Below are positions 1 to 64,000 of a stretch of DNA of 64,000 nt, in pieces. Every line of letters starts with the position of its first letter. Within the stretch, counting starts at the first letter, position 1. This DNA is from a bacterium (GTDB taxonomy: Bacteria > Campylobacterota > Campylobacteria > Campylobacterales > Sulfurovaceae): assembly GCA_018822805.1 (NCBI GenBank), contig JAHJJU010000014.1, positions 1 through 64,000 on the forward strand, written 5' to 3'. The notes under the pieces are model-generated. The model saw only the letters and a list, made by a program, of their open reading frames with translations, ran no database searches and had not been told where the DNA came from. The position numbers and the translations under genes are program-made.

Positions 1-154
1 GTTTAAACCAATCAATTTTCTCATCAGCAAATTTTGCCCAAGTCCCTTCATAATCCTTTTCAAACTGTGCGACCAACTCTTTGTATTCGCACATGTTTTT
101 AATTAGGGGGTTATTGAATACCTCTTTATTTGGGTTAAAAACTTCTTTTGACAT
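1..154 (-). CDS. acs: acetyl-CoA synthetase, N-terminal part
   Basis: The first 51 codons of a gene that runs off the left edge. It begins at ATG 154 and carries the start of an AMP-forming acetate-CoA ligase: residues about 15-50 include CEYKEL, then EGTWAKFA and IDWFK, which match the N-terminal segment (family pattern: a short helix, then W..A....DWFKP) that precedes the adenylating domain. The enzyme activates acetate to acetyl-CoA through acetyl-AMP in the cytoplasm. None of the catalytic motifs is in the window, so the call rests on this short match only. The spacer to ribB (155-292) is AT-rich and holds nothing I can name. Confidence 0.7.
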   Translation of the reverse strand, partial: MSKEVFNPNKEVFNNPLIKNMCEYKELVAQFEKDYEGTWAKFADEKIDWFK

Positions 155-292
155 ATTTTTTCCTTTTAATTAATTTATTTTGTAAAAATTCAATAGAAAT
201 AAGTTTATCATAAAAAGAAAAAAATTTGAATCAAAATGTAACATATTTTTTAATTAGGAGTATTTTACTCCTATTTGGTTACGAAAAGTGAA

Positions 293-1324
293 TTAAAGCT
301 GTATCTTTTCTACAACATTCAAACCAAAACCTCCCAATCCAACAAATTCTGTATCTTTATTGGAAGTTAATAGTTTAATATGCTCTATTCCTAAATCTTT
401 AACAATTTGAGCCCCTACACCATACTCTTTTGCTTGCTCTTTAGAAATGGTCTTGGTATCTAAGAAAATAAGAACCCCACCATTTTGCTTTAGATATTCT
501 AATGAATTGTTCATTGTCTCAAAACGTTTTTGATTCAAAATAAGATCCACATCTAAACCAATATTATGAAATTTAACATTTTCCGTCTCATGTGTTTTAT
601 AAAATTGAATAACTTTGTGTATACGATTTAAATGGTCTTTATATAAAACTTGTGTCACTTTTGTATCCATAACTTGAATTTCTTCTTCTGAAATACGTTC
701 GATCAGTTTTTCATTTGCCAAACGATACTCTACCAAATCAGATATATAAACAATCGGCATATTGTGTTTCTCTGAAAAAATTTCAAGATCATCATGACGC
801 GCCATGGTTCCATCATCTTTTATAATTTCACAAATTACACCTACAGGTGCTAAACCGGCCAATTTACAAATATCTACCGATCCCTCAGTGTGTCCTGTTC
901 GAACCAATACTCCTCCATCTTTAGCAATAAGAGGGAAAATATGCCCCGGACGAACAAAATCTTCACTACGTGTTAATGGATTGGCTAACTTAGAAATACA
1001 ATCATCTCTTTCAGCTGAAGAGATACCTGTCTGGGCCGATGTAGAATCGATAGACACTGTAAAAGCTGTCTCATGATTTGAAATGTTATTCGATACCATA
1101 GGCATTAAATCTAATTTTTGTGCTATCTCTTTTGTAACAGGAGTACAAATAAGTCCTCTGGCCTCTTTTGCCATGAAGTTAACCATCTCTGGAGTTGAAA
1201 AAGTTGCTGCATACACCAAATCGCCTTCATTCTCTCGATCTTCATCATCCATCATAATAACCATACGACCTTTTTTTATCTCGTTAATTGCGATTTCTAC
1301 ACGCTTTAAAGCTTCTATTGACAT
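293..1324 (-). CDS. ribB: 3,4-dihydroxy-2-butanone 4-phosphate synthase with degenerate GTP cyclohydrolase II-like tail
   Basis: Makes the four-carbon precursor of riboflavin from ribulose 5-phosphate. Residues 1-205 form the RibB domain: the acidic metal site [10 protein letters not shown] is at 26-35, RPGH at 125-128 and [10 protein letters not shown] at 142-151. Residues 207-343 resemble the RibA half of RibBA fusions ([12 protein letters not shown] at 301-312, then KLLTSN) but are about 60 residues shorter than a true GTP cyclohydrolase II and contain no cysteine, so the three-Cys zinc site needed for that reaction is absent. Function of the tail is unknown; it may be structural. Helicobacter and Campylobacter RibBA proteins are known to have similarly altered tails. 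The start is set by AAGGA 10 nt upstream. No FMN riboswitch fits in the short leader. Confidence 0.9.
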
Positions 1325-1350
1325 ACTTTTATTCCTTAATCTTGTATATT

Positions 1351-1367
1351 AACCTGAGTTTGACGGA
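1351..1367. repeat. 17-bp direct repeat, left copy
   Basis: AACCTGAGTTTGACGGA lies between ribB and the tRNA cluster. A copy with one change (T to C at position 11) is at 2982-2998, right after the methylase stop codon. The pair therefore brackets the five tRNAs and the methylase. Confidence 0.6.
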
Positions 1368-1452
1368 CATTATACACTTTTTTAAAATAAACCCTTGACA
1401 TTATGTTCTATTTTCTCTATAATGCCGTCCACACAAACAATGTGTAACATTT

Positions 1453-1527
1453 TGGGGTATGGCCAAGCGGTAAGGCAACGGTTTTTGGTACCGTTATTCG
1501 GGGGTTCGAATCCCTCTACCCCATCCA
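1453..1527 (+). tRNA. tRNA-Gln (TTG), copy 1
   Basis: Full cloverleaf of 75 nt: acceptor TGGGGTA pairs with TACCCCA, anticodon loop TTTTGGT gives TTG, T-arm GGGGGTTCGAATCCC, and CCA is encoded. U1-A72 is typical of tRNA-Gln. Identical in sequence to the copy at 1810-1884. Confidence 0.97.
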
Positions 1528-1536
1528 AAAAATTGA

Positions 1537-1613
<77 letters not shown>

Positions 1614-1648
1614 ATACTTTTTATGTTAAGTATAAAAACATTATAGAA

Positions 1649-1725
<77 letters not shown>

Positions 1726-1809
1726 AAGAAATAGTTAAGTAATTTTACTATAAAATTACAATTCACAAATTTTTATTGATATAAGTAACAATGTAGATCA
1801 ATAAACTAT

Positions 1810-1884
1810 TGGGGTATGGCCAAGCGGTAAGGCAACGGTTTTTGGTACCGTTATTCGGGGGTTCGAATCCCTCTACCCCATCCA
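1810..1884 (+). tRNA. tRNA-Gln (TTG), copy 2
   Basis: Identical to the Gln gene at 1453-1527, including the encoded CCA. The order Gln, fMet, fMet, Gln is therefore a mirrored order of genes all on one strand. Confidence 0.97.
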
Positions 1885-1894
1885 TAGTGTAGAC

Positions 1895-1971
<77 letters not shown>

Positions 1972-2044
1972 CTTAACTTTCAATTCTAATCAAAATCTTA
2001 TAAACAGCCTTACGGAATTTCAGCCTAATTGTGTACACTTCTTC

Positions 2045-2983
2045 ATGATAAAATTTATTGACCTATTTGCTGGTATTGGTGGTTTTCGTCTTGCATTTGA
2101 ATCGATAGGTGCTACGTGTGTTTTCTCTGCTGAAATAGACAAATATGCTTGCAGTACTTATAAAATGAATTTTGGAGACAATCCTTTTTGTGATGTATCA
2201 ACCCTAGATCCAAAGACTGTTCCTGATTTTGATATTCTCTGTGCAGGATTTCCTTGTCAACCTTTCTCTTTAGCTGGACAACGAAAAGGTTTTCAAGATA
2301 CCCGTGGTACCCTCTTTTTTGATATAGAACGAATTTTAAAAACAAAACAACCAAAAGCTTTTATACTAGAAAATGTTAAAGGTCTAGTCAACCATAGCAA
2401 AGGGCAAACATTAGAGGTCATTTTAGAGACTTTAACAAAAAAACTGAACTACAAAGTTTTTTATGACGTTCTAAACTCTAAAAATTACGGTCTACCTCAA
2501 AACCGAGAACGCATTTATATTTTAGGATTTAAAAACCATTCTGTAGAGTTTGAATTTCCTAAACCAATTACTAATACAATGGATTTATCTACTGTTTTAG
2601 ATACAAAACTGGAAGGTACAGAAATCTCTGAAATAGCCAAGTTTAACATTGAAACTCATCTGAAACAACATAGAAAATACGAAGAGATAAAAAAGAACAA
2701 ACTGCTTTTAGCTTATGAGATACGAAAGTCACGTTGCAGTTTTAGATTTGACAATATTTCTCCAACATTAACAGCCAAAATGGGTACAGGTGGCAATAAT
2801 GTACCAATATTTGTACATGAGATGCGAAAGTTTACAACCAGAGAGTGTCTACGCATTCAAGGCTTTCCGGAGAGCTATCAAATAGAGCCAAACACTGCAC
2901 AAAGTTATAAACAGATAGGTAACAGTGTTAGTGTCCCTGTTGTCAGACTTTTAGCCCAAACAATACTCAAACATATCTGCTAA
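2045..2983 (+). CDS. orphan DNA (cytosine-5-)methyltransferase
   Basis: Transfers a methyl group from S-adenosylmethionine to C5 of cytosine at a site I cannot predict. From ATG 2045 it is 312 residues, in the range of small C5 methylases. Motifs in order: DLFAGIGG (6-13, SAM binding), FPCQPF with catalytic Cys71, ENV (109-111), QNRERIY (152-158), a short target-recognition region about 190-265, RECLRIQGFP and the C-terminal QIGNSVSVPV. An in-frame start at 1910 would lie inside tRNA-Gly and is rejected. No restriction enzyme or second methylase is adjacent, so it is either a solitary regulator or a relic of a restriction-modification pair. It lies between the tRNA cluster and the right copy of a 17-bp direct repeat, which suggests acquisition. 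Confidence 0.92.
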   Translation: MIKFIDLFAGIGGFRLAFESIGATCVFSAEIDKYACSTYKMNFGDNPFCDVSTLDPKTVPDFDILCAGFPCQPFSLAGQRKGFQDTRGTLFFDIERILKTKQPKAFILENVKGLVNHSKGQTLEVILETLTKKLNYKVFYDVLNSKNYGLPQNRERIYILGFKNHSVEFEFPKPITNTMDLSTVLDTKLEGTEISEIAKFNIETHLKQHRKYEEIKKNKLLLAYEIRKSRCSFRFDNISPTLTAKMGTGGNNVPIFVHEMRKFTTRECLRIQGFPESYQIEPNTAQSYKQIGNSVSVPVVRLLAQTILKHIC

Positions 2984-2998
2984 CCTGAGTTCGACGGA
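2982..2998. repeat. 17-bp direct repeat, right copy
   Basis: AACCTGAGTTCGACGGA overlaps the last bases of the methylase stop codon. It is 16/17 identical to 1351-1367 in the same orientation. Confidence 0.6.
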
Positions 2999-3017
2999 AT
3001 ACCATAGCTACAAAAGT

Positions 3018-3401
3018 CTAAAAATATAGTCTTTTAAACAACATCATCCCCAACAATGTAGCCCCAATAGAAAAAAACACGTTCAAAACTACATTAGAAA
3101 AGGCTTTCATATAAAACTCTTGTTGCATCAGCAACACGGTATCTAAAGAAAAAGTAGAAAAGGTCGTTAATGCTCCTAACAGACCCGTTATAAGCAGTGT
3201 TTTATGATAAGGAGAGAGATTAATTTGTTGAAAGTATAAAAAAAGAAAACCGATTAGAAAGCTTCCTAGTACATTAACCGAAAGCGTTCCAAAAGGAAAG
3301 GTGGATGCTGTGGCTTTTTGCACCCAACTTGAAAGTGTAAAACGTAAAATGGCACCGATGAACCCACCGATGCCAACACTAAACAGAAGACCGAAACTCA
3401 T
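3018..3401 (-). CDS. crcB: fluoride channel CrcB/Fluc
   Basis: Dual-topology inner-membrane channel that lets fluoride leak out of the cell. 127 residues with four hydrophobic segments. Family marks: GGFIGAILRF near the N terminus, then FPFGTLSVNVLGSF (the conserved GT..vN..G) and GLLGALTTFSTFS, which holds the phenylalanine-rich pore wall and central sodium-site TTFS motif. Its ATG shares the A of the upstream TAA stop codon, so it is translated with the VWA gene. No fluoride riboswitch is possible between them. A single gene here means a homodimer rather than the paired type. Confidence 0.93.
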   Translation of the reverse strand: MSFGLLFSVGIGGFIGAILRFTLSSWVQKATASTFPFGTLSVNVLGSFLIGFLFLYFQQINLSPYHKTLLITGLLGALTTFSTFSLDTVLLMQQEFYMKAFSNVVLNVFFSIGATLLGMMLFKRLYF

Positions 3402-5182
3402 TAATTTCTAAATTGCCAATCATCTGCAGGTTTATCAAGTGGTGTGATGGTTGATGTTTTTTCTTTAAGTAACGTATCTAAAATACCCAACTCTTTTTTT
3501 AAAGAGTCATCATTTAGGACATCCATTTCACTAACATAAGATTTTTTAAAAACTTGAAATAACTTCTTATACCCCTCACTCACTTTGAGTGGACACGATT
3601 TTCTCTCCCATGTACTCATAACAGGATAAAGAGGATGTTTTGGTGGATAATCCATACAACGTTTCATAATTGCTGTTGGATGCTCCATTACCCACTTCAC
3701 GTTATCATTGCACCCTGCTCTTGTGTCGATAAGCCAGTTTTTCATAATGGAAACATAATCACTCACTAAAATCGCTTTTCGTATACCCGAGTTATCGTAA
3801 TAGGCACTTTGATTTTTAAAACTTACCTTCTGTTCATTACTGAAAGCTTTTCCATTGACATCCGTATAAGAAACGTTCAGTTTAATGTCCTCTCCTAACT
3901 GCTCACCCAATTTTTTCAACTTGAGTAAAACAACGCCACCTTTGGTTGCTGTTTCATCCGTTGCCGATGGGAAAAGTGTGTTTACATTCATAATCTCACC
4001 TGTTGCCATTTTTGCATCGGGTGAACCATAAACGGCTTCTATACTGTAGTTTGAAGCGTTTAATTTTAACTCCAAGTCATACACCAACGGTGTTACCATG
4101 TAGTCAAACTCTTTGTCCAACAATTTAGAAAACTCTTTTGAAGAGTGTACAGAGAAATAATTTGCCCCTTTTGTTTTAGAAACATACTCTACTAAATCAT
4201 TGTTAAAGTCTACACCCACACCTATAAAGGTGCTATGAATACCTTTTGCACTTGCCTCTTTTGCCATACCAAACAGTTTATCTTTACCCAACTCACCTGT
4301 ATTTGGCATTGCATCGGTTAAGAAGATAATTCTATTTTCATAACCACTTTTTAAATCAACCTCATCAAAAAGTTTTAATCCCTCTTTATACCCGGCACTC
4401 CAGTTGGTGCCACCACGTTCGGTTAACTCTAATATATGATCACGTATGGCTTCTTTATCACTATTCCCTACCAAGTTTAATGGTTTAGCTCGGTATGAAT
4501 TATGATCAAAGAGTGCAATTCCTACTCGGTCATCGTCATTCAAATGAGAAAGCATTGCAACGATGGATTCATTAGCAATTTGCATCTTTTTCTTATTTGA
4601 TTTATCTTCATTTTGAATTTTATTCCCCATCTTGTCATAGTGATACTCATCAAAATTTGATCCCATTGAACCTGAAATATCAAGAACAACCACCAAATTT
4701 AATTTTTTTCGTTTAAAATCACCCTCATCTATTCCAGAGTTTAATCCAACCGATAAGAAATACTCTTTTTCATCTGAAAAACTGTTCAATCGTTTTGCCG
4801 ATGAATAACTTGGACAGAAAAGATCTTTACACTCCTCTGTTCCTAATCCTGTATCAAAATAATGGTTATAAAACTCTCCCTCATAAGTGATAGAGTCCAA
4901 TTTAGGAAGATAGCCCTTGTCAATATTGGCTTTAAAATTATTTGTGTCTTTTGCTCCACCTACAGCCAAACCAATTTTTTTAGGAGATCTGTACGCTTTT
5001 GGAGAGGGTGCTGACATGGTCATGGGGTAAGAACCTGCAATATTCGGCATTCGGCTGCTGTCTTCCATTACGCTTGTACTGTTGTACTCCCAATCGTCAA
5101 TGAGATCCGGGTTCGTTTTTTTAGTCATGGCATTTAATAGTGATAGATTGACAACCAATATTAAAAATAATATACGTTTCAT
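3401..5182 (-). CDS. exported von Willebrand factor A domain protein (YfbK-like)
   Basis: 593 residues from ATG 5182. An ATG five codons earlier exists, but AAAGG is spaced correctly only for the second, which also starts a good signal peptide (MKRILFLILVVNLSLLNA). The protein thus acts in the periplasm or outer envelope. A YfbK-type N-terminal region (about 20-150) is followed by a VWA domain (about 160-355) with an intact metal-ion adhesion motif DISGSMGS at about 168-175 and GGTNW and TDAMPN further on. The C-terminal third has no motif I know. VWA domains bind proteins through a divalent metal; partner unknown. Translationally coupled to crcB, though no functional link is evident. Confidence 0.85.
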   Translation of the reverse strand: MKRILFLILVVNLSLLNAMTKKTNPDLIDDWEYNSTSVMEDSSRMPNIAGSYPMTMSAPSPKAYRSPKKIGLAVGGAKDTNNFKANIDKGYLPKLDSITYEGEFYNHYFDTGLGTEECKDLFCPSYSSAKRLNSFSDEKEYFLSVGLNSGIDEGDFKRKKLNLVVVLDISGSMGSNFDEYHYDKMGNKIQNEDKSNKKKMQIANESIVAMLSHLNDDDRVGIALFDHNSYRAKPLNLVGNSDKEAIRDHILELTERGGTNWSAGYKEGLKLFDEVDLKSGYENRIIFLTDAMPNTGELGKDKLFGMAKEASAKGIHSTFIGVGVDFNNDLVEYVSKTKGANYFSVHSSKEFSKLLDKEFDYMVTPLVYDLELKLNASNYSIEAVYGSPDAKMATGEIMNVNTLFPSATDETATKGGVVLLKLKKLGEQLGEDIKLNVSYTDVNGKAFSNEQKVSFKNQSAYYDNSGIRKAILVSDYVSIMKNWLIDTRAGCNDNVKWVMEHPTAIMKRCMDYPPKHPLYPVMSTWERKSCPLKVSEGYKKLFQVFKKSYVSEMDVLNDDSLKKELGILDTLLKEKTSTITPLDKPADDWQFRN

Positions 5183-5262
5183 AATTAATCCTTTCATTTA
5201 TGCTTGTATTTTAATAAACAACTGTGTACTGATCGTACATATTATAACAAATTTTGTGAGTA

Positions 5263-6012
5263 TTAAACACTATAATTTTTATTTCTTACACTCATTTGTT
5301 TGCTCTCTTCATCCATGTAAATGTCATAGATATCCAAGGTTTTAAGTAAAGCACTAAGCTTTTTATATCCATAGTTGACCGGAGAAAATGAAGATTTATT
5401 ATTAATATAAGCACCCATATCAGCTAAGTTTGACCAACCAAACTCATCCATTGTTTGACTTTGGGCATTATTTAATAGCTTAATAAGCCATTTGTCTTTT
5501 TTGAGTTCTTCTGAACTTTTACGTCCTTCAGAGACAACTGTTTCACTGCTTTTAGGGGCATTGTCACCCATTAATTTTTCAGTAAATATAAACTGTGAAC
5601 ATGCAGCCATAAATGCTTCCGGAGTCTTTTTCTCACCAAAACCAAACACTTTAATTCCCTCTTGCTGAACCCTCATGACCACAGGTGTAAAGTCTGAATC
5701 ACTGGTCGCAAAAGCAAAAGCATCTATCTTTTTAGTGTGCAACATATCTATGGCATCAATGGTCATTAAAATATCGGTGGCATTCTTATTTTTAGAGTAA
5801 TCAAACTGCTGAATCGGCTTTATCGCAAACTCCAATAACTTTGATTCCCAGTTTTTTAAATTGTCTTTTGTCCAATTTCCATAGGCTTGACGAATATTAA
5901 CCACTCCATATTTACTTAGCTCGTTAATAATTCCTTCTATTGCTCTATAAGAAATATTATCACAGTCAATAAAAAGTGCAATATGGTCTTCTTGATGACG
6001 GTTATTTGCCAT
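5263..6012 (-). CDS. NYN-domain protein with C-terminal LOTUS/OST-HTH domain
   Basis: 249 residues. The ATG at 6012 is preferred over one at 6036 because GGAG lies 9 nt before it and the upstream gene ends 1 nt earlier. Residues about 8-145 form a NYN (PIN-like) nuclease fold: FIDCDN at the start and ATSDSDFTPVV in the middle supply the acidic metal ligands expected of a ribonuclease. Residues about 165-240 look like a LOTUS/OST-HTH RNA-binding domain (KLLNNAQ, WSNLADMGAYI, YGYKKLSALLK). The same two-domain form occurs widely in bacteria as LabA/DUF88 proteins; substrate RNAs are mostly unknown. Coupled to rsmD, which hints at a role in RNA metabolism. Confidence 0.85.
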   Translation of the reverse strand: MANNRHQEDHIALFIDCDNISYRAIEGIINELSKYGVVNIRQAYGNWTKDNLKNWESKLLEFAIKPIQQFDYSKNKNATDILMTIDAIDMLHTKKIDAFAFATSDSDFTPVVMRVQQEGIKVFGFGEKKTPEAFMAACSQFIFTEKLMGDNAPKSSETVVSEGRKSSEELKKDKWLIKLLNNAQSQTMDEFGWSNLADMGAYINNKSSFSPVNYGYKKLSALLKTLDIYDIYMDEESKQMSVRNKNYSV

Positions 6013-6013
6013 A

Positions 6014-6613
6014 TTAATACTCCTCTTTCGGAGCATAATAGGTCATGGTAGAACGCCCAAACTTCTTACGTTTTACCTGTTCAAGTTCAGCAATTTTTTC
6101 TGGCATATCAAGCTGACTCATATGTTCAACAATGACCATCGCACATTTTGATGCATCTATTTTGGCTATCAATTCCAATGTTTTATCGTATACATCATCC
6201 ATTCCATCACGAGTAGAGAAAGGAGGATCAAAATAAAAGTACGTCTTCTCATCGCGTTTTTCAACCATAGAGAGTACGGTATCAAACTTTTCAAAACTGT
6301 CCCCAAACATGTGATGACAGCGACTAGGGTCAAGCCGTTTAATGTTCTCTTGTAATACTTTGTAGGCTATTTTATTGTACTCTATAAAATAACACTGAGA
6401 AGCTCCACGACTTAATGCTTCTAATCCGATAGAACCTGATCCTGAAAAAACCTCTACAAAGTTTTTGTCTATAATATCAAACTGTAAGGTATTAAAAAGT
6501 GACTCTTTTAAAATCCCTTTTGAACTTCGTGTGGTTGTAATGTTAGGGATTTCAATTATTTTTCCTTTGAAGTCCCCTGCTATAATATTTGTTGTAAAAT
6601 TTTGTTTTTTCAT
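6014..6613 (-). CDS. rsmD: 16S rRNA (guanine966-N2)-methyltransferase
   Basis: Methylates G966 of 16S rRNA in the small subunit using S-adenosylmethionine. 199 residues, the normal length. The SAM-binding loop is FSGSGSIG (56-63), followed by the acidic E78, and the N-methylase catalytic motif is DPPF (129-132). First gene of a pair with the NYN-LOTUS protein. Confidence 0.93.
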   Translation of the reverse strand: MKKQNFTTNIIAGDFKGKIIEIPNITTTRSSKGILKESLFNTLQFDIIDKNFVEVFSGSGSIGLEALSRGASQCYFIEYNKIAYKVLQENIKRLDPSRCHHMFGDSFEKFDTVLSMVEKRDEKTYFYFDPPFSTRDGMDDVYDKTLELIAKIDASKCAMVIVEHMSQLDMPEKIAELEQVKRKKFGRSTMTYYAPKEEY

Positions 6614-6780
6614 TTTTGTTTATATAACCTTTATAGTTTAAAGTCAATTATAATATAAATTCTCACAACATTAAGTAAAATCCATATATATTCAATAGAT
6701 ACTGTTAAGAATACTAATTTTTCATACTTCAATGAGATTTTTTCATTATCAAAGTACTCCATTTTATGATATTATTTATA

Positions 6781-7767
6781 ATGAAATTTTTAAAACTATT
6801 AACACTGACCCTACTTCTTCCTTTTATGCTGTTGGCTGAAGAGCCTAAACCTCCTGTTCCCTATGACTTTTTAGCCAAAAAAGAGGTTCAAAACTTTATT
6901 AACATGATGGTTAAAAAACACCATTTTAAACGCGAATACATGACGAACGTACTTCAAAATGCCATGTTGGACAAAGAGACCCTTGACCGTTATACCGGTA
7001 AATACAAACCCGGAAGTACCAATGGAACATGGGAAAGATACAAAGACCATGTTCTTGATGATGAGACACTAAACCTAGCACGAAACTTTAAAAAACAATA
7101 CTACCAAACCCTTTTACGTGCTGAACGAGAGTACAATATTGATATGGACTATATTGTCGGTTTTATGGGTGTTGAAAGTAAATATGGAACCTACACAGGT
7201 GACTACCGAGTGCTTGACTCTTTAGCAACACTGGCATTTCATAACAATCGTATGAAAAAGTTTTTTAAGTCTGAATTTACAAACCTCTTTCTACTCATGC
7301 GTGAAGAGAACCGAGACATCTATAGCCAATACGGCTCCTTTGCAGGAGCAATGGGTGCTGTTCAACAAGTACCTTCTATCCAACGTAAATTTGGAATGGA
7401 CTACAACAAAGATGGCAGAAAAGACCCATGGGATTTAGAAGACTGCATTGGAATCATTGCAAAATTTATGCATAACAAAGGTTGGGTAAAAGGTTCTACC
7501 GTAGTTGTTCCTACCAACTTTAATGGCATCCGATTTAAAACACTGAAAACAAGTTATAAAAAGAGATATACGATAAGTTACCTAAGCAAAAATGGTATAA
7601 AACCCATAGAGCCTTTTTATGAAAAAAAAGCCTATTTACTCAAAACCCAAAACAACACCCATGATGACATTTGGCTGGCAGGTAAAAACTTTAGCGTCCT
7701 AACACGTTACAACAACTCCACCTCCTATGGTGTTGCTATTCATCTTATTGCTCAAGCTGTTAGATAA
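6781..7767 (+). CDS. mltB: lytic murein transglycosylase B family protein
   Basis: Cleaves the glycan strand of peptidoglycan in the periplasm, leaving 1,6-anhydro ends. From ATG 6781 it has 328 residues and a clean signal peptide (MKFLKLLTLTLLLPFMLLA) ending in AEE; there is no lipobox cysteine, so unlike E. coli MltB it should be soluble. Catalytic glutamate is Glu132 in GVESKYG, and the second family motif is GAMGAVQQVPS, followed by DGRKDPWD. An ATG at 6766 adds only five residues and has no better ribosome site. It stands alone between divergent rsmD and a ClpP-like gene. Confidence 0.92.
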   Translation: MKFLKLLTLTLLLPFMLLAEEPKPPVPYDFLAKKEVQNFINMMVKKHHFKREYMTNVLQNAMLDKETLDRYTGKYKPGSTNGTWERYKDHVLDDETLNLARNFKKQYYQTLLRAEREYNIDMDYIVGFMGVESKYGTYTGDYRVLDSLATLAFHNNRMKKFFKSEFTNLFLLMREENRDIYSQYGSFAGAMGAVQQVPSIQRKFGMDYNKDGRKDPWDLEDCIGIIAKFMHNKGWVKGSTVVVPTNFNGIRFKTLKTSYKKRYTISYLSKNGIKPIEPFYEKKAYLLKTQNNTHDDIWLAGKNFSVLTRYNNSTSYGVAIHLIAQAVR

Positions 7768-7817
7768 TTGGGTATAATAAGTACCTGACCATAATAAAAC
7801 TAAAAATAAGGGCAAAC

Positions 7818-8552
7818 ATGACTGGTGCAAAAAAAGAATTAAGTAGCGAACAACATACCCTTTACTCGGAGTTAATACCTGAACATAAAAAAGTAGTCAA
7901 CAAAGAGAGACATCTCTATGAAGTTACTCCAAAACATAAACGTTATCGAATTTATATCGGTCGATTTTTTGAACAAAAAAAAGGGCTTCATTCGGTTTTC
8001 AATGAACTTAGAGAAGCCAAAGGGAACGACTACCTAGAATTCATGATTAACTCTGGTGGAGGTTTCGTGCATGAAGGTATGCAGTTTTACAATATTATTC
8101 AAGAAAAATTTACCGGCAGAACCGTTGCCTATTTAGACAACCGTGGTTACAGTATGGGAGCACTACTCTTCTGTATGGCTGACAAACGTGTGATCTATCC
8201 CTACTCAGATTTGATGTTCCATACTTATTCTCATGGTTCACAAGGAAAAGGTGGCGAAGTTAAAACACACGTAAACCATACCTCTAAAAAATTAGAACAG
8301 TTTTTTTACGATATCATTGTTAAAAAAGGCTTTTTATCGGATGAAGAGTTCAAAAAAATGGTCATTGGTCAAGACTACTGGATGGATGCCAAAGCACTTT
8401 GTAAACGAGACATTGCAACCCACGTCATTATAGGTGGAGAGGAGCTAACAGCTAAAGAGTATTTAAAAGCATTAAAAAAAGAAAAACGTGCGAAAAAAGA
8501 GAAGAAAAAAAACAAAAATAATAAAGATATAAACAGTAAAGATGCAAATTAG
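7818..8552 (+). CDS. ClpP-like serine protease
   Basis: 244 residues of the ClpP/crotonase fold. NSGGG (78-82) forms the oxyanion strand, Ser112 sits in GYSMGA, His135 in MFHTYSHG and a candidate Asp190 in YWMDAK, giving the full triad. It differs from housekeeping ClpP in its basic, low-complexity tail (about 215-244, mostly Lys) and an N-terminal extension of about 40 residues. No Clp ATPase or adaptor is adjacent. It could work alone or with ClpX/ClpA elsewhere. AAGGG precedes the start. Its last codons overlap ATG 8542, where the thioesterase gene originally began, so the two once formed an overlapping operon. Confidence 0.8.
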   Translation: MTGAKKELSSEQHTLYSELIPEHKKVVNKERHLYEVTPKHKRYRIYIGRFFEQKKGLHSVFNELREAKGNDYLEFMINSGGGFVHEGMQFYNIIQEKFTGRTVAYLDNRGYSMGALLFCMADKRVIYPYSDLMFHTYSHGSQGKGGEVKTHVNHTSKKLEQFFYDIIVKKGFLSDEEFKKMVIGQDYWMDAKALCKRDIATHVIIGGEELTAKEYLKALKKEKRAKKEKKKNKNNKDINSKDAN

Positions 8553-8580
8553 AGTTTACTACGAAGATATATTTTTATAG
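8542..8580 (+). pseudogene. 5' remnant of the ybgC thioesterase gene
   Basis: ATG 8542 opens MQIRVYYED before running into TAG after 12 codons. The intact gene at 9271 starts MKIRVYYED, and the DNA of the two stretches matches at about 28 of 31 positions. This looks like the original start of the gene, overlapping the end of the ClpP-like gene, left behind when the mazEF module was inserted. Confidence 0.75.
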
Positions 8581-8594
8581 TAAAAAATCTAATC

Positions 8595-8627
8595 TTGACT
8601 TTAAAAAGTAATTACATTATAATTACT
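8595..8627 (+). promoter_or_regulatory. mazEF promoter with overlapping operator
   Basis: TTGACT (8595-8600), a 17-bp spacer and TATAAT (8618-8623) make a near-consensus sigma-70 promoter. A perfect inverted repeat AGTAATTA-5-TAATTACT (8607-8614 and 8620-8627) covers the -10 box, a natural place for autorepression by the MazE or MazE-MazF complex. Confidence 0.75.
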
Positions 8628-8647
8628 AAAAAGACAAGGAGTACCAC

Positions 8648-8905
8648 ATGACCACACTAACACCCATAGGAAACTCACAAGGTATCCGAATACCAAAACC
8701 ACTCATTAAACAAGCTCAACTAGAGAATGTACAGCTTGAGCTTATCGTTATCGATAGAGGGTTACTCATTCGACCCGTAAAACAAAGTAGAAGTACTTGG
8801 TCACAAAACATTGACCAAGTTATGCTAACTAACAAGAGCATAAAAGATGAAGCCATTTTAGATGACCTCTTAAACGACAATGACCTAGAGGAATGGGAAT
8901 GGTAA
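8648..8905 (+). CDS. mazE: antitoxin, MazE/AbrB type
   Basis: 85 residues. The N-terminal swapped-hairpin AbrB domain is recognisable from TPIGNSQGIRIPKPLIKQA followed by LELIVIDRGLLIRP; the acidic C-terminal tail (DEAILDDLLNDNDLEEWEW) is the part that wraps the toxin in this family. A strong AAGGAG lies 7 nt upstream. The toxin gene overlaps its end by 13 bp, so the two are coupled. Confidence 0.9.
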   Translation: MTTLTPIGNSQGIRIPKPLIKQAQLENVQLELIVIDRGLLIRPVKQSRSTWSQNIDQVMLTNKSIKDEAILDDLLNDNDLEEWEW

Positions 8906-9222
8906 AAAACTTAAACAGATTTGACATCGTTCTCGTTAAGCTCAACCCAACAGTAGGCTCAGAGATACAAAAAACAAGACCATGTATTATCATCTCTCCG
9001 AATGAAATGAGCCGTCTTAAAACAGTCATAGTTGCTCCCATGACCTCTAAAGGCTTTGAGTTTATCTTTAGACCTATCATAAACTTTGAAAATAAAAAAG
9101 GCTTAGTACTCCTAGACCAAATAAGAGCTGTTGATAAAACACGTATTATTAAAAAAATAGGTACAGTAGACAACAGTACAAGCGAAGAGATTCTAATCAC
9201 CCTACAAGAGATGTTTAAATGA
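8893..9222 (+). CDS. mazF: mRNA interferase toxin, MazF/PemK type
   Basis: 109 residues (107 if ATG 8899 is used, which has better spacing from GAGG). Family features: RFDIVLVKLNPTVGSEIQKTRPCIIIS, where the basic RP and the strand before it form the RNA site, then VAPMTS and LDQIRAVDKTRI with the conserved Asp-Gln-Arg. These toxins cut single-stranded mRNA at short motifs and stop growth until neutralised. The module separates the two halves of an older operon (see 8542-8580). Confidence 0.9.
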   Translation: MGMVKNLNRFDIVLVKLNPTVGSEIQKTRPCIIISPNEMSRLKTVIVAPMTSKGFEFIFRPIINFENKKGLVLLDQIRAVDKTRIIKKIGTVDNSTSEEILITLQEMFK

Positions 9223-9270
9223 AAATAGATACGTTTATAGACACACTTTATATTGTAAGTTGTTTAAAGT

Positions 9271-9639
9271 ATGAAGATTAGAGTCTACTACGAAGATACA
9301 GATGCAGGAGGTATTGTCTACCATACCAACTACATCAAATACTGTGAACGTGCACGATCTGAGCTTTTTTTTCAGCAGGATTTAGAACCTAACGATGGGG
9401 AACTTAGTGGTTTTGTGGTCAAACACATTGATGCAAACTTTATAGGACGAGCCGTACTCGGTGACATGTTACAGGTCACTACAGAGCTATTTCAAAGGAA
9501 AAAAGCCTCACTTATTTTAAAACAATCTATTTTTAAAGATAAAGAACAAATCTTTGAAATGAAAATAACCCTTGTCTTTGTACGGCTAGGAAAACCCTCT
9601 AAAATTCCTGAGAAAATGTATGAAATTTTAGGCTCTTAA
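9271..9639 (+). CDS. ybgC: acyl-CoA thioesterase, YbgC family
   Basis: 122-residue hotdog-fold enzyme that hydrolyses acyl-CoA thioesters; in other bacteria it is linked to the Tol-Pal envelope complex. YYEDTDAGGIVYHTNY (6-21) is the family signature with catalytic Asp11 (Asp18 in E. coli YbgC). No Shine-Dalgarno is visible before ATG 9271, which fits the idea that the gene has lost its original context: a copy of its first nine codons remains at 8542 at the end of the ClpP-like gene. The stop overlaps the convergent TPR gene by 4 bp. Confidence 0.92.
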   Translation: MKIRVYYEDTDAGGIVYHTNYIKYCERARSELFFQQDLEPNDGELSGFVVKHIDANFIGRAVLGDMLQVTTELFQRKKASLILKQSIFKDKEQIFEMKITLVFVRLGKPSKIPEKMYEILGS

Positions 9640-12392
9640 AGAGAGCCACATACTTTTTCAAGAGCTTTCAACTCTTTCTCATTTAAGTAAATATAGCCAA
9701 ATGCGTAACTTTGAGTAATATCATTACACTCCAACACATATGTTTCATCATCCAACGTATTGGCTTTAATCATATAAGCTAAACTCTTTTTATAGTCACT
9801 CATTCCTAAATAGGCATATGAAATCATTCTTAATAAATAGACATCATACTCTTTTTCATGTTCACCATACAGCATGGTTTTTAACTTTTCGATACCTTCA
9901 ACAATCTTATCTTTCTCATTACGTTTTTGGTATAATCCATGTAAATTATCAAAATGGTTTTCAAAATTATTAAAATAATCTCCATAGTTATTACTCTGAA
10001 TTAACAAAGCTTCTATGGTTGAAAATGCCTTCTCTTTATAAATAAGAACCTTTTCATCATCCTCAAATAAATCATAAATTTCAGATAAAGCTTCATAATC
10101 TTTTGCCAATTTATCCTTATCATTTGGAAACTCAGCTATTGTAAAATCTATCAACTCTTGTATCGTTGCGATACTTTGCTCTTTTTCTTTATGTTCAGCA
10201 TAATATTTTGAGAGTCTCATAGAGGATGCTCTTAAATTATAAAAATATTGTGTGCTGTTATTGTCAAGCATGTCTTCTTTAAAAATTTTAATCGATGCTC
10301 TATAATTCTTAACTATTTCAATAGATTGGTTATTCTCTTTATTATAAATTTCTGCTAAGGCATCATAACTGCTTGATAACAGTATTTTTCTATCTGCATA
10401 CTTCTCTTTTTGTATTTCAATTAACTCTTTTGTTAAACGAATTGCTTCTTTATAATCGCTATAGTTCTCACTGTACAGCTCTAAGAGTGCAGTCATACTG
10501 TCGCTAACCAACGCTTTGTTCTCGGAACTATCCTCTTTTTTTAATGCTTTTTCTGCAAGTTCAAATGCTTTTTTATAATGTTCCATCGCCAATTTTTCAG
10601 CGTTTCTATACTTTAAAAATCTGGCTACATTTTCATGACTTTGAGATAATATAACAAAGTTTTTAGTATAATGTTTCTCTTGAAACTGCATATATTCATC
10701 AATAATCCTATGAACCTCTTTTGGAATTTCCGTTACATTATCATCTTCATTAGTATAGGTATCACGTAATAAAACACCATAATAGTTATTTAGAAAATCA
10801 GCATAATTCTCTTTAATCGAATCATCCTCTTCATTTTCTATAACTTTTTTCATATGCCATACAGATTTTTTTGCATTTTTATTTGTATTGTTGCAATCAT
10901 TAACATCAAAATATGTGTCATACATAACACTATAAGTTTTTGCAAGAATCAAATGGTTAACCTTGTCTTGCATAAAAGTATTCTCTTGAAACTCTCTAAA
11001 TTTTTCCATATATCCAACCATCAATTCATTGGATTTTGTATGGTTATAATCATTACTTCTTAAAACATAAGACTCTAAATTATTATAATACTCAAAAAGC
11101 ATTCCCACTGCATCTTCTTGTGCTGATGGTTCATATTCACGTTCAACCAGCTCTTCCATATCATGAATTGCCATCAAATGCGTTTTTAGGGCTGCCGTAT
11201 TGTTACGATCACTTAAATAGACTGCCAAATTATAATGTGCCGTTGCCAAAGGTTTATAATCCCCCTCATAATGCTCTTCAAGAAAGCTTACATACTGCTT
11301 ACGTATGAACAATGCCATTTTTGTATCTTTCATCTCCAAATAACCATCAGATAAAGCAGCATAATACCACTCTAAAGTATCTAATCCGGTGTTTAAACTA
11401 TAGAGATCCGAACTTTTCAAATAAGCATGTTGTAACTCTATACTTTTGTTATACCTCTCAAAAGCTTTCTTCGGCTTTTTTAATGCAATGTAAACATCAC
11501 CTATATCTTTATAGGTCAAAGCCAAAGAGGCATTGTTGTCAGAATCTGATTTCTCTTTGTACGCCAACATTTTATTATAGTAAACCAACGCTTGATCATG
11601 TTTTGATATATCGCTATAAAGTCTAGCAATATGCGAAAGCACACTTTTATATTCATACTCTTTCTCATTATCTTTAACATAAATGGCTTCTAGTTTTTTA
11701 TAATGTTCAATAGCCTTTTCCTCTTGACCATCATCTTTATAAAGGTAGGCTAAGCTCTCTACACGTTCCCAGTATTTAAGAACCTCCTTATCTTTATAAT
11801 CAAAACTGTATTCTAATGTCTGTTTTAAATATTTAATAGCATCTTTTTGATTGCCCTCTTCTTCTGCCGTTTCATAATTGTTATAGGCTGTTACTATCTT
11901 TCCTATGGGTGCATAAACCTCATTCCAAAGGGCCAATCCTTTAGCTAAGTTCTCTTTGTCACCAGCATAAAGGCGAGGTAAAATTTTGTAATCTTCTTGC
12001 ATAGAATCATCTGATAACTCATAATTTTCCCCCTCATACCAAATGTAATCTTCATAAATTTTTCGTGCTTTGTCAAACTCACCTTTTAAAACATAAGTAT
12101 GCCCAATGTTCATGTAAAAATCATCATCTATCTTGGCTTCTACTTCATTTAAATTTTTGTCTAAATCTCCTCCAAGTAAATAAAACCAAGCAGCAGAACC
12201 ATAATATCCCTCTTCCATATAATTATCTGCTGTCTGAATACAACGTTTTTTTATAAGCTCTAAATCCGGTTTCTCTTTACGTACTTCACTACTACAAGCA
12301 TCTTCTCGCCTTTCATCTAACCAACTTCCCCCAACAAACCAAAATAGAACTCCCCAAATTAAAAATCCTATAATTATTTTAAAGTATGTCAT
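9636..12392 (-). CDS. large TPR-repeat protein, membrane anchored
   Basis: 918 residues. One N-terminal membrane segment (about 4-22, FKIIIGFLIWGVLFWFVGG) should tether it to the inner membrane with the rest on the outer face. Nearly all the remainder is helical and built of tetratricopeptide units: e.g. GHTYVLKGEFDKARKIYEDY, DIGDVYIALKKPKKAFERYN, and SYAYLGMSDYKKSLAYM near the end. TPR arrays are protein-binding scaffolds; no catalytic domain is seen and I cannot name a partner. The two cysteines after the anchor (C33, C51) may form a disulfide. Lys/Glu-rich and fast evolving in look. It faces the CRISPR locus with about 130 bp of non-coding AT-rich DNA between. Confidence 0.8.
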   Translation of the reverse strand: MTYFKIIIGFLIWGVLFWFVGGSWLDERREDACSSEVRKEKPDLELIKKRCIQTADNYMEEGYYGSAAWFYLLGGDLDKNLNEVEAKIDDDFYMNIGHTYVLKGEFDKARKIYEDYIWYEGENYELSDDSMQEDYKILPRLYAGDKENLAKGLALWNEVYAPIGKIVTAYNNYETAEEEGNQKDAIKYLKQTLEYSFDYKDKEVLKYWERVESLAYLYKDDGQEEKAIEHYKKLEAIYVKDNEKEYEYKSVLSHIARLYSDISKHDQALVYYNKMLAYKEKSDSDNNASLALTYKDIGDVYIALKKPKKAFERYNKSIELQHAYLKSSDLYSLNTGLDTLEWYYAALSDGYLEMKDTKMALFIRKQYVSFLEEHYEGDYKPLATAHYNLAVYLSDRNNTAALKTHLMAIHDMEELVEREYEPSAQEDAVGMLFEYYNNLESYVLRSNDYNHTKSNELMVGYMEKFREFQENTFMQDKVNHLILAKTYSVMYDTYFDVNDCNNTNKNAKKSVWHMKKVIENEEDDSIKENYADFLNNYYGVLLRDTYTNEDDNVTEIPKEVHRIIDEYMQFQEKHYTKNFVILSQSHENVARFLKYRNAEKLAMEHYKKAFELAEKALKKEDSSENKALVSDSMTALLELYSENYSDYKEAIRLTKELIEIQKEKYADRKILLSSSYDALAEIYNKENNQSIEIVKNYRASIKIFKEDMLDNNSTQYFYNLRASSMRLSKYYAEHKEKEQSIATIQELIDFTIAEFPNDKDKLAKDYEALSEIYDLFEDDEKVLIYKEKAFSTIEALLIQSNNYGDYFNNFENHFDNLHGLYQKRNEKDKIVEGIEKLKTMLYGEHEKEYDVYLLRMISYAYLGMSDYKKSLAYMIKANTLDDETYVLECNDITQSYAFGYIYLNEKELKALEKVCGSL

Positions 12393-12521
12393 TCCTAATA
12401 CGCTCCCTTTACATGTGCATAAACCATTTTACCGTTAAATGCATTAATAAGGTATCAAATTATTAAATAGTATTTAAAATAAAAAAACTAAACTCTATAA
12501 AGAGGATTATAAGATATTGAT

Positions 12522-12635
12522 TTAACTTTCCACCTCACTCAATGCCCATCCATTCTTTTTCAGTGTAATTGCACTATTGTTCTCATCCCCCTCAAAAATA
12601 GTCCGTAGATATTCCCCTTGATAAATTTCTGTCAT
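12522..12635 (-). pseudogene. 37-codon reading frame beside the CRISPR array, probable gene remnant
   Basis: ATG 12635 opens a 37-residue frame ending in TAA 12522 (it ends KKNGWALSEVES). It has no good ribosome site, and the frame stays open upstream through the degenerate first repeat of the array. Amino-acid composition is protein-like. I do not recognise it; it may be the 3' end of a gene cut by the array, or chance. Confidence 0.3.
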
Positions 12636-12643
12636 CGCTATAT

Positions 12644-13537
12644 TATAATGCACCCTATCCCACACAAATACGCTATAATGTATGTGTTTAACTTCTCTAT
12701 GACAACAACGTTATAGCACCCTATCCCACACAAATACGCTATAATTAATAGTTTAAGGCATAGCAACTTAACTAGGTTATAGCACCCTATCCCACACAAA
12801 TACGCTATAATTCATCTCTAATAGTTCGACAAGTAGCAAGTGTTATAGCACCCTATCCCACACAAATACGCTATAATCTAAAAGAGGTAACTAGTGATAT
12901 TACATGTGTTATAGCACCCTATCCCACACAAATACGCTATAATTGCAGGGGCAACCATACTTGCACTACACCAGTTATAGCACCCTATCCCACACAAATA
13001 CGCTATAATTTGAATGACACGATGTACCCACACTTGGAAGTTATAGCACCCTATCCCACACAAATACGCTATAATTGCGTTGGTGGATACGACAAGAACG
13101 TATCAGTTATAGCACCCTATCCCACACAAATACGCTATAATTGGAGAGATATACAAAAACTTGAAAGCCATGTTATAGCACCCTATCCCACACAAATACG
13201 CTATAATCTTAATCGCCTAGCTATTCCAATGGTTTCCGTTATAGCACCCTATCCCACACAAATACGCTATAATTGTCTGTCCAAATAAGAAAAGAATATC
13301 TTAGTTATAGCACCCTATCCCACACAAATACGCTATAATTAAAGGTATTTGAATTAGTGTAACATGCTTGTTATAGCACCCTATCCCACACAAATACGCT
13401 ATAATGGTGGGAATTTCAACACATCAAGACACGCAGTTATAGCACCCTATCCCACACAAATACGCTATAATTTGTTTAATATAGACTGTCATCGGTTCAG
13501 AGTTATAGCACCCTATCCCACACAAATACGCTATAAT
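12644..13537 (+). CRISPR. type II-C CRISPR array, 14 repeats and 13 spacers
   Basis: Repeats of 36 bp begin every 66 bp from 12644 to 13502; every spacer is exactly 30 bp. The repeat opens GTTATAGCACCC and ends ACGCTATAAT. The first repeat (12644) is altered in its first six bases, the other 13 are identical, so the left end is the old end and the cas2-proximal right end is the likely place of insertion. The repeat's TATAAT end resembles the -10 box found inside II-C repeats of Neisseria and Campylobacter, where each repeat starts its own crRNA. That, and the tracrRNA anti-repeat on the plus strand at 17972-18008, argue for crRNAs transcribed rightward, against the cas operon. Confidence 0.97.
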
Positions 13538-13651
13538 TATGGGGCTTTACAGCCCCTATCTTTAGGTTTTTAAAGAGGTTTTTTCAGAAAAAAAATGAAA
13601 ATTTTTCTAAAAAAATGTCAAAGTTTCCTCATTTTTTACTTCAAAAATACC
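13538..13651. other. array-cas2 spacer: leader and hairpin
   Basis: 114 bp, very AT-rich, between the last repeat and cas2. A perfect hairpin GGGGCT-ttac-AGCCCC (13541-13556) follows the last repeat directly and is trailed by T-rich DNA; it could end rightward crRNA transcripts. The remainder fits the position of an integration leader. Confidence 0.5.
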
Positions 13652-13984
13652 TTAAAAAAGTAAAAGTTGTTGCATTCCTACATTTTTTTCTTCTATTGTC
13701 TCTTCACCTATAAGAATCTGCATTCTTTCATACTGTTTATCTGTAACTTGCATGGCCCTTATATGCCCTTTTGGTGGAAGATGTTTCATGACAATATCTA
13801 AATATTTACTGACAATATCTTGACCTTTACATACCCGAATGTAAACAGAAAACTGTAACATTGTAAAACCATTTTTTATAAGCATGTTTCTAAACTTAGC
13901 TGCATCTGAACGTTGCTTCTTTGTTCCTGTTGGTAAATCAAAAAATACAAAAAGTCTCATAAATCTGCTCTCATAACTATTCAT
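13652..13984 (-). CDS. cas2: CRISPR-associated endonuclease Cas2
   Basis: 110 residues, ferredoxin-like fold. FVFFDLPT places the conserved aspartate (Asp16) at the end of the first strand, and the spacing to the second strand (MLQFSVYIRV) is that of the family. With Cas1 it forms the integrase that inserts new spacers; Cas2 is the structural bridge. Its start overlaps the end of cas1 by 8 bp. Confidence 0.95.
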   Translation of the reverse strand: MNSYESRFMRLFVFFDLPTGTKKQRSDAAKFRNMLIKNGFTMLQFSVYIRVCKGQDIVSKYLDIVMKHLPPKGHIRAMQVTDKQYERMQILIGEETIEEKNVGMQQLLLF

Positions 13985-14885
13985 CCTTATTATCCAAATA
14001 GGGTAATTTTAATAACGTAAAATCTTTTTCTATGGTTGCATTCATAAGTGATGTTACACAAACTTCTACACTATTTAAAAGTGTCGTTGATTCATTATTA
14101 ATCATGGTCTTCATAGTAAATAGTTGATAAAGTTCAATTTTATGTTCAGGTAAAAATCGTGTTTCAGGTAGTTCAATAAACTCTTCAAAATGCTCAGCAA
14201 CGACTACATCTATAAAAGCTCGGTAGGGTTCTATTAAATCATTAGAAAGATTAAAAGCATTGAGTGTACTATGGTGGAAAAGACCAAATGCTGGTAAAAA
14301 GCCGTGACTGGCTAAACTACGAGATATAGCACCTCTTATGAGAGCATAACCATAATTTAAGGCAGAGTTTCTCCAATCATCTTCATTTCGTCTATTAAAC
14401 TTACCAAATAATGCTGAAAAGTAAATACGAGCAGCTGTACTTTCTATTTTGGTACTGTCTCCAGACTTTACATTTTGAGAATACTTTTTAAGCTGTTTTA
14501 CCTTCTCTTTCTTCATATAGGCTAATGTTTGCGATTGATTCAGTACTTTTGCTGAAACTATCTGTTGCCATATTCTTTTTTTAAAAGGTTCACTCCAAGC
14601 CACTTGTTTGTGTGATACCTGTGCATAACGACTATGCTGATGAAAAGGAATAAAAACACCATTTGGGGCATGTGTCTTGTCACAAGTAAAGAGTACTATG
14701 TTCGATTCTGTAATACGAGATAAAAGAGCAGAAGTGATGGTTACTTGATGGATTTCTAAGATAATAACCGATATATCATCTATAGGAACTTTTATAACCT
14801 CTCCATCTTTGGGAGCATATTTTAACTGATCGTTCTCTATAGAAATTTTTGATGGCTTGGTTATAACTACAGTTCTCCATCCCAT
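13977..14885 (-). CDS. cas1: CRISPR-associated integrase Cas1
   Basis: 302 residues, type II form (opens MGWRTVVIT). Metal ligands of the integrase site are visible as Glu148 (KIESTAAR), His205 (FHHSTLNAF) and the acidic pair Asp216/Glu219 (NDLIEPYR). Joins pre-spacers to the leader-repeat junction. Lies between cas9 (9-bp gap) and cas2 (overlap); no cas4 or csn2 is present, as expected of subtype II-C. Confidence 0.96.
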   Translation of the reverse strand: MGWRTVVITKPSKISIENDQLKYAPKDGEVIKVPIDDISVIILEIHQVTITSALLSRITESNIVLFTCDKTHAPNGVFIPFHQHSRYAQVSHKQVAWSEPFKKRIWQQIVSAKVLNQSQTLAYMKKEKVKQLKKYSQNVKSGDSTKIESTAARIYFSALFGKFNRRNEDDWRNSALNYGYALIRGAISRSLASHGFLPAFGLFHHSTLNAFNLSNDLIEPYRAFIDVVVAEHFEEFIELPETRFLPEHKIELYQLFTMKTMINNESTTLLNSVEVCVTSLMNATIEKDFTLLKLPYLDNKDE

Positions 14886-14894
14886 AACTATCCT

Positions 14895-17800
14895 TTACGT
14901 TTTAGTCATTATTCGTTGCTCTTGCTTAACCTCATGTCTATTACCCAATGCATCGACTTGATATTTTTTTACATACTCAACATTTTGAATACCTAAACCA
15001 ATTTCACAACTGCTACTTGAATTTCGTTTAAAAAAGTTATGCTCAGCATTATCATGACTTTTTAATATTAGCTTAGCAGTACCACTATCTGCTGCTACAA
15101 AATATCCAAGAACATTTTTTGCTTCTTTTGTAGCAGTTTTTTTAGTTTTAACTTCAAGAAGTTCATCTTTAAAGAGTGAAAATCTAAACTCATAATCTTC
15201 TGTCATTTCCAACCACTCTTTAACTCTTCCATCTTTGTTTTTTCCAGCAACTATTGCTTTATTTGGTAAAACTTTTTTTACAAAATCAGATACATAGAGA
15301 GGAACAACATAATACTTTTTATTTTTTTTATGTTGAAAAATGTCTACTCTTGGCATGGATTCATTTTTAGCAAGACTTTTTCCATTGTTAAGTTTAACAG
15401 TTTTTAATTTTCCACTGTCTGTTAAGATTGAAGGTTTATCAGATTTTTTATTAGCCATAAATGTTTTAGCACTATATATCGTATCTTCATGAGCAGAACC
15501 TGTTATTTTACGCCGTGGAGCATTAGAAACAAAAATCTCATCTATACTCTTTTGCACCTCATCTCTAAAATTCTCTAAAGGAGGAGTGAAACGAAAATTT
15601 TTAGCTTTTTTTTCACTTTTTATGTATTTAAACCCATCTATTCTTCCAGAGAGTGTTGACATGCGTTGCACTTCACTATCGGTTGAAAATGCAATTAAAA
15701 TAGCATCAACAGCATGGTGTAGATGGGTATCTCGACTTTTTGTACCTACACCCCAATTATGTCGTAGCATATTTGTCAATGTACCATTTATGGTCAAAAC
15801 TCTCTTTTTACTTTTTGAGGTAAGTTCTAAATTTTGTTCTATAAAGTTTTTAATAAACTTTGCCATATATGCTGTATCGTTTATATTTCGCTCTCTAAAT
15901 TCTTTAGCTGAATTTTCATCAAAATTCTTTTTTAGTAAGCGTGTTCGTTTCGCCTTACTAATGCCTTTTAACATATCTTTAACAAAAACTTCATAACTGT
16001 ACCAATTACGTTCTAGCGTAGAAAAATACTCATATGGTGTCTGATTTTTCTTATCTTGATTCTCTTTAGCCAAACATAAAACTTTGTTATGTAGCCCATC
16101 TTCTAAACTTCGACTATAGGGTAATATATGGTCTACCTCAGCATATTTAACATCTGCTATAAGCTTTTCTGGTTTTATGTACCCCTCATTTCCCTTATAT
16201 CCACTATAAGCACAATAGCCACCTTGCTCTTTCCATAGTCTAAACTTTAAAAGTTCATTTCCTTTTGGTTCTCTATCAAAGTTCTCTATAAATTCAGCGA
16301 CTACTTCTTGTTTAAATTTTTGATATTTGTCTTGACCATTTTTAATCTTTTTTCTATCTTGATGACTTCTTTTTATTTCACGTGTTAATTCAACATGAAC
16401 TTTATCAAACTGCCCATACTCACGAATAAGAGCATTAACAACCTTACGAGCCTGAGCTATGGCACGTTTAACTACTGGATTGGTTAACTCATTTTGTTCC
16501 TCTTTATTTAAAGCTCTTAAAAATTTCTCTTGTTTGCCATTTTGTACTTTATATCCTACCAAAGCTACAGCTTCATCATAACGTTTTGACTCTCGCATAT
16601 GTGGGATAATTTTCTTCAATGATGTTAAACTTAAATAGATAAATTGGTCAAAACTAATATTTGATATCAATGCGTCTTTTAATTTTATAACCTCATCATT
16701 GTTCAACATAGAAAAATTTAATTTATTTAATGCATCTTTTATTTTTTCGTCACTTTTATGATGAGTAAAAATAGTTGCAATATCATCAAGCAGTTTTGTA
16801 TCTTGCGATAAGTTATGCCAATGAGTTTTAGAAAGTGTTTTAGTAACCAACAGTCTTAATTTATGAAAACCTATAAAAGCACTTTTAAATTTTGTAGGTT
16901 TATTTTTTAAAACTTCACCAGTCTCTTTATTAATAGCATAATCATCTACATTTTTAAAAAAGCTTGTAGATTCTAAACCTATAGTCTCTTTTATTTTAAT
17001 ATAGGTTGGCTCTAAACTCTGTTTACACAAAAGTATTATCTTTTCAAGTTCATCTTTATTTAAACCTCGCTCACTTCCATCTTCTAAAACTATTTTGGTA
17101 TTGATGAGTTTTGTAAGGCTTACAAACTCTTCTGCACTATAAGTTCTTTTTGCTGCTCGTAATTCATTTTTTTCAAATGTACATCTTCCTACCATCTGTG
17201 TTACAGATGCAAAATCTCTCTGATAAAAAGCAATATCTATAAAAGCATTTTTAAATACATCGTTAATCCATTCATTTTTAAAGTCTCTTTGTTTATCAAA
17301 TATTATATGAACTTCATCTAAAAGCATCTCTCTTGATACACTATGCAAATAAGCATCTTTTTTATTTCGTCGTATTTCTGTTGATTTTGTAGATTGAAAA
17401 ATAGCTTGACCGATGGTTTCATAATCTTTTAGCAGTTCTCTATTCTTCTCAATAGCACTTAAAACTTTTTTACCTTCACTGTTTCCTAATTCATCTACTT
17501 TACGATTGGATTTATAGCCTCTTCTTTTTGCAATATGGGTTAATACTCTTGCTAATTCAGATGCATTCAACTTTTCTTTAAGAGCTTTATCACGTAGTTC
17601 CCATACATCAATCCGTCCTTTTTTACTGTAAATAGTAATATCTTCAATCTCATTTACATACAAATTTTCTTTTGTTAATAAAAGATATTTTGAGAAAAGT
17701 CGTTTCACTCCTCTCATTCTTTGTCTTTTTCTTTTATTCATTCTTCGTGCACCTCTAGCTAAACGTCTTGGTTCAGCCAAAGACTTTCCATCTTTAGGAT

Positions 17801-17933
17801 GCTCTGCTTGAGTAAATATTCGTACACCACTTTTTATAATTTTATTATTTTCTATGCCATCTTTATCATAATTTATTACAGCCCAACCAACAGAACTTAT
17901 TCCTATATCTAATCCCAATATTTTTTCAATCAT
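14895..17933 (-). CDS. cas9: CRISPR-associated endonuclease Cas9, subtype II-C
   Basis: RNA-guided DNA endonuclease, 1012 residues, the compact size of II-C proteins. RuvC-I is LGLDIGISSVGWAV with Asp9; the arginine-rich bridge helix follows at about 56-80 (RRLARGARRMNKRKRQRMR); RuvC-II is VHVELTRE with Glu515; the HNH site is DHILPYS with His602; RuvC-III is HHAVDA with His740 and Asp743. All nuclease residues are intact, so both strands should be cut. The PAM-interacting domain is in the last 200 residues and its specificity cannot be read by eye. AAGGGA precedes the start. It heads cas9-cas1-cas2, with the tracrRNA gene transcribed away from it. Confidence 0.98.
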   Translation of the reverse strand: MIEKILGLDIGISSVGWAVINYDKDGIENNKIIKSGVRIFTQAEHPKDGKSLAEPRRLARGARRMNKRKRQRMRGVKRLFSKYLLLTKENLYVNEIEDITIYSKKGRIDVWELRDKALKEKLNASELARVLTHIAKRRGYKSNRKVDELGNSEGKKVLSAIEKNRELLKDYETIGQAIFQSTKSTEIRRNKKDAYLHSVSREMLLDEVHIIFDKQRDFKNEWINDVFKNAFIDIAFYQRDFASVTQMVGRCTFEKNELRAAKRTYSAEEFVSLTKLINTKIVLEDGSERGLNKDELEKIILLCKQSLEPTYIKIKETIGLESTSFFKNVDDYAINKETGEVLKNKPTKFKSAFIGFHKLRLLVTKTLSKTHWHNLSQDTKLLDDIATIFTHHKSDEKIKDALNKLNFSMLNNDEVIKLKDALISNISFDQFIYLSLTSLKKIIPHMRESKRYDEAVALVGYKVQNGKQEKFLRALNKEEQNELTNPVVKRAIAQARKVVNALIREYGQFDKVHVELTREIKRSHQDRKKIKNGQDKYQKFKQEVVAEFIENFDREPKGNELLKFRLWKEQGGYCAYSGYKGNEGYIKPEKLIADVKYAEVDHILPYSRSLEDGLHNKVLCLAKENQDKKNQTPYEYFSTLERNWYSYEVFVKDMLKGISKAKRTRLLKKNFDENSAKEFRERNINDTAYMAKFIKNFIEQNLELTSKSKKRVLTINGTLTNMLRHNWGVGTKSRDTHLHHAVDAILIAFSTDSEVQRMSTLSGRIDGFKYIKSEKKAKNFRFTPPLENFRDEVQKSIDEIFVSNAPRRKITGSAHEDTIYSAKTFMANKKSDKPSILTDSGKLKTVKLNNGKSLAKNESMPRVDIFQHKKNKKYYVVPLYVSDFVKKVLPNKAIVAGKNKDGRVKEWLEMTEDYEFRFSLFKDELLEVKTKKTATKEAKNVLGYFVAADSGTAKLILKSHDNAEHNFFKRNSSSSCEIGLGIQNVEYVKKYQVDALGNRHEVKQEQRIMTKT

Positions 17934-17969
17934 TTAATTCCCTTTTAAAGATTTTTGTATTATCATCTC

Positions 17970-18090
17970 CCATAGCTTATTTGTGTGGGATCACGAAAGT
18001 GCTATAATAATCGTTTTTGAAGTTTTTCGAGCAAGGTTCTGTCATTCAGTTGTCATCCTCAATAAAACTTCACCTTCTTTAAATCAATCT
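17970..18090 (+). ncRNA. tracrRNA (ends approximate)
   Basis: The anti-repeat is in two blocks: 17972-17991 pairs with the 3' two-thirds of the repeat, and GTGCTATAAT (17999-18008) pairs with its 5' end through one G-U; a 7-nt insert (17992-17998, cacgaaa) forms a bulge. TATTAT at 17958-17963 could be the -10 box, giving a start near 17970. The tail has no obvious standard tracr hairpins with a T-run; instead TGAAGTTTT (18018-18026) pairs perfectly with AAAACTTCA (18064-18072), enclosing 37 nt. The 3' end is a guess. Direction follows from the anti-repeat if crRNAs are read rightward. Confidence 0.8.
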
Positions 18091-18301
18091 TCCTAATATT
18101 TATTATAGTCAATTCTTAAATAAACCATCTAATGAAAACCCCTAAATCTAACGATTCACAAGAAAAACCCACAAAATATTAAGTAACATAAAAAATTTAA
18201 AACACACAAAAATACAAACTGTTCTTTATTTCACTATTCTCTCACAAACCTTCTAAATACCATTTGCAACACGTTCAACAAAAACACGCTACAATACCTC
18301 T
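18091..18301. other. AT-rich intergenic stretch before the glycosylase gene
   Basis: About 210 bp without open frames or clear repeats. GCTACAATAC just before the udg start resembles a -10 box, but it would leave almost no leader and has no good -35. I see nothing else in it. Confidence 0.4.
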
Positions 18302-18964
18302 ATGAAAAACTTACACAATGCCTTACGACTAAAACAACTCTATCAGCTTAAAGATCTTGGTTACAAATATACCAATATTAAACCTTTTTCATATGCCGAT
18401 CAGAACCCGTTAGAGTTACCAAACTCACTGAAAACACTTAAAGAACAGGCAAAAAACTGTCACCTCTGTTCACTGAGTAAAAGTCGGACAAATGTGGTGT
18501 TTGGTGAGGGGAATGAAAAAGCTACAGTAATGTTTATAGGCGATGTACCTTTAGCCATGGAAGATAATACCGGTCAACCTTTTTTAGGTCGTGGTGGAGA
18601 GATGCTAACTGCAATGATCGAAAAAGTATTGGGTCTCTCTCGTAGCGATGTTTATGTCACCAACCTTTTAAAATGTCACCCATTAAATACCCAAGAGGTA
18701 CATGAAACACAAGTGCATACCTGCAAAGCATATTTGTTTAAAGAGATGGAATTGATACAAGCAAAAATCGTTGTGACCTTAGGTGAAAAAGCTTACCACT
18801 ATGTCACCAATGATTTTACAGATTTAAAAGAGGTACGAGGTACCATTATCCAGAATAATAGCTATGTTTTAGTGCCTACCTATCATCCAAATTTTTTATT
18901 AAAGAATCCCTCGTTAAAAAAAGAGGTTTTTATGGACTTACAGAAGATTAAAGAATTGTTGTAG
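18302..18964 (+). CDS. uracil-DNA glycosylase, family 4 (iron-sulfur)
   Basis: Removes uracil arising from cytosine deamination. 220 residues. Iron-sulfur ligands: CHLC (about 54-57), then KCHPLN and a fourth cysteine in HTCKAYL. Active-site motifs: GEGNEKATVMFIGD (family pattern GEgp...), TGQPFLGRGG, VTNLLKCHP and the late PTYHPNFLL that supplies the catalytic histidine region. Family 4 enzymes usually start with the cysteine pair close to the N terminus; here a 45-residue extension precedes it. The stop codon TAG is the first TAG of a palindromic repeat (18960-18985). Confidence 0.92.
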   Translation: MKNLHNALRLKQLYQLKDLGYKYTNIKPFSYADQNPLELPNSLKTLKEQAKNCHLCSLSKSRTNVVFGEGNEKATVMFIGDVPLAMEDNTGQPFLGRGGEMLTAMIEKVLGLSRSDVYVTNLLKCHPLNTQEVHETQVHTCKAYLFKEMELIQAKIVVTLGEKAYHYVTNDFTDLKEVRGTIIQNNSYVLVPTYHPNFLLKNPSLKKEVFMDLQKIKELL

Positions 18965-18985
18965 GGTCGATTTATCGACCCTACA
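18960..18985. repeat. 26-bp palindrome, possible bidirectional terminator
   Basis: TGTAGGGTCGAT-tt-ATCGACCCTACA: a perfect 12-bp stem with a 2-nt loop between the convergent udg and clpB genes. Its TAG (18962-18964) is the udg stop codon. Member of a dispersed family with similar layout (35317, 38774, 40186, 41022, 42437). Confidence 0.85.
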
Positions 18986-18987
18986 CA

Positions 18988-21561
18988 TTAATTGACCTTT
19001 ACAGTTATGGCACCATTTTGAACATCAAATGCTACCGATGAACCTTCGACTACTTGATCTTCTAAAATAAGCTCTGCCAATCGATCTTCGACTTCATCAT
19101 ACAAAGCCCTTTTGAGAGGTCGTGCACCATAGACCGGATCAAAACCGACTTCTGCTATGTATGCCTTTGCAGCAGGTGTTAATGAGATTCTTATGTCTCT
19201 TGCAGCCAATTTTTTCTCGATACTTGCAAACAAAATATCTACAATACTCGTAATCGCTTCTAAATCTAAAGGATTAAAAATCACAATATCATCTAAACGG
19301 TTTAAAAACTCTGGCTTAAAATGTTTTTTTAACTCGGCGTTCACAGCCTCTTCACGTTCATTTCGGTCTGAAAATTGCATGATTTTGTCAGACGCAATGT
19401 TAGAAGTCATGATAATAATGGTATTTTTAAAATCAATCGTCACCCCTTTGTTGTCCGTGAGGCGACCGTCATCTAGTACTTGTAACAAGGTATTAAAGAC
19501 ATCAGGATGAGCTTTTTCTATCTCGTCAAACAGTACGACAGAGTATGGTTTACGTCGTACAGCTTCGGTTAACTGTCCACCTTCATCGTAACCCACATAC
19601 CCAGGAGGTGCCCCTACCAATCTGCTGGCTGCATGTTTTTCCATGTACTCACTCATGTCAATACGTATAAGCGACTTTTCAGAGTCAAACAAGAATTTTG
19701 CCAATGTTTTAGCCACTTGTGTTTTCCCCACACCTGTTGGTCCAAGGAACATAAATGAACCAATCGGACGGTTTGTATCACTCAGTCCGGCTTTATTACG
19801 TTTTATGGCTCGTGCTACAGCTCTTAAGGCTTCATTTTGTCCAACAACTTCTTGATTTAAAATACTCTCTACGTTTAAAATTTTATCTTTTTCACTCTGT
19901 AACATTTTGTTCACGGGAATAGAAGTCCAACGACTTACAATACTTGCGATCATCTCTTCATCAACCGAATTTTTAAGAAGCGTTCCCTCTTCAACCATGG
20001 TTTTCCATTTCTCTTCTAAGCCTCTTAGGACAGCTTCTTTTGCCGGAATTTCACCATGTTTAATCTCGGCTACTTTAGAAAAATCACCCTCACGTTCAGC
20101 AGCAGATGCTTTAATTTTCAATTCTTCAATTTGCGTTTTAATCTTTGCTTGCTCATTAAATACAGCTTTCTCATTCTCAAATTGACTTTGCAGTGAAATT
20201 TTCTCTTCTTCTAAGTCAGCCAACTCTTTCTCAATCTCGTCAAGACGTGAACTGTTTTTCTCATTCTTTTCCATTAAAAGAGCTTCTTTTTCAACCAATA
20301 ACGTTGATAATGCTCGTTTTGCTTTTGATAAATCAGTCGGTTCACTCTCTATTTGCATCTTTAACTCAGCTGCTGCTTCATCAATCAAGTCAATCGCTTT
20401 ATCCGGTAAAAATCTGTCTGTAATATAACGGTCACTCAATTTCGCAGCAGCCACCAATGCCGAATCGGTAATGGTCACATTATGGTGTGACTCCAAACGC
20501 TCTTTAATTCCCCGTAAAATCTGTAACGCTTCATTAATGGAAGGTTCCTCTACTTTAACAGGTTGAAAACGACGTTGCAGTGCTGTATCTTTTTCGAAAT
20601 ATTTTCGGTATTCTTTGAGGGTAGTTGCCCCGATGGTATGCAACTCACCCCGAGCCAATGCAGGTTTTAGAATGTTCGCAGCATCCATGCTTCCTTCACT
20701 GGCTCCTGCTCCAATGATGGTATGAATTTCATCAATAAACAAAATAACATTGGCAGCTTTTTTCACTTCATCTACCACGGCTTTAAGACGATCTTCAAAC
20801 TCACCACGATACTTGGCTCCGGCAATCAAACGACTCATATCCAAAGAGATTACACGCATGTTTTGTAAACTTAACGGTACCTCTTTATTGACAATACGTT
20901 GAGCTAAGCCCTCAACAATCGCCGTTTTACCGGTGCCCGGCTCACCGATTAAAATAGGGTTGTTTTTAGTCTTACGAATCAAAATTTGCATCATACGTTG
21001 CACTTCTTCATCCCGTCCAATTACAGGGTCAAGCTCACCATCTAACGCTTTTTTATTAAGGTCAACCCCATACTGTTCCAACGCTTCTAGTGCTTCATCA
21101 GCACTTTGAGTGTCAATACTTTTACCACCACGAATGGACTCTAATGTCTTTTTCAACTCATGTAAGTTAACATATTTTCCGATGGTATTTTTAATGAATC
21201 CGGCATCAATATTGGCAATAATCCATGCATCAACCGAAAGATATTGATCACCATTGGCTGTCATAACTCCTTCTGCTTGTTGCAGTGTAGAGACCAACTT
21301 TTGTGACAAACGAATACTCTCCTTCGTGACACTCGATACCGTTGGTAATTTATTTGCTACACTTTTAACCTCTAACTCAATGGCTGCTTTATCAATGTTC
21401 ATTTTATTAAATGCTTGATGCAACAGTGAATTGGTGTTGGTCAGAAGAGCCCAGAGAATATGTGTCGGATCTACTTCTTGATTTTTGTTATGTAACGCTA
21501 ATGAAACACCCGATTCAATCGATGAACTCATTTGATGTGTTAATTTTTCCAATATACTCAT
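18988..21561 (-). CDS. clpB: ATP-dependent protein disaggregase ClpB
   Basis: 857 residues, full length. Two AAA+ modules: Walker A GEPGTGKT (about 204-211) with Walker B ILFIDEIH, and GPTGVGKT (about 604-611) with [13 protein letters not shown] long coiled-coil M domain rich in Glu, Lys and Leu (about 405-530) separates them and distinguishes ClpB from ClpA/ClpC. The N domain (1-145) binds substrates. It solubilises aggregated proteins with DnaK after heat stress. A consensus sigma-70 promoter is visible upstream (21608-21637); no CIRCE or HspR inverted repeat was found near it. Confidence 0.98.
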
Positions 21562-21607
21562 TTTTTTATTCCTTAAAATATTTATTTAATATTATTTAGT
21601 CTGCATT

Positions 21608-21637
21608 ATTATACAAAGTTTAGTGTACTATTGTCAA
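21608..21637 (-). promoter_or_regulatory. sigma-70 promoter of clpB
   Basis: Read on the minus strand: TTGACA (21637-21632), 18-bp spacer, TATAAT (21613-21608). Both boxes are perfect matches to consensus. The transcript would have a leader of about 40 nt before clpB ATG at 21561. Confidence 0.75.
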
Positions 21638-21806
21638 GTTTAAATTAAAAAAATGAAATTATTTTACTCAAAAAGAAGTAATGAATATAAAGTTTTAAAG
21701 GCTTATATTGTATATTTTAACATAGCCATCATATTATTAGTGAACTTTTAGCAATTTTTGATAAAATATACCTCTTATAAAAACCGACGGGATTAATGAT
21801 AACTAA

Positions 21807-23117
21807 ATGATAATTAAAAACAAAAAAGCAATATTTTTTGGCTTTCTTTCAACAGTAACTGCCTCAGTAATTTTTGCAACCAACGCACAAGCAGAAAACT
21901 TTGATGCACCCAGTGCTCAAACTTCAAAACTAGAGGCTTATCTCAAATTTACAAAAATAGTACAGTTGATAGAGGAACAATACGTAGATGATATTAATGC
22001 CAGTGATATCATTGACAATGCCCTAAAAGGGATGTTAAGTAATCTCGATGCCCACTCTTCGTTTATGGATGCCAAAGAGACAAAAGAGCTACAAATCCAA
22101 ACCAATGGTGAGTTCGGAGGTTTAGGTATTACAGTAGGTATGAAAGATGGTGCTTTAACTGTTATTGCACCACTTGAGGGAACCCCTGCAGATAAAGCCG
22201 GTATTAAAGCCGGTGACATTATTTTAAAAATTAATGAAAAAGCCACCATTGGTATGACCATTGATAAAGCTGTATCGTTAATGCGTGGAAAACCAAAAAC
22301 AGCCATTGAATTGACCATTGTTCGAAAAGGTGTAAACAAACCTTTGACAATTGAAATCGTTAGAGATATTATTGAAATTCAATCGGTTTACAGTAAAACC
22401 ATTGGTGACGATATTTTATACCTGCGTATTACCTCATTTGATCAAAAAGTGGTAATGGGCATGAAAAAAGCCATTTCAGAACATCCTAAAAACAAAGGAA
22501 TCATTCTTGACCTTAGAAACAATCCGGGTGGTCTCTTGAACCAAGCCATCGGTGTTGTTGATATGTTTGTTAAAGAGGGAGCCATTGTTAGTCAAAAAGG
22601 TAAAATCGCTGAAGAGAACTTGGTTTACAATGCGACCAATGGAAATACAGACAGTAATACACCACTGGTTGTTTTAGTCAACGGTGGTAGTGCCAGTGCC
22701 AGTGAAATTGTATCGGGTGCATTGCAAGATCACAAAAGAGCTGTGATTGTTGGAGAAAAAACATTTGGTAAAGGTTCAGTACAAGTGGTTATGCCGATTT
22801 CAAATGATGAAGCACTACGTTTAACCATTGCACGTTACTACCTTCCAAGTGGCAGAACCATTCAGGCAGTAGGTGTAACTCCTGATGTTGAGGTCTTGTA
22901 TGGTGAAATTCAAAAAGCTGAAGAGGGAATTTCAATTAAAGAGAAAGATCTACAGAAGCATCTTGAAAGCGAATTAGAAAAAGTTGACGGAAAAAAAGAT
23001 GAAGCAGACAAAAATGAAGACAAAACCATCATTACTGACGAGCAAATCTATAAAGATTCTCAACTAAAAAGTGCGATTGATATTCTTAAAGCACTCATGA
23101 TTACAAACAACAAATAA
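21807..23117 (+). CDS. ctpA: carboxyl-terminal processing protease, S41 family
   Basis: 436 residues. Periplasmic serine protease that trims C termini of envelope proteins. A signal sequence (about 8-28, [22 protein letters not shown]), a PDZ domain (about 95-165, [12 protein letters not shown], then [13 protein letters not shown]) and the protease core with LRNNPGG, the nucleophile in [14 protein letters not shown] and the lysine in [11 protein letters not shown]. The charged C-terminal tail (about 375-410) is poorly conserved. Opens an operon whose other early genes belong to purine synthesis; purC follows 11 bp on. Confidence 0.95.
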
Positions 23118-23128
23118 GGACAAAAACA

Positions 23129-23845
23129 ATGGAAAAAACTGCATTACTCTATGAAGGTAAAGCTAAGAAAATTTGGAATACAGAAGATGAAACACTTTTA
23201 ATTTCTGAGTTTAAAGATGATTTAACAGCATTTAATGGTGAGAAAAAATCAAGTGAAGAGGGCAAAGGTGCCCTTAACAATAAAATTTCTACGGAACTTT
23301 TTAAACTTTTAAACAACAAAGGGATTCCTACCCATTTTGTAAAGATGTTGGACGACAACCATATGTTACATAAAAAAGCAAATGTAATTTTAATAGAAGT
23401 GATTGTACGAAATATCGCAACAGGTAGTTTAAGTAGAAATCTTGGTATTGAAAATGGAAAAGTATTGCCATTTACCTTGGTTGAGTTTGATTACAAAAAT
23501 GATGCACTTGGTGACCCAAAACTCAATGACCAACACTGTCTTATTCTTGAATTGGTAAACAACAGCGATGAGTTGGATTACATTCGTTACATGGCACGAA
23601 AAATCAACAACATTCTTCAAAAATTCTATGCCGATAAAGAGTTAACACTGGTTGACTTTAAATTGGAATTTGGTAGAGATTTAGATGGAAACATTATTCT
23701 TATTGATGAACTTAGTCCGGACAACTTTAGACTTTGGGATGCAACTACAGGTGAAAGCATGGACAAAGATAGATTTAGACAAGGTCTAGGTGGACTTAAA
23801 GTTGCTTATGAAGAAGTTTTAAATCGAATTCTTGGTACAAAATAA
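23129..23845 (+). CDS. purC: SAICAR synthase
   Basis: Phosphoribosylaminoimidazole-succinocarboxamide synthase, 238 residues. Adds aspartate to CAIR with ATP in purine synthesis. Recognised from [10 protein letters not shown] at the N terminus (nucleotide loop), [17 protein letters not shown] and the aspartate-site block [12 protein letters not shown]. Second gene of the ctpA operon; purS and purQ follow, so three steps of the pathway are made from one transcript. Confidence 0.97.
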
Positions 23846-23894
23846 ACCAAACCATACACACAAAACGTTAACATATCTCAAAACAGGAAATAAA

Positions 23895-24134
23895 ATGACA
23901 GCAATAGTAAACATATTTTTAAAAGAAGGCGTACTTGACCCTCAAGGAAAAGCAATTCATCATGCACTTGATGCAATGAACTTTGAAGGGGTAGAAGACG
24001 TAAGAATGGGAAAACAAATTGTTCTAAAATTGAGCAGTAATAACAGAGAAGACGCACTCAAAAAAGTAGAACAAATGGCTGAAGAAATTTTAGCAAATAC
24101 CGTTATTGAAGATTACACTATAGAGTTGGTATAA
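23895..24134 (+). CDS. purS: FGAM synthase subunit PurS
   Basis: 79 residues from ATG 23895, which has CAGGAA at the right distance; the in-frame ATG at 23832 lies inside purC and is rejected. Small structural subunit of the three-part formylglycinamidine ribonucleotide synthase (PurS-PurQ-PurL). Typical pattern VNIFLKEGVLDPQGKAI and VEDVRMGKQI. Its TAA shares the A with the ATG of purQ. purL is not in the window. Confidence 0.95.
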   Translation: MTAIVNIFLKEGVLDPQGKAIHHALDAMNFEGVEDVRMGKQIVLKLSSNNREDALKKVEQMAEEILANTVIEDYTIELV

Positions 24135-24808
24135 TGAAACATATAGCCATATTACAATTTCCGGGAACCAACTGTGATTTAGATACAAAATATGCTTTTG
24201 AAAAACTGGGTTGTAGCACTTCTGTTATTTGGCATAAAGAGACAACCCTTCCGGAAAATACAGATTTGGTTGTTGTTCCCGGTGGGTTCTCTTATGGTGA
24301 CTATTTACGTTCTGGTGCCATTGCACAATTTTCTCCTGTTATGCAAGCTGTAATTGATTATGCAAACAAAGGTGGGAAGGTTTTAGGTATCTGTAACGGT
24401 TTCCAAATTTTAACAGAAGTTGGTCTTTTACCCGGTGCATTAAAAAGAAATATCGGTCTTCACTTTATTTCAAGATTTCAGACACTAAAAGTGGTGAACA
24501 ACAACAATGACTTTTTAAAAAAATGTCAAAATAATGAAGTTTTAAATATCCCTATTGCCCATGCAGATGGAAACTACTACATTGATGAAGATGGATTTAA
24601 AGAGTTAGAAGCCAATGATCAAATTTTAGTACGTTACTCAGATGAGCATGGAGAACCAATTGTTGTTAATGGTTCTGTAACTTCTATTGCCGGTGTTTGT
24701 AACAAAAACAAAAATGTATTTGGACTGATGCCTCACCCTGAACGTGCATTAGAAAGCATATTGGGTTCTGAAGATGGTATTAAGATGCTAGAGGGTCCAA
24801 TCGCTTAA
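24134..24808 (+). CDS. purQ: FGAM synthase glutaminase subunit PurQ
   Basis: 224 residues, class I glutamine amidotransferase that supplies ammonia to PurL. FPGTNCD near the N terminus, nucleophile in LGICNGFQ (Cys about 86) and the histidine-glutamate pair in MPHPERA. Joined by one-base stop/start overlaps to purS before it and to the membrane protein after it. Confidence 0.97.
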   Translation: MKHIAILQFPGTNCDLDTKYAFEKLGCSTSVIWHKETTLPENTDLVVVPGGFSYGDYLRSGAIAQFSPVMQAVIDYANKGGKVLGICNGFQILTEVGLLPGALKRNIGLHFISRFQTLKVVNNNNDFLKKCQNNEVLNIPIAHADGNYYIDEDGFKELEANDQILVRYSDEHGEPIVVNGSVTSIAGVCNKNKNVFGLMPHPERALESILGSEDGIKMLEGPIA

Positions 24809-25845
24809 TGAAGAACTTAAAATCATACCTTTTTTGGTTCATCTCTTTTTTCTTAACACTCTCTAGCACCCTCGTTGCTAATGATGTAGAGTACAGTTAT
24901 ATTCCTAAAAAAGTCTATGAAAAACAAGTTTTTCCCATCAGTTTTTTAACCACCAACAATCCTGATAACAATCAAATCTCATTTAGTTTTTCAGGAAATA
25001 AAAAACCTGTACTCGAAGAGCCCGTTATTATTCGTAATGGAGCAAAAACTTTTTATACCTTCTATTTTAAAACTACGGAAAAACTGTTTCAAATCCCTAA
25101 AATTTTAGTCGAAGTTAATGGTCGATATACGACCTTGTCCGGTGTAAAAATTCCGGTAAAAAAACTTCCTCCAAAAGATAATTTTTCAGGAGTTATTGCC
25201 TCTGGATTAAAAATAAAAAATCATCAAGTCTCTACTTTTGATGAAAGTAGCAACCTTATAGCCATTGCTCTTGAAGCACACGATGCCAACTTAGAAGACA
25301 TCTATGTCCCTTCAGCACTAAAAGACGGTATAGAAAATGCAAAACGTGATGGTTCTAGAATGGAAATTCATTATTATATTGTCTTACCTTCAGAACAAAC
25401 ATCACTCATTTTTTCTTATTTTGACACCATTAAAGAAACTTTTGTTGAAAAGTTTATTCCCATACAAGTGCATGATGGATCAGTCGCTGCGCAAACCGAT
25501 CTTAACCCAAAAGACGACAGCTTTGAAGCATTAAAAAAATACACCCTTATAAGTTTAACCGTTCTATTTTCACTCCTCTTTCTTTGGAAAAAAGATTTCT
25601 TCTACCTCATTATGGCTGTGATCGCTTCTGCTGTGCTTTTAACCTTCTATACAGCTCTAGCAAAAGTGTGTATCAAAGAAGGCTCACCTCTTTACATCGT
25701 ACCCACGTCAAACAGTACAACCAGTATACATATTGATAAACGCCTTACAACCACCAAATTGGCACAACGTAATGAATTTGTAAAAATAGAGTATAAAAAT
25801 GGTATCATAGGATGGATTAAAAATGAAGATCTTTGCGAAGATTAG
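24808..25845 (+). CDS. membrane protein with C-terminal SH3-like domain
   Basis: 345 residues, not assigned to a named function. A signal sequence (about 5-24) is followed by a periplasmic beta-rich region (25-240, with a BatD-like look: paired strands, YIPKKVYEKQVFPISF), two hydrophobic segments (about 243-260 and 263-283), and a last 60 residues (PLYIVPTSNSTTSIHI, then EFVKIEYKNGIIGWI) with the pattern of a bacterial SH3b domain, which often contacts peptidoglycan. It sits between purQ and plsC with overlaps on both sides, so it is co-translated with them, but I see no biochemical link. Confidence 0.6.
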   Translation: MKNLKSYLFWFISFFLTLSSTLVANDVEYSYIPKKVYEKQVFPISFLTTNNPDNNQISFSFSGNKKPVLEEPVIIRNGAKTFYTFYFKTTEKLFQIPKILVEVNGRYTTLSGVKIPVKKLPPKDNFSGVIASGLKIKNHQVSTFDESSNLIAIALEAHDANLEDIYVPSALKDGIENAKRDGSRMEIHYYIVLPSEQTSLIFSYFDTIKETFVEKFIPIQVHDGSVAAQTDLNPKDDSFEALKKYTLISLTVLFSLLFLWKKDFFYLIMAVIASAVLLTFYTALAKVCIKEGSPLYIVPTSNSTTSIHIDKRLTTTKLAQRNEFVKIEYKNGIIGWIKNEDLCED

Positions 25846-26533
25846 GTTCTATTATGGAGCAGCCATCATCACATTGATTGCTGCCGGTATCATGGTTCCT
25901 CTTTTGTTTTTTTTTAGAAGTAAACATAACTTTATTTTACACTACTTTAACAAAGTCATTATCTTCCTCATTGGTGGAAAAATTGTAACTCATGGAAGCA
26001 GAGACAACAGTACGAATATGTTTGTCATTAACCACCAAGGAATTATTGACATCATTGCCATGGAAGCTGCTGAAAAAACAGACATGCAGTGGGTAGCGAA
26101 AAAACAACTTTTTGATACTCCATGGTTTGGATATTTGTTAAAACTCCCTCAAATGATTGAAGTGGATAGAGAAAACAAATCCGGGCTCATTAAACTCTTA
26201 CGTCATGCTAAGGATACCAAAGAGAATACCAACAGAGTAATAGCCATCTTCCCTGAAGGAACAAGAACCGAAAAACAAAAACTGCTTAAATTTAAAGCCG
26301 GTACACGTCTTATTGTTGAAAAACTCAATATGAAGATACAACCCGTGATCATTACCAACAGTAAAAAACTGCTCAATGAGCATAACAAAACAGCCCACTC
26401 CTCAACGGTACACATTAGCTATATGGAGACCATTCAAGTAGATGGTAGCGACAAAGAGTGGTACAGCCATCTTCAACACTTGATGCAAGAAAAAATCAAT
26501 GAAGAACACAATAAATATGAAAGAGAACGATAA
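25823..26533 (+). CDS. plsC: 1-acylglycerol-3-phosphate acyltransferase
   Basis: Makes phosphatidic acid from lysophosphatidic acid at the inner membrane. 236 residues. An N-terminal membrane helix (about 8-32) precedes acyltransferase motif I NHQGIID (His-x4-Asp, about 70-76), LPQMIEVDR, and motif III FPEGTRT (about 146-152). Overlaps the preceding gene by 23 bp and abuts the next. Confidence 0.93.
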   Translation: MKIFAKIRFYYGAAIITLIAAGIMVPLLFFFRSKHNFILHYFNKVIIFLIGGKIVTHGSRDNSTNMFVINHQGIIDIIAMEAAEKTDMQWVAKKQLFDTPWFGYLLKLPQMIEVDRENKSGLIKLLRHAKDTKENTNRVIAIFPEGTRTEKQKLLKFKAGTRLIVEKLNMKIQPVIITNSKKLLNEHNKTAHSSTVHISYMETIQVDGSDKEWYSHLQHLMQEKINEEHNKYERER

Positions 26534-26821
26534 ATGAATAGAGAAGAAACAGCTTTAAGTGAAACACCTCTAGGCGATGAATTAGAAAAACACATACGTA
26601 AGCTGATTAATCCATTAAAAGATGAGGATGAACTAAAAAAAGTTTTAAAAGTAAAGCTCACAAAAAAAGAATTCAAAGTTTTAAATAACTGGGCAAATAA
26701 TGAACCTATAGAACCCCTACTCGGAAAGCTTGGTTTAGATGAAAAACGCTATGGAGATCTCTCTTTAAAATTGATTAAAAAGCTTAATCAAGAGAAATTA
26801 AAACAAGAGATAATGATATAG
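26534..26821 (+). CDS. small charged protein of unknown function
   Basis: 95 residues, mostly helical and rich in Lys, Glu and Leu, no cysteine and no membrane segment. Starts directly after the plsC stop codon, so it is part of that operon. I do not recognise the family. Its stop codon is inside the left arm of a terminator-like palindrome. Confidence 0.6.
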   Translation: MNREETALSETPLGDELEKHIRKLINPLKDEDELKKVLKVKLTKKEFKVLNNWANNEPIEPLLGKLGLDEKRYGDLSLKLIKKLNQEKLKQEIMI

Positions 26822-26842
26822 AAGGGATTTTAACCTTCTATA
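26817..26842. terminator. bidirectional terminator between the plsC operon and rpoD
   Basis: TATAGAAGG (26817-26825) and CCTTCTATA (26834-26842) form a 9-bp stem with an 8-nt loop. GTTTTTAAG follows on the plus strand. Both arms overlap the ends of the convergent genes: one carries a stop codon, the other encodes the last residues of RpoD. Confidence 0.6.
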
Positions 26843-28692
26843 TAGTTTTTAAGTTTACGCCCTACTCTTGGGTGTTTTAATTTTTTAATTGCAGATGACT
26901 CAATCTGTCGTACACGCTCACGTGTGACACTCAATTCTTTTCCAATCTCTTCTAACGTTCTGTCACTCTCATCACTAAGCAATCCAAAACGCATACGAAT
27001 TACAGCTTTTTCACGCTCATTTAACTGATCAAGTACTTCATCTATCTGATTGTTAAGATCATCTTTAAGTACAGCTTCTGAAGGACTAATGGTGGTCTTA
27101 TCTTCAATAAAGTCACCAAATCGTCCATCATCTTCATCACCGACAGGTGTCTCAAGACTTACAGGCTCTTTTGTAATTTTAATCACGTTTTTCACTTTAT
27201 CAACCGATAAACCAACCTCTTTAGCAATGGTATCTAAATCCGGCTCTTTACCTGTCTCTTGAAGATTTTTACGAATAATTTTATTAATTCGGTTAATGGT
27301 CTCGATCATGTGAATAGGAATTCTAATCGTACGTGCTTGGTCGGCAATGGCTCTTGAAATTGCCTGACGAATCCACCACGTTGCATACGTCGAGAATTTA
27401 TAACCTTTTTGGTACTCAAACTTATCAACAGCCTTCATAAGACCAATATTACCCTCTTGAATCAAGTCAAGAAATGGCAAACCACGGTTCGTATAACGTT
27501 TCGCTATGGAAACAACCAATCGAAGGTTTGACTTTGCCATTCGCGTTTTTGCTACTTCAGACCTGGTTTTACCACGACGAATTTGCCCTAAGATTTCAGA
27601 TAATTTTTCAGGATCAAGGTCAAAACTGTCTTTACTCGCTTCTCTGGTCTCATAAAGTTTTTTAATCTCAACATAGGTACTCACCATTGTTGTTTCAGGT
27701 ACAGCATCAGTAATGTCATCTTTATCCATCTCTAAGATATTGCTTAAGATCTCTTCGTGATTGACTTTTAAGGTATCGTTAAAAAGTGGTAATTTATACT
27801 CAAGTCTTTTTAATTCTTTATCAAATCCATCATCACTTTTAAGTGCTGTTTCCATTGCTTTTACAAGCTCATTAATCAACTTAGATGTTGGTCCTAAATC
27901 TATCAATGCTTTTTTCTGTTGCTGTTTTTTAAAAGCAACTTTCATCTGTTCATGAAGTTTTTTCTCATCACTCTCATCACTCTCAAGAATAACATCCAAC
28001 TCTTCACGACTCTTTAACCAATCTTTTTTGGCTTTATCAAGAGCTTTAAAACTGTTAACAACTTGTTGTACTCGTTTATCAGCATCGTTGATCTCTGTAC
28101 CAATCTCATCATCGTCATTATCGTCATTATCATCATCGTCTTTATCGTCACTACTATCTTTTTCATCTTCAAAGCTTTTAAAAAGCTCTTTAACACGACG
28201 TTCACGATTCAAAAGAGGCTCTTTATAGTTCAAAATATAGTCAATTAAGTAAGGAACTGAACAGATGGCATCCAAAATAACATCTTCTCCGGATTCTATC
28301 TCTCGACTTAAATAGACCTCTTCATCTTTGGTAAGTAAAGGAATTTTTCCCATCTCACGAAGATACATACGAACAGGGCTATCCGAACGACTCCATTCTA
28401 AAAGCTCTTTCTCTTTTAAAAAATCAAATCCCTCTTCTTCCCCTTCTTGTATGCTTTTTTCTCTCGCTAATGCTCGTTTTTCCTTCTCTGAAGCAGAAAG
28501 GAATTTTGCATATTCAGAAGAGGTCACAAGTTCAACTTTACTCTCTTGAGTAAGTTTTAATATTTTTCTTGATTGTACTAGCGTTGGTAGTTTTTCAAAC
28601 TCTTTTGCTAAATTTTCATAGGTGAGTAGGTCACCCTTTTTGCAGGTCTTAAATATTTCGTCTAATTTTTTATTGATATCTTTTGTAGCCAA
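26830..28692 (-). CDS. rpoD: primary RNA polymerase sigma factor RpoD
   Basis: 620 residues. Region 1.1 (1-90) is followed by region 1.2 ([16 protein letters not shown]), a long acidic non-conserved region with an Asp run (about 165-190), region 2 ([38 protein letters not shown]), region 3, and region 4 with the -35 reader [10 protein letters not shown] near the C terminus. Housekeeping sigma-70; in this phylum few alternative sigma factors exist, so most promoters seen here should be its targets. Confidence 0.98.
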
Positions 28693-28820
28693 GAGGAAGA
28701 CTCCTTATTAAATAATGGGGTATTTTGTGGGTCACTAATTTTCGACATTATACCCAAATATTTTTAGTAGTAAATTAAATCCTTTTACAAACAATGATTT
28801 TTCGGGATTAAAAGAGGTTT

Positions 28821-29417
28821 TTAGTTTACTATAGACTCACTTCTATTTTCTAATTTTATAACCAAATCATTCTCTTGACGTAAAGTTAATGTTTTTTCAT
28901 TGCTATAGTTAGAATAAATACCCCGTAAAGCTCTATTCACCATCTCATGTGCTACCATAATAATCAACTTTTCATCTTTAACACTCTCTAACCAAGAGTA
29001 AAGTCGTTTATTTACTCTTTCATAAGACTCTCCACCCTCTATTGTATAAAAAAATTTATCAGCTTCTCGTGCTCTCAATTCATCGGCATAAACTCTAGCA
29101 CACTCCTCTTTTGTCTTCCCCTCAAAAATACCATAGTTAAACTCTTGTATACGTTCATCAAAAATAATAGTATCTTTCGATAACCCCAATGTTTCACAAA
29201 TAATAAACGCACTCTCTTTAGCTCGACCTAAAGGTGATGAAAAAAATTTAAATTCCCTCTTCAAACCAAGATGCTTATGAAGTTTCAAAGCATTTACTTT
29301 AGCTTGTTCCTTCCCTTTAAGCGTTAATGCTGAATTTAATTGCCCTTGATAACGCCCTTCTACATTCCACTCGGTTTGCCCATGTCGAAGCAATATAATA
29401 GTAGGATAATCAAACAC
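28821..29417 (-). CDS. histidine phosphatase family protein
   Basis: 198 residues from a GTG start at 29417, which overlaps the TAG of dedA and has GGAG 8 nt upstream; the longer frame from 29495 lies in dedA and has no homology-like N terminus. LLRHGQTEWN (about 8-17) holds the phosphorylated His; second His is in VAHEMVNRAL. Family members include cofactor-dependent phosphoglycerate mutases, alpha-ribazole phosphatases (CobC) and broad phosphatases; the short length favours a phosphatase. Substrate unknown. Translationally coupled to dedA. Confidence 0.85.
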   Translation of the reverse strand: MFDYPTIILLRHGQTEWNVEGRYQGQLNSALTLKGKEQAKVNALKLHKHLGLKREFKFFSSPLGRAKESAFIICETLGLSKDTIIFDERIQEFNYGIFEGKTKEECARVYADELRAREADKFFYTIEGGESYERVNKRLYSWLESVKDEKLIIMVAHEMVNRALRGIYSNYSNEKTLTLRQENDLVIKLENRSESIVN

Positions 29418-29977
29418 TATTTTCTCCGTGTGAAATGTTCCATGGCATACCAAATGGCTCCGACCAATGTAAAGAGGAAAAGAAACGGAACCCAAGGATA
29501 CTCTTTAAAGGACTCAAATAAAGTTTTAATTGTCTCTCCTGCATAAAATGCACTTAGCATAATAACAGCAACAAAAAAAGGTGATGCTAAAAGATTGTAA
29601 AAACCAAACTTCTTAAAGTCATAACGTGACAGTGCCATTGAAATTGGTACTAAAGTTTTAATACCATAAAGGAACTTTTGAATAAAGATTGCCCATACAC
29701 CGTACTTACGCATAATTAATGTTGAAAGTGCTATTTTTCGTTTATGCTTCTCAAAATAGGGTTTAATATCCTCTTTATGATACTTTCCTAAATAAAACAG
29801 AAACATGTCTCCTATATAATTAAAAAATGTCGCTATTATCAATGAAATACCTAGGTTCATCTCTCCCATAAATGAAAGCACTCCTGCAGCAGCCACTACG
29901 ATGAGTGAGCCACCAAAAGAGAAAAATGCTAAGGCTAAATAACCCCATGTACTGAGATTTGTTAATGTATCTTCCAA
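29417..29977 (-). CDS. DedA family membrane protein
   Basis: 186 residues with four to five hydrophobic segments. The family core is visible: a G-rich first re-entrant segment, GDMFLFYLGKY with the essential acidic residue, then FLYGIKTLVPISMALSRYDFKKFGFYN (conserved R before the amphipathic stretch). DedA proteins are thought to move lipids such as undecaprenyl phosphate or phosphatidylethanolamine across the membrane. First gene of a pair with a phosphatase. Confidence 0.88.
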   Translation of the reverse strand: MEDTLTNLSTWGYLALAFFSFGGSLIVVAAAGVLSFMGEMNLGISLIIATFFNYIGDMFLFYLGKYHKEDIKPYFEKHKRKIALSTLIMRKYGVWAIFIQKFLYGIKTLVPISMALSRYDFKKFGFYNLLASPFFVAVIMLSAFYAGETIKTLFESFKEYPWVPFLFLFTLVGAIWYAMEHFTRRK

Positions 29978-30056
29978 AAAAATCCTTTATATTAAAAAGC
30001 TTTAAAATTTCAAAAGATTATAGTATGATTTCTTTAAAAAATCAGGTCGCAACTTT

Positions 30057-30971
30057 ATGTTTGAAACATTACTTTCCATTATTTTTGTCTACGTCTTTAT
30101 CTTTTTAGGTTATCTTGCTAAACGTATTTTTAAAGAAGAGATGAACAGCAAAACTTTAACCCTGTTTTCAGTCTATTTCCTACAAGCTTTTGTGACCGTA
30201 TGGGGTTTCTCGACAGCAACACTCTCTACTGAGCATCTTTTGGTGCCTCTCTATTACATTGGGATTATTACGCTCATTTTACTTCCCACGCTCTTTATGG
30301 CAAAACAACTTTTTCATGATCCAAAAGAGCGTGCCATATTCTCCATAGCCGGATTTGTAGGAAATACAGGCAACATTGGTATTCCTTTAGGGATTGCCCT
30401 CTTTGGAATGGAGTCGGTTATCTACACCACTCTAATCAATATTGCCAATGTATTTGTGGTCTATATTTTAGGTGTCTATATCTACTCACGTGGCTCATTC
30501 TCTATTAAAAAATCACTTTTTAATGTTATAAAAATTCCTATTATTCCTGCATCTATAATAGCCATATTCATAAATATAAATCATATAGAAATAGCTCCAC
30601 AAATTCAAGAATTTTTTAAAATGGGTGCCTATGCAGGTATTGTACTCCAACTCTTTTTACTAGGAACATTTCTCTACGGAATTAAAATTAAAACGCTTAA
30701 AAAATCTCTACTCATTGGGATACTCTCACAAAAGTTTATCATTATACCTTTTATAACAGCTTTTATATTGAGCTTCACCACACTTCCTCTCTACGTACAA
30801 GGTATACTTTTTATGGAAATGATGGTACCTCTAGCTGTTGCCAATATTAACTTAGCTTCACTCTATGACTGTCGACCTAAAGATGTTACAGCTCTTATTC
30901 TTTTAAGTACGCTTCTTTTTATACCTATTTTGTTTGTACTAAGTGAGATTATTTCAAGATATTATCTGTAG
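30057..30971 (+). CDS. AEC-family permease (auxin efflux carrier type)
   Basis: 304 residues, about ten membrane segments in two inverted halves. The conserved half-helix pattern is seen in GNTGNIGIPLGIALFG (about 102-117) and again near MEMMVPLAVANINLASLY. Bacterial members export small organic acids such as malate; substrate here unknown. Its TAG stop is the first three bases of a 142-bp inverted-repeat element. Confidence 0.85.
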   Translation: MFETLLSIIFVYVFIFLGYLAKRIFKEEMNSKTLTLFSVYFLQAFVTVWGFSTATLSTEHLLVPLYYIGIITLILLPTLFMAKQLFHDPKERAIFSIAGFVGNTGNIGIPLGIALFGMESVIYTTLINIANVFVVYILGVYIYSRGSFSIKKSLFNVIKIPIIPASIIAIFININHIEIAPQIQEFFKMGAYAGIVLQLFLLGTFLYGIKIKTLKKSLLIGILSQKFIIIPFITAFILSFTTLPLYVQGILFMEMMVPLAVANINLASLYDCRPKDVTALILLSTLLFIPILFVLSEIISRYYL

Positions 30972-31110
30972 GTCGGTTTCCCCGATGCCGACACCAATTC
31001 GCATACCAAAATGTTTATCCTTCAATGAGTAATAATATACCAATGTGGTTTTGTTTTATTGGATTTTTATTTTATGCCTGTTTTTGTCGGCATCAGGGGA
31101 AACCGACCTA
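30969..31110. mobile_element. 142-bp MITE-like element, copy 1 (complete)
   Basis: Terminal inverted repeats of about 24 bp: TAGGTCGGTTTCCCC-GATGCCGAC at the left, and its complement with one extra T at the right. The interior is AT-rich and encodes nothing convincing. A copy with roughly 85% identity by eye lies at 38367-38502. It fills the gap between two convergent genes and its left TAG is the stop codon of the AEC gene; on the right it directly abuts the TAG of the TenI-like gene. Confidence 0.8.
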
Positions 31111-31650
31111 CTACGCAAAATACCGAATAGAAGCAAATCCAAAAGCCCCACTTGTTTCACATAATGTTATATGCTCCTGCGTTACTATCCCACCCAATGC
31201 AATAACAGGTATAGAAAGCATAGAAACAAGCTTTTTAAGCTCTTTTACTCCTTTAGGCTCTCCTTTATTGGGTGATGAAAAAATAGGGCTGTAGGTGACC
31301 ATATTGGCTCCTAATTCTTCTGCCTTTTGTGCTTCTGCTACCGTATGTGTACTAACAACAACAAACAAACCCAAAATTTTTGCTTTTTGAATCTCATGAA
31401 GTTGCGTTGATTTTAAGTGAATACCATCAGCATGTAATTTATATGCCAGTTCGATATCGGAATGAAACAGTATTTTTGAGAAAGGGAGTTTTATTGCCTC
31501 TCTTATAAACATCTCTGCATACGAAGCATAAGCATCATTAAATTTGTCACGATAAACAATCATATCGGCTTGTTTAGAAAAACGTGTTAAATCTGAAAAA
31601 AGTGTTTGAAAATTAAGGGTCGAAGAATCGGTGATGGCATAAGCTATCAT
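31111..31650 (-). CDS. thiamine phosphate synthase/TenI family protein
   Basis: 179 residues with a TIM-barrel pattern of the ThiE/TenI family: DADGIHLKS-like HADGIHLKS, VSTHTVAEAQKAEELGAN, TYSPIFSSPNKGEPKG and IPVIALGGI. True ThiE couples the pyrimidine and thiazole units of thiamine; TenI only isomerises thiazole. The protein is shorter than usual ThiE (about 210) and the N-terminal part lacks the usual QLR-K pyrophosphate residues clearly, so TenI-like is safer. Follows a small membrane protein by 16 bp. Confidence 0.8.
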   Translation of the reverse strand: MIAYAITDSSTLNFQTLFSDLTRFSKQADMIVYRDKFNDAYASYAEMFIREAIKLPFSKILFHSDIELAYKLHADGIHLKSTQLHEIQKAKILGLFVVVSTHTVAEAQKAEELGANMVTYSPIFSSPNKGEPKGVKELKKLVSMLSIPVIALGGIVTQEHITLCETSGAFGFASIRYFA

Positions 31651-31665
31651 AATAATTTTTGCATA

Positions 31666-31929
31666 TTAGGCTCTAGCTACCAGCTCTTCAAGCAGTTTGG
31701 TCTGTTTTTTTAACTCATCCAACTTCTCTTGTCGCATTAAAAAATACTCAATTAAAAGTACCAAAAATAGACCCGGTAACGCTCCTAAAAAAGAACCAAA
31801 TAACGAATAAAAAATACCAACGTTGAGAAAAAGAAAAAAGAGCGTAGCTGCACCTAAAAGAGCAAATGCCCAAGATGCACCCAATAAAAAGTTAATAAGC
31901 AGTGATAAAAGAGGTGAAGGGAGTTTCAT
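31666..31929 (-). CDS. small membrane protein downstream of atpB
   Basis: 87 residues: two hydrophobic segments (about 8-36 and 38-63) followed by a short coiled-coil tail (EKLDELKKQTKLLEELVARA). I do not recognise the family. Position right after atpB resembles the small Atp1/AtpI-like proteins, but AtpI normally lies before atpB, so I do not assign it. Confidence 0.6.
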   Translation of the reverse strand: MKLPSPLLSLLINFLLGASWAFALLGAATLFFLFLNVGIFYSLFGSFLGALPGLFLVLLIEYFLMRQEKLDELKKQTKLLEELVARA

Positions 31930-31951
31930 TTTAAACTCTTAATATCAATGA

Positions 31952-31974
31952 CACTAAGCTTTTAAAGCTTAGTG
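31952..31974. terminator. palindrome at the end of atpB
   Basis: CACTAAGCTTT and AAAGCTTAGTG flank a single T, an 11-bp inverted repeat beginning at the last codon of atpB; TAA inside it is the atpB stop. There is no long T-run, so it may slow or protect the transcript end rather than terminate it. Confidence 0.5.
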
Positions 31975-32646
31975 GTCTTCATCCATCGCTACGGCACCTG
32001 CAAGGTAAACGTAGATAAGAATCATAAATACAAATGTTTGTAACAATGCAGAGAAGGTTAACAACAAGTATGCCGGTAATGGAGCAAAGAAAGGAACCAA
32101 CATTAAAAGTACCCATAAGAAAAGGTCATCACCCTTAATGTTACCGAAAAGTCTGAATGAAAGTGAAATGATTCTTGAGATATGAGAAACAATTTCAATT
32201 GGGAACATTAATGGAGCCAATGCAGGTACAGGACCCATAAAGTGTGCAAAATATTTTTTAGCACCATTGACACGAATACCTTCGTAGTTGTAGTAGATAA
32301 ATACAACCAAAGCCAATGGTAAAGTAACATTAATATTTGAAGTTGGAGACTCAAAACCCGGAATAATACCAACAAGGTTTGAAATAAGTACAAAAAGACC
32401 TACTGTTGCAACCAATGGCAAATATTTTCTTGCCAACGCTTCACCAATGGTATCTTTACCCATTGCAATTGCACCGTCAAGGTAAGCTTCCATAAAGTTT
32501 TGTGTACCTGTTGGTACAGCTCTCATTGTTGATGATGCGTATTTAGCCAAAAGTAAAACGAGTCCCATCACTAAAACCAAGTGAGCAATAACCATACCTG
32601 TACCGTGTCCTGTAAATACACCTAATAAAGTCCATACACCTTCCAT
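31969..32646 (-). CDS. atpB: ATP synthase F0 subunit a
   Basis: 225 residues, five to six membrane helices. Forms the proton half-channels next to the c-ring. The essential arginine is in SHISRIISLSFRLFGNIKGD (helix 5 region) and the following helix ends YVYLAGAVAMDEDH. As usual in Campylobacterota, atpB is separate from the main atp operon. Confidence 0.96.
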   Translation of the reverse strand: MEGVWTLLGVFTGHGTGMVIAHLVLVMGLVLLLAKYASSTMRAVPTGTQNFMEAYLDGAIAMGKDTIGEALARKYLPLVATVGLFVLISNLVGIIPGFESPTSNINVTLPLALVVFIYYNYEGIRVNGAKKYFAHFMGPVPALAPLMFPIEIVSHISRIISLSFRLFGNIKGDDLFLWVLLMLVPFFAPLPAYLLLTFSALLQTFVFMILIYVYLAGAVAMDEDH

Positions 32647-32786
32647 ATATCCATCCTATTGTTACAAAATAATTTGGTCGGATTATAGCCTAGAACGCCT
32701 TAGCTTTACGTTATAGTAGTTATAAATAGAAATTAATTATAAAAGAGGGAAAATCATAAAATTAATTGTGTATTTTAGTGACAGTT

Positions 32787-33512
32787 TTAAAAATGAAAAT
32801 TCTCTCCAAGATAATATTTAATGACATTTTCATCATTTTTAATCTCTTCACTTGTTCCACTTGCTAACATTTCACCACTTCTCATTACATAAGCTCGGTC
32901 ACAAATGCCCAGTGTTTCACGTACATTATGATCGGTAATCAATACCCCCATATCCAGCTTAATCAACTCTCGAATAATACTTTGAATATCTTCAACAGCT
33001 ATCGGGTCAACACCGGCAAAAGGTTCATCAAGTAAAAGAAATTTTGGTTCAGCAACCAATGCCCGTGCTATCTCTACACGTCGTCGCTCACCACCACTCA
33101 ACTGAATTCCCAATCGTTTACGAATCGGTTCAATATTAAAAAGATTCAACAAATTTTCTATCCGTTCATGAGCTACTTTTTCATCGATCTTCATTACTTC
33201 TGCTGCCATAAAAAGGTTGTTTTCAACAGAAAGATCTTTAAAAATACTCGACTCCTGTGGCAGATATCCTATTCCCATCTTAGCACGAATACTCAGTGGC
33301 ATTTTGGTTACATCTTCACTATCAATAAACACCGAGCCACTCGTTGTGTCGGTCAAACCACAAATCATATAAAATGAGGTTGTTTTACCGGCACCGTTTG
33401 GTCCTAATAATCCCACTATTTCTCGAGATGAAACCTTAACAGAAACATCATGAACAATCTTCGTTTTTTTAATGGTTTTAGATAAATGTTTCGCTTCTAA
33501 CGTATGTTGCAT
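32787..33512 (-). CDS. lptB: lipopolysaccharide export ATPase
   Basis: 241 residues. ABC ATPase of the LptB2FG extractor that powers LPS transport to the outer membrane. Walker A GPNGAGKTTS (about 36-45), Q-loop GYLPQESSIF, signature LSGGERRRVEIARAL, Walker B FLLLDEPFAGVDP. Those exact LptB-type stretches separate it from other ABC ATPases. Follows tsaE by 11 bp. Confidence 0.95.
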   Translation of the reverse strand: MQHTLEAKHLSKTIKKTKIVHDVSVKVSSREIVGLLGPNGAGKTTSFYMICGLTDTTSGSVFIDSEDVTKMPLSIRAKMGIGYLPQESSIFKDLSVENNLFMAAEVMKIDEKVAHERIENLLNLFNIEPIRKRLGIQLSGGERRRVEIARALVAEPKFLLLDEPFAGVDPIAVEDIQSIIRELIKLDMGVLITDHNVRETLGICDRAYVMRSGEMLASGTSEEIKNDENVIKYYLGENFHF

Positions 33513-33523
33513 ACTAACCTTTA

Positions 33524-33940
33524 TTAATTCTTTTCTATACAGTATTTTCGTTGCTCTTCATACGGCGTAATGGTCACCGTAAAAACCTCATATCCGGCAG
33601 AGAGCAAAAAATTTTTAAGAGCTTCATCTCCCCACTCTACCATGTGCCAACCTACTTTGTCAAACTCTTCAAAAAGCCCAAGCTCCATAAACTCAGAATT
33701 TTCTATACGATACAAATCATAATGGTACAAATTATCCTCATAACACTGTTGCAGTGAAAAAGTCGGAGAGGTCACCTCCCCTTCTATCCCCCTACTTTTT
33801 GCAATATTTGCTGTTAAGGTTGTTTTTCCTGCTGCCAAGTTTCCTACTAAAAACACAATGGCATTTGAAGGAATTAAAGCCTCCATATATTCAACAACTC
33901 TCTTTAACTCATCTAACGATGCAATTATCTCTTTATTCAT
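33524..33940 (-). CDS. tsaE: tRNA threonylcarbamoyladenosine biosynthesis protein TsaE
   Basis: 138 residues from ATG 33940, which has GAGG 5-6 nt before it; the earlier ATG at 33967 overlaps trpD and has no ribosome site. P-loop protein that drives the TsaB-TsaD complex making t6A37 on ANN-reading tRNAs. Walker A is GNLAAGKTT (about 33-41); the later motif TSPTFSLQQCY and HYDLYRIE are family marks. Confidence 0.93.
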   Translation of the reverse strand: MNKEIIASLDELKRVVEYMEALIPSNAIVFLVGNLAAGKTTLTANIAKSRGIEGEVTSPTFSLQQCYEDNLYHYDLYRIENSEFMELGLFEEFDKVGWHMVEWGDEALKNFLLSAGYEVFTVTITPYEEQRKYCIEKN

Positions 33941-33956
33941 TATTCCTCGACCTACA

Positions 33957-34934
33957 TTATAACCCATTCGATACTTTTACTATCAAATCCAAATGCTCTC
34001 TAGCTTTACCACTCTCTAAACCACCTCTTGCTATCTCAAATGCCTCTTGAATGTCTCGTGCTTTGCCATCGGTAAAAAGTGCAAATCCGGCATTTAAAAT
34101 AACAATGTCTCTCATCGCCTCATTGGCTTTCCCTGTAAAGATATTTCGAGTAATCTGTGCATTATCAGAAGCAGATCCTCCCAATATCGCCTCTTTAGGT
34201 GCCAACTTAAATCCAAATCCTTCAGGATCTATTACTCCTTGAGAGACAATACCACCCTCAACATAAGCAAATGGTGTTGTTGTTGAAATAGAAATCTCAT
34301 CCATACCATCATTTGAACTCACTACAAACGCTCTTGATGCGTTTAACTCTATCAAGGCTTTTGCCATACGCTCAATATACGCCGGATCAAAGACACCCAA
34401 CAGATACTTTTTGGCTCCTGCAGGATTGGTCAAAGGACCCAATATATTAAAAATCGTTCGATGCGCAATTGACTTTCGAATCGGCATAATATGTTTCATC
34501 GCAGGGTGATGATTCATCGCAAAGATAAAACAGAACCCTGTCTCTTCCAACATTTTAACCTGTTGTTCCGGAGTTAAATTGAGATTGACACCCAAACTCT
34601 CTAACACATCAGCCGAACCTGAGTTTGAGGTAATGCTTCGATTACCATGTTTAGCCACTACACAACCCAATGACGCTAAAAGCAATGAAACTGTCGTTGA
34701 TACATTAAAGCTTCCACTTTTATCTCCACCTGTTCCCACCACATCAATGGCTTGTTCTTGTAAAGCTTGAGAGATAGGAAGTTTTACAGAATGTTCACGC
34801 ATCACGGAAGCAGCAGCAGCTATGTCTTCAAAGGTTTCACCTTTTTTATAAAGATCAACCAAAAATGCTCGTGCATCTTCTGTCGAGAGTTCATTGTTAA
34901 ATAATTTTTCAAATTGTTCTTTAGTGCTGGTCAT
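33957..34934 (-). CDS. trpD: anthranilate phosphoribosyltransferase
   Basis: 325 residues. Joins anthranilate and PRPP in tryptophan synthesis. The PRPP loop is GTGGDKSGSFNVST (about 67-80), followed by KHGNRSITSNSGSADVLE with the conserved glycine-rich site, and PIRKSIAHRTIFNILGPLTNPA. Isolated from other trp genes here; it leads a trpD-tsaE-lptB transcript. Confidence 0.95.
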   Translation of the reverse strand: MTSTKEQFEKLFNNELSTEDARAFLVDLYKKGETFEDIAAAASVMREHSVKLPISQALQEQAIDVVGTGGDKSGSFNVSTTVSLLLASLGCVVAKHGNRSITSNSGSADVLESLGVNLNLTPEQQVKMLEETGFCFIFAMNHHPAMKHIMPIRKSIAHRTIFNILGPLTNPAGAKKYLLGVFDPAYIERMAKALIELNASRAFVVSSNDGMDEISISTTTPFAYVEGGIVSQGVIDPEGFGFKLAPKEAILGGSASDNAQITRNIFTGKANEAMRDIVILNAGFALFTDGKARDIQEAFEIARGGLESGKAREHLDLIVKVSNGL

Positions 34935-35053
34935 GATATTCTCCGATAATAAATATTTTGATTATTGATTATAGCAAAATATTATTTGTAATGTGGGCAT
35001 TCTTTCCCAAAGAAAAGTGTATGAAAAAAGAGTATGAAAAAGTATGTAAAAAA

Positions 35054-35299
35054 CTACAACTCTTTTACAAACTCTTCTTTTTTACTTTTAGGAATGGTTT
35101 TCGTTGTGGGTATTTGAAGAACTTCAAACTCTTTGGCACCTTTAAGATATTCTATGGTTATCTTGTCTCCAACCACAACATTTTTACTGGCTTTGGCTTT
35201 TAAACCATTAATGTAAACAACCCCACTTTTTACCATATCTGAAGCGATGGTACGACGTTTAATTACGTTTACGGCTGCTAGCCATTTATCTACACGCAT
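35054..35299 (-). CDS. S4-domain RNA-binding protein (Hsp15/RqcP-like)
   Basis: 81 residues, essentially one S4 domain: MRVDKWLAAVNVIKRRTIASDMVKSGVVYINGLKAK is the alpha-L RNA-binding motif. Hsp15 (HslR) and RqcP/YlmH types bind stalled 50S-peptidyl tRNA complexes; either is possible and length alone cannot decide. 18 bp past it lies a palindrome at the end of the preceding gene. Confidence 0.85.
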   Translation of the reverse strand: MRVDKWLAAVNVIKRRTIASDMVKSGVVYINGLKAKASKNVVVGDKITIEYLKGAKEFEVLQIPTTKTIPKSKKEEFVKEL

Positions 35300-35316
35300 T
35301 TTTACCTTTCAGGCAT

Positions 35317-35338
35317 GGACAAGCACGGGGCGTTGTCC
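35317..35338. repeat. GGACAA/TTGTCC palindrome at a stop codon
   Basis: GGACAA (35317-35322) and TTGTCC (35333-35338) with a GC-rich loop. On the minus strand it begins right after the TAG of the gene at 35339-35572 (TAGGGACAACG), the same layout as at udg and the AEC gene. Confidence 0.6.
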
Positions 35339-35572
35339 CTACTGTTTGAATTCTTTTTCTGCTTTATCTGCTTCCATAACCCCTGTCATACTGAGATTGT
35401 TGTCGACAATGTATTGGGCATCACGGAGCTCTTTTAGAACCTGTTTCCCCTCTTTCATATCAAACATTCCCGTATTAACAAGCGTCTGTAAGGTCTCATT
35501 CATACTTTCACCCTCTTCTCTCTTAGCCACAGCCAAGAGAAAAACACGTTTAATAATGTCCAACTCTTCCAT
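35339..35572 (-). CDS. small conserved-looking protein downstream of dapD
   Basis: 77 residues, helical, with alternating hydrophobic positions and a pattern (MFDMKEGKQVLKELRDAQYI) that could be a winged-helix strand-turn; I cannot assign it. Starts 8 bp after dapD, so it shares that transcript. Its TAG stop begins a palindromic repeat. Confidence 0.6.
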   Translation of the reverse strand: MEELDIIKRVFLLAVAKREEGESMNETLQTLVNTGMFDMKEGKQVLKELRDAQYIVDNNLSMTGVMEADKAEKEFKQ

Positions 35573-35580
35573 CTCTATCC

Positions 35581-36774
35581 TTAGTGAAGGTCAGCGTTAA
35601 GCGTTACTTCTCGTGTACTTCTACGAACAACAATTTCACCTGTTGTTGAGTTTTGTCTAAAGTGAAGACCGTTCAATCCTTGAAGCTCATCTGCTCTAAA
35701 TGTTGTCTTCGCCTCAAGATTCGCTTCCGGATTTGCTTCATTAATCAAGGTCAATTGTTCAGGAGCAATTTTTACTTTTGTTCCGGCAAAAATTGCCACA
35801 CCACCATCAATAATACACGCATCACCTAAAGGAATACCACACGTTGAGTTTGCACCAAGAAGAGTGTTTTCACCAATAGAAATTGGATTACCATCCGTTC
35901 CACTTAGTACACCAAGAATACTGGCACCACCACCCACATCTGAACCCGATCCAACGATTGCTGAACTAGAAATACGTCCTTCAACCATAACCGGTCCTAA
36001 TGTTCCAGCATTAAAGTTAATGTATGACGCACCCGGCATAACGGTTGTTCCGGCTGCTAGTTGAGCACCCATTCTAACTTTAGATGCTTCTAAAATACGT
36101 GTGTTATCAGCAGGAATAATGTGTTGTAAATATCTTGGGAATTTATCTACAGAGTCAATCATTGGGAAGGTACCGTTAAGTTTCATTTCAATTTCATGCT
36201 CTCTTAAGTACTCTAACTCATATGGTGTATTCCCAACCCATGCCACATTACTTAAAATTCCAAATGCACCATTAAGGTTAATGCCTCTTAAGGCTACTTT
36301 TGACTGAGACAATGCATAGAGTTTAAGATAAACAGCTTCAACGCTCTGTGCAGCTGCATCTTCAAATAGGAAAGTAATTCTAAAGTTTTTTGCCAAGTCA
36401 TTCATTGAAGATAATGCTTTAATGACCTGAACATTCTTATGTGCATCACCAATCGCTTCACCAAGGTATGGAGCAAATGCTGCCATAGCGTTACTTACAA
36501 AGTTATCATTGACTGTTGTTACAAACTCAGACTCGGAGAAATCCACAGCACAGTTGGACTCTTGAAGTGCTTTAATAAATACTGCAGCTGAACCAAAGTT
36601 TTCATTCCAGTTGATTAATGCATAGTTTGCTTGTAACACTTTATCAGCATTTTTTTGACCTCTGTCAACTCGTGCGATACCAAAGGCGATGGGTGCTCTA
36701 TACCCCTCTTGTCCTGTTACTTCTGCTACCAATGCCTTAAAATCTTCTGTCGAATTTACTGTTGCTATTGCCAT
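35581..36774 (-). CDS. dapD: tetrahydrodipicolinate N-succinyltransferase
   Basis: 397 residues. Succinyl-CoA-dependent step of lysine and diaminopimelate synthesis. The C-terminal half is a left-handed beta helix of hexapeptide repeats (MVEGRISSSAIVGSGSDVGGG, then ENTLLGANSTCGIPLGDACI) and the long N-terminal domain is of the larger DapD type found in Campylobacterota and Actinobacteria rather than the 274-residue E. coli type. Acts as a trimer. Confidence 0.93.
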   Translation of the reverse strand: MAIATVNSTEDFKALVAEVTGQEGYRAPIAFGIARVDRGQKNADKVLQANYALINWNENFGSAAVFIKALQESNCAVDFSESEFVTTVNDNFVSNAMAAFAPYLGEAIGDAHKNVQVIKALSSMNDLAKNFRITFLFEDAAAQSVEAVYLKLYALSQSKVALRGINLNGAFGILSNVAWVGNTPYELEYLREHEIEMKLNGTFPMIDSVDKFPRYLQHIIPADNTRILEASKVRMGAQLAAGTTVMPGASYINFNAGTLGPVMVEGRISSSAIVGSGSDVGGGASILGVLSGTDGNPISIGENTLLGANSTCGIPLGDACIIDGGVAIFAGTKVKIAPEQLTLINEANPEANLEAKTTFRADELQGLNGLHFRQNSTTGEIVVRRSTREVTLNADLH

Positions 36775-36859
36775 AAATATTACCTTTATTGTCTAAAATT
36801 ATAATTTTGTGATTATAGCGAACTTGGCTTACATCAGCTTTGAAGTGGCTATTCCACCC

Positions 36860-38296
36860 TTATGACGAACAGCTCAACTTCTTATTTTTAAACGCATCAG
36901 GCGTTGCCAAGGCCCAATGTTCAAATGCTTTATGTTCAGCATAAGGGTCTTGTGCTATTTTAAACAATGCCTCCACCAAAGAAAAATCACCTTGCTCGGC
37001 TATGGTAATGGCTTCTTGCAACATATAATTTTTCAACACATATTTTGGATTGGTTTTCAACATCCGTTCTTGACGCTCTTCCAAACTAAACTCATTTGCT
37101 TCCAAACGTTTGTCATAATCATCCAACCAATCGTGCATCGGTTTATGGTACAGTCCAAGTTTGAGTAACGCTTTTCGGTCACCATTGTAATGACTTAATG
37201 TTCTAAAAAAGAGTGTGTAGTCTACATTTAACCCTTGTAACATTCCAAACATGTGTTTTAGAAGCTCAAAATCTGCATCGGTACTCCTATCAAACCCTAC
37301 TTTTTTACCCATGAGGTAGAGAAAATGACGACGGTATAAACGCCCATAATGTGCCAAAATCTTCTCTAGTCTCTCTCGATGTACCAAAGGAGAGAGAGCC
37401 ACCATAAGTGCCTTTAGATTCCACTCACCAATCTGTGGTTGATTTCCAAAACTGTAACGCCCATTTCTATCGGTATGGTTACAGATGTAATTGGTATCGT
37501 ATTCGTCTAAAAAAGCATAAGGTCCATAGTCAATGGTCACTCCTGCTATGGACATGTTGTCGGTATTCATCACGCCATGGTTAAACCCTACTGCCTGCCA
37601 CTCTGCCATAAGCCGTGCTGTTTTTCCGACCACTTCGGTAAAGAAGTGCACATACTTATTCTCTTCTTCCATCAAATGAGGGTAACACTCCTCTATGGCG
37701 TAGTCTGCCAATGCCTCCAACTCTTTAAAGTTTTTAGAGTGGGTAAAGTACTCAAAGGTTCCAAAACGAATCCACGACGGAGAGACCCGTAAGACTATCG
37801 AAGCCTTCTCCCACTGCTCACGTATCACCTCTTGTTGTGAACCGATAATCGCCAATGCCCGAGTGGTCTCGATGCCCAAACCGTGCATCGCTTCACTCAT
37901 AAGATACTCACGAATACTCGAACGTAACACAGCCCGACCATCACCCGAACGCGAATAGAGCGTCTGCCCTGCCCCTTTGAGTTGCATCTGTAAGCCATTA
38001 AGCGTTCCTATATTTATGGCACGTCCATCACCCAGTCTCTCGACAAAAAAGCCAAACTGATGACCAGCATAACACATCGCAAAGGTATCGGTGCCCTCTA
38101 AGCTCAAATCGCCATTAACAAACTTGACAAAATCGTCACTCTCTAAGACCGATGCATCCAAACCTAAAGCCTCTGCCATATCCTTGTTGGCATGAATTAA
38201 AAATGGCTTCTTCAACGGTGCAGGTCTAACTCGGTCATAACAGAGTACCGGTAGTTTTAAATAGGGGTTGGTTACTTTTATTTCATTTAGTTTCAT
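36860..38296 (-). CDS. selO: protein adenylyltransferase SelO
   Basis: 478 residues from ATG 38296, the same length as E. coli YdiU. A pseudokinase fold with flipped ATP that transfers AMP to Ser, Thr or Tyr of target proteins, linked to oxidative stress. GDGRA and KGAGQTLYSRSGDGRAVLRSS hold the nucleotide and lysine region, GFNHGVMNTDNMSI the HxxxN/D motif, and IDYGPYAFLD the metal-binding aspartate. The frame is open to 38575, but that upstream part runs through a mobile repeat (38367-38502) and is not real protein. The C-terminal redox Cys pair may be KKLSCSS (single CxS, not CxxC), so disulfide regulation looks altered. Confidence 0.92.
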   Translation of the reverse strand: MKLNEIKVTNPYLKLPVLCYDRVRPAPLKKPFLIHANKDMAEALGLDASVLESDDFVKFVNGDLSLEGTDTFAMCYAGHQFGFFVERLGDGRAINIGTLNGLQMQLKGAGQTLYSRSGDGRAVLRSSIREYLMSEAMHGLGIETTRALAIIGSQQEVIREQWEKASIVLRVSPSWIRFGTFEYFTHSKNFKELEALADYAIEECYPHLMEEENKYVHFFTEVVGKTARLMAEWQAVGFNHGVMNTDNMSIAGVTIDYGPYAFLDEYDTNYICNHTDRNGRYSFGNQPQIGEWNLKALMVALSPLVHRERLEKILAHYGRLYRRHFLYLMGKKVGFDRSTDADFELLKHMFGMLQGLNVDYTLFFRTLSHYNGDRKALLKLGLYHKPMHDWLDDYDKRLEANEFSLEERQERMLKTNPKYVLKNYMLQEAITIAEQGDFSLVEALFKIAQDPYAEHKAFEHWALATPDAFKNKKLSCSS

Positions 38297-38366
38297 GTAA
38301 TCTATATGACATAGGGGAGCTGTTAGGGGACTTAATTTTATATTTATTATTTCATAAAACCTTAGG

Positions 38367-38502
38367 TAGGTCGGTTTCCCCCGATGCCGACAACAATTCG
38401 CATACCAAAATGTTTCATGGTTCAATGGGTAATGATATGCCGATATGATTTTGTTATATTGGGTTTTTGGTTTATGCGTGTTTTTGTCGGCATCAGGGGA
38501 AA
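38367..38502. mobile_element. MITE-like element, copy 2 (right end truncated)
   Basis: Left terminal repeat TAGGTCGGTTTCCCCCGATG is complete; the right one reads GTCGGCATCAGGGGAAA and then diverges, missing the last 8 bp seen in copy 1 (30969-31110). The interior shares CAATTCGCATACCAAAATG and much of the rest. It cuts the 3' end of a small gene (38493-38609). Confidence 0.75.
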
Positions 38503-38609
38503 TATAATGTACCCATTCCTCCATCATCTTTAGATACTTGAACTCTTTCACTATCAAATTTATTGAACAACTCATCTAAAATTTTTGGATTATCTGATAC
38601 TATCTTCAT
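38493..38609 (-). pseudogene. 5' part of a small gene cut by the MITE-like element
   Basis: A well-formed start (GGGGAG 8 nt before ATG 38609) opens MKIVSDNPKILDELFNKF and runs 38 codons; the last two and the TGA lie in the terminal repeat of the element. The original 3' part is not found next to the other end. Family not recognised. Without a known full-length relative this stays a remnant. Confidence 0.55.
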
Positions 38610-38773
38610 AACTTACTCCCCAATTTTCTAATCTAACTAAAGTATAACAAAATTAAAAAAAGAAAATTAAAAATTATTAAACAAAAGAATCAAAAAATAA
38701 TAATTCTCAAAAAAATATCCATACCAAAGTAAAATAGAGTTATTTATTGTGATTATTTATGAGTTTTTTAATT

Positions 38774-38790
38774 GTTCGATAAATTCGAAC
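38774..38790. repeat. GTTCGA palindrome, left flank of the DUF4143 gene
   Basis: GTTCGA-taaat-TCGAAC. Its wider context, read on the minus strand, matches the palindrome at 40183-40204 at about 19 of 21 positions, so the two form inverted flanks around 1.4 kb. Confidence 0.6.
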
Positions 38791-38827
38791 CTATGGGTTA
38801 AAGATCTCTAAATTCATAATATATTTA

Positions 38828-38868
38828 ATGTTAACTCATGATTTAGTTTATGTTAACTCATAATCTAG
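38828..38868. promoter_or_regulatory. tandem operator-like repeats before the DUF4143 gene
   Basis: Two 19-bp direct repeats beginning ATGTTAACTCAT (38828-38846 and 38850-38868; 17/19 identical) start 22 bp apart, two helical turns, and lie just upstream of a likely -10 (CATTATACA, 38872-38880). GTTAAC in each is itself palindromic. AAGGA precedes ATG 38893. Confidence 0.55.
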
Positions 38869-38892
38869 TACCATTATACACAAGGATTAGTT

Positions 38893-40146
38893 ATGTATAT
38901 CAGACGAAATATTACACCTATTATTTATGAACTTTTAAAAGACTTTAGGATTGTTGCGATTAATGGACCAAGACAAAGTGGTAAAACCACACTGAGCAGA
39001 GAGATAGCCAAAGCGTTAAAGATGGACTATTATACTTTTGATAATGAAGCAACCAAACTAACAGCACAAAATAATCCTATCCCTTTTATTCAACAGCTCT
39101 CTAAGAAAGCATCTGTAATAGATGAGATTCAAATGGTTCCAGAGGTGATTAGTGCTTTGAAAATCTCCGTAGATGAGCAGAATCAACCTGGTATGTTTCT
39201 GCTTACAGGAAGTGCCGACCTCTTTAAGATGTCAGCCATCAAAGAGTCTTTAGCAGGAAGGATGGTCTCTATCTCACTTTTTCCTCTCTCCTATTTTGAA
39301 CTGAGTGGCTGTTCCAAAAATATTATTGATATACTTTTTGATGGAAAGATAACATCATTTAACTTTAAAAAAATGAGTTACAAAAAAATGATAGAGCAGA
39401 TAACAACAGGAGGATTTCCCTCGGTTCAAGGTAAATCTTCTCGTTCACAAGAGGGTTGGTTTGAAAGTTATATCGAAGCACGAATAGAGAAAGATTTATC
39501 ATTGGTCAAAAAGATAAGTCAAGAGAATAAATCAGAAATCAATAAACTCTTACGAATTTTAGCCTCCATAACCAGCAATCTTTTAAAATATAGCTCTCTT
39601 TCCAAACACCTTAATATTAAAGACATGACGGTCAAATCTGATATTGAGATACTCGAAGCCCTCTTTTTGGTCAAAAGAGTCAATCCCTACTTTACCAATA
39701 GAGGAAAACGAGAGATAAAAGCCCCTAAAATTCAGTTTATAGATACAGGATTGGTTTCCCATTTACTTGATGTAGATGCCCATACACTTATTGTCAAAGA
39801 GCGAGAGGTATTGGGAAACTTAATTGAGAACTTTGTCTATGCAGAGCTTCTAAAACATGGTACTTATGCCAAGAAATCAACTAAGATTTATCATTATAGA
39901 GATGGTAACCATGAAGTTGACTTGGTCTTAGAGCAGAAAAATAGCAAAATCATTGCCATAGAGATAAAATCATCAGCAACCATTAAAACAGAATATACAA
40001 GAGGACTTATTCAGTTGGCTAAAAATGCAAAAGAGAACTTTTTTCAGGGCTATATTTTTTATGGTGGAGATGAAGTTTTACCAATTTCTAAAGATGGGTA
40101 TACTTTTTGGTGTATTCCGTTTGGGGTTTTGTTTGGAGAAGCGTAA
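38893..40146 (+). CDS. AAA ATPase with DUF4143 domain
   Basis: 417 residues. N-terminal AAA_14 module: Walker A GPRQSGKTTL (about 25-34), Walker B SVIDEIQMVPE (about 80-90), then LTGSADL and the aspartate-arginine pair of the family. The C-terminal DUF4143 part (about 200-370) ends with a nuclease-like strand pattern HYRDGNHEVDLVLE...IAIEIKSSA, the D-x-ExK arrangement of PD-(D/E)XK folds. Such genes are common solitary accessory genes in bacteria and archaea; function unknown. It is bracketed by inverted palindromes and preceded by tandem repeats, so it looks like a self-regulated cassette. Confidence 0.88.
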   Translation: MYIRRNITPIIYELLKDFRIVAINGPRQSGKTTLSREIAKALKMDYYTFDNEATKLTAQNNPIPFIQQLSKKASVIDEIQMVPEVISALKISVDEQNQPGMFLLTGSADLFKMSAIKESLAGRMVSISLFPLSYFELSGCSKNIIDILFDGKITSFNFKKMSYKKMIEQITTGGFPSVQGKSSRSQEGWFESYIEARIEKDLSLVKKISQENKSEINKLLRILASITSNLLKYSSLSKHLNIKDMTVKSDIEILEALFLVKRVNPYFTNRGKREIKAPKIQFIDTGLVSHLLDVDAHTLIVKEREVLGNLIENFVYAELLKHGTYAKKSTKIYHYRDGNHEVDLVLEQKNSKIIAIEIKSSATIKTEYTRGLIQLAKNAKENFFQGYIFYGGDEVLPISKDGYTFWCIPFGVLFGEA

Positions 40147-40181
40147 ACCATAAACTCCAAGGCTCTCGTGATAAAAATATG

Positions 40182-40204
40182 GTAGGTTCGATTTCATCGA
40201 ACAC
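40182..40204. repeat. GTTCGAT palindrome, right flank of the DUF4143 gene
   Basis: GTTCGAT-ttc-ATCGAAC (40186-40202), preceded by GTAG. Related to the left flank in inverted orientation and in layout to the palindromes at 18960 and 42437. Confidence 0.6.
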
Positions 40205-40271
40205 TAAAAACAGTTAAGCTATAATCCCATCAATACATTTAGAACTAAAAGTAACACAAAAGGAACAGATT

Positions 40272-41009
40272 ATGGGTAGAGCGTTTGAATACCGTAAAGC
40301 AGCAAAAATGAAACGATGGGGGGCGATGTCTAAGGTCTTCCCTAAATTAGGAAAAATCATCACCATGGCAGCCAAAGCAGGTAGCCCTGACCCTGATATG
40401 AACCCCAGACTTCGTACTGCTATTATCAATGCCAAAGCTCAGAACATGCCTAAACACAATATTGAAGCAGCCATTGCAAGAGCTTCAGGTAAAGATGCAG
40501 CCGATATTAAAGAGATGCACTATGAAGCAAAAGGACCTTATGGAACGCAGTTTATTATTGAGTGTGCCACCGACAATGGAACTCGAACGGTTGCGAATGT
40601 AAAAGCAGCCCTCGTTAGAAACAAAGCAGAGATGCTGACTTCGGGTTCTCTGAACTTTATGTTTACACAAAAATCGGTATTTACCTTTGATAAAAAAGAA
40701 GATATGGATGTAGAAGAACTTGAACTTGAGCTTATTGATGCTGGTCTTGAAGAGATAGAGGAAGATGTTGAACCTCAAGAGCATGGTGATGATAAAGCGA
40801 TTGTTCGAGTATTTGGTGAGTTTTCAGCTTTTGGTGATTTGTCAAAAGCACTAGAAGAGATGGGCATTGAAATTACCAAAGCAGAGACGCAATACATCGC
40901 CAATACACCTATTGACTTAAGCGATGAGCAGATGGAAGAGGTTGATGTTTTAATAGACAGACTTGAAGATGATGAAGATGTTCAAGCTGTCTATACCAAT
41001 ATAAACTAG
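40272..41009 (+). CDS. yebC: YebC/PmpR/TACO1 family protein
   Basis: 245 residues. Opens MGRAFEYRKAAKMKRWGAMSKVF, a variant of the usual MAGHSKW start that is found in Campylobacterota. Then AGSPDPDMNPRLRTAI and KAQNMPKHNIEAAIARASG, and the acidic second and third domains. The family was called a transcription regulator; newer work in other bacteria shows a role in translating proline-rich stretches. Single gene with a GGAAC site; a palindrome ends it. Confidence 0.93.
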   Translation: MGRAFEYRKAAKMKRWGAMSKVFPKLGKIITMAAKAGSPDPDMNPRLRTAIINAKAQNMPKHNIEAAIARASGKDAADIKEMHYEAKGPYGTQFIIECATDNGTRTVANVKAALVRNKAEMLTSGSLNFMFTQKSVFTFDKKEDMDVEELELELIDAGLEEIEEDVEPQEHGDDKAIVRVFGEFSAFGDLSKALEEMGIEITKAETQYIANTPIDLSDEQMEEVDVLIDRLEDDEDVQAVYTNIN

Positions 41010-41021
41010 AACTTTTTAAAT

Positions 41022-41042
41022 GGTGTAGTCAATGACTACACC
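41022..41042. terminator. palindromic bidirectional terminator
   Basis: GGTGTAGTC-aat-GACTACACC, a perfect 9-bp stem between convergent yebC and the helicase. It starts immediately after the helicase TAA. On the minus strand ATTTAAAAAGTT follows; on the plus strand TTACTTCTTTTT follows. Confidence 0.7.
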
Positions 41043-42347
41043 TTACTTCTTTTTAGCATTCTCTTTTTTTCGTCTCTCTTGTTCACTTTTTGAGGCTTCT
41101 CTCTTTTTCTTTTGGGCAGCATAAGTAAATTTACGTTTTTTATCGTAGTCGATAAAACCTTTTTTCTCACGCAGTGTCTTTTTCATTGGTTGTCGTTGTC
41201 TTGGTTGTCGGTCTTCAAGTTCAAAACCTTCATAAATTTCTCTCTTGATGTTTAATCGTAAATCTTTTTCTATTTTTGAAAAAGCGTTGTAGTCATGAAT
41301 GGTTAAGAGTGAAACCACACTCCCTTTATGGTTGGCTCGTCCTGTTCGACCTACTCGGTGGGTAAAGTCATCGGTTCCTTCAGGCAACTCATAATTTATA
41401 ACCCAAGGTAACTCTTGAATGTCAATACCTCTAGCAGCAATATCGGTTGCCACCAAAACTTGCATCTGTCCCGACTTTAACAGTGCCAATGCTTTGGCTC
41501 GAACACTGCGTTTAATATCTCCATGAATAATTGCCACACGAATGTTTTGACTTTTTAAATACTCGTAAATCTTATTGGCAGATACTTTAGAACTGGCAAA
41601 AAGAAGTACCTGCTCCATAGTAAGGTCTTCTAGCAGCTTAAGAACCAAAGCATCTTTTTTCTTTACATCAATTTTATAAGCACGATGAGCAATAAAATCA
41701 ACCACATCACGCCTGTCACTCACTTCAACAATAGCCGGTTCTCGTAAAAACTCTTTTCCCAATCGTTTAATGTTTTGAGAAATGGTCGCAGAGAACATCA
41801 TGATTTGTCGGGGTTTTCCACACTCTTTTAATATGGCTTTTATTTCATTTAAAAAACCAAGTTCCAACATGGTATCGGCTTCATCAAGAACAATGGTATT
41901 GATGTACGATAAATTGATTTTTTTATCACGTATAAAGTCTTGTAGTCGCCCTGGAGTTGCCACCACAATGTCGGCACCATGTGAAAGTTTTTCAAGTTGA
42001 ATACTCTTTGGTGTTCCTCCTTGAACTTTGACCGTTCTAAGATCCAAATGCTTCCCAAATGAAATAATACTACGTGATACTTGGTCACACAGTTCAATGG
42101 TTGGGACAATTACCAAAGCTCTTAGAACTTTATTGTCCTCTTTGGCTATTTTTTGGAGTTTGTTCAAAATAGGGAGAACGTATGCAGCTGTTTTACCTGT
42201 ACCCGACTTCGATGCCCCGATAATATCTACCCCTTTTAAAGCTAAAGGAATAACTTTTTTCTGTATGGCAGTTATCTGTTCATATTTTGCACTGTCGATG
42301 GCTTTTAAAATGTCCGGATGTAAATTAAGTTTTTCAAATGGTTTGAT
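41043..42347 (-). CDS. DEAD-box RNA helicase without a canonical start codon
   Basis: ATP-dependent RNA unwinding, probably in ribosome assembly or cold adaptation. The full set of motifs is present: Q motif near YEQITAIQKK, Walker A ASKSGTGKT, PTIELCDQ (Ia), TPGR, DEAD, SAT, then the second RecA domain with IIHGD, VATDIAARGID and HRVGRTGR, and a basic tail. Motifs Q and I lie upstream of the first in-frame ATG/GTG/TTG (TTG 42167), so translation must begin earlier. The frame is open to a TAA at 42411 and has no ATG, GTG or TTG in that interval. ATC 42347, 6 nt after AAAGGA, is the best candidate and gives 434 residues. A sequencing error is the other explanation. Confidence 0.85.
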   Translation of the reverse strand: MKPFEKLNLHPDILKAIDSAKYEQITAIQKKVIPLALKGVDIIGASKSGTGKTAAYVLPILNKLQKIAKEDNKVLRALVIVPTIELCDQVSRSIISFGKHLDLRTVKVQGGTPKSIQLEKLSHGADIVVATPGRLQDFIRDKKINLSYINTIVLDEADTMLELGFLNEIKAILKECGKPRQIMMFSATISQNIKRLGKEFLREPAIVEVSDRRDVVDFIAHRAYKIDVKKKDALVLKLLEDLTMEQVLLFASSKVSANKIYEYLKSQNIRVAIIHGDIKRSVRAKALALLKSGQMQVLVATDIAARGIDIQELPWVINYELPEGTDDFTHRVGRTGRANHKGSVVSLLTIHDYNAFSKIEKDLRLNIKREIYEGFELEDRQPRQRQPMKKTLREKKGFIDYDKKRKFTYAAQKKKREASKSEQERRKKENAKKK

Positions 42348-42433
42348 GGTGGTTCCTTTGGAGCATATGAAGTCTACAATGATGAATTCATATCTATATA
42401 GTGGGTGACATTATATCAGAAAGGAGATTTATC

Positions 42434-42453
42434 TAGGGTGGATAAAATCCACC
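42434..42453. repeat. GGTGGAT palindrome upstream of the helicase
   Basis: TAGGGTGGAT-aaa-ATCCACC, 7-bp stem (42437-42453) between hemC and the helicase. Same layout as 18960 (TAGGGTCGAT) but with a different stem: G-C to C-G changes are matched on both sides. Confidence 0.6.
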
Positions 42454-42502
42454 GTTAAATTGTTGCTTATAACGATGGGGTAATTAAAATGAGTTTAGAG
42501 TT

Positions 42503-43462
42503 CTACATACGCTCTGGCATTTCGTCTTTAAATGCCATTTTTTCAGCTTTTGAAAGAATTTTCATGGCACCTTCTTTCATCATCACTTCAGCCAATAAGT
42601 TACCAAGTTGAGAACATGAACTTCGTGAAGCACCAATTTTCTTTTCTAAAATTTTCGAACCGTCAGGAAAACCGATCATCGAATTAATATAAACAATATT
42701 CTTATCAACGGTTACATTAACAGCCACCGGTGCTGAACAACCTGCTCCAATTTTATCAATAAAATCACGTTCTAATGTTGAACATAAAAAGGTATCTTCA
42801 TCATTTAAAACTTTGACAATCTCACGCACTTTATCGTTAGAACTAACAATTTGAATTCCCAAAGCAGCTTGTCCCATAGGTGGAATCATAATAGAGAGAG
42901 GTAACTTTTCCGTAAAGGGAACATCTTTTAAAAGATCCAAACGATCCAAACCAATATAAGCTAAAATAATCGCATCGTATTGACCTTCAGCCAATTTTCT
43001 TAGACGGGTATTAACATTCCCTCTAAGATCTTTAACTTTTAAATCAGGTCGTACCGAAAGCAGTTGCATTCGTCGTCGTAAACTGGTTGTTCCAACCACA
43101 GCACCCTTTGGTAAATCATGAAAAGAGTTGTAGGTATGAGAGAGAAAAACATCCGACTGATCTTGACGCTCGGTAATGGCTGCCAACTCTAAACCCTCTG
43201 GCATATAGGTCGGTACATCTTTTAATGAATGTACAGCCAAGTCAGCATTGCCTGCCAACATCTCATCTTCTAACTCTTTGGTAAAGTGCCCTTTACCACC
43301 GATGAGTGCTAGAGGTTTGTCTAAAACCTTATCACCATTAGAGGTAATTTTATTTAACTCAACTCTGATGTTAGGAAACGCTGCTTCAATTCTATCTTTT
43401 ACATGATAGGCTTGCCAAAGTGCAAGATCACTTGCTCGGGTTGCTATGATTAATTTATCCAA
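42503..43462 (-). CDS. hemC: porphobilinogen deaminase
   Basis: 319 residues. Links four porphobilinogens into hydroxymethylbilane in heme synthesis. IATRASDLALWQA at the start, KDVPTYMPEGL, TTSLRRRMQLLSVRPDL with the arginines that bind the growing chain, and the cofactor cysteine in IGAGCSAPVAV. Last gene of the hemA-side cluster. Confidence 0.97.
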   Translation of the reverse strand: MDKLIIATRASDLALWQAYHVKDRIEAAFPNIRVELNKITSNGDKVLDKPLALIGGKGHFTKELEDEMLAGNADLAVHSLKDVPTYMPEGLELAAITERQDQSDVFLSHTYNSFHDLPKGAVVGTTSLRRRMQLLSVRPDLKVKDLRGNVNTRLRKLAEGQYDAIILAYIGLDRLDLLKDVPFTEKLPLSIMIPPMGQAALGIQIVSSNDKVREIVKVLNDEDTFLCSTLERDFIDKIGAGCSAPVAVNVTVDKNIVYINSMIGFPDGSKILEKKIGASRSSCSQLGNLLAEVMMKEGAMKILSKAEKMAFKDEMPERM

Positions 43463-43529
43463 AAAAACTCTTTATACTATTAATTAAGTCATCAAAAAAT
43501 TCTATAATAGAATCCATGATGCCTGTCGT

Positions 43530-44420
43530 TCACTTTTTATCTTCTGCAGTTTTGTTCTCATCGTTCTTGCTCTCTTTGGCAGTAATGAAACTCTTATATT
43601 TATCTCTGCTTGGATCCCACTTTCCATCAAGATAAACCGTTGGTGTTCCACTTACCATCGATTGCGTTGCCATTTTTTTGTCAAAAAGCACCTCTTTTTG
43701 AATCTCTTCACTGTTAATCTGTTCTTCAGTAACACTCAATTTATACTGCTTATTAAGTTTCTCTAAAACCAATGTCGCATTTACTTCTCTAGGATTGATA
43801 TTAAAATTGTACATCTCAATCATTTTTGCATTGTTCCCTTTGTTTTGTTCAACCAACATTGCTCTGGCAATAATGTCTGAAACCGGGTGAATTCGTAAAA
43901 GAGGTAAATGATAGTAGTATAGTGCGAATGTTTCAGGATTTTCTGTTACAGCTTTGTAAAGCTCTGGAACTTTTGTTTGACAAAATGGACACTGAGGATC
44001 TGAGAAAACCACCATTTTATGTTTTGCATCTTTGTTACCGGCAATTAAATGTTTTTCATCATAAATTTCTACTTTAAGTTCAGGCTTTAATGTTTTTTTG
44101 TAATCTTCACCTGTCTCTAAATTGATCAATGTTGGAACTGTAATATTGTCTTTAACAAACAGTGTCTCCGGAACCGTTACTTTATCAAAAATGGTTGGAC
44201 TCTTTTTGACATTGGCATAAATATTGACAAAATATACTTCCCACCCCTTTGGGTCATCTAGCTGTTGCTTATCAATAATATCAACTTTGGTTACTTTAAC
44301 CTGCTCATTTTGAACCATATAATTTTTTATATAGCTTTTAACATCATCTTCATCCGACGCTGCATTAAGGCTTAATGTTGTTATGACTGCTAGACTCAAT
44401 AATTTCGACATCAATGACAT
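43530..44420 (-). CDS. periplasmic thiol-disulfide protein, DsbC/DsbA-like
   Basis: 296 residues from ATG 44420 (GGAG 6 nt before); ATGs at 44426 and 44411 are alternatives. Signal peptide about 5-21 (LLSLAVITTLSLNAA). An N-terminal region of about 120 residues resembles the dimerisation part of DsbC-like isomerases, then a thioredoxin fold with VVFSDPQCPFC (CPFC active site, about 139-142) and the cis-proline loop SGTPTVYL. Oxidises or isomerises disulfides in exported proteins. Overlaps fxsA by 56 bp; the charged tail (KNDENKTAEDKK) is disordered. Confidence 0.85.
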   Translation of the reverse strand: MSLMSKLLSLAVITTLSLNAASDEDDVKSYIKNYMVQNEQVKVTKVDIIDKQQLDDPKGWEVYFVNIYANVKKSPTIFDKVTVPETLFVKDNITVPTLINLETGEDYKKTLKPELKVEIYDEKHLIAGNKDAKHKMVVFSDPQCPFCQTKVPELYKAVTENPETFALYYYHLPLLRIHPVSDIIARAMLVEQNKGNNAKMIEMYNFNINPREVNATLVLEKLNKQYKLSVTEEQINSEEIQKEVLFDKKMATQSMVSGTPTVYLDGKWDPSRDKYKSFITAKESKNDENKTAEDKK

Positions 44421-44796
44421 CTTCATCTCCTTTTTTATTTAAATTATTTATATTCGTTTTATTTTTTGAATTCGGTATTGTACCACCTAATTGTAAATAG
44501 AAAGTATACAGCAATGCAATTACACCTAAAAAATCCGATAAAACACCAGGTATAATAAGCAAAATAGCTCCTAAAAAATAAGAAGTACTCGCATCATGAA
44601 AACTTTTACCATTCAATTTACCTTCTGATAGTGAATTAAAGCTCTTCATGATGGTCAAGTGTGCATTTTTAAGCAATCCCATACCTATCATAAAAGTTAA
44701 GAGTATCCAGATAACTGAACCTAAAAATCCAATCTTTGAGCCCACACCTAAAGAGAAGTAAAGTTCCAAAAACAAATAGGGAATAATAAATAACAT
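44365..44796 (-). CDS. fxsA: FxsA family membrane protein
   Basis: 143 residues. First 110 carry the family pattern: a first helix with ELYFSLGVGSKIG, then MGLLKNAHLT, and ILLIIPGVLSDFLGVIALL. In E. coli, FxsA overproduction relieves F-plasmid exclusion of T7; its usual role is unknown. Stop/start overlap with proS upstream. Confidence 0.85.
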   Translation of the reverse strand: MLFIIPYLFLELYFSLGVGSKIGFLGSVIWILLTFMIGMGLLKNAHLTIMKSFNSLSEGKLNGKSFHDASTSYFLGAILLIIPGVLSDFLGVIALLYTFYLQLGGTIPNSKNKTNINNLNKKGDEDVIDVEIIESSSHNNIKP

Positions 44797-46055
44797 TACG
44801 CCAACTTTTCCAAAATTTGTTCTACAAGATTCTCCGTAGATAAGGACTCTTTTTGTAATCCATCACGTGTTATAAATTCTACTTTACCCTCAGAAACATC
44901 ATTACCAATCACCACAGCATAAGGAATTCCAATTAATTCAAAATCTTTAATTTTTACACCAAAACCTGTCTTTTTATCGGCTCGATCATCTAAAAGAACA
45001 TCGACACCTTTACTTTGAAGTTCAGCATAAAGTTTTTCAGCTGCTGCCATCTGCTCTTCATTTTTAGCCTTAGCTACAATAATATCAACTAAAAATGGTG
45101 CTGACTCTTTCGTCCAGACACATCCATTCTCATCATGATTCTGCTCAATAATCCCTGCAAGCAGACGGCTCACACCAATTCCATACGTTCCCATTACAAA
45201 AGGTTTTAACTTTTGATCTTCATCTAAAAACTCTGCTTTCATTGGTTCAGAGTAAACGGTTCCAAGTTGAAAAATGTGACCGGCTTCTATCCCTTTGGTT
45301 TGGCTAAGCCCTCCACCACACTTTGGACAAACTTTTTCATCTTCTGACAACACTTCAACATTGGCACCAAAATCACAAGCATCACAAACCATAATGGTAT
45401 CTTCACCCGAATCGGCCAATACCATAAACTCTTTTGAACCGGCTCCACCAATGGCACCCGAATCAGCCTCTACCACTCTAAAGGCTAAGCCCAATCGTGT
45501 AAAGATTTTTTTATAGGTCTCTTCCATCAGTGCAAACTCGCGTTCCATATCTTCGGTAGTGGCATGAAAACTGTAAGCATCTTTCATTAAAAACTCACGA
45601 CCACGCATCAAACCAAATCGAGGACGCACCTCATCACGGAACTTCCAGTTAATCTGATAGACATTTAAAGGTAACTGCTTATAACTCTTAACCGTTTGAC
45701 GAACCAAGTTAACCATCGCCTCTTCATTGGTTGGGCTTAAAACAAAGTTGTTTTCATGACGATCTTTAAATCGTAACAGCTCTTTACCAAATTTGTCGGC
45801 TCGTCCTGTCTCTTCCCAAAGTGTTATAGGGGTTACAATCGGTAGATGCACTTCATTACATCCAGCTTTGTCCAACTCCTCTTTAACTATTTGTCGTACT
45901 TTATCTAGTGTAATTTTCCCTAAGGGTAAAAAATTGTAAAGCCCTGAACCAATTGACTGAATAAACCCAGCACGTAACAAAAGAATATGCGATGTCAATA
46001 CGGCATCATTTGGTGTCTCTTTTGTGGTTGGTATTAGCATTCTAGAAAATCTCAT
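44796..46055 (-). CDS. proS: prolyl-tRNA synthetase lacking the editing domain
   Basis: 419 residues, about 150 shorter than the usual bacterial ProRS. Class II motifs are intact: [19 protein letters not shown] (motif 1 area), [24 protein letters not shown] (motif 2) and [13 protein letters not shown] (motif 3), and the anticodon domain (about 325-419). Between motifs 2 and 3, where the INS editing domain normally sits, there is only a small CDAC...CPKC zinc-ribbon-like piece (about 225-247). Such a protein should not clear Ala-tRNA-Pro by itself; a free-standing editing factor would be needed and none is in the window. Overlaps hemA by 4 bp. Confidence 0.93.
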
Positions 46056-47359
46056 TTATCGTATCCTTTAACATGGTGTTCTTCTTTATATTGTTTGACA
46101 TTAACATTATCGGTATCAATCTCAAATATCGCTTTAATGGCATCAACTCTATTTGATCCATTCTTATCAGTTGAGCTCTGACGTAAATTTTGTGTGGCGT
46201 CGTGTAAAAAACGGTTAAACATCTGCTCTGCCATCTTTTGCATGTTTTCACGATATTCTCTTGGAACAAACTTTTTGTCAATAGCACGCTCAAGTTCTTT
46301 ACTCACAGCCTCTTTGGCTTGCAGTCGCATATCTTTAATCACAGGCTCAATAGATAGAGCACGCAACCATAGATAAAACTCTTTTTTATAACGTTTAACA
46401 ATATCCAATGCTTTAACAGCTTGTTCTTGTTTTAAAGCATAATTCTCATTTGAGATGCTCCGTAAATCATCTATTCTAAAGAGTCTTAACTTCTCCAACC
46501 CCATATCATCAATATCTCTAGGAATCGCCATATCAAACCAGACTCTATCCAACTCATGGTTCTCTATAACATGAGGTTGAATAATGGTCTCAGTTGCAGC
46601 AGTTGCTGAAAATAAAAGTCTATAACGGTTAATATATTTTGGTAATTTCTCTAAAGTGTCAGCCCGTACATTTTCACCCAACTCTTTAGCTATCGCTACG
46701 GTCTTCTCTTTATCTCGTCCAAGAAGCAGTACATCACAGCCCAAACGTAACAGATGTTTCGCTGCTATAAGTCCCATCTCACCTGTACCAATAACAATAC
46801 CTGTCATACCCGATATGTTTGCTCCATAAATCTTATGTGCCTGAGCCACAGCAACCGAAGCAATAGAGATAGGATTTTTAGAGATATGGGTCACATTACG
46901 TACTTCGGCAGCACATTTAACAGCATAAGAGACAACACGATTAAGTTTACGAGCTGCAAATCCATTGTCGTAAGAGAACTTATACGCATCTTTAACCTGT
47001 CCTGTAATTTGCGACTCCCCAATCACCAAAGAGTCCAAAGAAGCAACCACTGTAAAAATATGCATAATCGCCTCTTCATCATCATAACGTTTTACAGACT
47101 CTTTTAGCAGATAAAAATCAACTTTACTTTTTTGACTTAAAAGTCCCAAAATACTGTGATAACTTGCAAAGTTATCCCGTGTTGCTACCACCACTTCAAC
47201 ACGATTACAAGTAGAGACAATGTACGCTTCATGAATAAACTCAAACCCAACCAACTCACTTAAAAAAGCTTTCTTCTCCTCATCACTACTAAATGCCAAC
47301 TGCTCACGTAAGGCTTGTTCACAGTTGTGATGATTAAAAGCAAGAACTTGATAATACAC
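46052..47359 (-). CDS. hemA: glutamyl-tRNA reductase
   Basis: 435 residues. First step of the C5 pathway of heme synthesis: reduces Glu-tRNA to glutamate-1-semialdehyde with NADPH. Catalytic cysteine in VSTCNRVEV (about 50), NADPH loop [13 protein letters not shown] (about 188-200) and the C-terminal dimerisation helix. Coupled by overlap to the polyprenyl synthase before and proS after. Confidence 0.96.
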
Positions 47360-48258
47360 TAAAACCCTCTTTCTATCATCGCTTTAGCAATATTGGAGAG
47401 ATCTTTTTCACCTAAAGACTCCATTAATGCTATCGCTTCAGTAATCAAAACTTTGGCTTCTGTATAAGACTTTTCAACAATCTTATGTTCTGCCATTTTC
47501 ATTTTAATCCACTGTTCATCTTCTTTATTCAAACGTTTTCGATGTAATCCGGCCAACTTCTGTTGTTCACTACTCTCTAATTTTTCATATAAATACATAT
47601 AAGGTAACGTCACTTTACCTTCAACAAAATCATGAAGTGCCGGTTTTCCCAAGGTTTGGCTATCTACTGTAATGTCCAAAATATCATCGATCATCTGAAA
47701 AGCCATCCCTAGATTACGTCCATATTGACGATAAGCAATTCTAGGTTTCCCTACTAAAATCGCAGCAGCTTCAGATGAAGCCTCCATCAATGACGCTGTC
47801 TTTTGGTACAACATTTTCAAATAAGCTTCACGATTGGTATGAAACTTACGAGAAAGCTCAACATCAGCCAACTCCCCAAGGCTGAGTTGAACAACGGCAT
47901 TCGATACCACTTTTGCCACTTCCGGAGAAATACTTGTTAATTCAAAAAAAGCTTTAGAATAGAGTATATCACCCATCATAATGGCTGTTTTGTTACCTTC
48001 ACTGGCATTAACCGAAACGCTACCTCTTCGGGTATCGGCATCATCTATCACATCATCATGCAACAGACTTGCAGCATGAATCATCTCAACAGTCGCAGCT
48101 GTTTTTATTACTTTTAAATCGCTACCGGCAATTTTTAAAATCAACTTCGTACGAAGTCGTTTTCCCTGTGGTAGCTTACGATAGAGTGATGATACATAAG
48201 CATCATCAAGCTCAGCAATATACTGCTCTATCTTTCTTTCAACGGCATTTATCACCAT
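47359..48258 (-). CDS. polyprenyl diphosphate synthase (octaprenyl/heptaprenyl type)
   Basis: 299 residues. Chain elongation from farnesyl diphosphate to make the menaquinone side chain. Both aspartate-rich sites are present: LLHDDVIDDADTRRG (about 67-81) and MIDDILD (second). Chain length cannot be fixed by eye. Its position next to hemA and DUF2018 matches Helicobacter. Confidence 0.92.
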   Translation of the reverse strand: MVINAVERKIEQYIAELDDAYVSSLYRKLPQGKRLRTKLILKIAGSDLKVIKTAATVEMIHAASLLHDDVIDDADTRRGSVSVNASEGNKTAIMMGDILYSKAFFELTSISPEVAKVVSNAVVQLSLGELADVELSRKFHTNREAYLKMLYQKTASLMEASSEAAAILVGKPRIAYRQYGRNLGMAFQMIDDILDITVDSQTLGKPALHDFVEGKVTLPYMYLYEKLESSEQQKLAGLHRKRLNKEDEQWIKMKMAEHKIVEKSYTEAKVLITEAIALMESLGEKDLSNIAKAMIERGF

Positions 48259-48284
48259 TTTTTCCTTATTTTTGGTTTGTACTA

Positions 48285-48614
48285 CTATTCACATTGAGTA
48301 ACGATATTACCCATTAGTTCTATATACAAACTCCCTGTTCTTTGATCCAACTCTTTATCAATAACCATTGCAGTTAAAAGTTGTTCATGCTCCTCTGTCA
48401 AGCCTCTCTCTTCAAGAATTTTTTCTGCAATCGCAAAACGTCTAAGCATATTATCTAACTCTTGCTCTACAATATTTTGATTGGCTGTTTTTGCAATAGC
48501 AAAATACTGATCTTTTGGATTTCCACCAAAAGTTCCCCCATTAAATGAACCTTCATCATCATCGAAATCACGATCATCATCCATGGCATCTAATTCATCA
48601 TTAAAAGACTTCAT
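48285..48614 (-). CDS. DUF2018 protein, HP0242-like
   Basis: 109 residues. The last 80 follow the pattern of Helicobacter HP0242: GGNPKDQYFAIA, then helices with ELDNMLRRFAIAEKILEE, and AMVIDKELDQRTGSLYIELMGNIV. HP0242 is a small all-helical dimer whose chains are pseudoknotted. The first 30 residues are an acidic, Gly-rich disordered extension not found there as I remember it. Function unknown. First gene of the cluster running to hemC. Confidence 0.75.
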   Translation of the reverse strand: MKSFNDELDAMDDDRDFDDDEGSFNGGTFGGNPKDQYFAIAKTANQNIVEQELDNMLRRFAIAEKILEERGLTEEHEQLLTAMVIDKELDQRTGSLYIELMGNIVTQCE

Positions 48615-48707
48615 ATATCTATTTTCCTTTATTATTTTAAAATTTAAATTATTATAGCTAATGTATCTAATGAGAAGTTAAAAATAGAAAAAACAGCCTA
48701 CTCCAAC

Positions 48708-51700
48708 TTAGCTTTTCTGCGAACTCATCTTATGTCTAAATCTCTCAATTCGCTTACTCCACAATGCAACTTGCCAATCAATCAAAGAAAATGCACCTCT
48801 TTTTTCATGCTCGTCCACTCGATAAATTACCGTATACATTAGAGGCACAAAGTAAAGGTTCAATACCGTTGCCCATGCGATTCCGAAACCTAAACTAATC
48901 GCCATTGGTTGTAAAATAAGTGCTTGACCTGAGGCGAAGAACATTAGGGTTGAAAGACCCAAAACTGTGGTAACTGAGGTTAAAACAATCGGACGTAAGC
49001 GTTGTCCTGCTAACTCCAGTACCTCTTCAAAATTCTTTCCTTTCCTAATAAATGAAAGCATAATTAACCCATCATTTACCACCACTCCTGCTAAACCAAC
49101 GATTCCCATGGCTCCCGGCATGGTGAGATTTAAACCCATTATTTTTGTACCTATCAATACCCCCAGAATAGAGAGAGGAATAATCGCAACAATGATCAAC
49201 GGTTGCAAGAATGAGTTAAACATCCAAACCAAGGTAAGAAAAATTAAAAAAATAGCAATTAACCCTGCTTGCATCATCTCTCTTTGTATTTTACTGTTCT
49301 CTTTCTCTTCACCTTTTATAATAACTTTTACACCACGCTCTTCTATCTTTTGGAGTAAAGGCTTTAGACCTTTCATTACCTCAGAAGGTATCAAAATATC
49401 TTTGTCTACACTGGCATAGAGTGAACGTACCTTTTCACCATCTTCTTTAAAGACCCGTACTAAAGTCTTTTGATAATAAAAATCACATACTTCATTCAAG
49501 ACCACCACTTGACCATCAGGGGTGGTCAGTCTAAAGTTGTCAATGCTTCCTTTTTGGTCTTTGTATTGATCTTCTATCTTTATCCGTACCAAGCCCTCGT
49601 CATTAAACATCTTTCCGTATTCAGCCTTGAAAAAAGAACCCCGTAATTCTTGGGTAATGTAGCCTTCACTTAAACCCAAAGATTGCCCATACTCGTTGAC
49701 ACGCAATTTTAATTCACGCTCTCCCTCAGTGGCATTGTTACCGATGTCATGTACCCCTTTAACTTTTGAGAGCTTGGCTTCGACTTCTGCCATGGCTTCC
49801 ATGACTGCGTCTGCTGATGGGTGTGTAAAACCTATTTCAACATCATTGCCTACCATTCCTGTCTGTTGGGCATAAACATTAAACTCTTCAAAAACCTTTT
49901 CACCATTAACTTCAAGGTTTCTCATCTCATCTAATATACCTACTTGAATCTCTTTAACAATCTCTTGAGCCCGTTTTTCGCGTATCATATTGCTTTCATC
50001 ATACTCTAAAGAGAATAGTGGATTAAGGTATTTGTCAAAAAAGTTTTCAGGTGCTTTTTCATAGAGGTTAATAAAAATTTGAAAGAGGTTCTCACCACTA
50101 TTAAAAGTCTGATCAGGATTCATCTTAAATCCAATGACTGAGGTAACAGAGTCGACGGATTTTTTATCTAAATGTTTTAAAAGTGCTTCCTCTATTTTAG
50201 TAACATAACCCTCAGTCTCTACTAATTCATGGTTAATATTGACTTTACCATTCAGATAAACCTGCTGAACATCAAACTCAGGAAAGAGCTGAAACTTGGT
50301 AATTTTTGCCATACCTACGGTTCCTATAAGAATGAGTGCCACCAAAATAAAGAGTGCTTTTCCTTTCATCTTAAACAAATAGCCCAATATCGATCTGTAC
50401 GAACGGCTCAATGCATTCCAAAAAGAGCTCTCATTCTCATCAATATTCTCTACTTTTCCTATTGAAAAAAACTCTTTGGCATGTAGAGGTAAAAAATAAA
50501 ACGCTTCAAAAAGGGAACTTAAAAGTAAAATAGAGATCATAATCGGTAAAACCTGCATAAACATTCCCATTTTACCACTCATAATCAGCAACGGTAAAAA
50601 TGCAAATACCGTGGTTAACGTTGCTGTTAAAATCGCAGGAAACATCTCTACTGAGCCATCTATGGCAGCCTCTCGTGGGCTTTTCCCCATCTCGATGTGT
50701 CGGTAGATATTTTCTGCCACAACAATCGCTTCATCAACCAGCATTCCTAAGGCAATTAAGGCTCCCATTAAGGTTAGCATGTTTAAACTGTATCCAATAC
50801 CATCAGCAAAAATAAGCGTTATCATAAACGAAGCAGGAATCCCCACACCCACCACTAACGCAATACGTAAATTAAGACTTAAAAAGAGTGCCATCATTAC
50901 CAAGATTAGACCAAACAAAATGTTCGATGAAACCAAATTCAGACGGTTTTTAATCCAAATTGAGGTATCGGTATAAGCTTCAAAGGTCAATTTACCTTTG
51001 TATGTTTCGTTATACTCAGCCAGTACTTTTCGTATCTCCTTAGTTAAGGCAATGGCATTTCCCTCTTTGGTCTTTTGAATGTCTAACGATACATTTTGTT
51101 TACTATTAAAATGTGAAAGCTGATCCGGGTCTGCTAATCCTAATTTAACATCAGCAATATCTCCTAAGTAGAAACGTTTTCCATTCACAGAAAGCATACT
51201 CTGCTCTAAACGCTCTTTACTTTTTTCACCATTAATGGTTGAAATATAGAGGTGATTTCCCTGCTCTTTAATGGTTCCTACAGGAAAAATAGAAGAGAGT
51301 GAAGAGATGGCTGAATAGACAGCAGATTTAGAAAGTCCATAAGCATCTATTTTTTTCTGGTCAAGGGTAATGAGTATCTCTTCATCCGACTCTCCACGAA
51401 TGGCAATGTCGCTCAAATCTGCAATGAGTGTTAATCGTGTCTTTAACTCATCAGCTGCATCTACCAATTCACTAATGGGTGCATCACCGGCAATGGCAAC
51501 CAAAATAAGGGGGAAATTATGCACCACCACTTTAGCAATGGGCTCATCCATATCCGAAGGTAAATCACGTCTGATATTTGATATAATGTCCTTTACCTCG
51601 CCTAACACCATCTGATTGTCATTCCCCGGCATAATGTCAGCCACAATAGAAAATAAACCATTTTGAATGGTGGTATAAATGGTATCAATTTCCGAGATAG

Positions 51701-51923
51701 CTTTTAATTCATCTTCAATATTTTTGACAGCCATCTTATCCAGTACATCAGCACTGGCTCCTGCATAAAAACCCGTAACCGAAACTTGATCGAGTTGAGA
51801 GGGAGGAAAAATCTCTTTAGGAATACTCTTATAGGCAAAAATAGACATAACAATCATAAAGACCATAAAAATATGGTTCAACACAGGACGATCTATGGCA
51901 AACTCGAGAAATTTTCTAATCAT
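48708..51923 (-). CDS. RND-superfamily efflux transporter, inner-membrane subunit
   Basis: 1071 residues, AcrB/HAE1-like fold with 12 membrane helices and two large periplasmic loops. Opens MIRKFLEFAIDRPVLNHIF; the proton relay helix reads GALIALGMLVDEAIVVAENIYRHIE (Asp followed by Glu in place of the usual Asp-Asp). GIVGLAGVVVNDGLIMLSFI is the second-half counterpart. Neither a membrane-fusion protein nor an outer-membrane channel is adjacent on either side, so partners are elsewhere. Substrate unknown. Follows the ftsL-like gene by 5 bp. Confidence 0.92.
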   Translation of the reverse strand: MIRKFLEFAIDRPVLNHIFMVFMIVMSIFAYKSIPKEIFPPSQLDQVSVTGFYAGASADVLDKMAVKNIEDELKAISEIDTIYTTIQNGLFSIVADIMPGNDNQMVLGEVKDIISNIRRDLPSDMDEPIAKVVVHNFPLILVAIAGDAPISELVDAADELKTRLTLIADLSDIAIRGESDEEILITLDQKKIDAYGLSKSAVYSAISSLSSIFPVGTIKEQGNHLYISTINGEKSKERLEQSMLSVNGKRFYLGDIADVKLGLADPDQLSHFNSKQNVSLDIQKTKEGNAIALTKEIRKVLAEYNETYKGKLTFEAYTDTSIWIKNRLNLVSSNILFGLILVMMALFLSLNLRIALVVGVGIPASFMITLIFADGIGYSLNMLTLMGALIALGMLVDEAIVVAENIYRHIEMGKSPREAAIDGSVEMFPAILTATLTTVFAFLPLLIMSGKMGMFMQVLPIMISILLLSSLFEAFYFLPLHAKEFFSIGKVENIDENESSFWNALSRSYRSILGYLFKMKGKALFILVALILIGTVGMAKITKFQLFPEFDVQQVYLNGKVNINHELVETEGYVTKIEEALLKHLDKKSVDSVTSVIGFKMNPDQTFNSGENLFQIFINLYEKAPENFFDKYLNPLFSLEYDESNMIREKRAQEIVKEIQVGILDEMRNLEVNGEKVFEEFNVYAQQTGMVGNDVEIGFTHPSADAVMEAMAEVEAKLSKVKGVHDIGNNATEGERELKLRVNEYGQSLGLSEGYITQELRGSFFKAEYGKMFNDEGLVRIKIEDQYKDQKGSIDNFRLTTPDGQVVVLNEVCDFYYQKTLVRVFKEDGEKVRSLYASVDKDILIPSEVMKGLKPLLQKIEERGVKVIIKGEEKENSKIQREMMQAGLIAIFLIFLTLVWMFNSFLQPLIIVAIIPLSILGVLIGTKIMGLNLTMPGAMGIVGLAGVVVNDGLIMLSFIRKGKNFEEVLELAGQRLRPIVLTSVTTVLGLSTLMFFASGQALILQPMAISLGFGIAWATVLNLYFVPLMYTVIYRVDEHEKRGAFSLIDWQVALWSKRIERFRHKMSSQKS

Positions 51924-51928
51924 CTCGG

Positions 51929-52177
51929 CTACTTTATACTTTGACTTTGTAAATTCTCTTGGTAATTGATCTCTTCGAGTTTACTTTTTATAATATTCTG
52001 CTCTTCTTCAAGTGTTAACTTAACACTGTGTAAATGAGCAAGGTGCCGACTCTCATAATAGATTTGATTGTCCAAATAGATGTTGGGTAAGGTTAAAAGC
52101 AACACCAAAGCAACAGAAAAAACCGTTATAAGTACCATACTACCTGTTACACCATTCTCTTCTTTCATTGTTGTCAT
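51929..52177 (-). CDS. ftsL: small bitopic membrane protein, FtsL candidate
   Basis: 82 residues: 15-residue cytoplasmic start, one membrane helix (about 12-32, MVLITVFSVALVLLLTLPNIY), then a coiled-coil periplasmic part (YESRHLAHLHSVKLTLEEEQNIIKSKLEEINY). This topology, and position 3 bp after rsmH in the division/wall cluster, are those of FtsL. Sequence similarity in this family is low, so the name is an inference from layout. Confidence 0.6.
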   Translation of the reverse strand: MTTMKEENGVTGSMVLITVFSVALVLLLTLPNIYLDNQIYYESRHLAHLHSVKLTLEEEQNIIKSKLEEINYQENLQSQSIK

Positions 52178-52180
52178 CGT

Positions 52181-53110
52181 TTAACCTTTAAAAATAAATG
52201 TTCGCAATTTTGCAGAGCGTGAACGTGCATTGATTTTCAGTTCACCCTTGGTTGCCGTAATGGGCTTGCGTACCAACATTTTACCCAATTCATGATTTTT
52301 ACCACAGGTACAACGTATCGCTTCTGCATCACATATGCAGGCTGTAGCCCATTTTTTATATCGGTTTTTAACCAATCGGTCTTCTAAAGAGTGAAAGGTA
52401 ATCAACGAGACGATTGCTCCATTTAACTCACCTGCTTTAAACTTCTCTTCCAAGACATCTAAAAGCCCTTCGATTTCTCCGAGTTCATTGTTCACCTCAA
52501 TCCGAATACCTTGAAAAGACAAGGTCGCCGGATGGATCTTTCCTCCTCTAGGAATAACCGTAGAAATAATATCTGCAAGTTCTTTCCCACTCGTAATCTC
52601 TGCATAACGACGTGCCTCGATAATCGCTGCAGCTACTTTTCGGTAAGAACGCACTTCACCATAATGATTTAAAATGTACTCCAACTGTGCTTGATTATAG
52701 TGGTTAACAACGTCGTAAGCACTTAGAGCTGCTGTTGCATCCATACGCATGTCTAAGGTTTCACTCTCAAAAGAAAAACCACGATCCATTTTGTCAAGCT
52801 GAAGTGATGAGACCCCAAAGTCGGCTAACAGCCCTGTTATCGGTCTCTCTTTTAGCGTAGGAAGTGTGGTCGCAAAGGTTCCTTTGTAAAGTGTACTTCT
52901 ATCGTCAAAAGGTGCTAACCTCTTTTTTGAAAAATCCAACGCTTCATCATCTCGGTCAATACCGATATGCTTAATCTGTGGGTAAGTTTTTAACATCGCT
53001 TCAGAATGACCTGCATATCCCAAAGTACAATCAACAAAATACCCCTCTTTTATGCTTGAGAATCCATCTAATACTTCTTCTAAGAGTACAGGTATATGAG
53101 GTATATTCAT
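52181..53110 (-). CDS. rsmH: 16S rRNA (cytosine1402-N4)-methyltransferase
   Basis: 309 residues. Methylates C1402 in the ribosomal P site. HIPVLLEEVLDGFSSIKEGYFVDCTLGYAGHS holds the SAM site, LLADFGVSSLQLDKMDRGFSF and RMD, then ITFHSLEDRLVK. Also known as MraW, usual first gene of the dcw cluster together with ftsL. Confidence 0.96.
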   Translation of the reverse strand: MNIPHIPVLLEEVLDGFSSIKEGYFVDCTLGYAGHSEAMLKTYPQIKHIGIDRDDEALDFSKKRLAPFDDRSTLYKGTFATTLPTLKERPITGLLADFGVSSLQLDKMDRGFSFESETLDMRMDATAALSAYDVVNHYNQAQLEYILNHYGEVRSYRKVAAAIIEARRYAEITSGKELADIISTVIPRGGKIHPATLSFQGIRIEVNNELGEIEGLLDVLEEKFKAGELNGAIVSLITFHSLEDRLVKNRYKKWATACICDAEAIRCTCGKNHELGKMLVRKPITATKGELKINARSRSAKLRTFIFKG

Positions 53111-53206
53111 TTGAGACCTTTATAGTTATTCATTTTTCACTTTTCATTATTAATTAAAACGATATAATACCAAAAATATATAATAACAGTATAAGGCTAT
53201 TTTTTT

Positions 53207-53782
53207 ATGAATACGTATCTTCTTAATGAACTCAAACTTATTTCTCACTCTATGTTTAATAAAAACTATTTTGGTGTTTTTCATGGTTCTATCTCAGCAA
53301 AAGTAGACATAAGTTCCTTTGTTATTAACAAAAAAGAGGCAATTTTAGGAGAAATAAATGAAGATGGCTTCATTCGACTAACCTGCAATATCAGAAAAGA
53401 TTACCGATGGAAAGATGCTTCCGGTCATTCCAATATTCATGAACAAATTTACAATGCTTTACCCAATGCCAAATACATCGCCTACACCATGCCCCCCTAT
53501 GCTACAGCCTACTCTTTTGAGCATGATGTACTTATACCTAAAGATTTCTACGGCTACAAACTCTTAGGTGAAATGGAAATATACGACCCAAAAAGTTTCA
53601 ATGACTGGGAAGAACGTGCCTCACATGAAATTAGCAACTACTTCCAAAACAACAACAATCATCTTCTTCTCATTAAAGGTTTCGGACTCATCTCTTATGA
53701 CAGAGACTTAACAGAAATGGTAAAAAAAGTGGCCATTTTAGAAAACAGTTGTCGCTTATTGACGCTTAATTCGGTAAAGTAA
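53207..53782 (+). CDS. class II aldolase/adducin-like protein with lost metal ligands
   Basis: 191 residues with the fold pattern of the family: an N-terminal FHGSISAKVD, GHSNIHEQIYNALPNAKYIAYTMPPYATA in the middle and LLLIKGFGLISYDRDLTEM near the end. In active members the middle block reads HTHPP and the last NHG; here both histidines of the first and the one of the second are replaced (YTM, KGF), so zinc-dependent aldol cleavage is unlikely. It may be a binding or regulatory relative. The DNA after its TAA is directly a CRISPR repeat fragment. Confidence 0.75.
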   Translation: MNTYLLNELKLISHSMFNKNYFGVFHGSISAKVDISSFVINKKEAILGEINEDGFIRLTCNIRKDYRWKDASGHSNIHEQIYNALPNAKYIAYTMPPYATAYSFEHDVLIPKDFYGYKLLGEMEIYDPKSFNDWEERASHEISNYFQNNNNHLLLIKGFGLISYDRDLTEMVKKVAILENSCRLLTLNSVK

Positions 53783-56700
53783 AAAGTTCAAATCAAACCA
53801 CCCTGAAATACTCTGCCAATTTGAATAGCGTTTCAAATCCCATAGGGATAAAGTTCAAATTCTACACAATAGTGTATCGCACCATCGTCGCTAGTTTCAA
53901 ATCCCATAGGGATAAAGTTCAAATTTTACCCCTTACTTACATAGTTACGTGCTGTTTCGTTTCAAATCCCATAGGGATAAAGTTCAAATAAACAAACATA
54001 TCGTTAATGCTTAGTAGAGCTTGTAGTTTCAAATCCCATAGGGATAAAGTTCAAATAAATAAGAATATGATAAATGAGATCTTGGAGAGTGAGTTTCAAA
54101 TCCCATAGGGATAAAGTTCAAATGTCGGGAGTTCGAATCTCCCCGGACCCACCACTTAAGTTTCAAATCCCATAGGGATAAAGTTCAAATCAATGTCATT
54201 GGAATATATGTTACACTTTTAAAAAGTTTCAAATCCCATAGGGATAAAGTTCAAATCTGTCCCTTTGGCTTAAACTGTGGAGTTGCTGTATGTTTCAAAT
54301 CCCATAGGGATAAAGTTCAAATTGGCAGGACAACACTTCGTGTTAGAAGAGTGGCAGGGTTTCAAATCCCATAGGGATAAAGTTCAAATCATGTCAAACC
54401 TAACAATTTTAACTGATGCAGCCGAGTTTCAAATCCCATAGGGATAAAGTTCAAATCACGGACAAACCTTGACGTGGACAGCAAAACAGAGGGTTTCAAA
54501 TCCCATAGGGATAAAGTTCAAATTTGACCAAGATGGGTTAAACTTAATAGAGCTTAAGTTTCAAATCCCATAGGGATAAAGTTCAAATTCAAAGAAATCA
54601 CGTACAGCTACAACATTAAAAGTTTCAAATCCCATAGGGATAAAGTTCAAATCTCTTATTTGTATTTGCGGCTTAGTTACATTATGTTTCAAATCCCATA
54701 GGGATAAAGTTCAAATATTGGTTAGGATAATACTGAACAACTCATCAGCAAGTTTCAAATCCCATAGGGATAAAGTTCAAATAAGACTAATCAAAGAGGA
54801 ATATAAGGACTACGCATGTTTCAAATCCCATAGGGATAAAGTTCAAATCTTTGCCTATGTTGTCTTTATGCTCATTTGCTTTTTGTTTCAAATCCCATAG
54901 GGATAAAGTTCAAATGGACCTATAGATTACTCTATGAAGTCTTTACTAGTTTCAAATCCCATAGGGATAAAGTTCAAATGCAAAATTTGCCTTTAAATGA
55001 TAATAGTTATTATTATGTTTCAAATCCCATAGGGATAAAGTTCAAATTATTATATCAGGATAACATAGAGCTGGACGTACCGTTTCAAATCCCATAGGGA
55101 TAAAGTTCAAATTATGGCTCGTGACCTAGGAATTAAGTTGGATGTTGTGTTTCAAATCCCATAGGGATAAAGTTCAAATCCCTGCGATACAAAATCGCAT
55201 AGTAAAGTGTTAGCCAGTTTCAAATCCCATAGGGATAAAGTTCAAATCGTATGGTAACAATGTGGATAAAATAGTAGATGAGTTTCAAATCCCATAGGGA
55301 TAAAGTTCAAATTAAGCCACGATGAATTGAGCTACCTGATGGACGTGTTTCAAATCCCATAGGGATAAAGTTCAAATGAACATGAAACGGGTAACCGTCC
55401 ATAAAGTTCTTGTTTCAAATCCCATAGGGATAAAGTTCAAATCTGATAAAAGTGAAAACAAACTAAGAAGCCCATTGATGTTTCAAATCCCATAGGGATA
55501 AAGTTCAAATCTACAGCAGAGCGTGAACGTATTGAGGGTATTTAGTTTCAAATCCCATAGGGATAAAGTTCAAATAGAGCAGAGCTTAAGCAAGTAGCCG
55601 ACGGTTTACGTTTCAAATCCCATAGGGATAAAGTTCAAATGAAGCAGAATACTCTACACCAACAGAAGTACCCAGTTAGTTTCAAATCCCATAGGGATAA
55701 AGTTCAAATGAGGAACAGGTTACTACTGGTGTACAGAGTGTAGGTTTCAAATCCCATAGGGATAAAGTTCAAATTTCACCGATTGGTACTACGATGAAGA
55801 AACGAAGTCGTTTCAAATCCCATAGGGATAAAGTTCAAATATACTTGTTTCAAACTAGGCATAATGATTACAGACGTTTCAAATCCCATAGGGATAAAGT
55901 TCAAATCTTCACTTATTTTTAGTCCACCGCTAATATTTCGTTTCAAATCCCATAGGGATAAAGTTCAAATGGTCGTATCCATCTCGCCAGTTCAAACCTG
56001 AACTGGTTTCAAATCCCATAGGGATAAAGTTCAAATCGATGCCAACTATTTTGAGTACTTTTTAGAGAGAGTTTCAAATCCCATAGGGATAAAGTTCAAA
56101 TGAAAAAAATGATGGTCGTGGAACAAGCCCACAATAGTTTCAAATCCCATAGGGATAAAGTTCAAATGCAAGTGGTTCAGCTCCTGTTACAGCTTCTTAT
56201 TGTTTCAAATCCCATAGGGATAAAGTTCAAATAATTCTATAGATAATGCTTTTGCATCTTCTGCACGTTTCAAATCCCATAGGGATAAAGTTCAAATTTT
56301 CTACTTGCATTTTTAACTCCTTGAATTTTTTAGTTTCAAATCCCATAGGGATAAAGTTCAAATTTGGCATAGTGTAGCCATCTTCTCGGATGGATTTGTT
56401 TCAAATCCCATAGGGATAAAGTTCAAATACTATCGGTGATGGTGCCGGACAAGTTGCAGCTGAGTTTCAAATCCCATAGGGATAAAGTTCAAATAAGCCA
56501 AAGAAGCTCTAGCACTTGCCCCCTCTACAGGTTTCAAATCCCATAGGGATAAAGTTCAAATGCTACAGGGCTATGGGGTGTCTATGTGCTAGAGAGTTTC
56601 AAATCCCATAGGGATAAAGTTCAAATGCAGAACATTTACCCTACAATTTGCACCAAGAATGTTTCAAATCCCATAGGGATAAAGTTCAAATAAAAATACA

Positions 56701-59700
56701 AAAAACACCCATTCGATGACCGTGGATGTTTCAAATCCCATAGGGATAAAGTTCAAATGTGAAACAGCATGAGGCACGGTTAGAAAAATCCGAGTTTCAA
56801 ATCCCATAGGGATAAAGTTCAAATGTAGCCAAGATCATACTTGGATTTACACCGGTTATGTTTCAAATCCCATAGGGATAAAGTTCAAATCCTTATCTTT
56901 GAACTCTTGCATAGAGATACGATCTAGTTTCAAATCCCATAGGGATAAAGTTCAAATCATTCTGCCCCAGCTGTACTGCTTTGCTGCAAACGTTTCAAAT
57001 CCCATAGGGATAAAGTTCAAATACGTACATAGAAGTCACTATCTTTCCATACACGAGTTTCAAATCCCATAGGGATAAAGTTCAAATCTATGCGAAGTGG
57101 TGGCTACTGTATTACTTTTCCTGGTTTCAAATCCCATAGGGATAAAGTTCAAATAAGAAAGAAAGTTGCTCCTTACCATGGTGGAACAGGTTTCAAATCC
57201 CATAGGGATAAAGTTCAAATTGAAGAATTTTGAAGGCAACCATATTGCCATAGTGTTTCAAATCCCATAGGGATAAAGTTCAAATCTAATGCAGGTGACA
57301 CAGTTCAGATTGACATGAATTGTTTCAAATCCCATAGGGATAAAGTTCAAATGGTGCAATAGATGAGATAAAAGAGGTCAAAGCAGCGTTTCAAATCCCA
57401 TAGGGATAAAGTTCAAATCTTTTATTAAAAATAAAGCTGTACAGACTTATTTGTTTCAAATCCCATAGGGATAAAGTTCAAATACTGCTTTGCTGCAAAC
57501 TAAAGAGTGAACGCTCGTTTCAAATCCCATAGGGATAAAGTTCAAATTATAGCCACCATATTTGTGTATAATCCTAAGCATGTTTCAAATCCCATAGGGA
57601 TAAAGTTCAAATTTGTTTTAAAATGTCAAGGGGGGGTGGTGATATATTTGTTTCAAATCCCATAGGGATAAAGTTCAAATCTGTCATAAATGTCTTTATT
57701 TTGCATAAGTGTTGTGGTTTCAAATCCCATAGGGATAAAGTTCAAATGAGCAAGATTAGAACTAGAAGAGCAAAAGGGGATGAGTTTCAAATCCCATAGG
57801 GATAAAGTTCAAATTCAGACCAAATTACAATGAATACTCAAAAAAGGAAGTTTCAAATCCCATAGGGATAAAGTTCAAATCAAACTTATCTGAACCATAC
57901 AATGCATATCTAGAAGAGTTTCAAATCCCATAGGGATAAAGTTCAAATTAATACTGGTACGGGAATATGCAGATTAAAATAGTTTCAAATCCCATAGGGA
58001 TAAAGTTCAAATCAATGGAATTCTTGGTGCAACTGTTGTTGTATTCTGTTTCAAATCCCATAGGGATAAAGTTCAAATGAGACCGTACAGGATGAGAAGC
58101 CAGTGACTGAGAGTTTCAAATCCCATAGGGATAAAGTTCAAATCTCTCATGACTCTTGTTATTGGTGTTATTCCTGTGTTTCAAATCCCATAGGGATAAA
58201 GTTCAAATAATCTTCCTGCCCTCTACTCTACATCTATACTCAGTTTCAAATCCCATAGGGATAAAGTTCAAATAAATTCACGTAATTTAGCCATAGATAC
58301 GATGCCGTTTCAAATCCCATAGGGATAAAGTTCAAATATTCTAGGAATTGGGATTCATTGTTGGCAATGGTGTTTCAAATCCCATAGGGATAAAGTTCAA
58401 ATCTAACATGGGCAACCTCCTACGAGAGCTTTATAGTTTCAAATCCCATAGGGATAAAGTTCAAATCAAACCGTGCGATTCCTATGGACAGCATTAAAAA
58501 GTTTCAAATCCCATAGGGATAAAGTTCAAATTTTTTGAAACGGTAAAGTACCAGGACCTATTATGTTTCAAATCCCATAGGGATAAAGTTCAAATTAGGG
58601 TCATCAGGAGAAGTACAAGCAGTACAGGTAGTTTCAAATCCCATAGGGATAAAGTTCAAATCATCTAAAGTCTTTTGTGCATACTTCAAAAGGTATGGTT
58701 TCAAATCCCATAGGGATAAAGTTCAAATGAATCGAAGCCGTACTACAAGATATTGTACCACTAGTTTCAAATCCCATAGGGATAAAGTTCAAATATCTGC
58801 AGGAACAATTCCAGCAGTAGCAACAGCACGTTTCAAATCCCATAGGGATAAAGTTCAAATACTGCAACGATAAGAGCCACATAAGAGACGGTTTCGTTTC
58901 AAATCCCATAGGGATAAAGTTCAAATTTTTGTTGAAAAGTTCTCAGATTTAGTTTGGGATATGTTTCAAATCCCATAGGGATAAAGTTCAAATCTACAAG
59001 AGTCTTCACTAATATTACAAATAGACTGTTTCAAATCCCATAGGGATAAAGTTCAAATCAGTTACATTACTTTAGTACCTGTACTGCTTTATAGGTTTCA
59101 AATCCCATAGGGATAAAGTTCAAATGTATGTAACAGCGTATTTCTCATCGTCAAGCACTTGTTTCAAATCCCATAGGGATAAAGTTCAAATGGTGGAGCC
59201 GTGTCGTTAGTGTCAGGCATATTTCGGTTTCAAATCCCATAGGGATAAAGTTCAAATGAAATGCATCTAAACGTTTAGAATCAAAAGAGATGTTTCAAAT
59301 CCCATAGGGATAAAGTTCAAATGAGTTCTTTAGACATCTTCAGGATAATTTTAGAGTGTTTCAAATCCCATAGGGATAAAGTTCAAATGTGAAGTAAAAG
59401 CGAGATGATTTTTTTATGGATGTTTCAAATCCCATAGGGATAAAGTTCAAATAGGTGAGCCCTGAAGTTAGTACAATATGAATCCAGTTTCAAATCCCAT
59501 AGGGATAAAGTTCAAATTACTACTATGGTAAGAGAGCTTTTTATTTTTGAGTTTCAAATCCCATAGGGATAAAGTTCAAATCGTCTCGTAATAGGCTCTG
59601 GTGATTCCGAGCTTTTGTTTCAAATCCCATAGGGATAAAGTTCAAATCTCTTTCCTGACCTGCTCCCCATCCACCTATTCGTAGTTTCAAATCCCATAGG

Positions 59701-62700
59701 GATAAAGTTCAAATTAAAAAAACCTACCTAGAGGCGTTGAACTATGTGTTTCAAATCCCATAGGGATAAAGTTCAAATTTAAGAGCGTCTGCAACCTTTT
59801 TGCAATACATGTGGTTTCAAATCCCATAGGGATAAAGTTCAAATAGTTCTTGCCTTGCTACCTCTGCCTTCCGAATACATGTTTCAAATCCCATAGGGAT
59901 AAAGTTCAAATTGTTTTTCATATCATGGACGATTGCACCAAACCACTGTTTCAAATCCCATAGGGATAAAGTTCAAATAAAAGAAAGTTAGCAAAACCAC
60001 TAATTGACTTTATGCGTTTCAAATCCCATAGGGATAAAGTTCAAATCCTATATGGGGGATGATGAAAAAAACGATGCGTGGAGTTTCAAATCCCATAGGG
60101 ATAAAGTTCAAATAAAATTTGTTAAACATATTTTATCTAAACTTATAGTTTCAAATCCCATAGGGATAAAGTTCAAATTTATATTTCCTGCGTTTCCATA
60201 TGTCATCATTCCTTGTTTCAAATCCCATAGGGATAAAGTTCAAATATATCCTTCGCTTGTTACTCCCGTCGGATTTATTTGTTTCAAATCCCATAGGGAT
60301 AAAGTTCAAATATTTAACGTTGTATCCCAATAAGACGCACCCACTTGGTTTCAAATCCCATAGGGATAAAGTTCAAATTGGGCGTTTTTTCTTTTAGGAT
60401 TCTTTCTGCTTCACGTTTCAAATCCCATAGGGATAAAGTTCAAATAAATATTCATTAACAGACTTAGGTAACATTCTAGGAAGGTTTCAAATCCCATAGG
60501 GATAAAGTTCAAATGCTCTTTATTATTCTCTTTATAGGAAGAGGAAACCTGTTTCAAATCCCATAGGGATAAAGTTCAAATATAGAAGATGAACATTGAA
60601 GAGATTAGAAGCAAGGTTTCAAATCCCATAGGGATAAAGTTCAAATGGCACTATCAACTTCTTGCTCTATACCATCATCAAAGTTTCAAATCCCATAGGG
60701 ATAAAGTTCAAATTAGCAGGGACGTTTGAGCTAATTGACAAATTAGAGTGTTTCAAATCCCATAGGGATAAAGTTCAAATAAAGTGGGGCTTTGCTCAAA
60801 ATTTCTAAATGCTTGATGTTTCAAATCCCATAGGGATAAAGTTCAAATTGCAACAAATGCTGCACTGACAGCTACAACGAAAGCGTTTCAAATCCCATAG
60901 GGATAAAGTTCAAATCATAAGCTTTACAAGCGTCAATGATGGCACGAGAGAGTTTCAAATCCCATAGGGATAAAGTTCAAATGTCACATCATCTGTCTCT
61001 ATTTGTACTGTATAGAGTTTCAAATCCCATAGGGATAAAGTTCAAATCAACTACACAAAACTAGGTTCAGATGCTCCAGCAATGTTTCAAATCCCATAGG
61101 GATAAAGTTCAAATCTTAACTCGTTTATCTGTCGATTGAGTTTGATTGTTTCAAATCCCATAGGGATAAAGTTCAAATAAAACAAAAAAAAGCAAACTGA
61201 ATAAGTCGGTTGACTGTTTCAAATCCCATAGGGATAAAGTTCAAATACATGTCCTACAAAGAAAAAAAGCAAGGAAACAAAGGTTTCAAATCCCATAGGG
61301 ATAAAGTTCAAATTAATGTTCACAAATCCGAAGTAGTCAATATTGAAAGTTTCAAATCCCATAGGGATAAAGTTCAAATCAGTGCAAGTGCAAATCTTGC
61401 TGTGTTCGACCATGTTTCAAATCCCATAGGGATAAAGTTCAAATGGTGATCCACTTCCAGATGGTGCGATTAAAAAAAAGTTTCAAATCCCATAGGGATA
61501 AAGTTCAAATCAACACCTAATCGCCTCTCTCTTGGAAAACCCAAGTTTCAAATCCCATAGGGATAAAGTTCAAATTAGAAAAATGAGTACTAAAATCATG
61601 GTAATCAACTGTTTCAAATCCCATAGGGATAAAGTTCAAATGGATGCCAATACCAAAGAGAACCATTACTTTTTTGTTTCAAATCCCATAGGGATAAAGT
61701 TCAAATCTCGTGCTTCTGAATTTTTGAAAAAGATTGAGGGTTGTTTCAAATCCCATAGGGATAAAGTTCAAATATGTGCTTGACATAGAAGTGGTTCGAG
61801 GAGATTGTTTCAAATCCCATAGGGATAAAGTTCAAATAAAATATCGTAATCTTCCATTACATACCTCCACGTTTCAAATCCCATAGGGATAAAGTTCAAA
61901 TTTTGGAGATGAGACTTTTGTGAAACGTGCAAACTCGTTTCAAATCCCATAGGGATAAAGTTCAAATTTACCTCCAATGGTATAATCCGAACCATTAAAC
62001 TGTTTCAAATCCCATAGGGATAAAGTTCAAATCCTCTAATTGCAGAGGTTAAAGGTATGACAGTAGCGTTTCAAATCCCATAGGGATAAAGTTCAAATTC
62101 ATCTCATCATTACCTCTCTAGTCGAATACGACGTTTCAAATCCCATAGGGATAAAGTTCAAATCATTTACTGAAATTATTCCAGTATCTGAAACTGTCAC
62201 GTTTCAAATCCCATAGGGATAAAGTTCAAATAAAACTCCATACGAAACTGCAACCGTTCCAACAAGTTTCAAATCCCATAGGGATAAAGTTCAAATAAAG
62301 GGGTAGGTTTAAAAAAGCCTTTCTTTACCCCGTTTCAAATCCCATAGGGATAAAGTTCAAATAGAGATATACTCCTCTTTGTAAGCATTTCTATTGTCGT
62401 TTCAAATCCCATAGGGATAAAGTTCAAATGGCTACCTTTCTCAGATTGCCCAAAGAGACAAACGTTTCAAATCCCATAGGGATAAAGTTCAAATTATCAA
62501 TAGCATCTTGCAATGTAGCATTTTCATGTTTCAAATCCCATAGGGATAAAGTTCAAATGATTCAAGTAGCATTGAAGAGTCGAAAGCAATTTGTTTCAAA
62601 TCCCATAGGGATAAAGTTCAAATTAGAAATAGGCGTACCAATAAGAAGATTTAAAAAAGTTTCAAATCCCATAGGGATAAAGTTCAAATAATACCTGCTC

Positions 62701-64000
62701 ACGTTGCTCTTTATCTTCATCATGAGTTTCAAATCCCATAGGGATAAAGTTCAAATAAAAGAAGCCAAAACAACATCAATACCCAAACCCGAGTTTCAAA
62801 TCCCATAGGGATAAAGTTCAAATTTTTTCTTTTGCTTTATCTTCTCAACAGCGTAAGTTTCAAATCCCATAGGGATAAAGTTCAAATACACTTCTTTTAA
62901 GAGATGGTAAAAAGACTCAATTGTTTCAAATCCCATAGGGATAAAGTTCAAATAATCGAACATTACCGAAGAAGAAGAAAAAGAAAGTTTCAAATCCCAT
63001 AGGGATAAAGTTCAAATCAATTCTGCTCGGTTCTATGCTGAAACGTGGGGTGTGTTTCAAATCCCATAGGGATAAAGTTCAAATTTCTCCACATTTTGGA
63101 CAACTTTTTGCTTTTTTGCGTTTCAAATCCCATAGGGATAAAGTTCAAATGACACCATTTATGAGCTTGTTTTATAATTGATGGGTGTTTCAAATCCCAT
63201 AGGGATAAAGTTCAAATTAGCTCAACAAGCTATTAAAGACAATCCAAAGTTGTTTCAAATCCCATAGGGATAAAGTTCAAATCATTGGCAAGGTACAGAG
63301 CAATGTAACTGTAGTTTCGTTTCAAATCCCATAGGGATAAAGTTCAAATTTAAGCAGACTTTGGAGGGTTTGAACCCTGTTTTGTTTCAAATCCCATAGG
63401 GATAAAGTTCAAATAAAGTGCTTTACAGTCTAATACAACTGGTGCTAGGTTTCAAATCCCATAGGGATAAAGTTCAAATTGTTCTTTTTCTAGTTTGTAG
63501 AGTTCTTTCATTGTGTTCCAAATCCCATAGGGATAAAGTTCAAATAAAAGAAAAGTATGAAACCATCATAGCAGAGTTGTTTCAAATCCCATAGGGATTA
63601 AGTTCAAATGCATGATGCTAAAAAGATGGATGAAGATACTTAGTTTCAAATCCCATAGGGATAAAGTTCAAATATTTGTAGGGTTGTATGAGAAGGCATA
63701 GGCTTTTCTGTTTCAAATCCCATAGGGATAAAGTTCAAATTGGTGTTTTCGCTATGAATTTGAACAATAATCGCACGTTTCAAATCCCATAGGGATAAAG
63801 TTCAAATACTTAATGTGTGAGTTTATAGAGATGAATACTGAGTTTCAAATCCCATAGGGATAAAGTTCAAATGGGCTGAATTATCATGACCAGTCGTATT
63901 AGACTGGTTTCAAATCCCATAGGGATAAAGTTCAAATCAGTTTATTTCTTATTGCTTTCATCTCTTTTATCCTTGTTTCAAATCCCATAGGGATAAAGTT
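53783..64000 (-). CRISPR. giant CRISPR array, at least 154 spacers
   Basis: From 53830 to the window edge I count 154 complete 31-bp repeats and a 155th cut at 64000 (63975 onward), with 154 spacers of about 33-37 bp (unit 64-68, mean 65.9). Plus-strand repeats begin GTTTCAAATCCC and end AAAGTTCAAAT; on the minus strand they end in TTTGAAAC, the 8-nt 5' handle type of I-B/III crRNAs, and contain the small hairpin ATCCC-tat-GGGAT. All are identical by eye except two: 63515 (GTTC at the start) and 63579 (one A to T near the middle). At the left, AAAGTTCAAAT (53783-53793) remains from a lost repeat, followed by a 36-nt spacer-like stretch. Leader and effector genes should lie to the right. No cas gene of this type is in the window. 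Confidence 0.97.

Follow-up and report, generated by a model that had tools for sequence, protein, structure and literature searches.

Comparison with relatives strongly supports the conclusion that a gene for a DEAD-box RNA helicase in the window, by which we mean the whole stretch of 64,000 nucleotides analyzed here, has no ordinary start codon and begins at AUC. An AUH start (AUU, AUC, or AUA) is kept at this gene across three families of one order, as shown by comparing the sequences of 106 distinct orthologues. The features on which the argument turns are the following, in window coordinates.

41043..42347, minus strand: coding sequence of the DEAD-box RNA helicase, 434 codons from ATC 42347 to TAA 41045-41043; Pfam PF00270 and PF00271; 106 orthologues start at the same position; pN/pS 0.20 in codons 2-17.
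42345..42347, minus strand: predicted ATC initiation codon (AUH class); ATC, ATT, or ATA in 106/106 orthologues, all in one clade; third base A, C, or T throughout, with at least 19 changes.
42354..42359, minus strand: Shine-Dalgarno sequence (SD) AAAGGA, 6 nt before the ATC; AAGGA at −11 to −7 nearly invariant in 106 orthologues, every one with its AGG 6-8 nt from the codon.
42189..42215, minus strand: motif I of the helicase (ASKSGTGKT), encoded before the first canonical start; columns K47-K52, invariant in alignment A1.
42410..42415, minus strand: TATAAT, a possible −10 element on weak evidence; read from the sequence, with TATAAT within 120 nt upstream in 76/106 orthologues.

The helicase frame is open on the minus strand from 42410 to its TAA and is limited upstream by an in-frame TAA at 42413-42411. 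An earlier sequence-only reading of this DNA had claimed that no ATG, GTG, or TTG lies between that upstream stop and TTG 42167, that motif I is encoded upstream of this TTG, and that AAAGGA stands 6 nt before the ATC; re-reading the frame bore out all three, and the TTG, the first canonical codon, is codon 61 counted from the ATC. Read from the ATC, the protein has 434 residues with both domains complete, DEAD at residues 26-195 (158 bits) and Helicase_C at residues 231-339 (101 bits; both over the cut-off), and keeps the Walker A, DEAD, SAT, and HRxGRxGR motifs that mark a DEAD-box RNA helicase (alignment A1). Among the 52 non-overlapping frames of at least 100 amino acids surveyed in the window, this one alone would lose conserved motifs if read from its first canonical codon and also has an ATH codon with an SD upstream. 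We could not assign it to a named subfamily (RhlE, DbpA, CshA, SrmB, RhlB, or DeaD), as no curated NCBIfam equivalog cut-off was reached; the best scores were 355 bits for RhlE, against a cut-off of 743, and 346 for DbpA, against 524. In motif Ia, encoded at 42090-42107 of the window (VPTIEL), PTIEL is found in 53 of the 55 orthologues of at least 62% identity, and the canonical Arg (PTREL) is kept in all 51 more distant orthologues.

In a first search of 60 related genomes, the orthologues found within the genus were 71-89% identical and a single one from another family of the order was 47% identical; wherever the 5′ end was intact, the codon aligned with the window ATC was ATC, ATT, or ATA. 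A profile built from 15 orthologues was run over 399 genomes of the order, where orthologues scored at least 504 bits and other DEAD-box proteins at most 433. Orthologues are present in Sulfurovaceae, Arcobacteraceae, and a third family (coded f1, f8, and f14), with named GTDB records that include Sulfurovum/Sulfurovaceae, Arcobacter, Malaciobacter, Aliarcobacter, Halarcobacter, and others, and a phylum-wide sample of 397 genomes yielded no family beyond these three at E <= 1e-140. Their distribution is patchy (16 of the 34 genomes of the genus at E <= 1e-150). Removal of duplicates left the 106 distinct orthologues, many from metagenome bins, whose relatedness inflates the counts.

The sequence-only reading had placed the ATC where relatives start and proposed looking at this codon in them, for ATG or for ATC/ATT. 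All 106 orthologues have an AUH codon at the corresponding position (ATC in 69, ATA in 21, ATT in 16) and none has ATG, GTG, or TTG; in L105 and L146 the site has moved upstream, by three codons and one codon, respectively. The AGG of the SD is exactly 7 nt from the AUH codon in 93 orthologues, and an SD match of at least 5 nt is present in 101 of the 106 versus 10 of 31 paralogues (p = 6.5e-13, not corrected for relatedness). A canonical codon occurs within 20 codons upstream in seven orthologues, accompanied by an SD in none. Of the order's paralogues we compared 32, many of which share a genome with an orthologue: 31 have ATG, GTG, or TTG at the aligned start (GTG or TTG in L205, L206, L208, and L216) and the remaining one has an ATG four codons upstream. 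The helicase therefore has what defines a conserved AUH-start gene: AUU, AUC, or AUA at the initiation position with no usable canonical start in 106/106, an SD at initiation spacing, and coding constraint from the AUH codon. Pyrimidines occupy −2 and −1 before the AUH in most orthologues (42348-42349 in the window), and G is scarce between the SD and the start; where −1 is a U, the initiator tRNA might pair over a longer stretch. In some ATG-started paralogues of the same genus (L027, L020, and L024), the SD and the ATG are 9-11 nt apart; L027 also has, one codon before its ATG and at ideal SD spacing, an ATT placed like the start of the AUH group, an arrangement that is a possible hint of how the AUH start originated.

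That the AUH codon is the start follows from the in-frame stops that lie within six codons upstream of it in 57/106 orthologues and from the step in pN/pS, which is 0.20 in codons 2-17 versus 0.87 in the preceding part of the frame. The profile of base conservation is level until about −12, picks out AAGGA at −11 to −7 and the pyrimidines at −2/−1, and is codon-periodic from the AUH on. An internal Ile codon of a longer protein is excluded by the upstream stops and by codon usage. A start elsewhere, either upstream through frameshifting or coupling or at a downstream canonical codon giving a shorter protein, could draw on a short out-of-frame ATG reading frame that spans the window start (−19 to +14) and on 47 out-of-frame overlapping frames among the 106 relatives. 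These frames, however, share no start, frame, or end, so initiation by frameshift or from an overlapping ORF was rejected; no SD-linked canonical codon lies upstream, conserved coding begins exactly at the AUH, and downstream canonical codons are found at scattered positions, with three SD-like cases. Translational coupling was also rejected, both as a hidden route of initiation and as the reason for the AUH start, because gene order around the helicase is not conserved and the upstream neighbors differ between relatives. Taken as a whole, a start elsewhere is very improbable. An error of sequencing or assembly that turned ATG into ATC might be suspected in a window genome that is a draft of 121 contigs, but the AUH recurs in all 106 distinct sequences, several of which come from named cultured strains (e.g., Malaciobacter halophilus DSM 18005 and Aliarcobacter vitoriensis CECT 9230) and one from Sulfurovum sp. 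AR, and the chance of such an error is negligible. The two routes by which the sequence-only reading said it could fall, a correction to ATG and relatives with an upstream ATG, both fail across the 106 orthologues, and on this comparison we regard sequencing error, a hidden upstream start, and frameshifting as refuted. In the window, the upstream neighbor is hemC (42503-43462), whose product is porphobilinogen deaminase according to Pfam and whose frame has TTG as its first canonical start.

On a tree inferred by a quick method under a simple model, with a long-branch warning where the paralogues join, all 106 orthologues form one clade against the paralogues (SH-aLRT 99). At least 19 third-base changes of the start codon, all between A, C, and T and none to G, are counted on this tree. 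ATC is used by 69 of the 106 orthologues versus 21 expected from internal Ile codons. For a neutral third base with fourfold-site composition, the absence of G has a P of about 0.03-0.11, and by itself it is weak evidence of selection; in neutral simulations on the tree, the ATC excess had a P of at most 0.005, and the excess together with the absence of G arose in 0 of 400 runs per setting. An ancestral AUH might nonetheless be a frozen accident with no function of its own, kept by drift or because its loss needs a matched change elsewhere, which would agree with the single origin on the tree and with the neutral P for the absence of G alone. Against this, G is absent despite the repeated changes of the third base, neutrality does not predict the ATC excess, and a single A-to-G transition would yield the generally preferred AUG, so we consider a frozen accident improbable. 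A strong SD is paired here with a start codon of the rejected class, GUG and UUG being absent throughout, and this pairing suggests that the codon class, and not just a low level of expression, matters.

Little besides the SD and the start codon seems to be left to regulate, given a short and unstructured leader. Most of the TATAAT copies end 25-40 nt before the start, and judging from their position the leader is probably about 25 nt long in most relatives; the window copy ends 63 nt upstream of the ATC and was not called by the promoter scan. The mean folding z of the leader is +0.5 and an Rfam search of the window gave no match there, on which grounds a structured leader or riboswitch was rejected. 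The strict site AAGGA-N4-YY-ATH-AA, a pattern blind to AUH starts with other spacing, has 8 matches in the 2.79-Mb window genome (G000) and 16 in a closed 2.0-Mb relative (G043), about as many as a reversed-pattern control, and in these two genomes no gene other than the helicase has it as its start; a wider regulon with the same site was therefore rejected. A match in thrS of G043 is internal to this gene, which probably starts at a TTG further upstream.

IF3 discriminates against AUU, AUC, and AUA and accepts AUG, GUG, and UUG (PMC4611024), and in a reconstituted system AUU read by the initiator anticodon CAU is disfavored as IF3 rises (PMC10158994). Since AUH is the class that IF3 discriminates against, a link to this factor is reasonable, and by analogy with infC or pcnB we think it most likely, though far from assured, that translation of the helicase is gated at its start codon by the initiation machinery. 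Selection would maintain a weak start codon and so hold initiation within the IF3-rejected class. The strong SD would recruit 30S subunits, and the stringency of start-codon proof-reading would decide whether they commit: more helicase would be made under loose proof-reading (low IF3 per 30S, or 30S that is immature or cold-stressed) and less under tight proof-reading. RhlE, SrmB, DbpA, and CshA, relatives of the helicase about which more is known, act in ribosome assembly and RNA turnover, and for this reason the likely purpose would be a supply of helicase matched to the state of the initiation machinery; by the same analogy, this helicase may have a role in ribosome assembly.

Alternatively, too much of the helicase might be harmful, and the AUH might simply hold its level low and constant, without regulation, the role proposed for the AUU of E. 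coli pcnB. We rank this plain down-tuning second, as a serious but less likely explanation. Selection for a weak start would account for the absence of AUG, and S. aureus reporters with non-canonical starts gave about 10% of AUG expression, and one of the three genes showed no effect of the medium (PMC13009471). Expression could be lowered equally well by a weaker SD or by GUG/UUG, yet the SD is unusually strong and GUG and UUG, which IF3 accepts, are never found at the helicase start in the 106 genes, though such starts are used by paralogues and by infC. Start-codon gating thus remains our preferred reading. It is conceivable, although unlikely, that the AUH start is moreover the sensor of a homeostatic loop, in which immature or IF3-poor 30S subunits would initiate loosely, more helicase would be made, and the helicase would help to finish or recycle these subunits and thereby shut off its own synthesis. 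If true, an RNA helicase, and not infC, would have come under IF3-type start-codon control. The infC gene, which encodes IF3, is known for an AUU or AUA start with autoregulation. The sequence-only reading had invoked this gene as a model; the AUH start of the helicase stands, but the infC start in these genomes is TTG rather than ATT. At the infC loci of Sulfurovaceae and Arcobacteraceae (L173-L201; L182 in the window genome), the TTG is one codon after an in-frame stop in most cases, and UUG appears to be the conserved start. Autoregulation by IF3 of an AUU-started infC may thus be weaker or different here.

To our knowledge, only a handful of bacterial chromosomal genes use AUU, AUC, or AUA starts, and few are conserved this deeply. 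Our search of open-access papers found no earlier report of an AUH-started helicase, and the present gene adds an RNA helicase to the list in two well-sampled families (Sulfurovaceae and Arcobacteraceae) and a third. The weak start probably meters the amount of helicase made. The 106 start sites, with a fixed SD, a third base of A, C, or U, and G absent, are a natural series usable for testing IF3 discrimination. Gene callers restricted to ATG, GTG, and TTG would truncate the helicase, often past the Q and ATP-binding motifs.

In its DEAD and Helicase_C domains, motif set, and size, the protein resembles RhlE, CshA, DbpA, and SrmB, but it falls below every curated equivalog cut-off and its clade is separate from the canonical-start paralogues of the order. 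Conserved or fixed AUH starts are known for infC, pcnB, ccpN, cvfC1, rnhC, and Borrelia pncA (PMC13009471, PMC13068326, PMC13398362). Listeria rnhC (ATC) and infC (ATT) (PMC13068326) and Borrelia pncA (AUU), the last with the same kind of database truncation (PMC13398362), likewise have a fixed start, but they are other genes in other phyla, conserved at the species level or as one gene only. Staphylococcal ccpN (AUA) and cvfC1 (AUU) share a conserved non-canonical start with a strong SD (PMC13009471); these are Firmicutes genes, neither a helicase, and their proof is ribosome profiling whereas ours is sequence comparison. E. coli pcnB, encoding poly(A) polymerase I, is described in that paper, citing Binns and Masters 2002, as starting at AUU, and on this secondhand account it too is an RNA-metabolism enzyme limited by an inefficient start; the enzyme is unrelated, and in the helicase the third base of the start can be A, C, or T across the three families. 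The helicase has in common with infC an AUH start that is conserved across species, discriminated by IF3, and located on a gene of the translation or RNA machinery; here, unlike there, AUH control would sit on a helicase, and infC itself starts with TTG.
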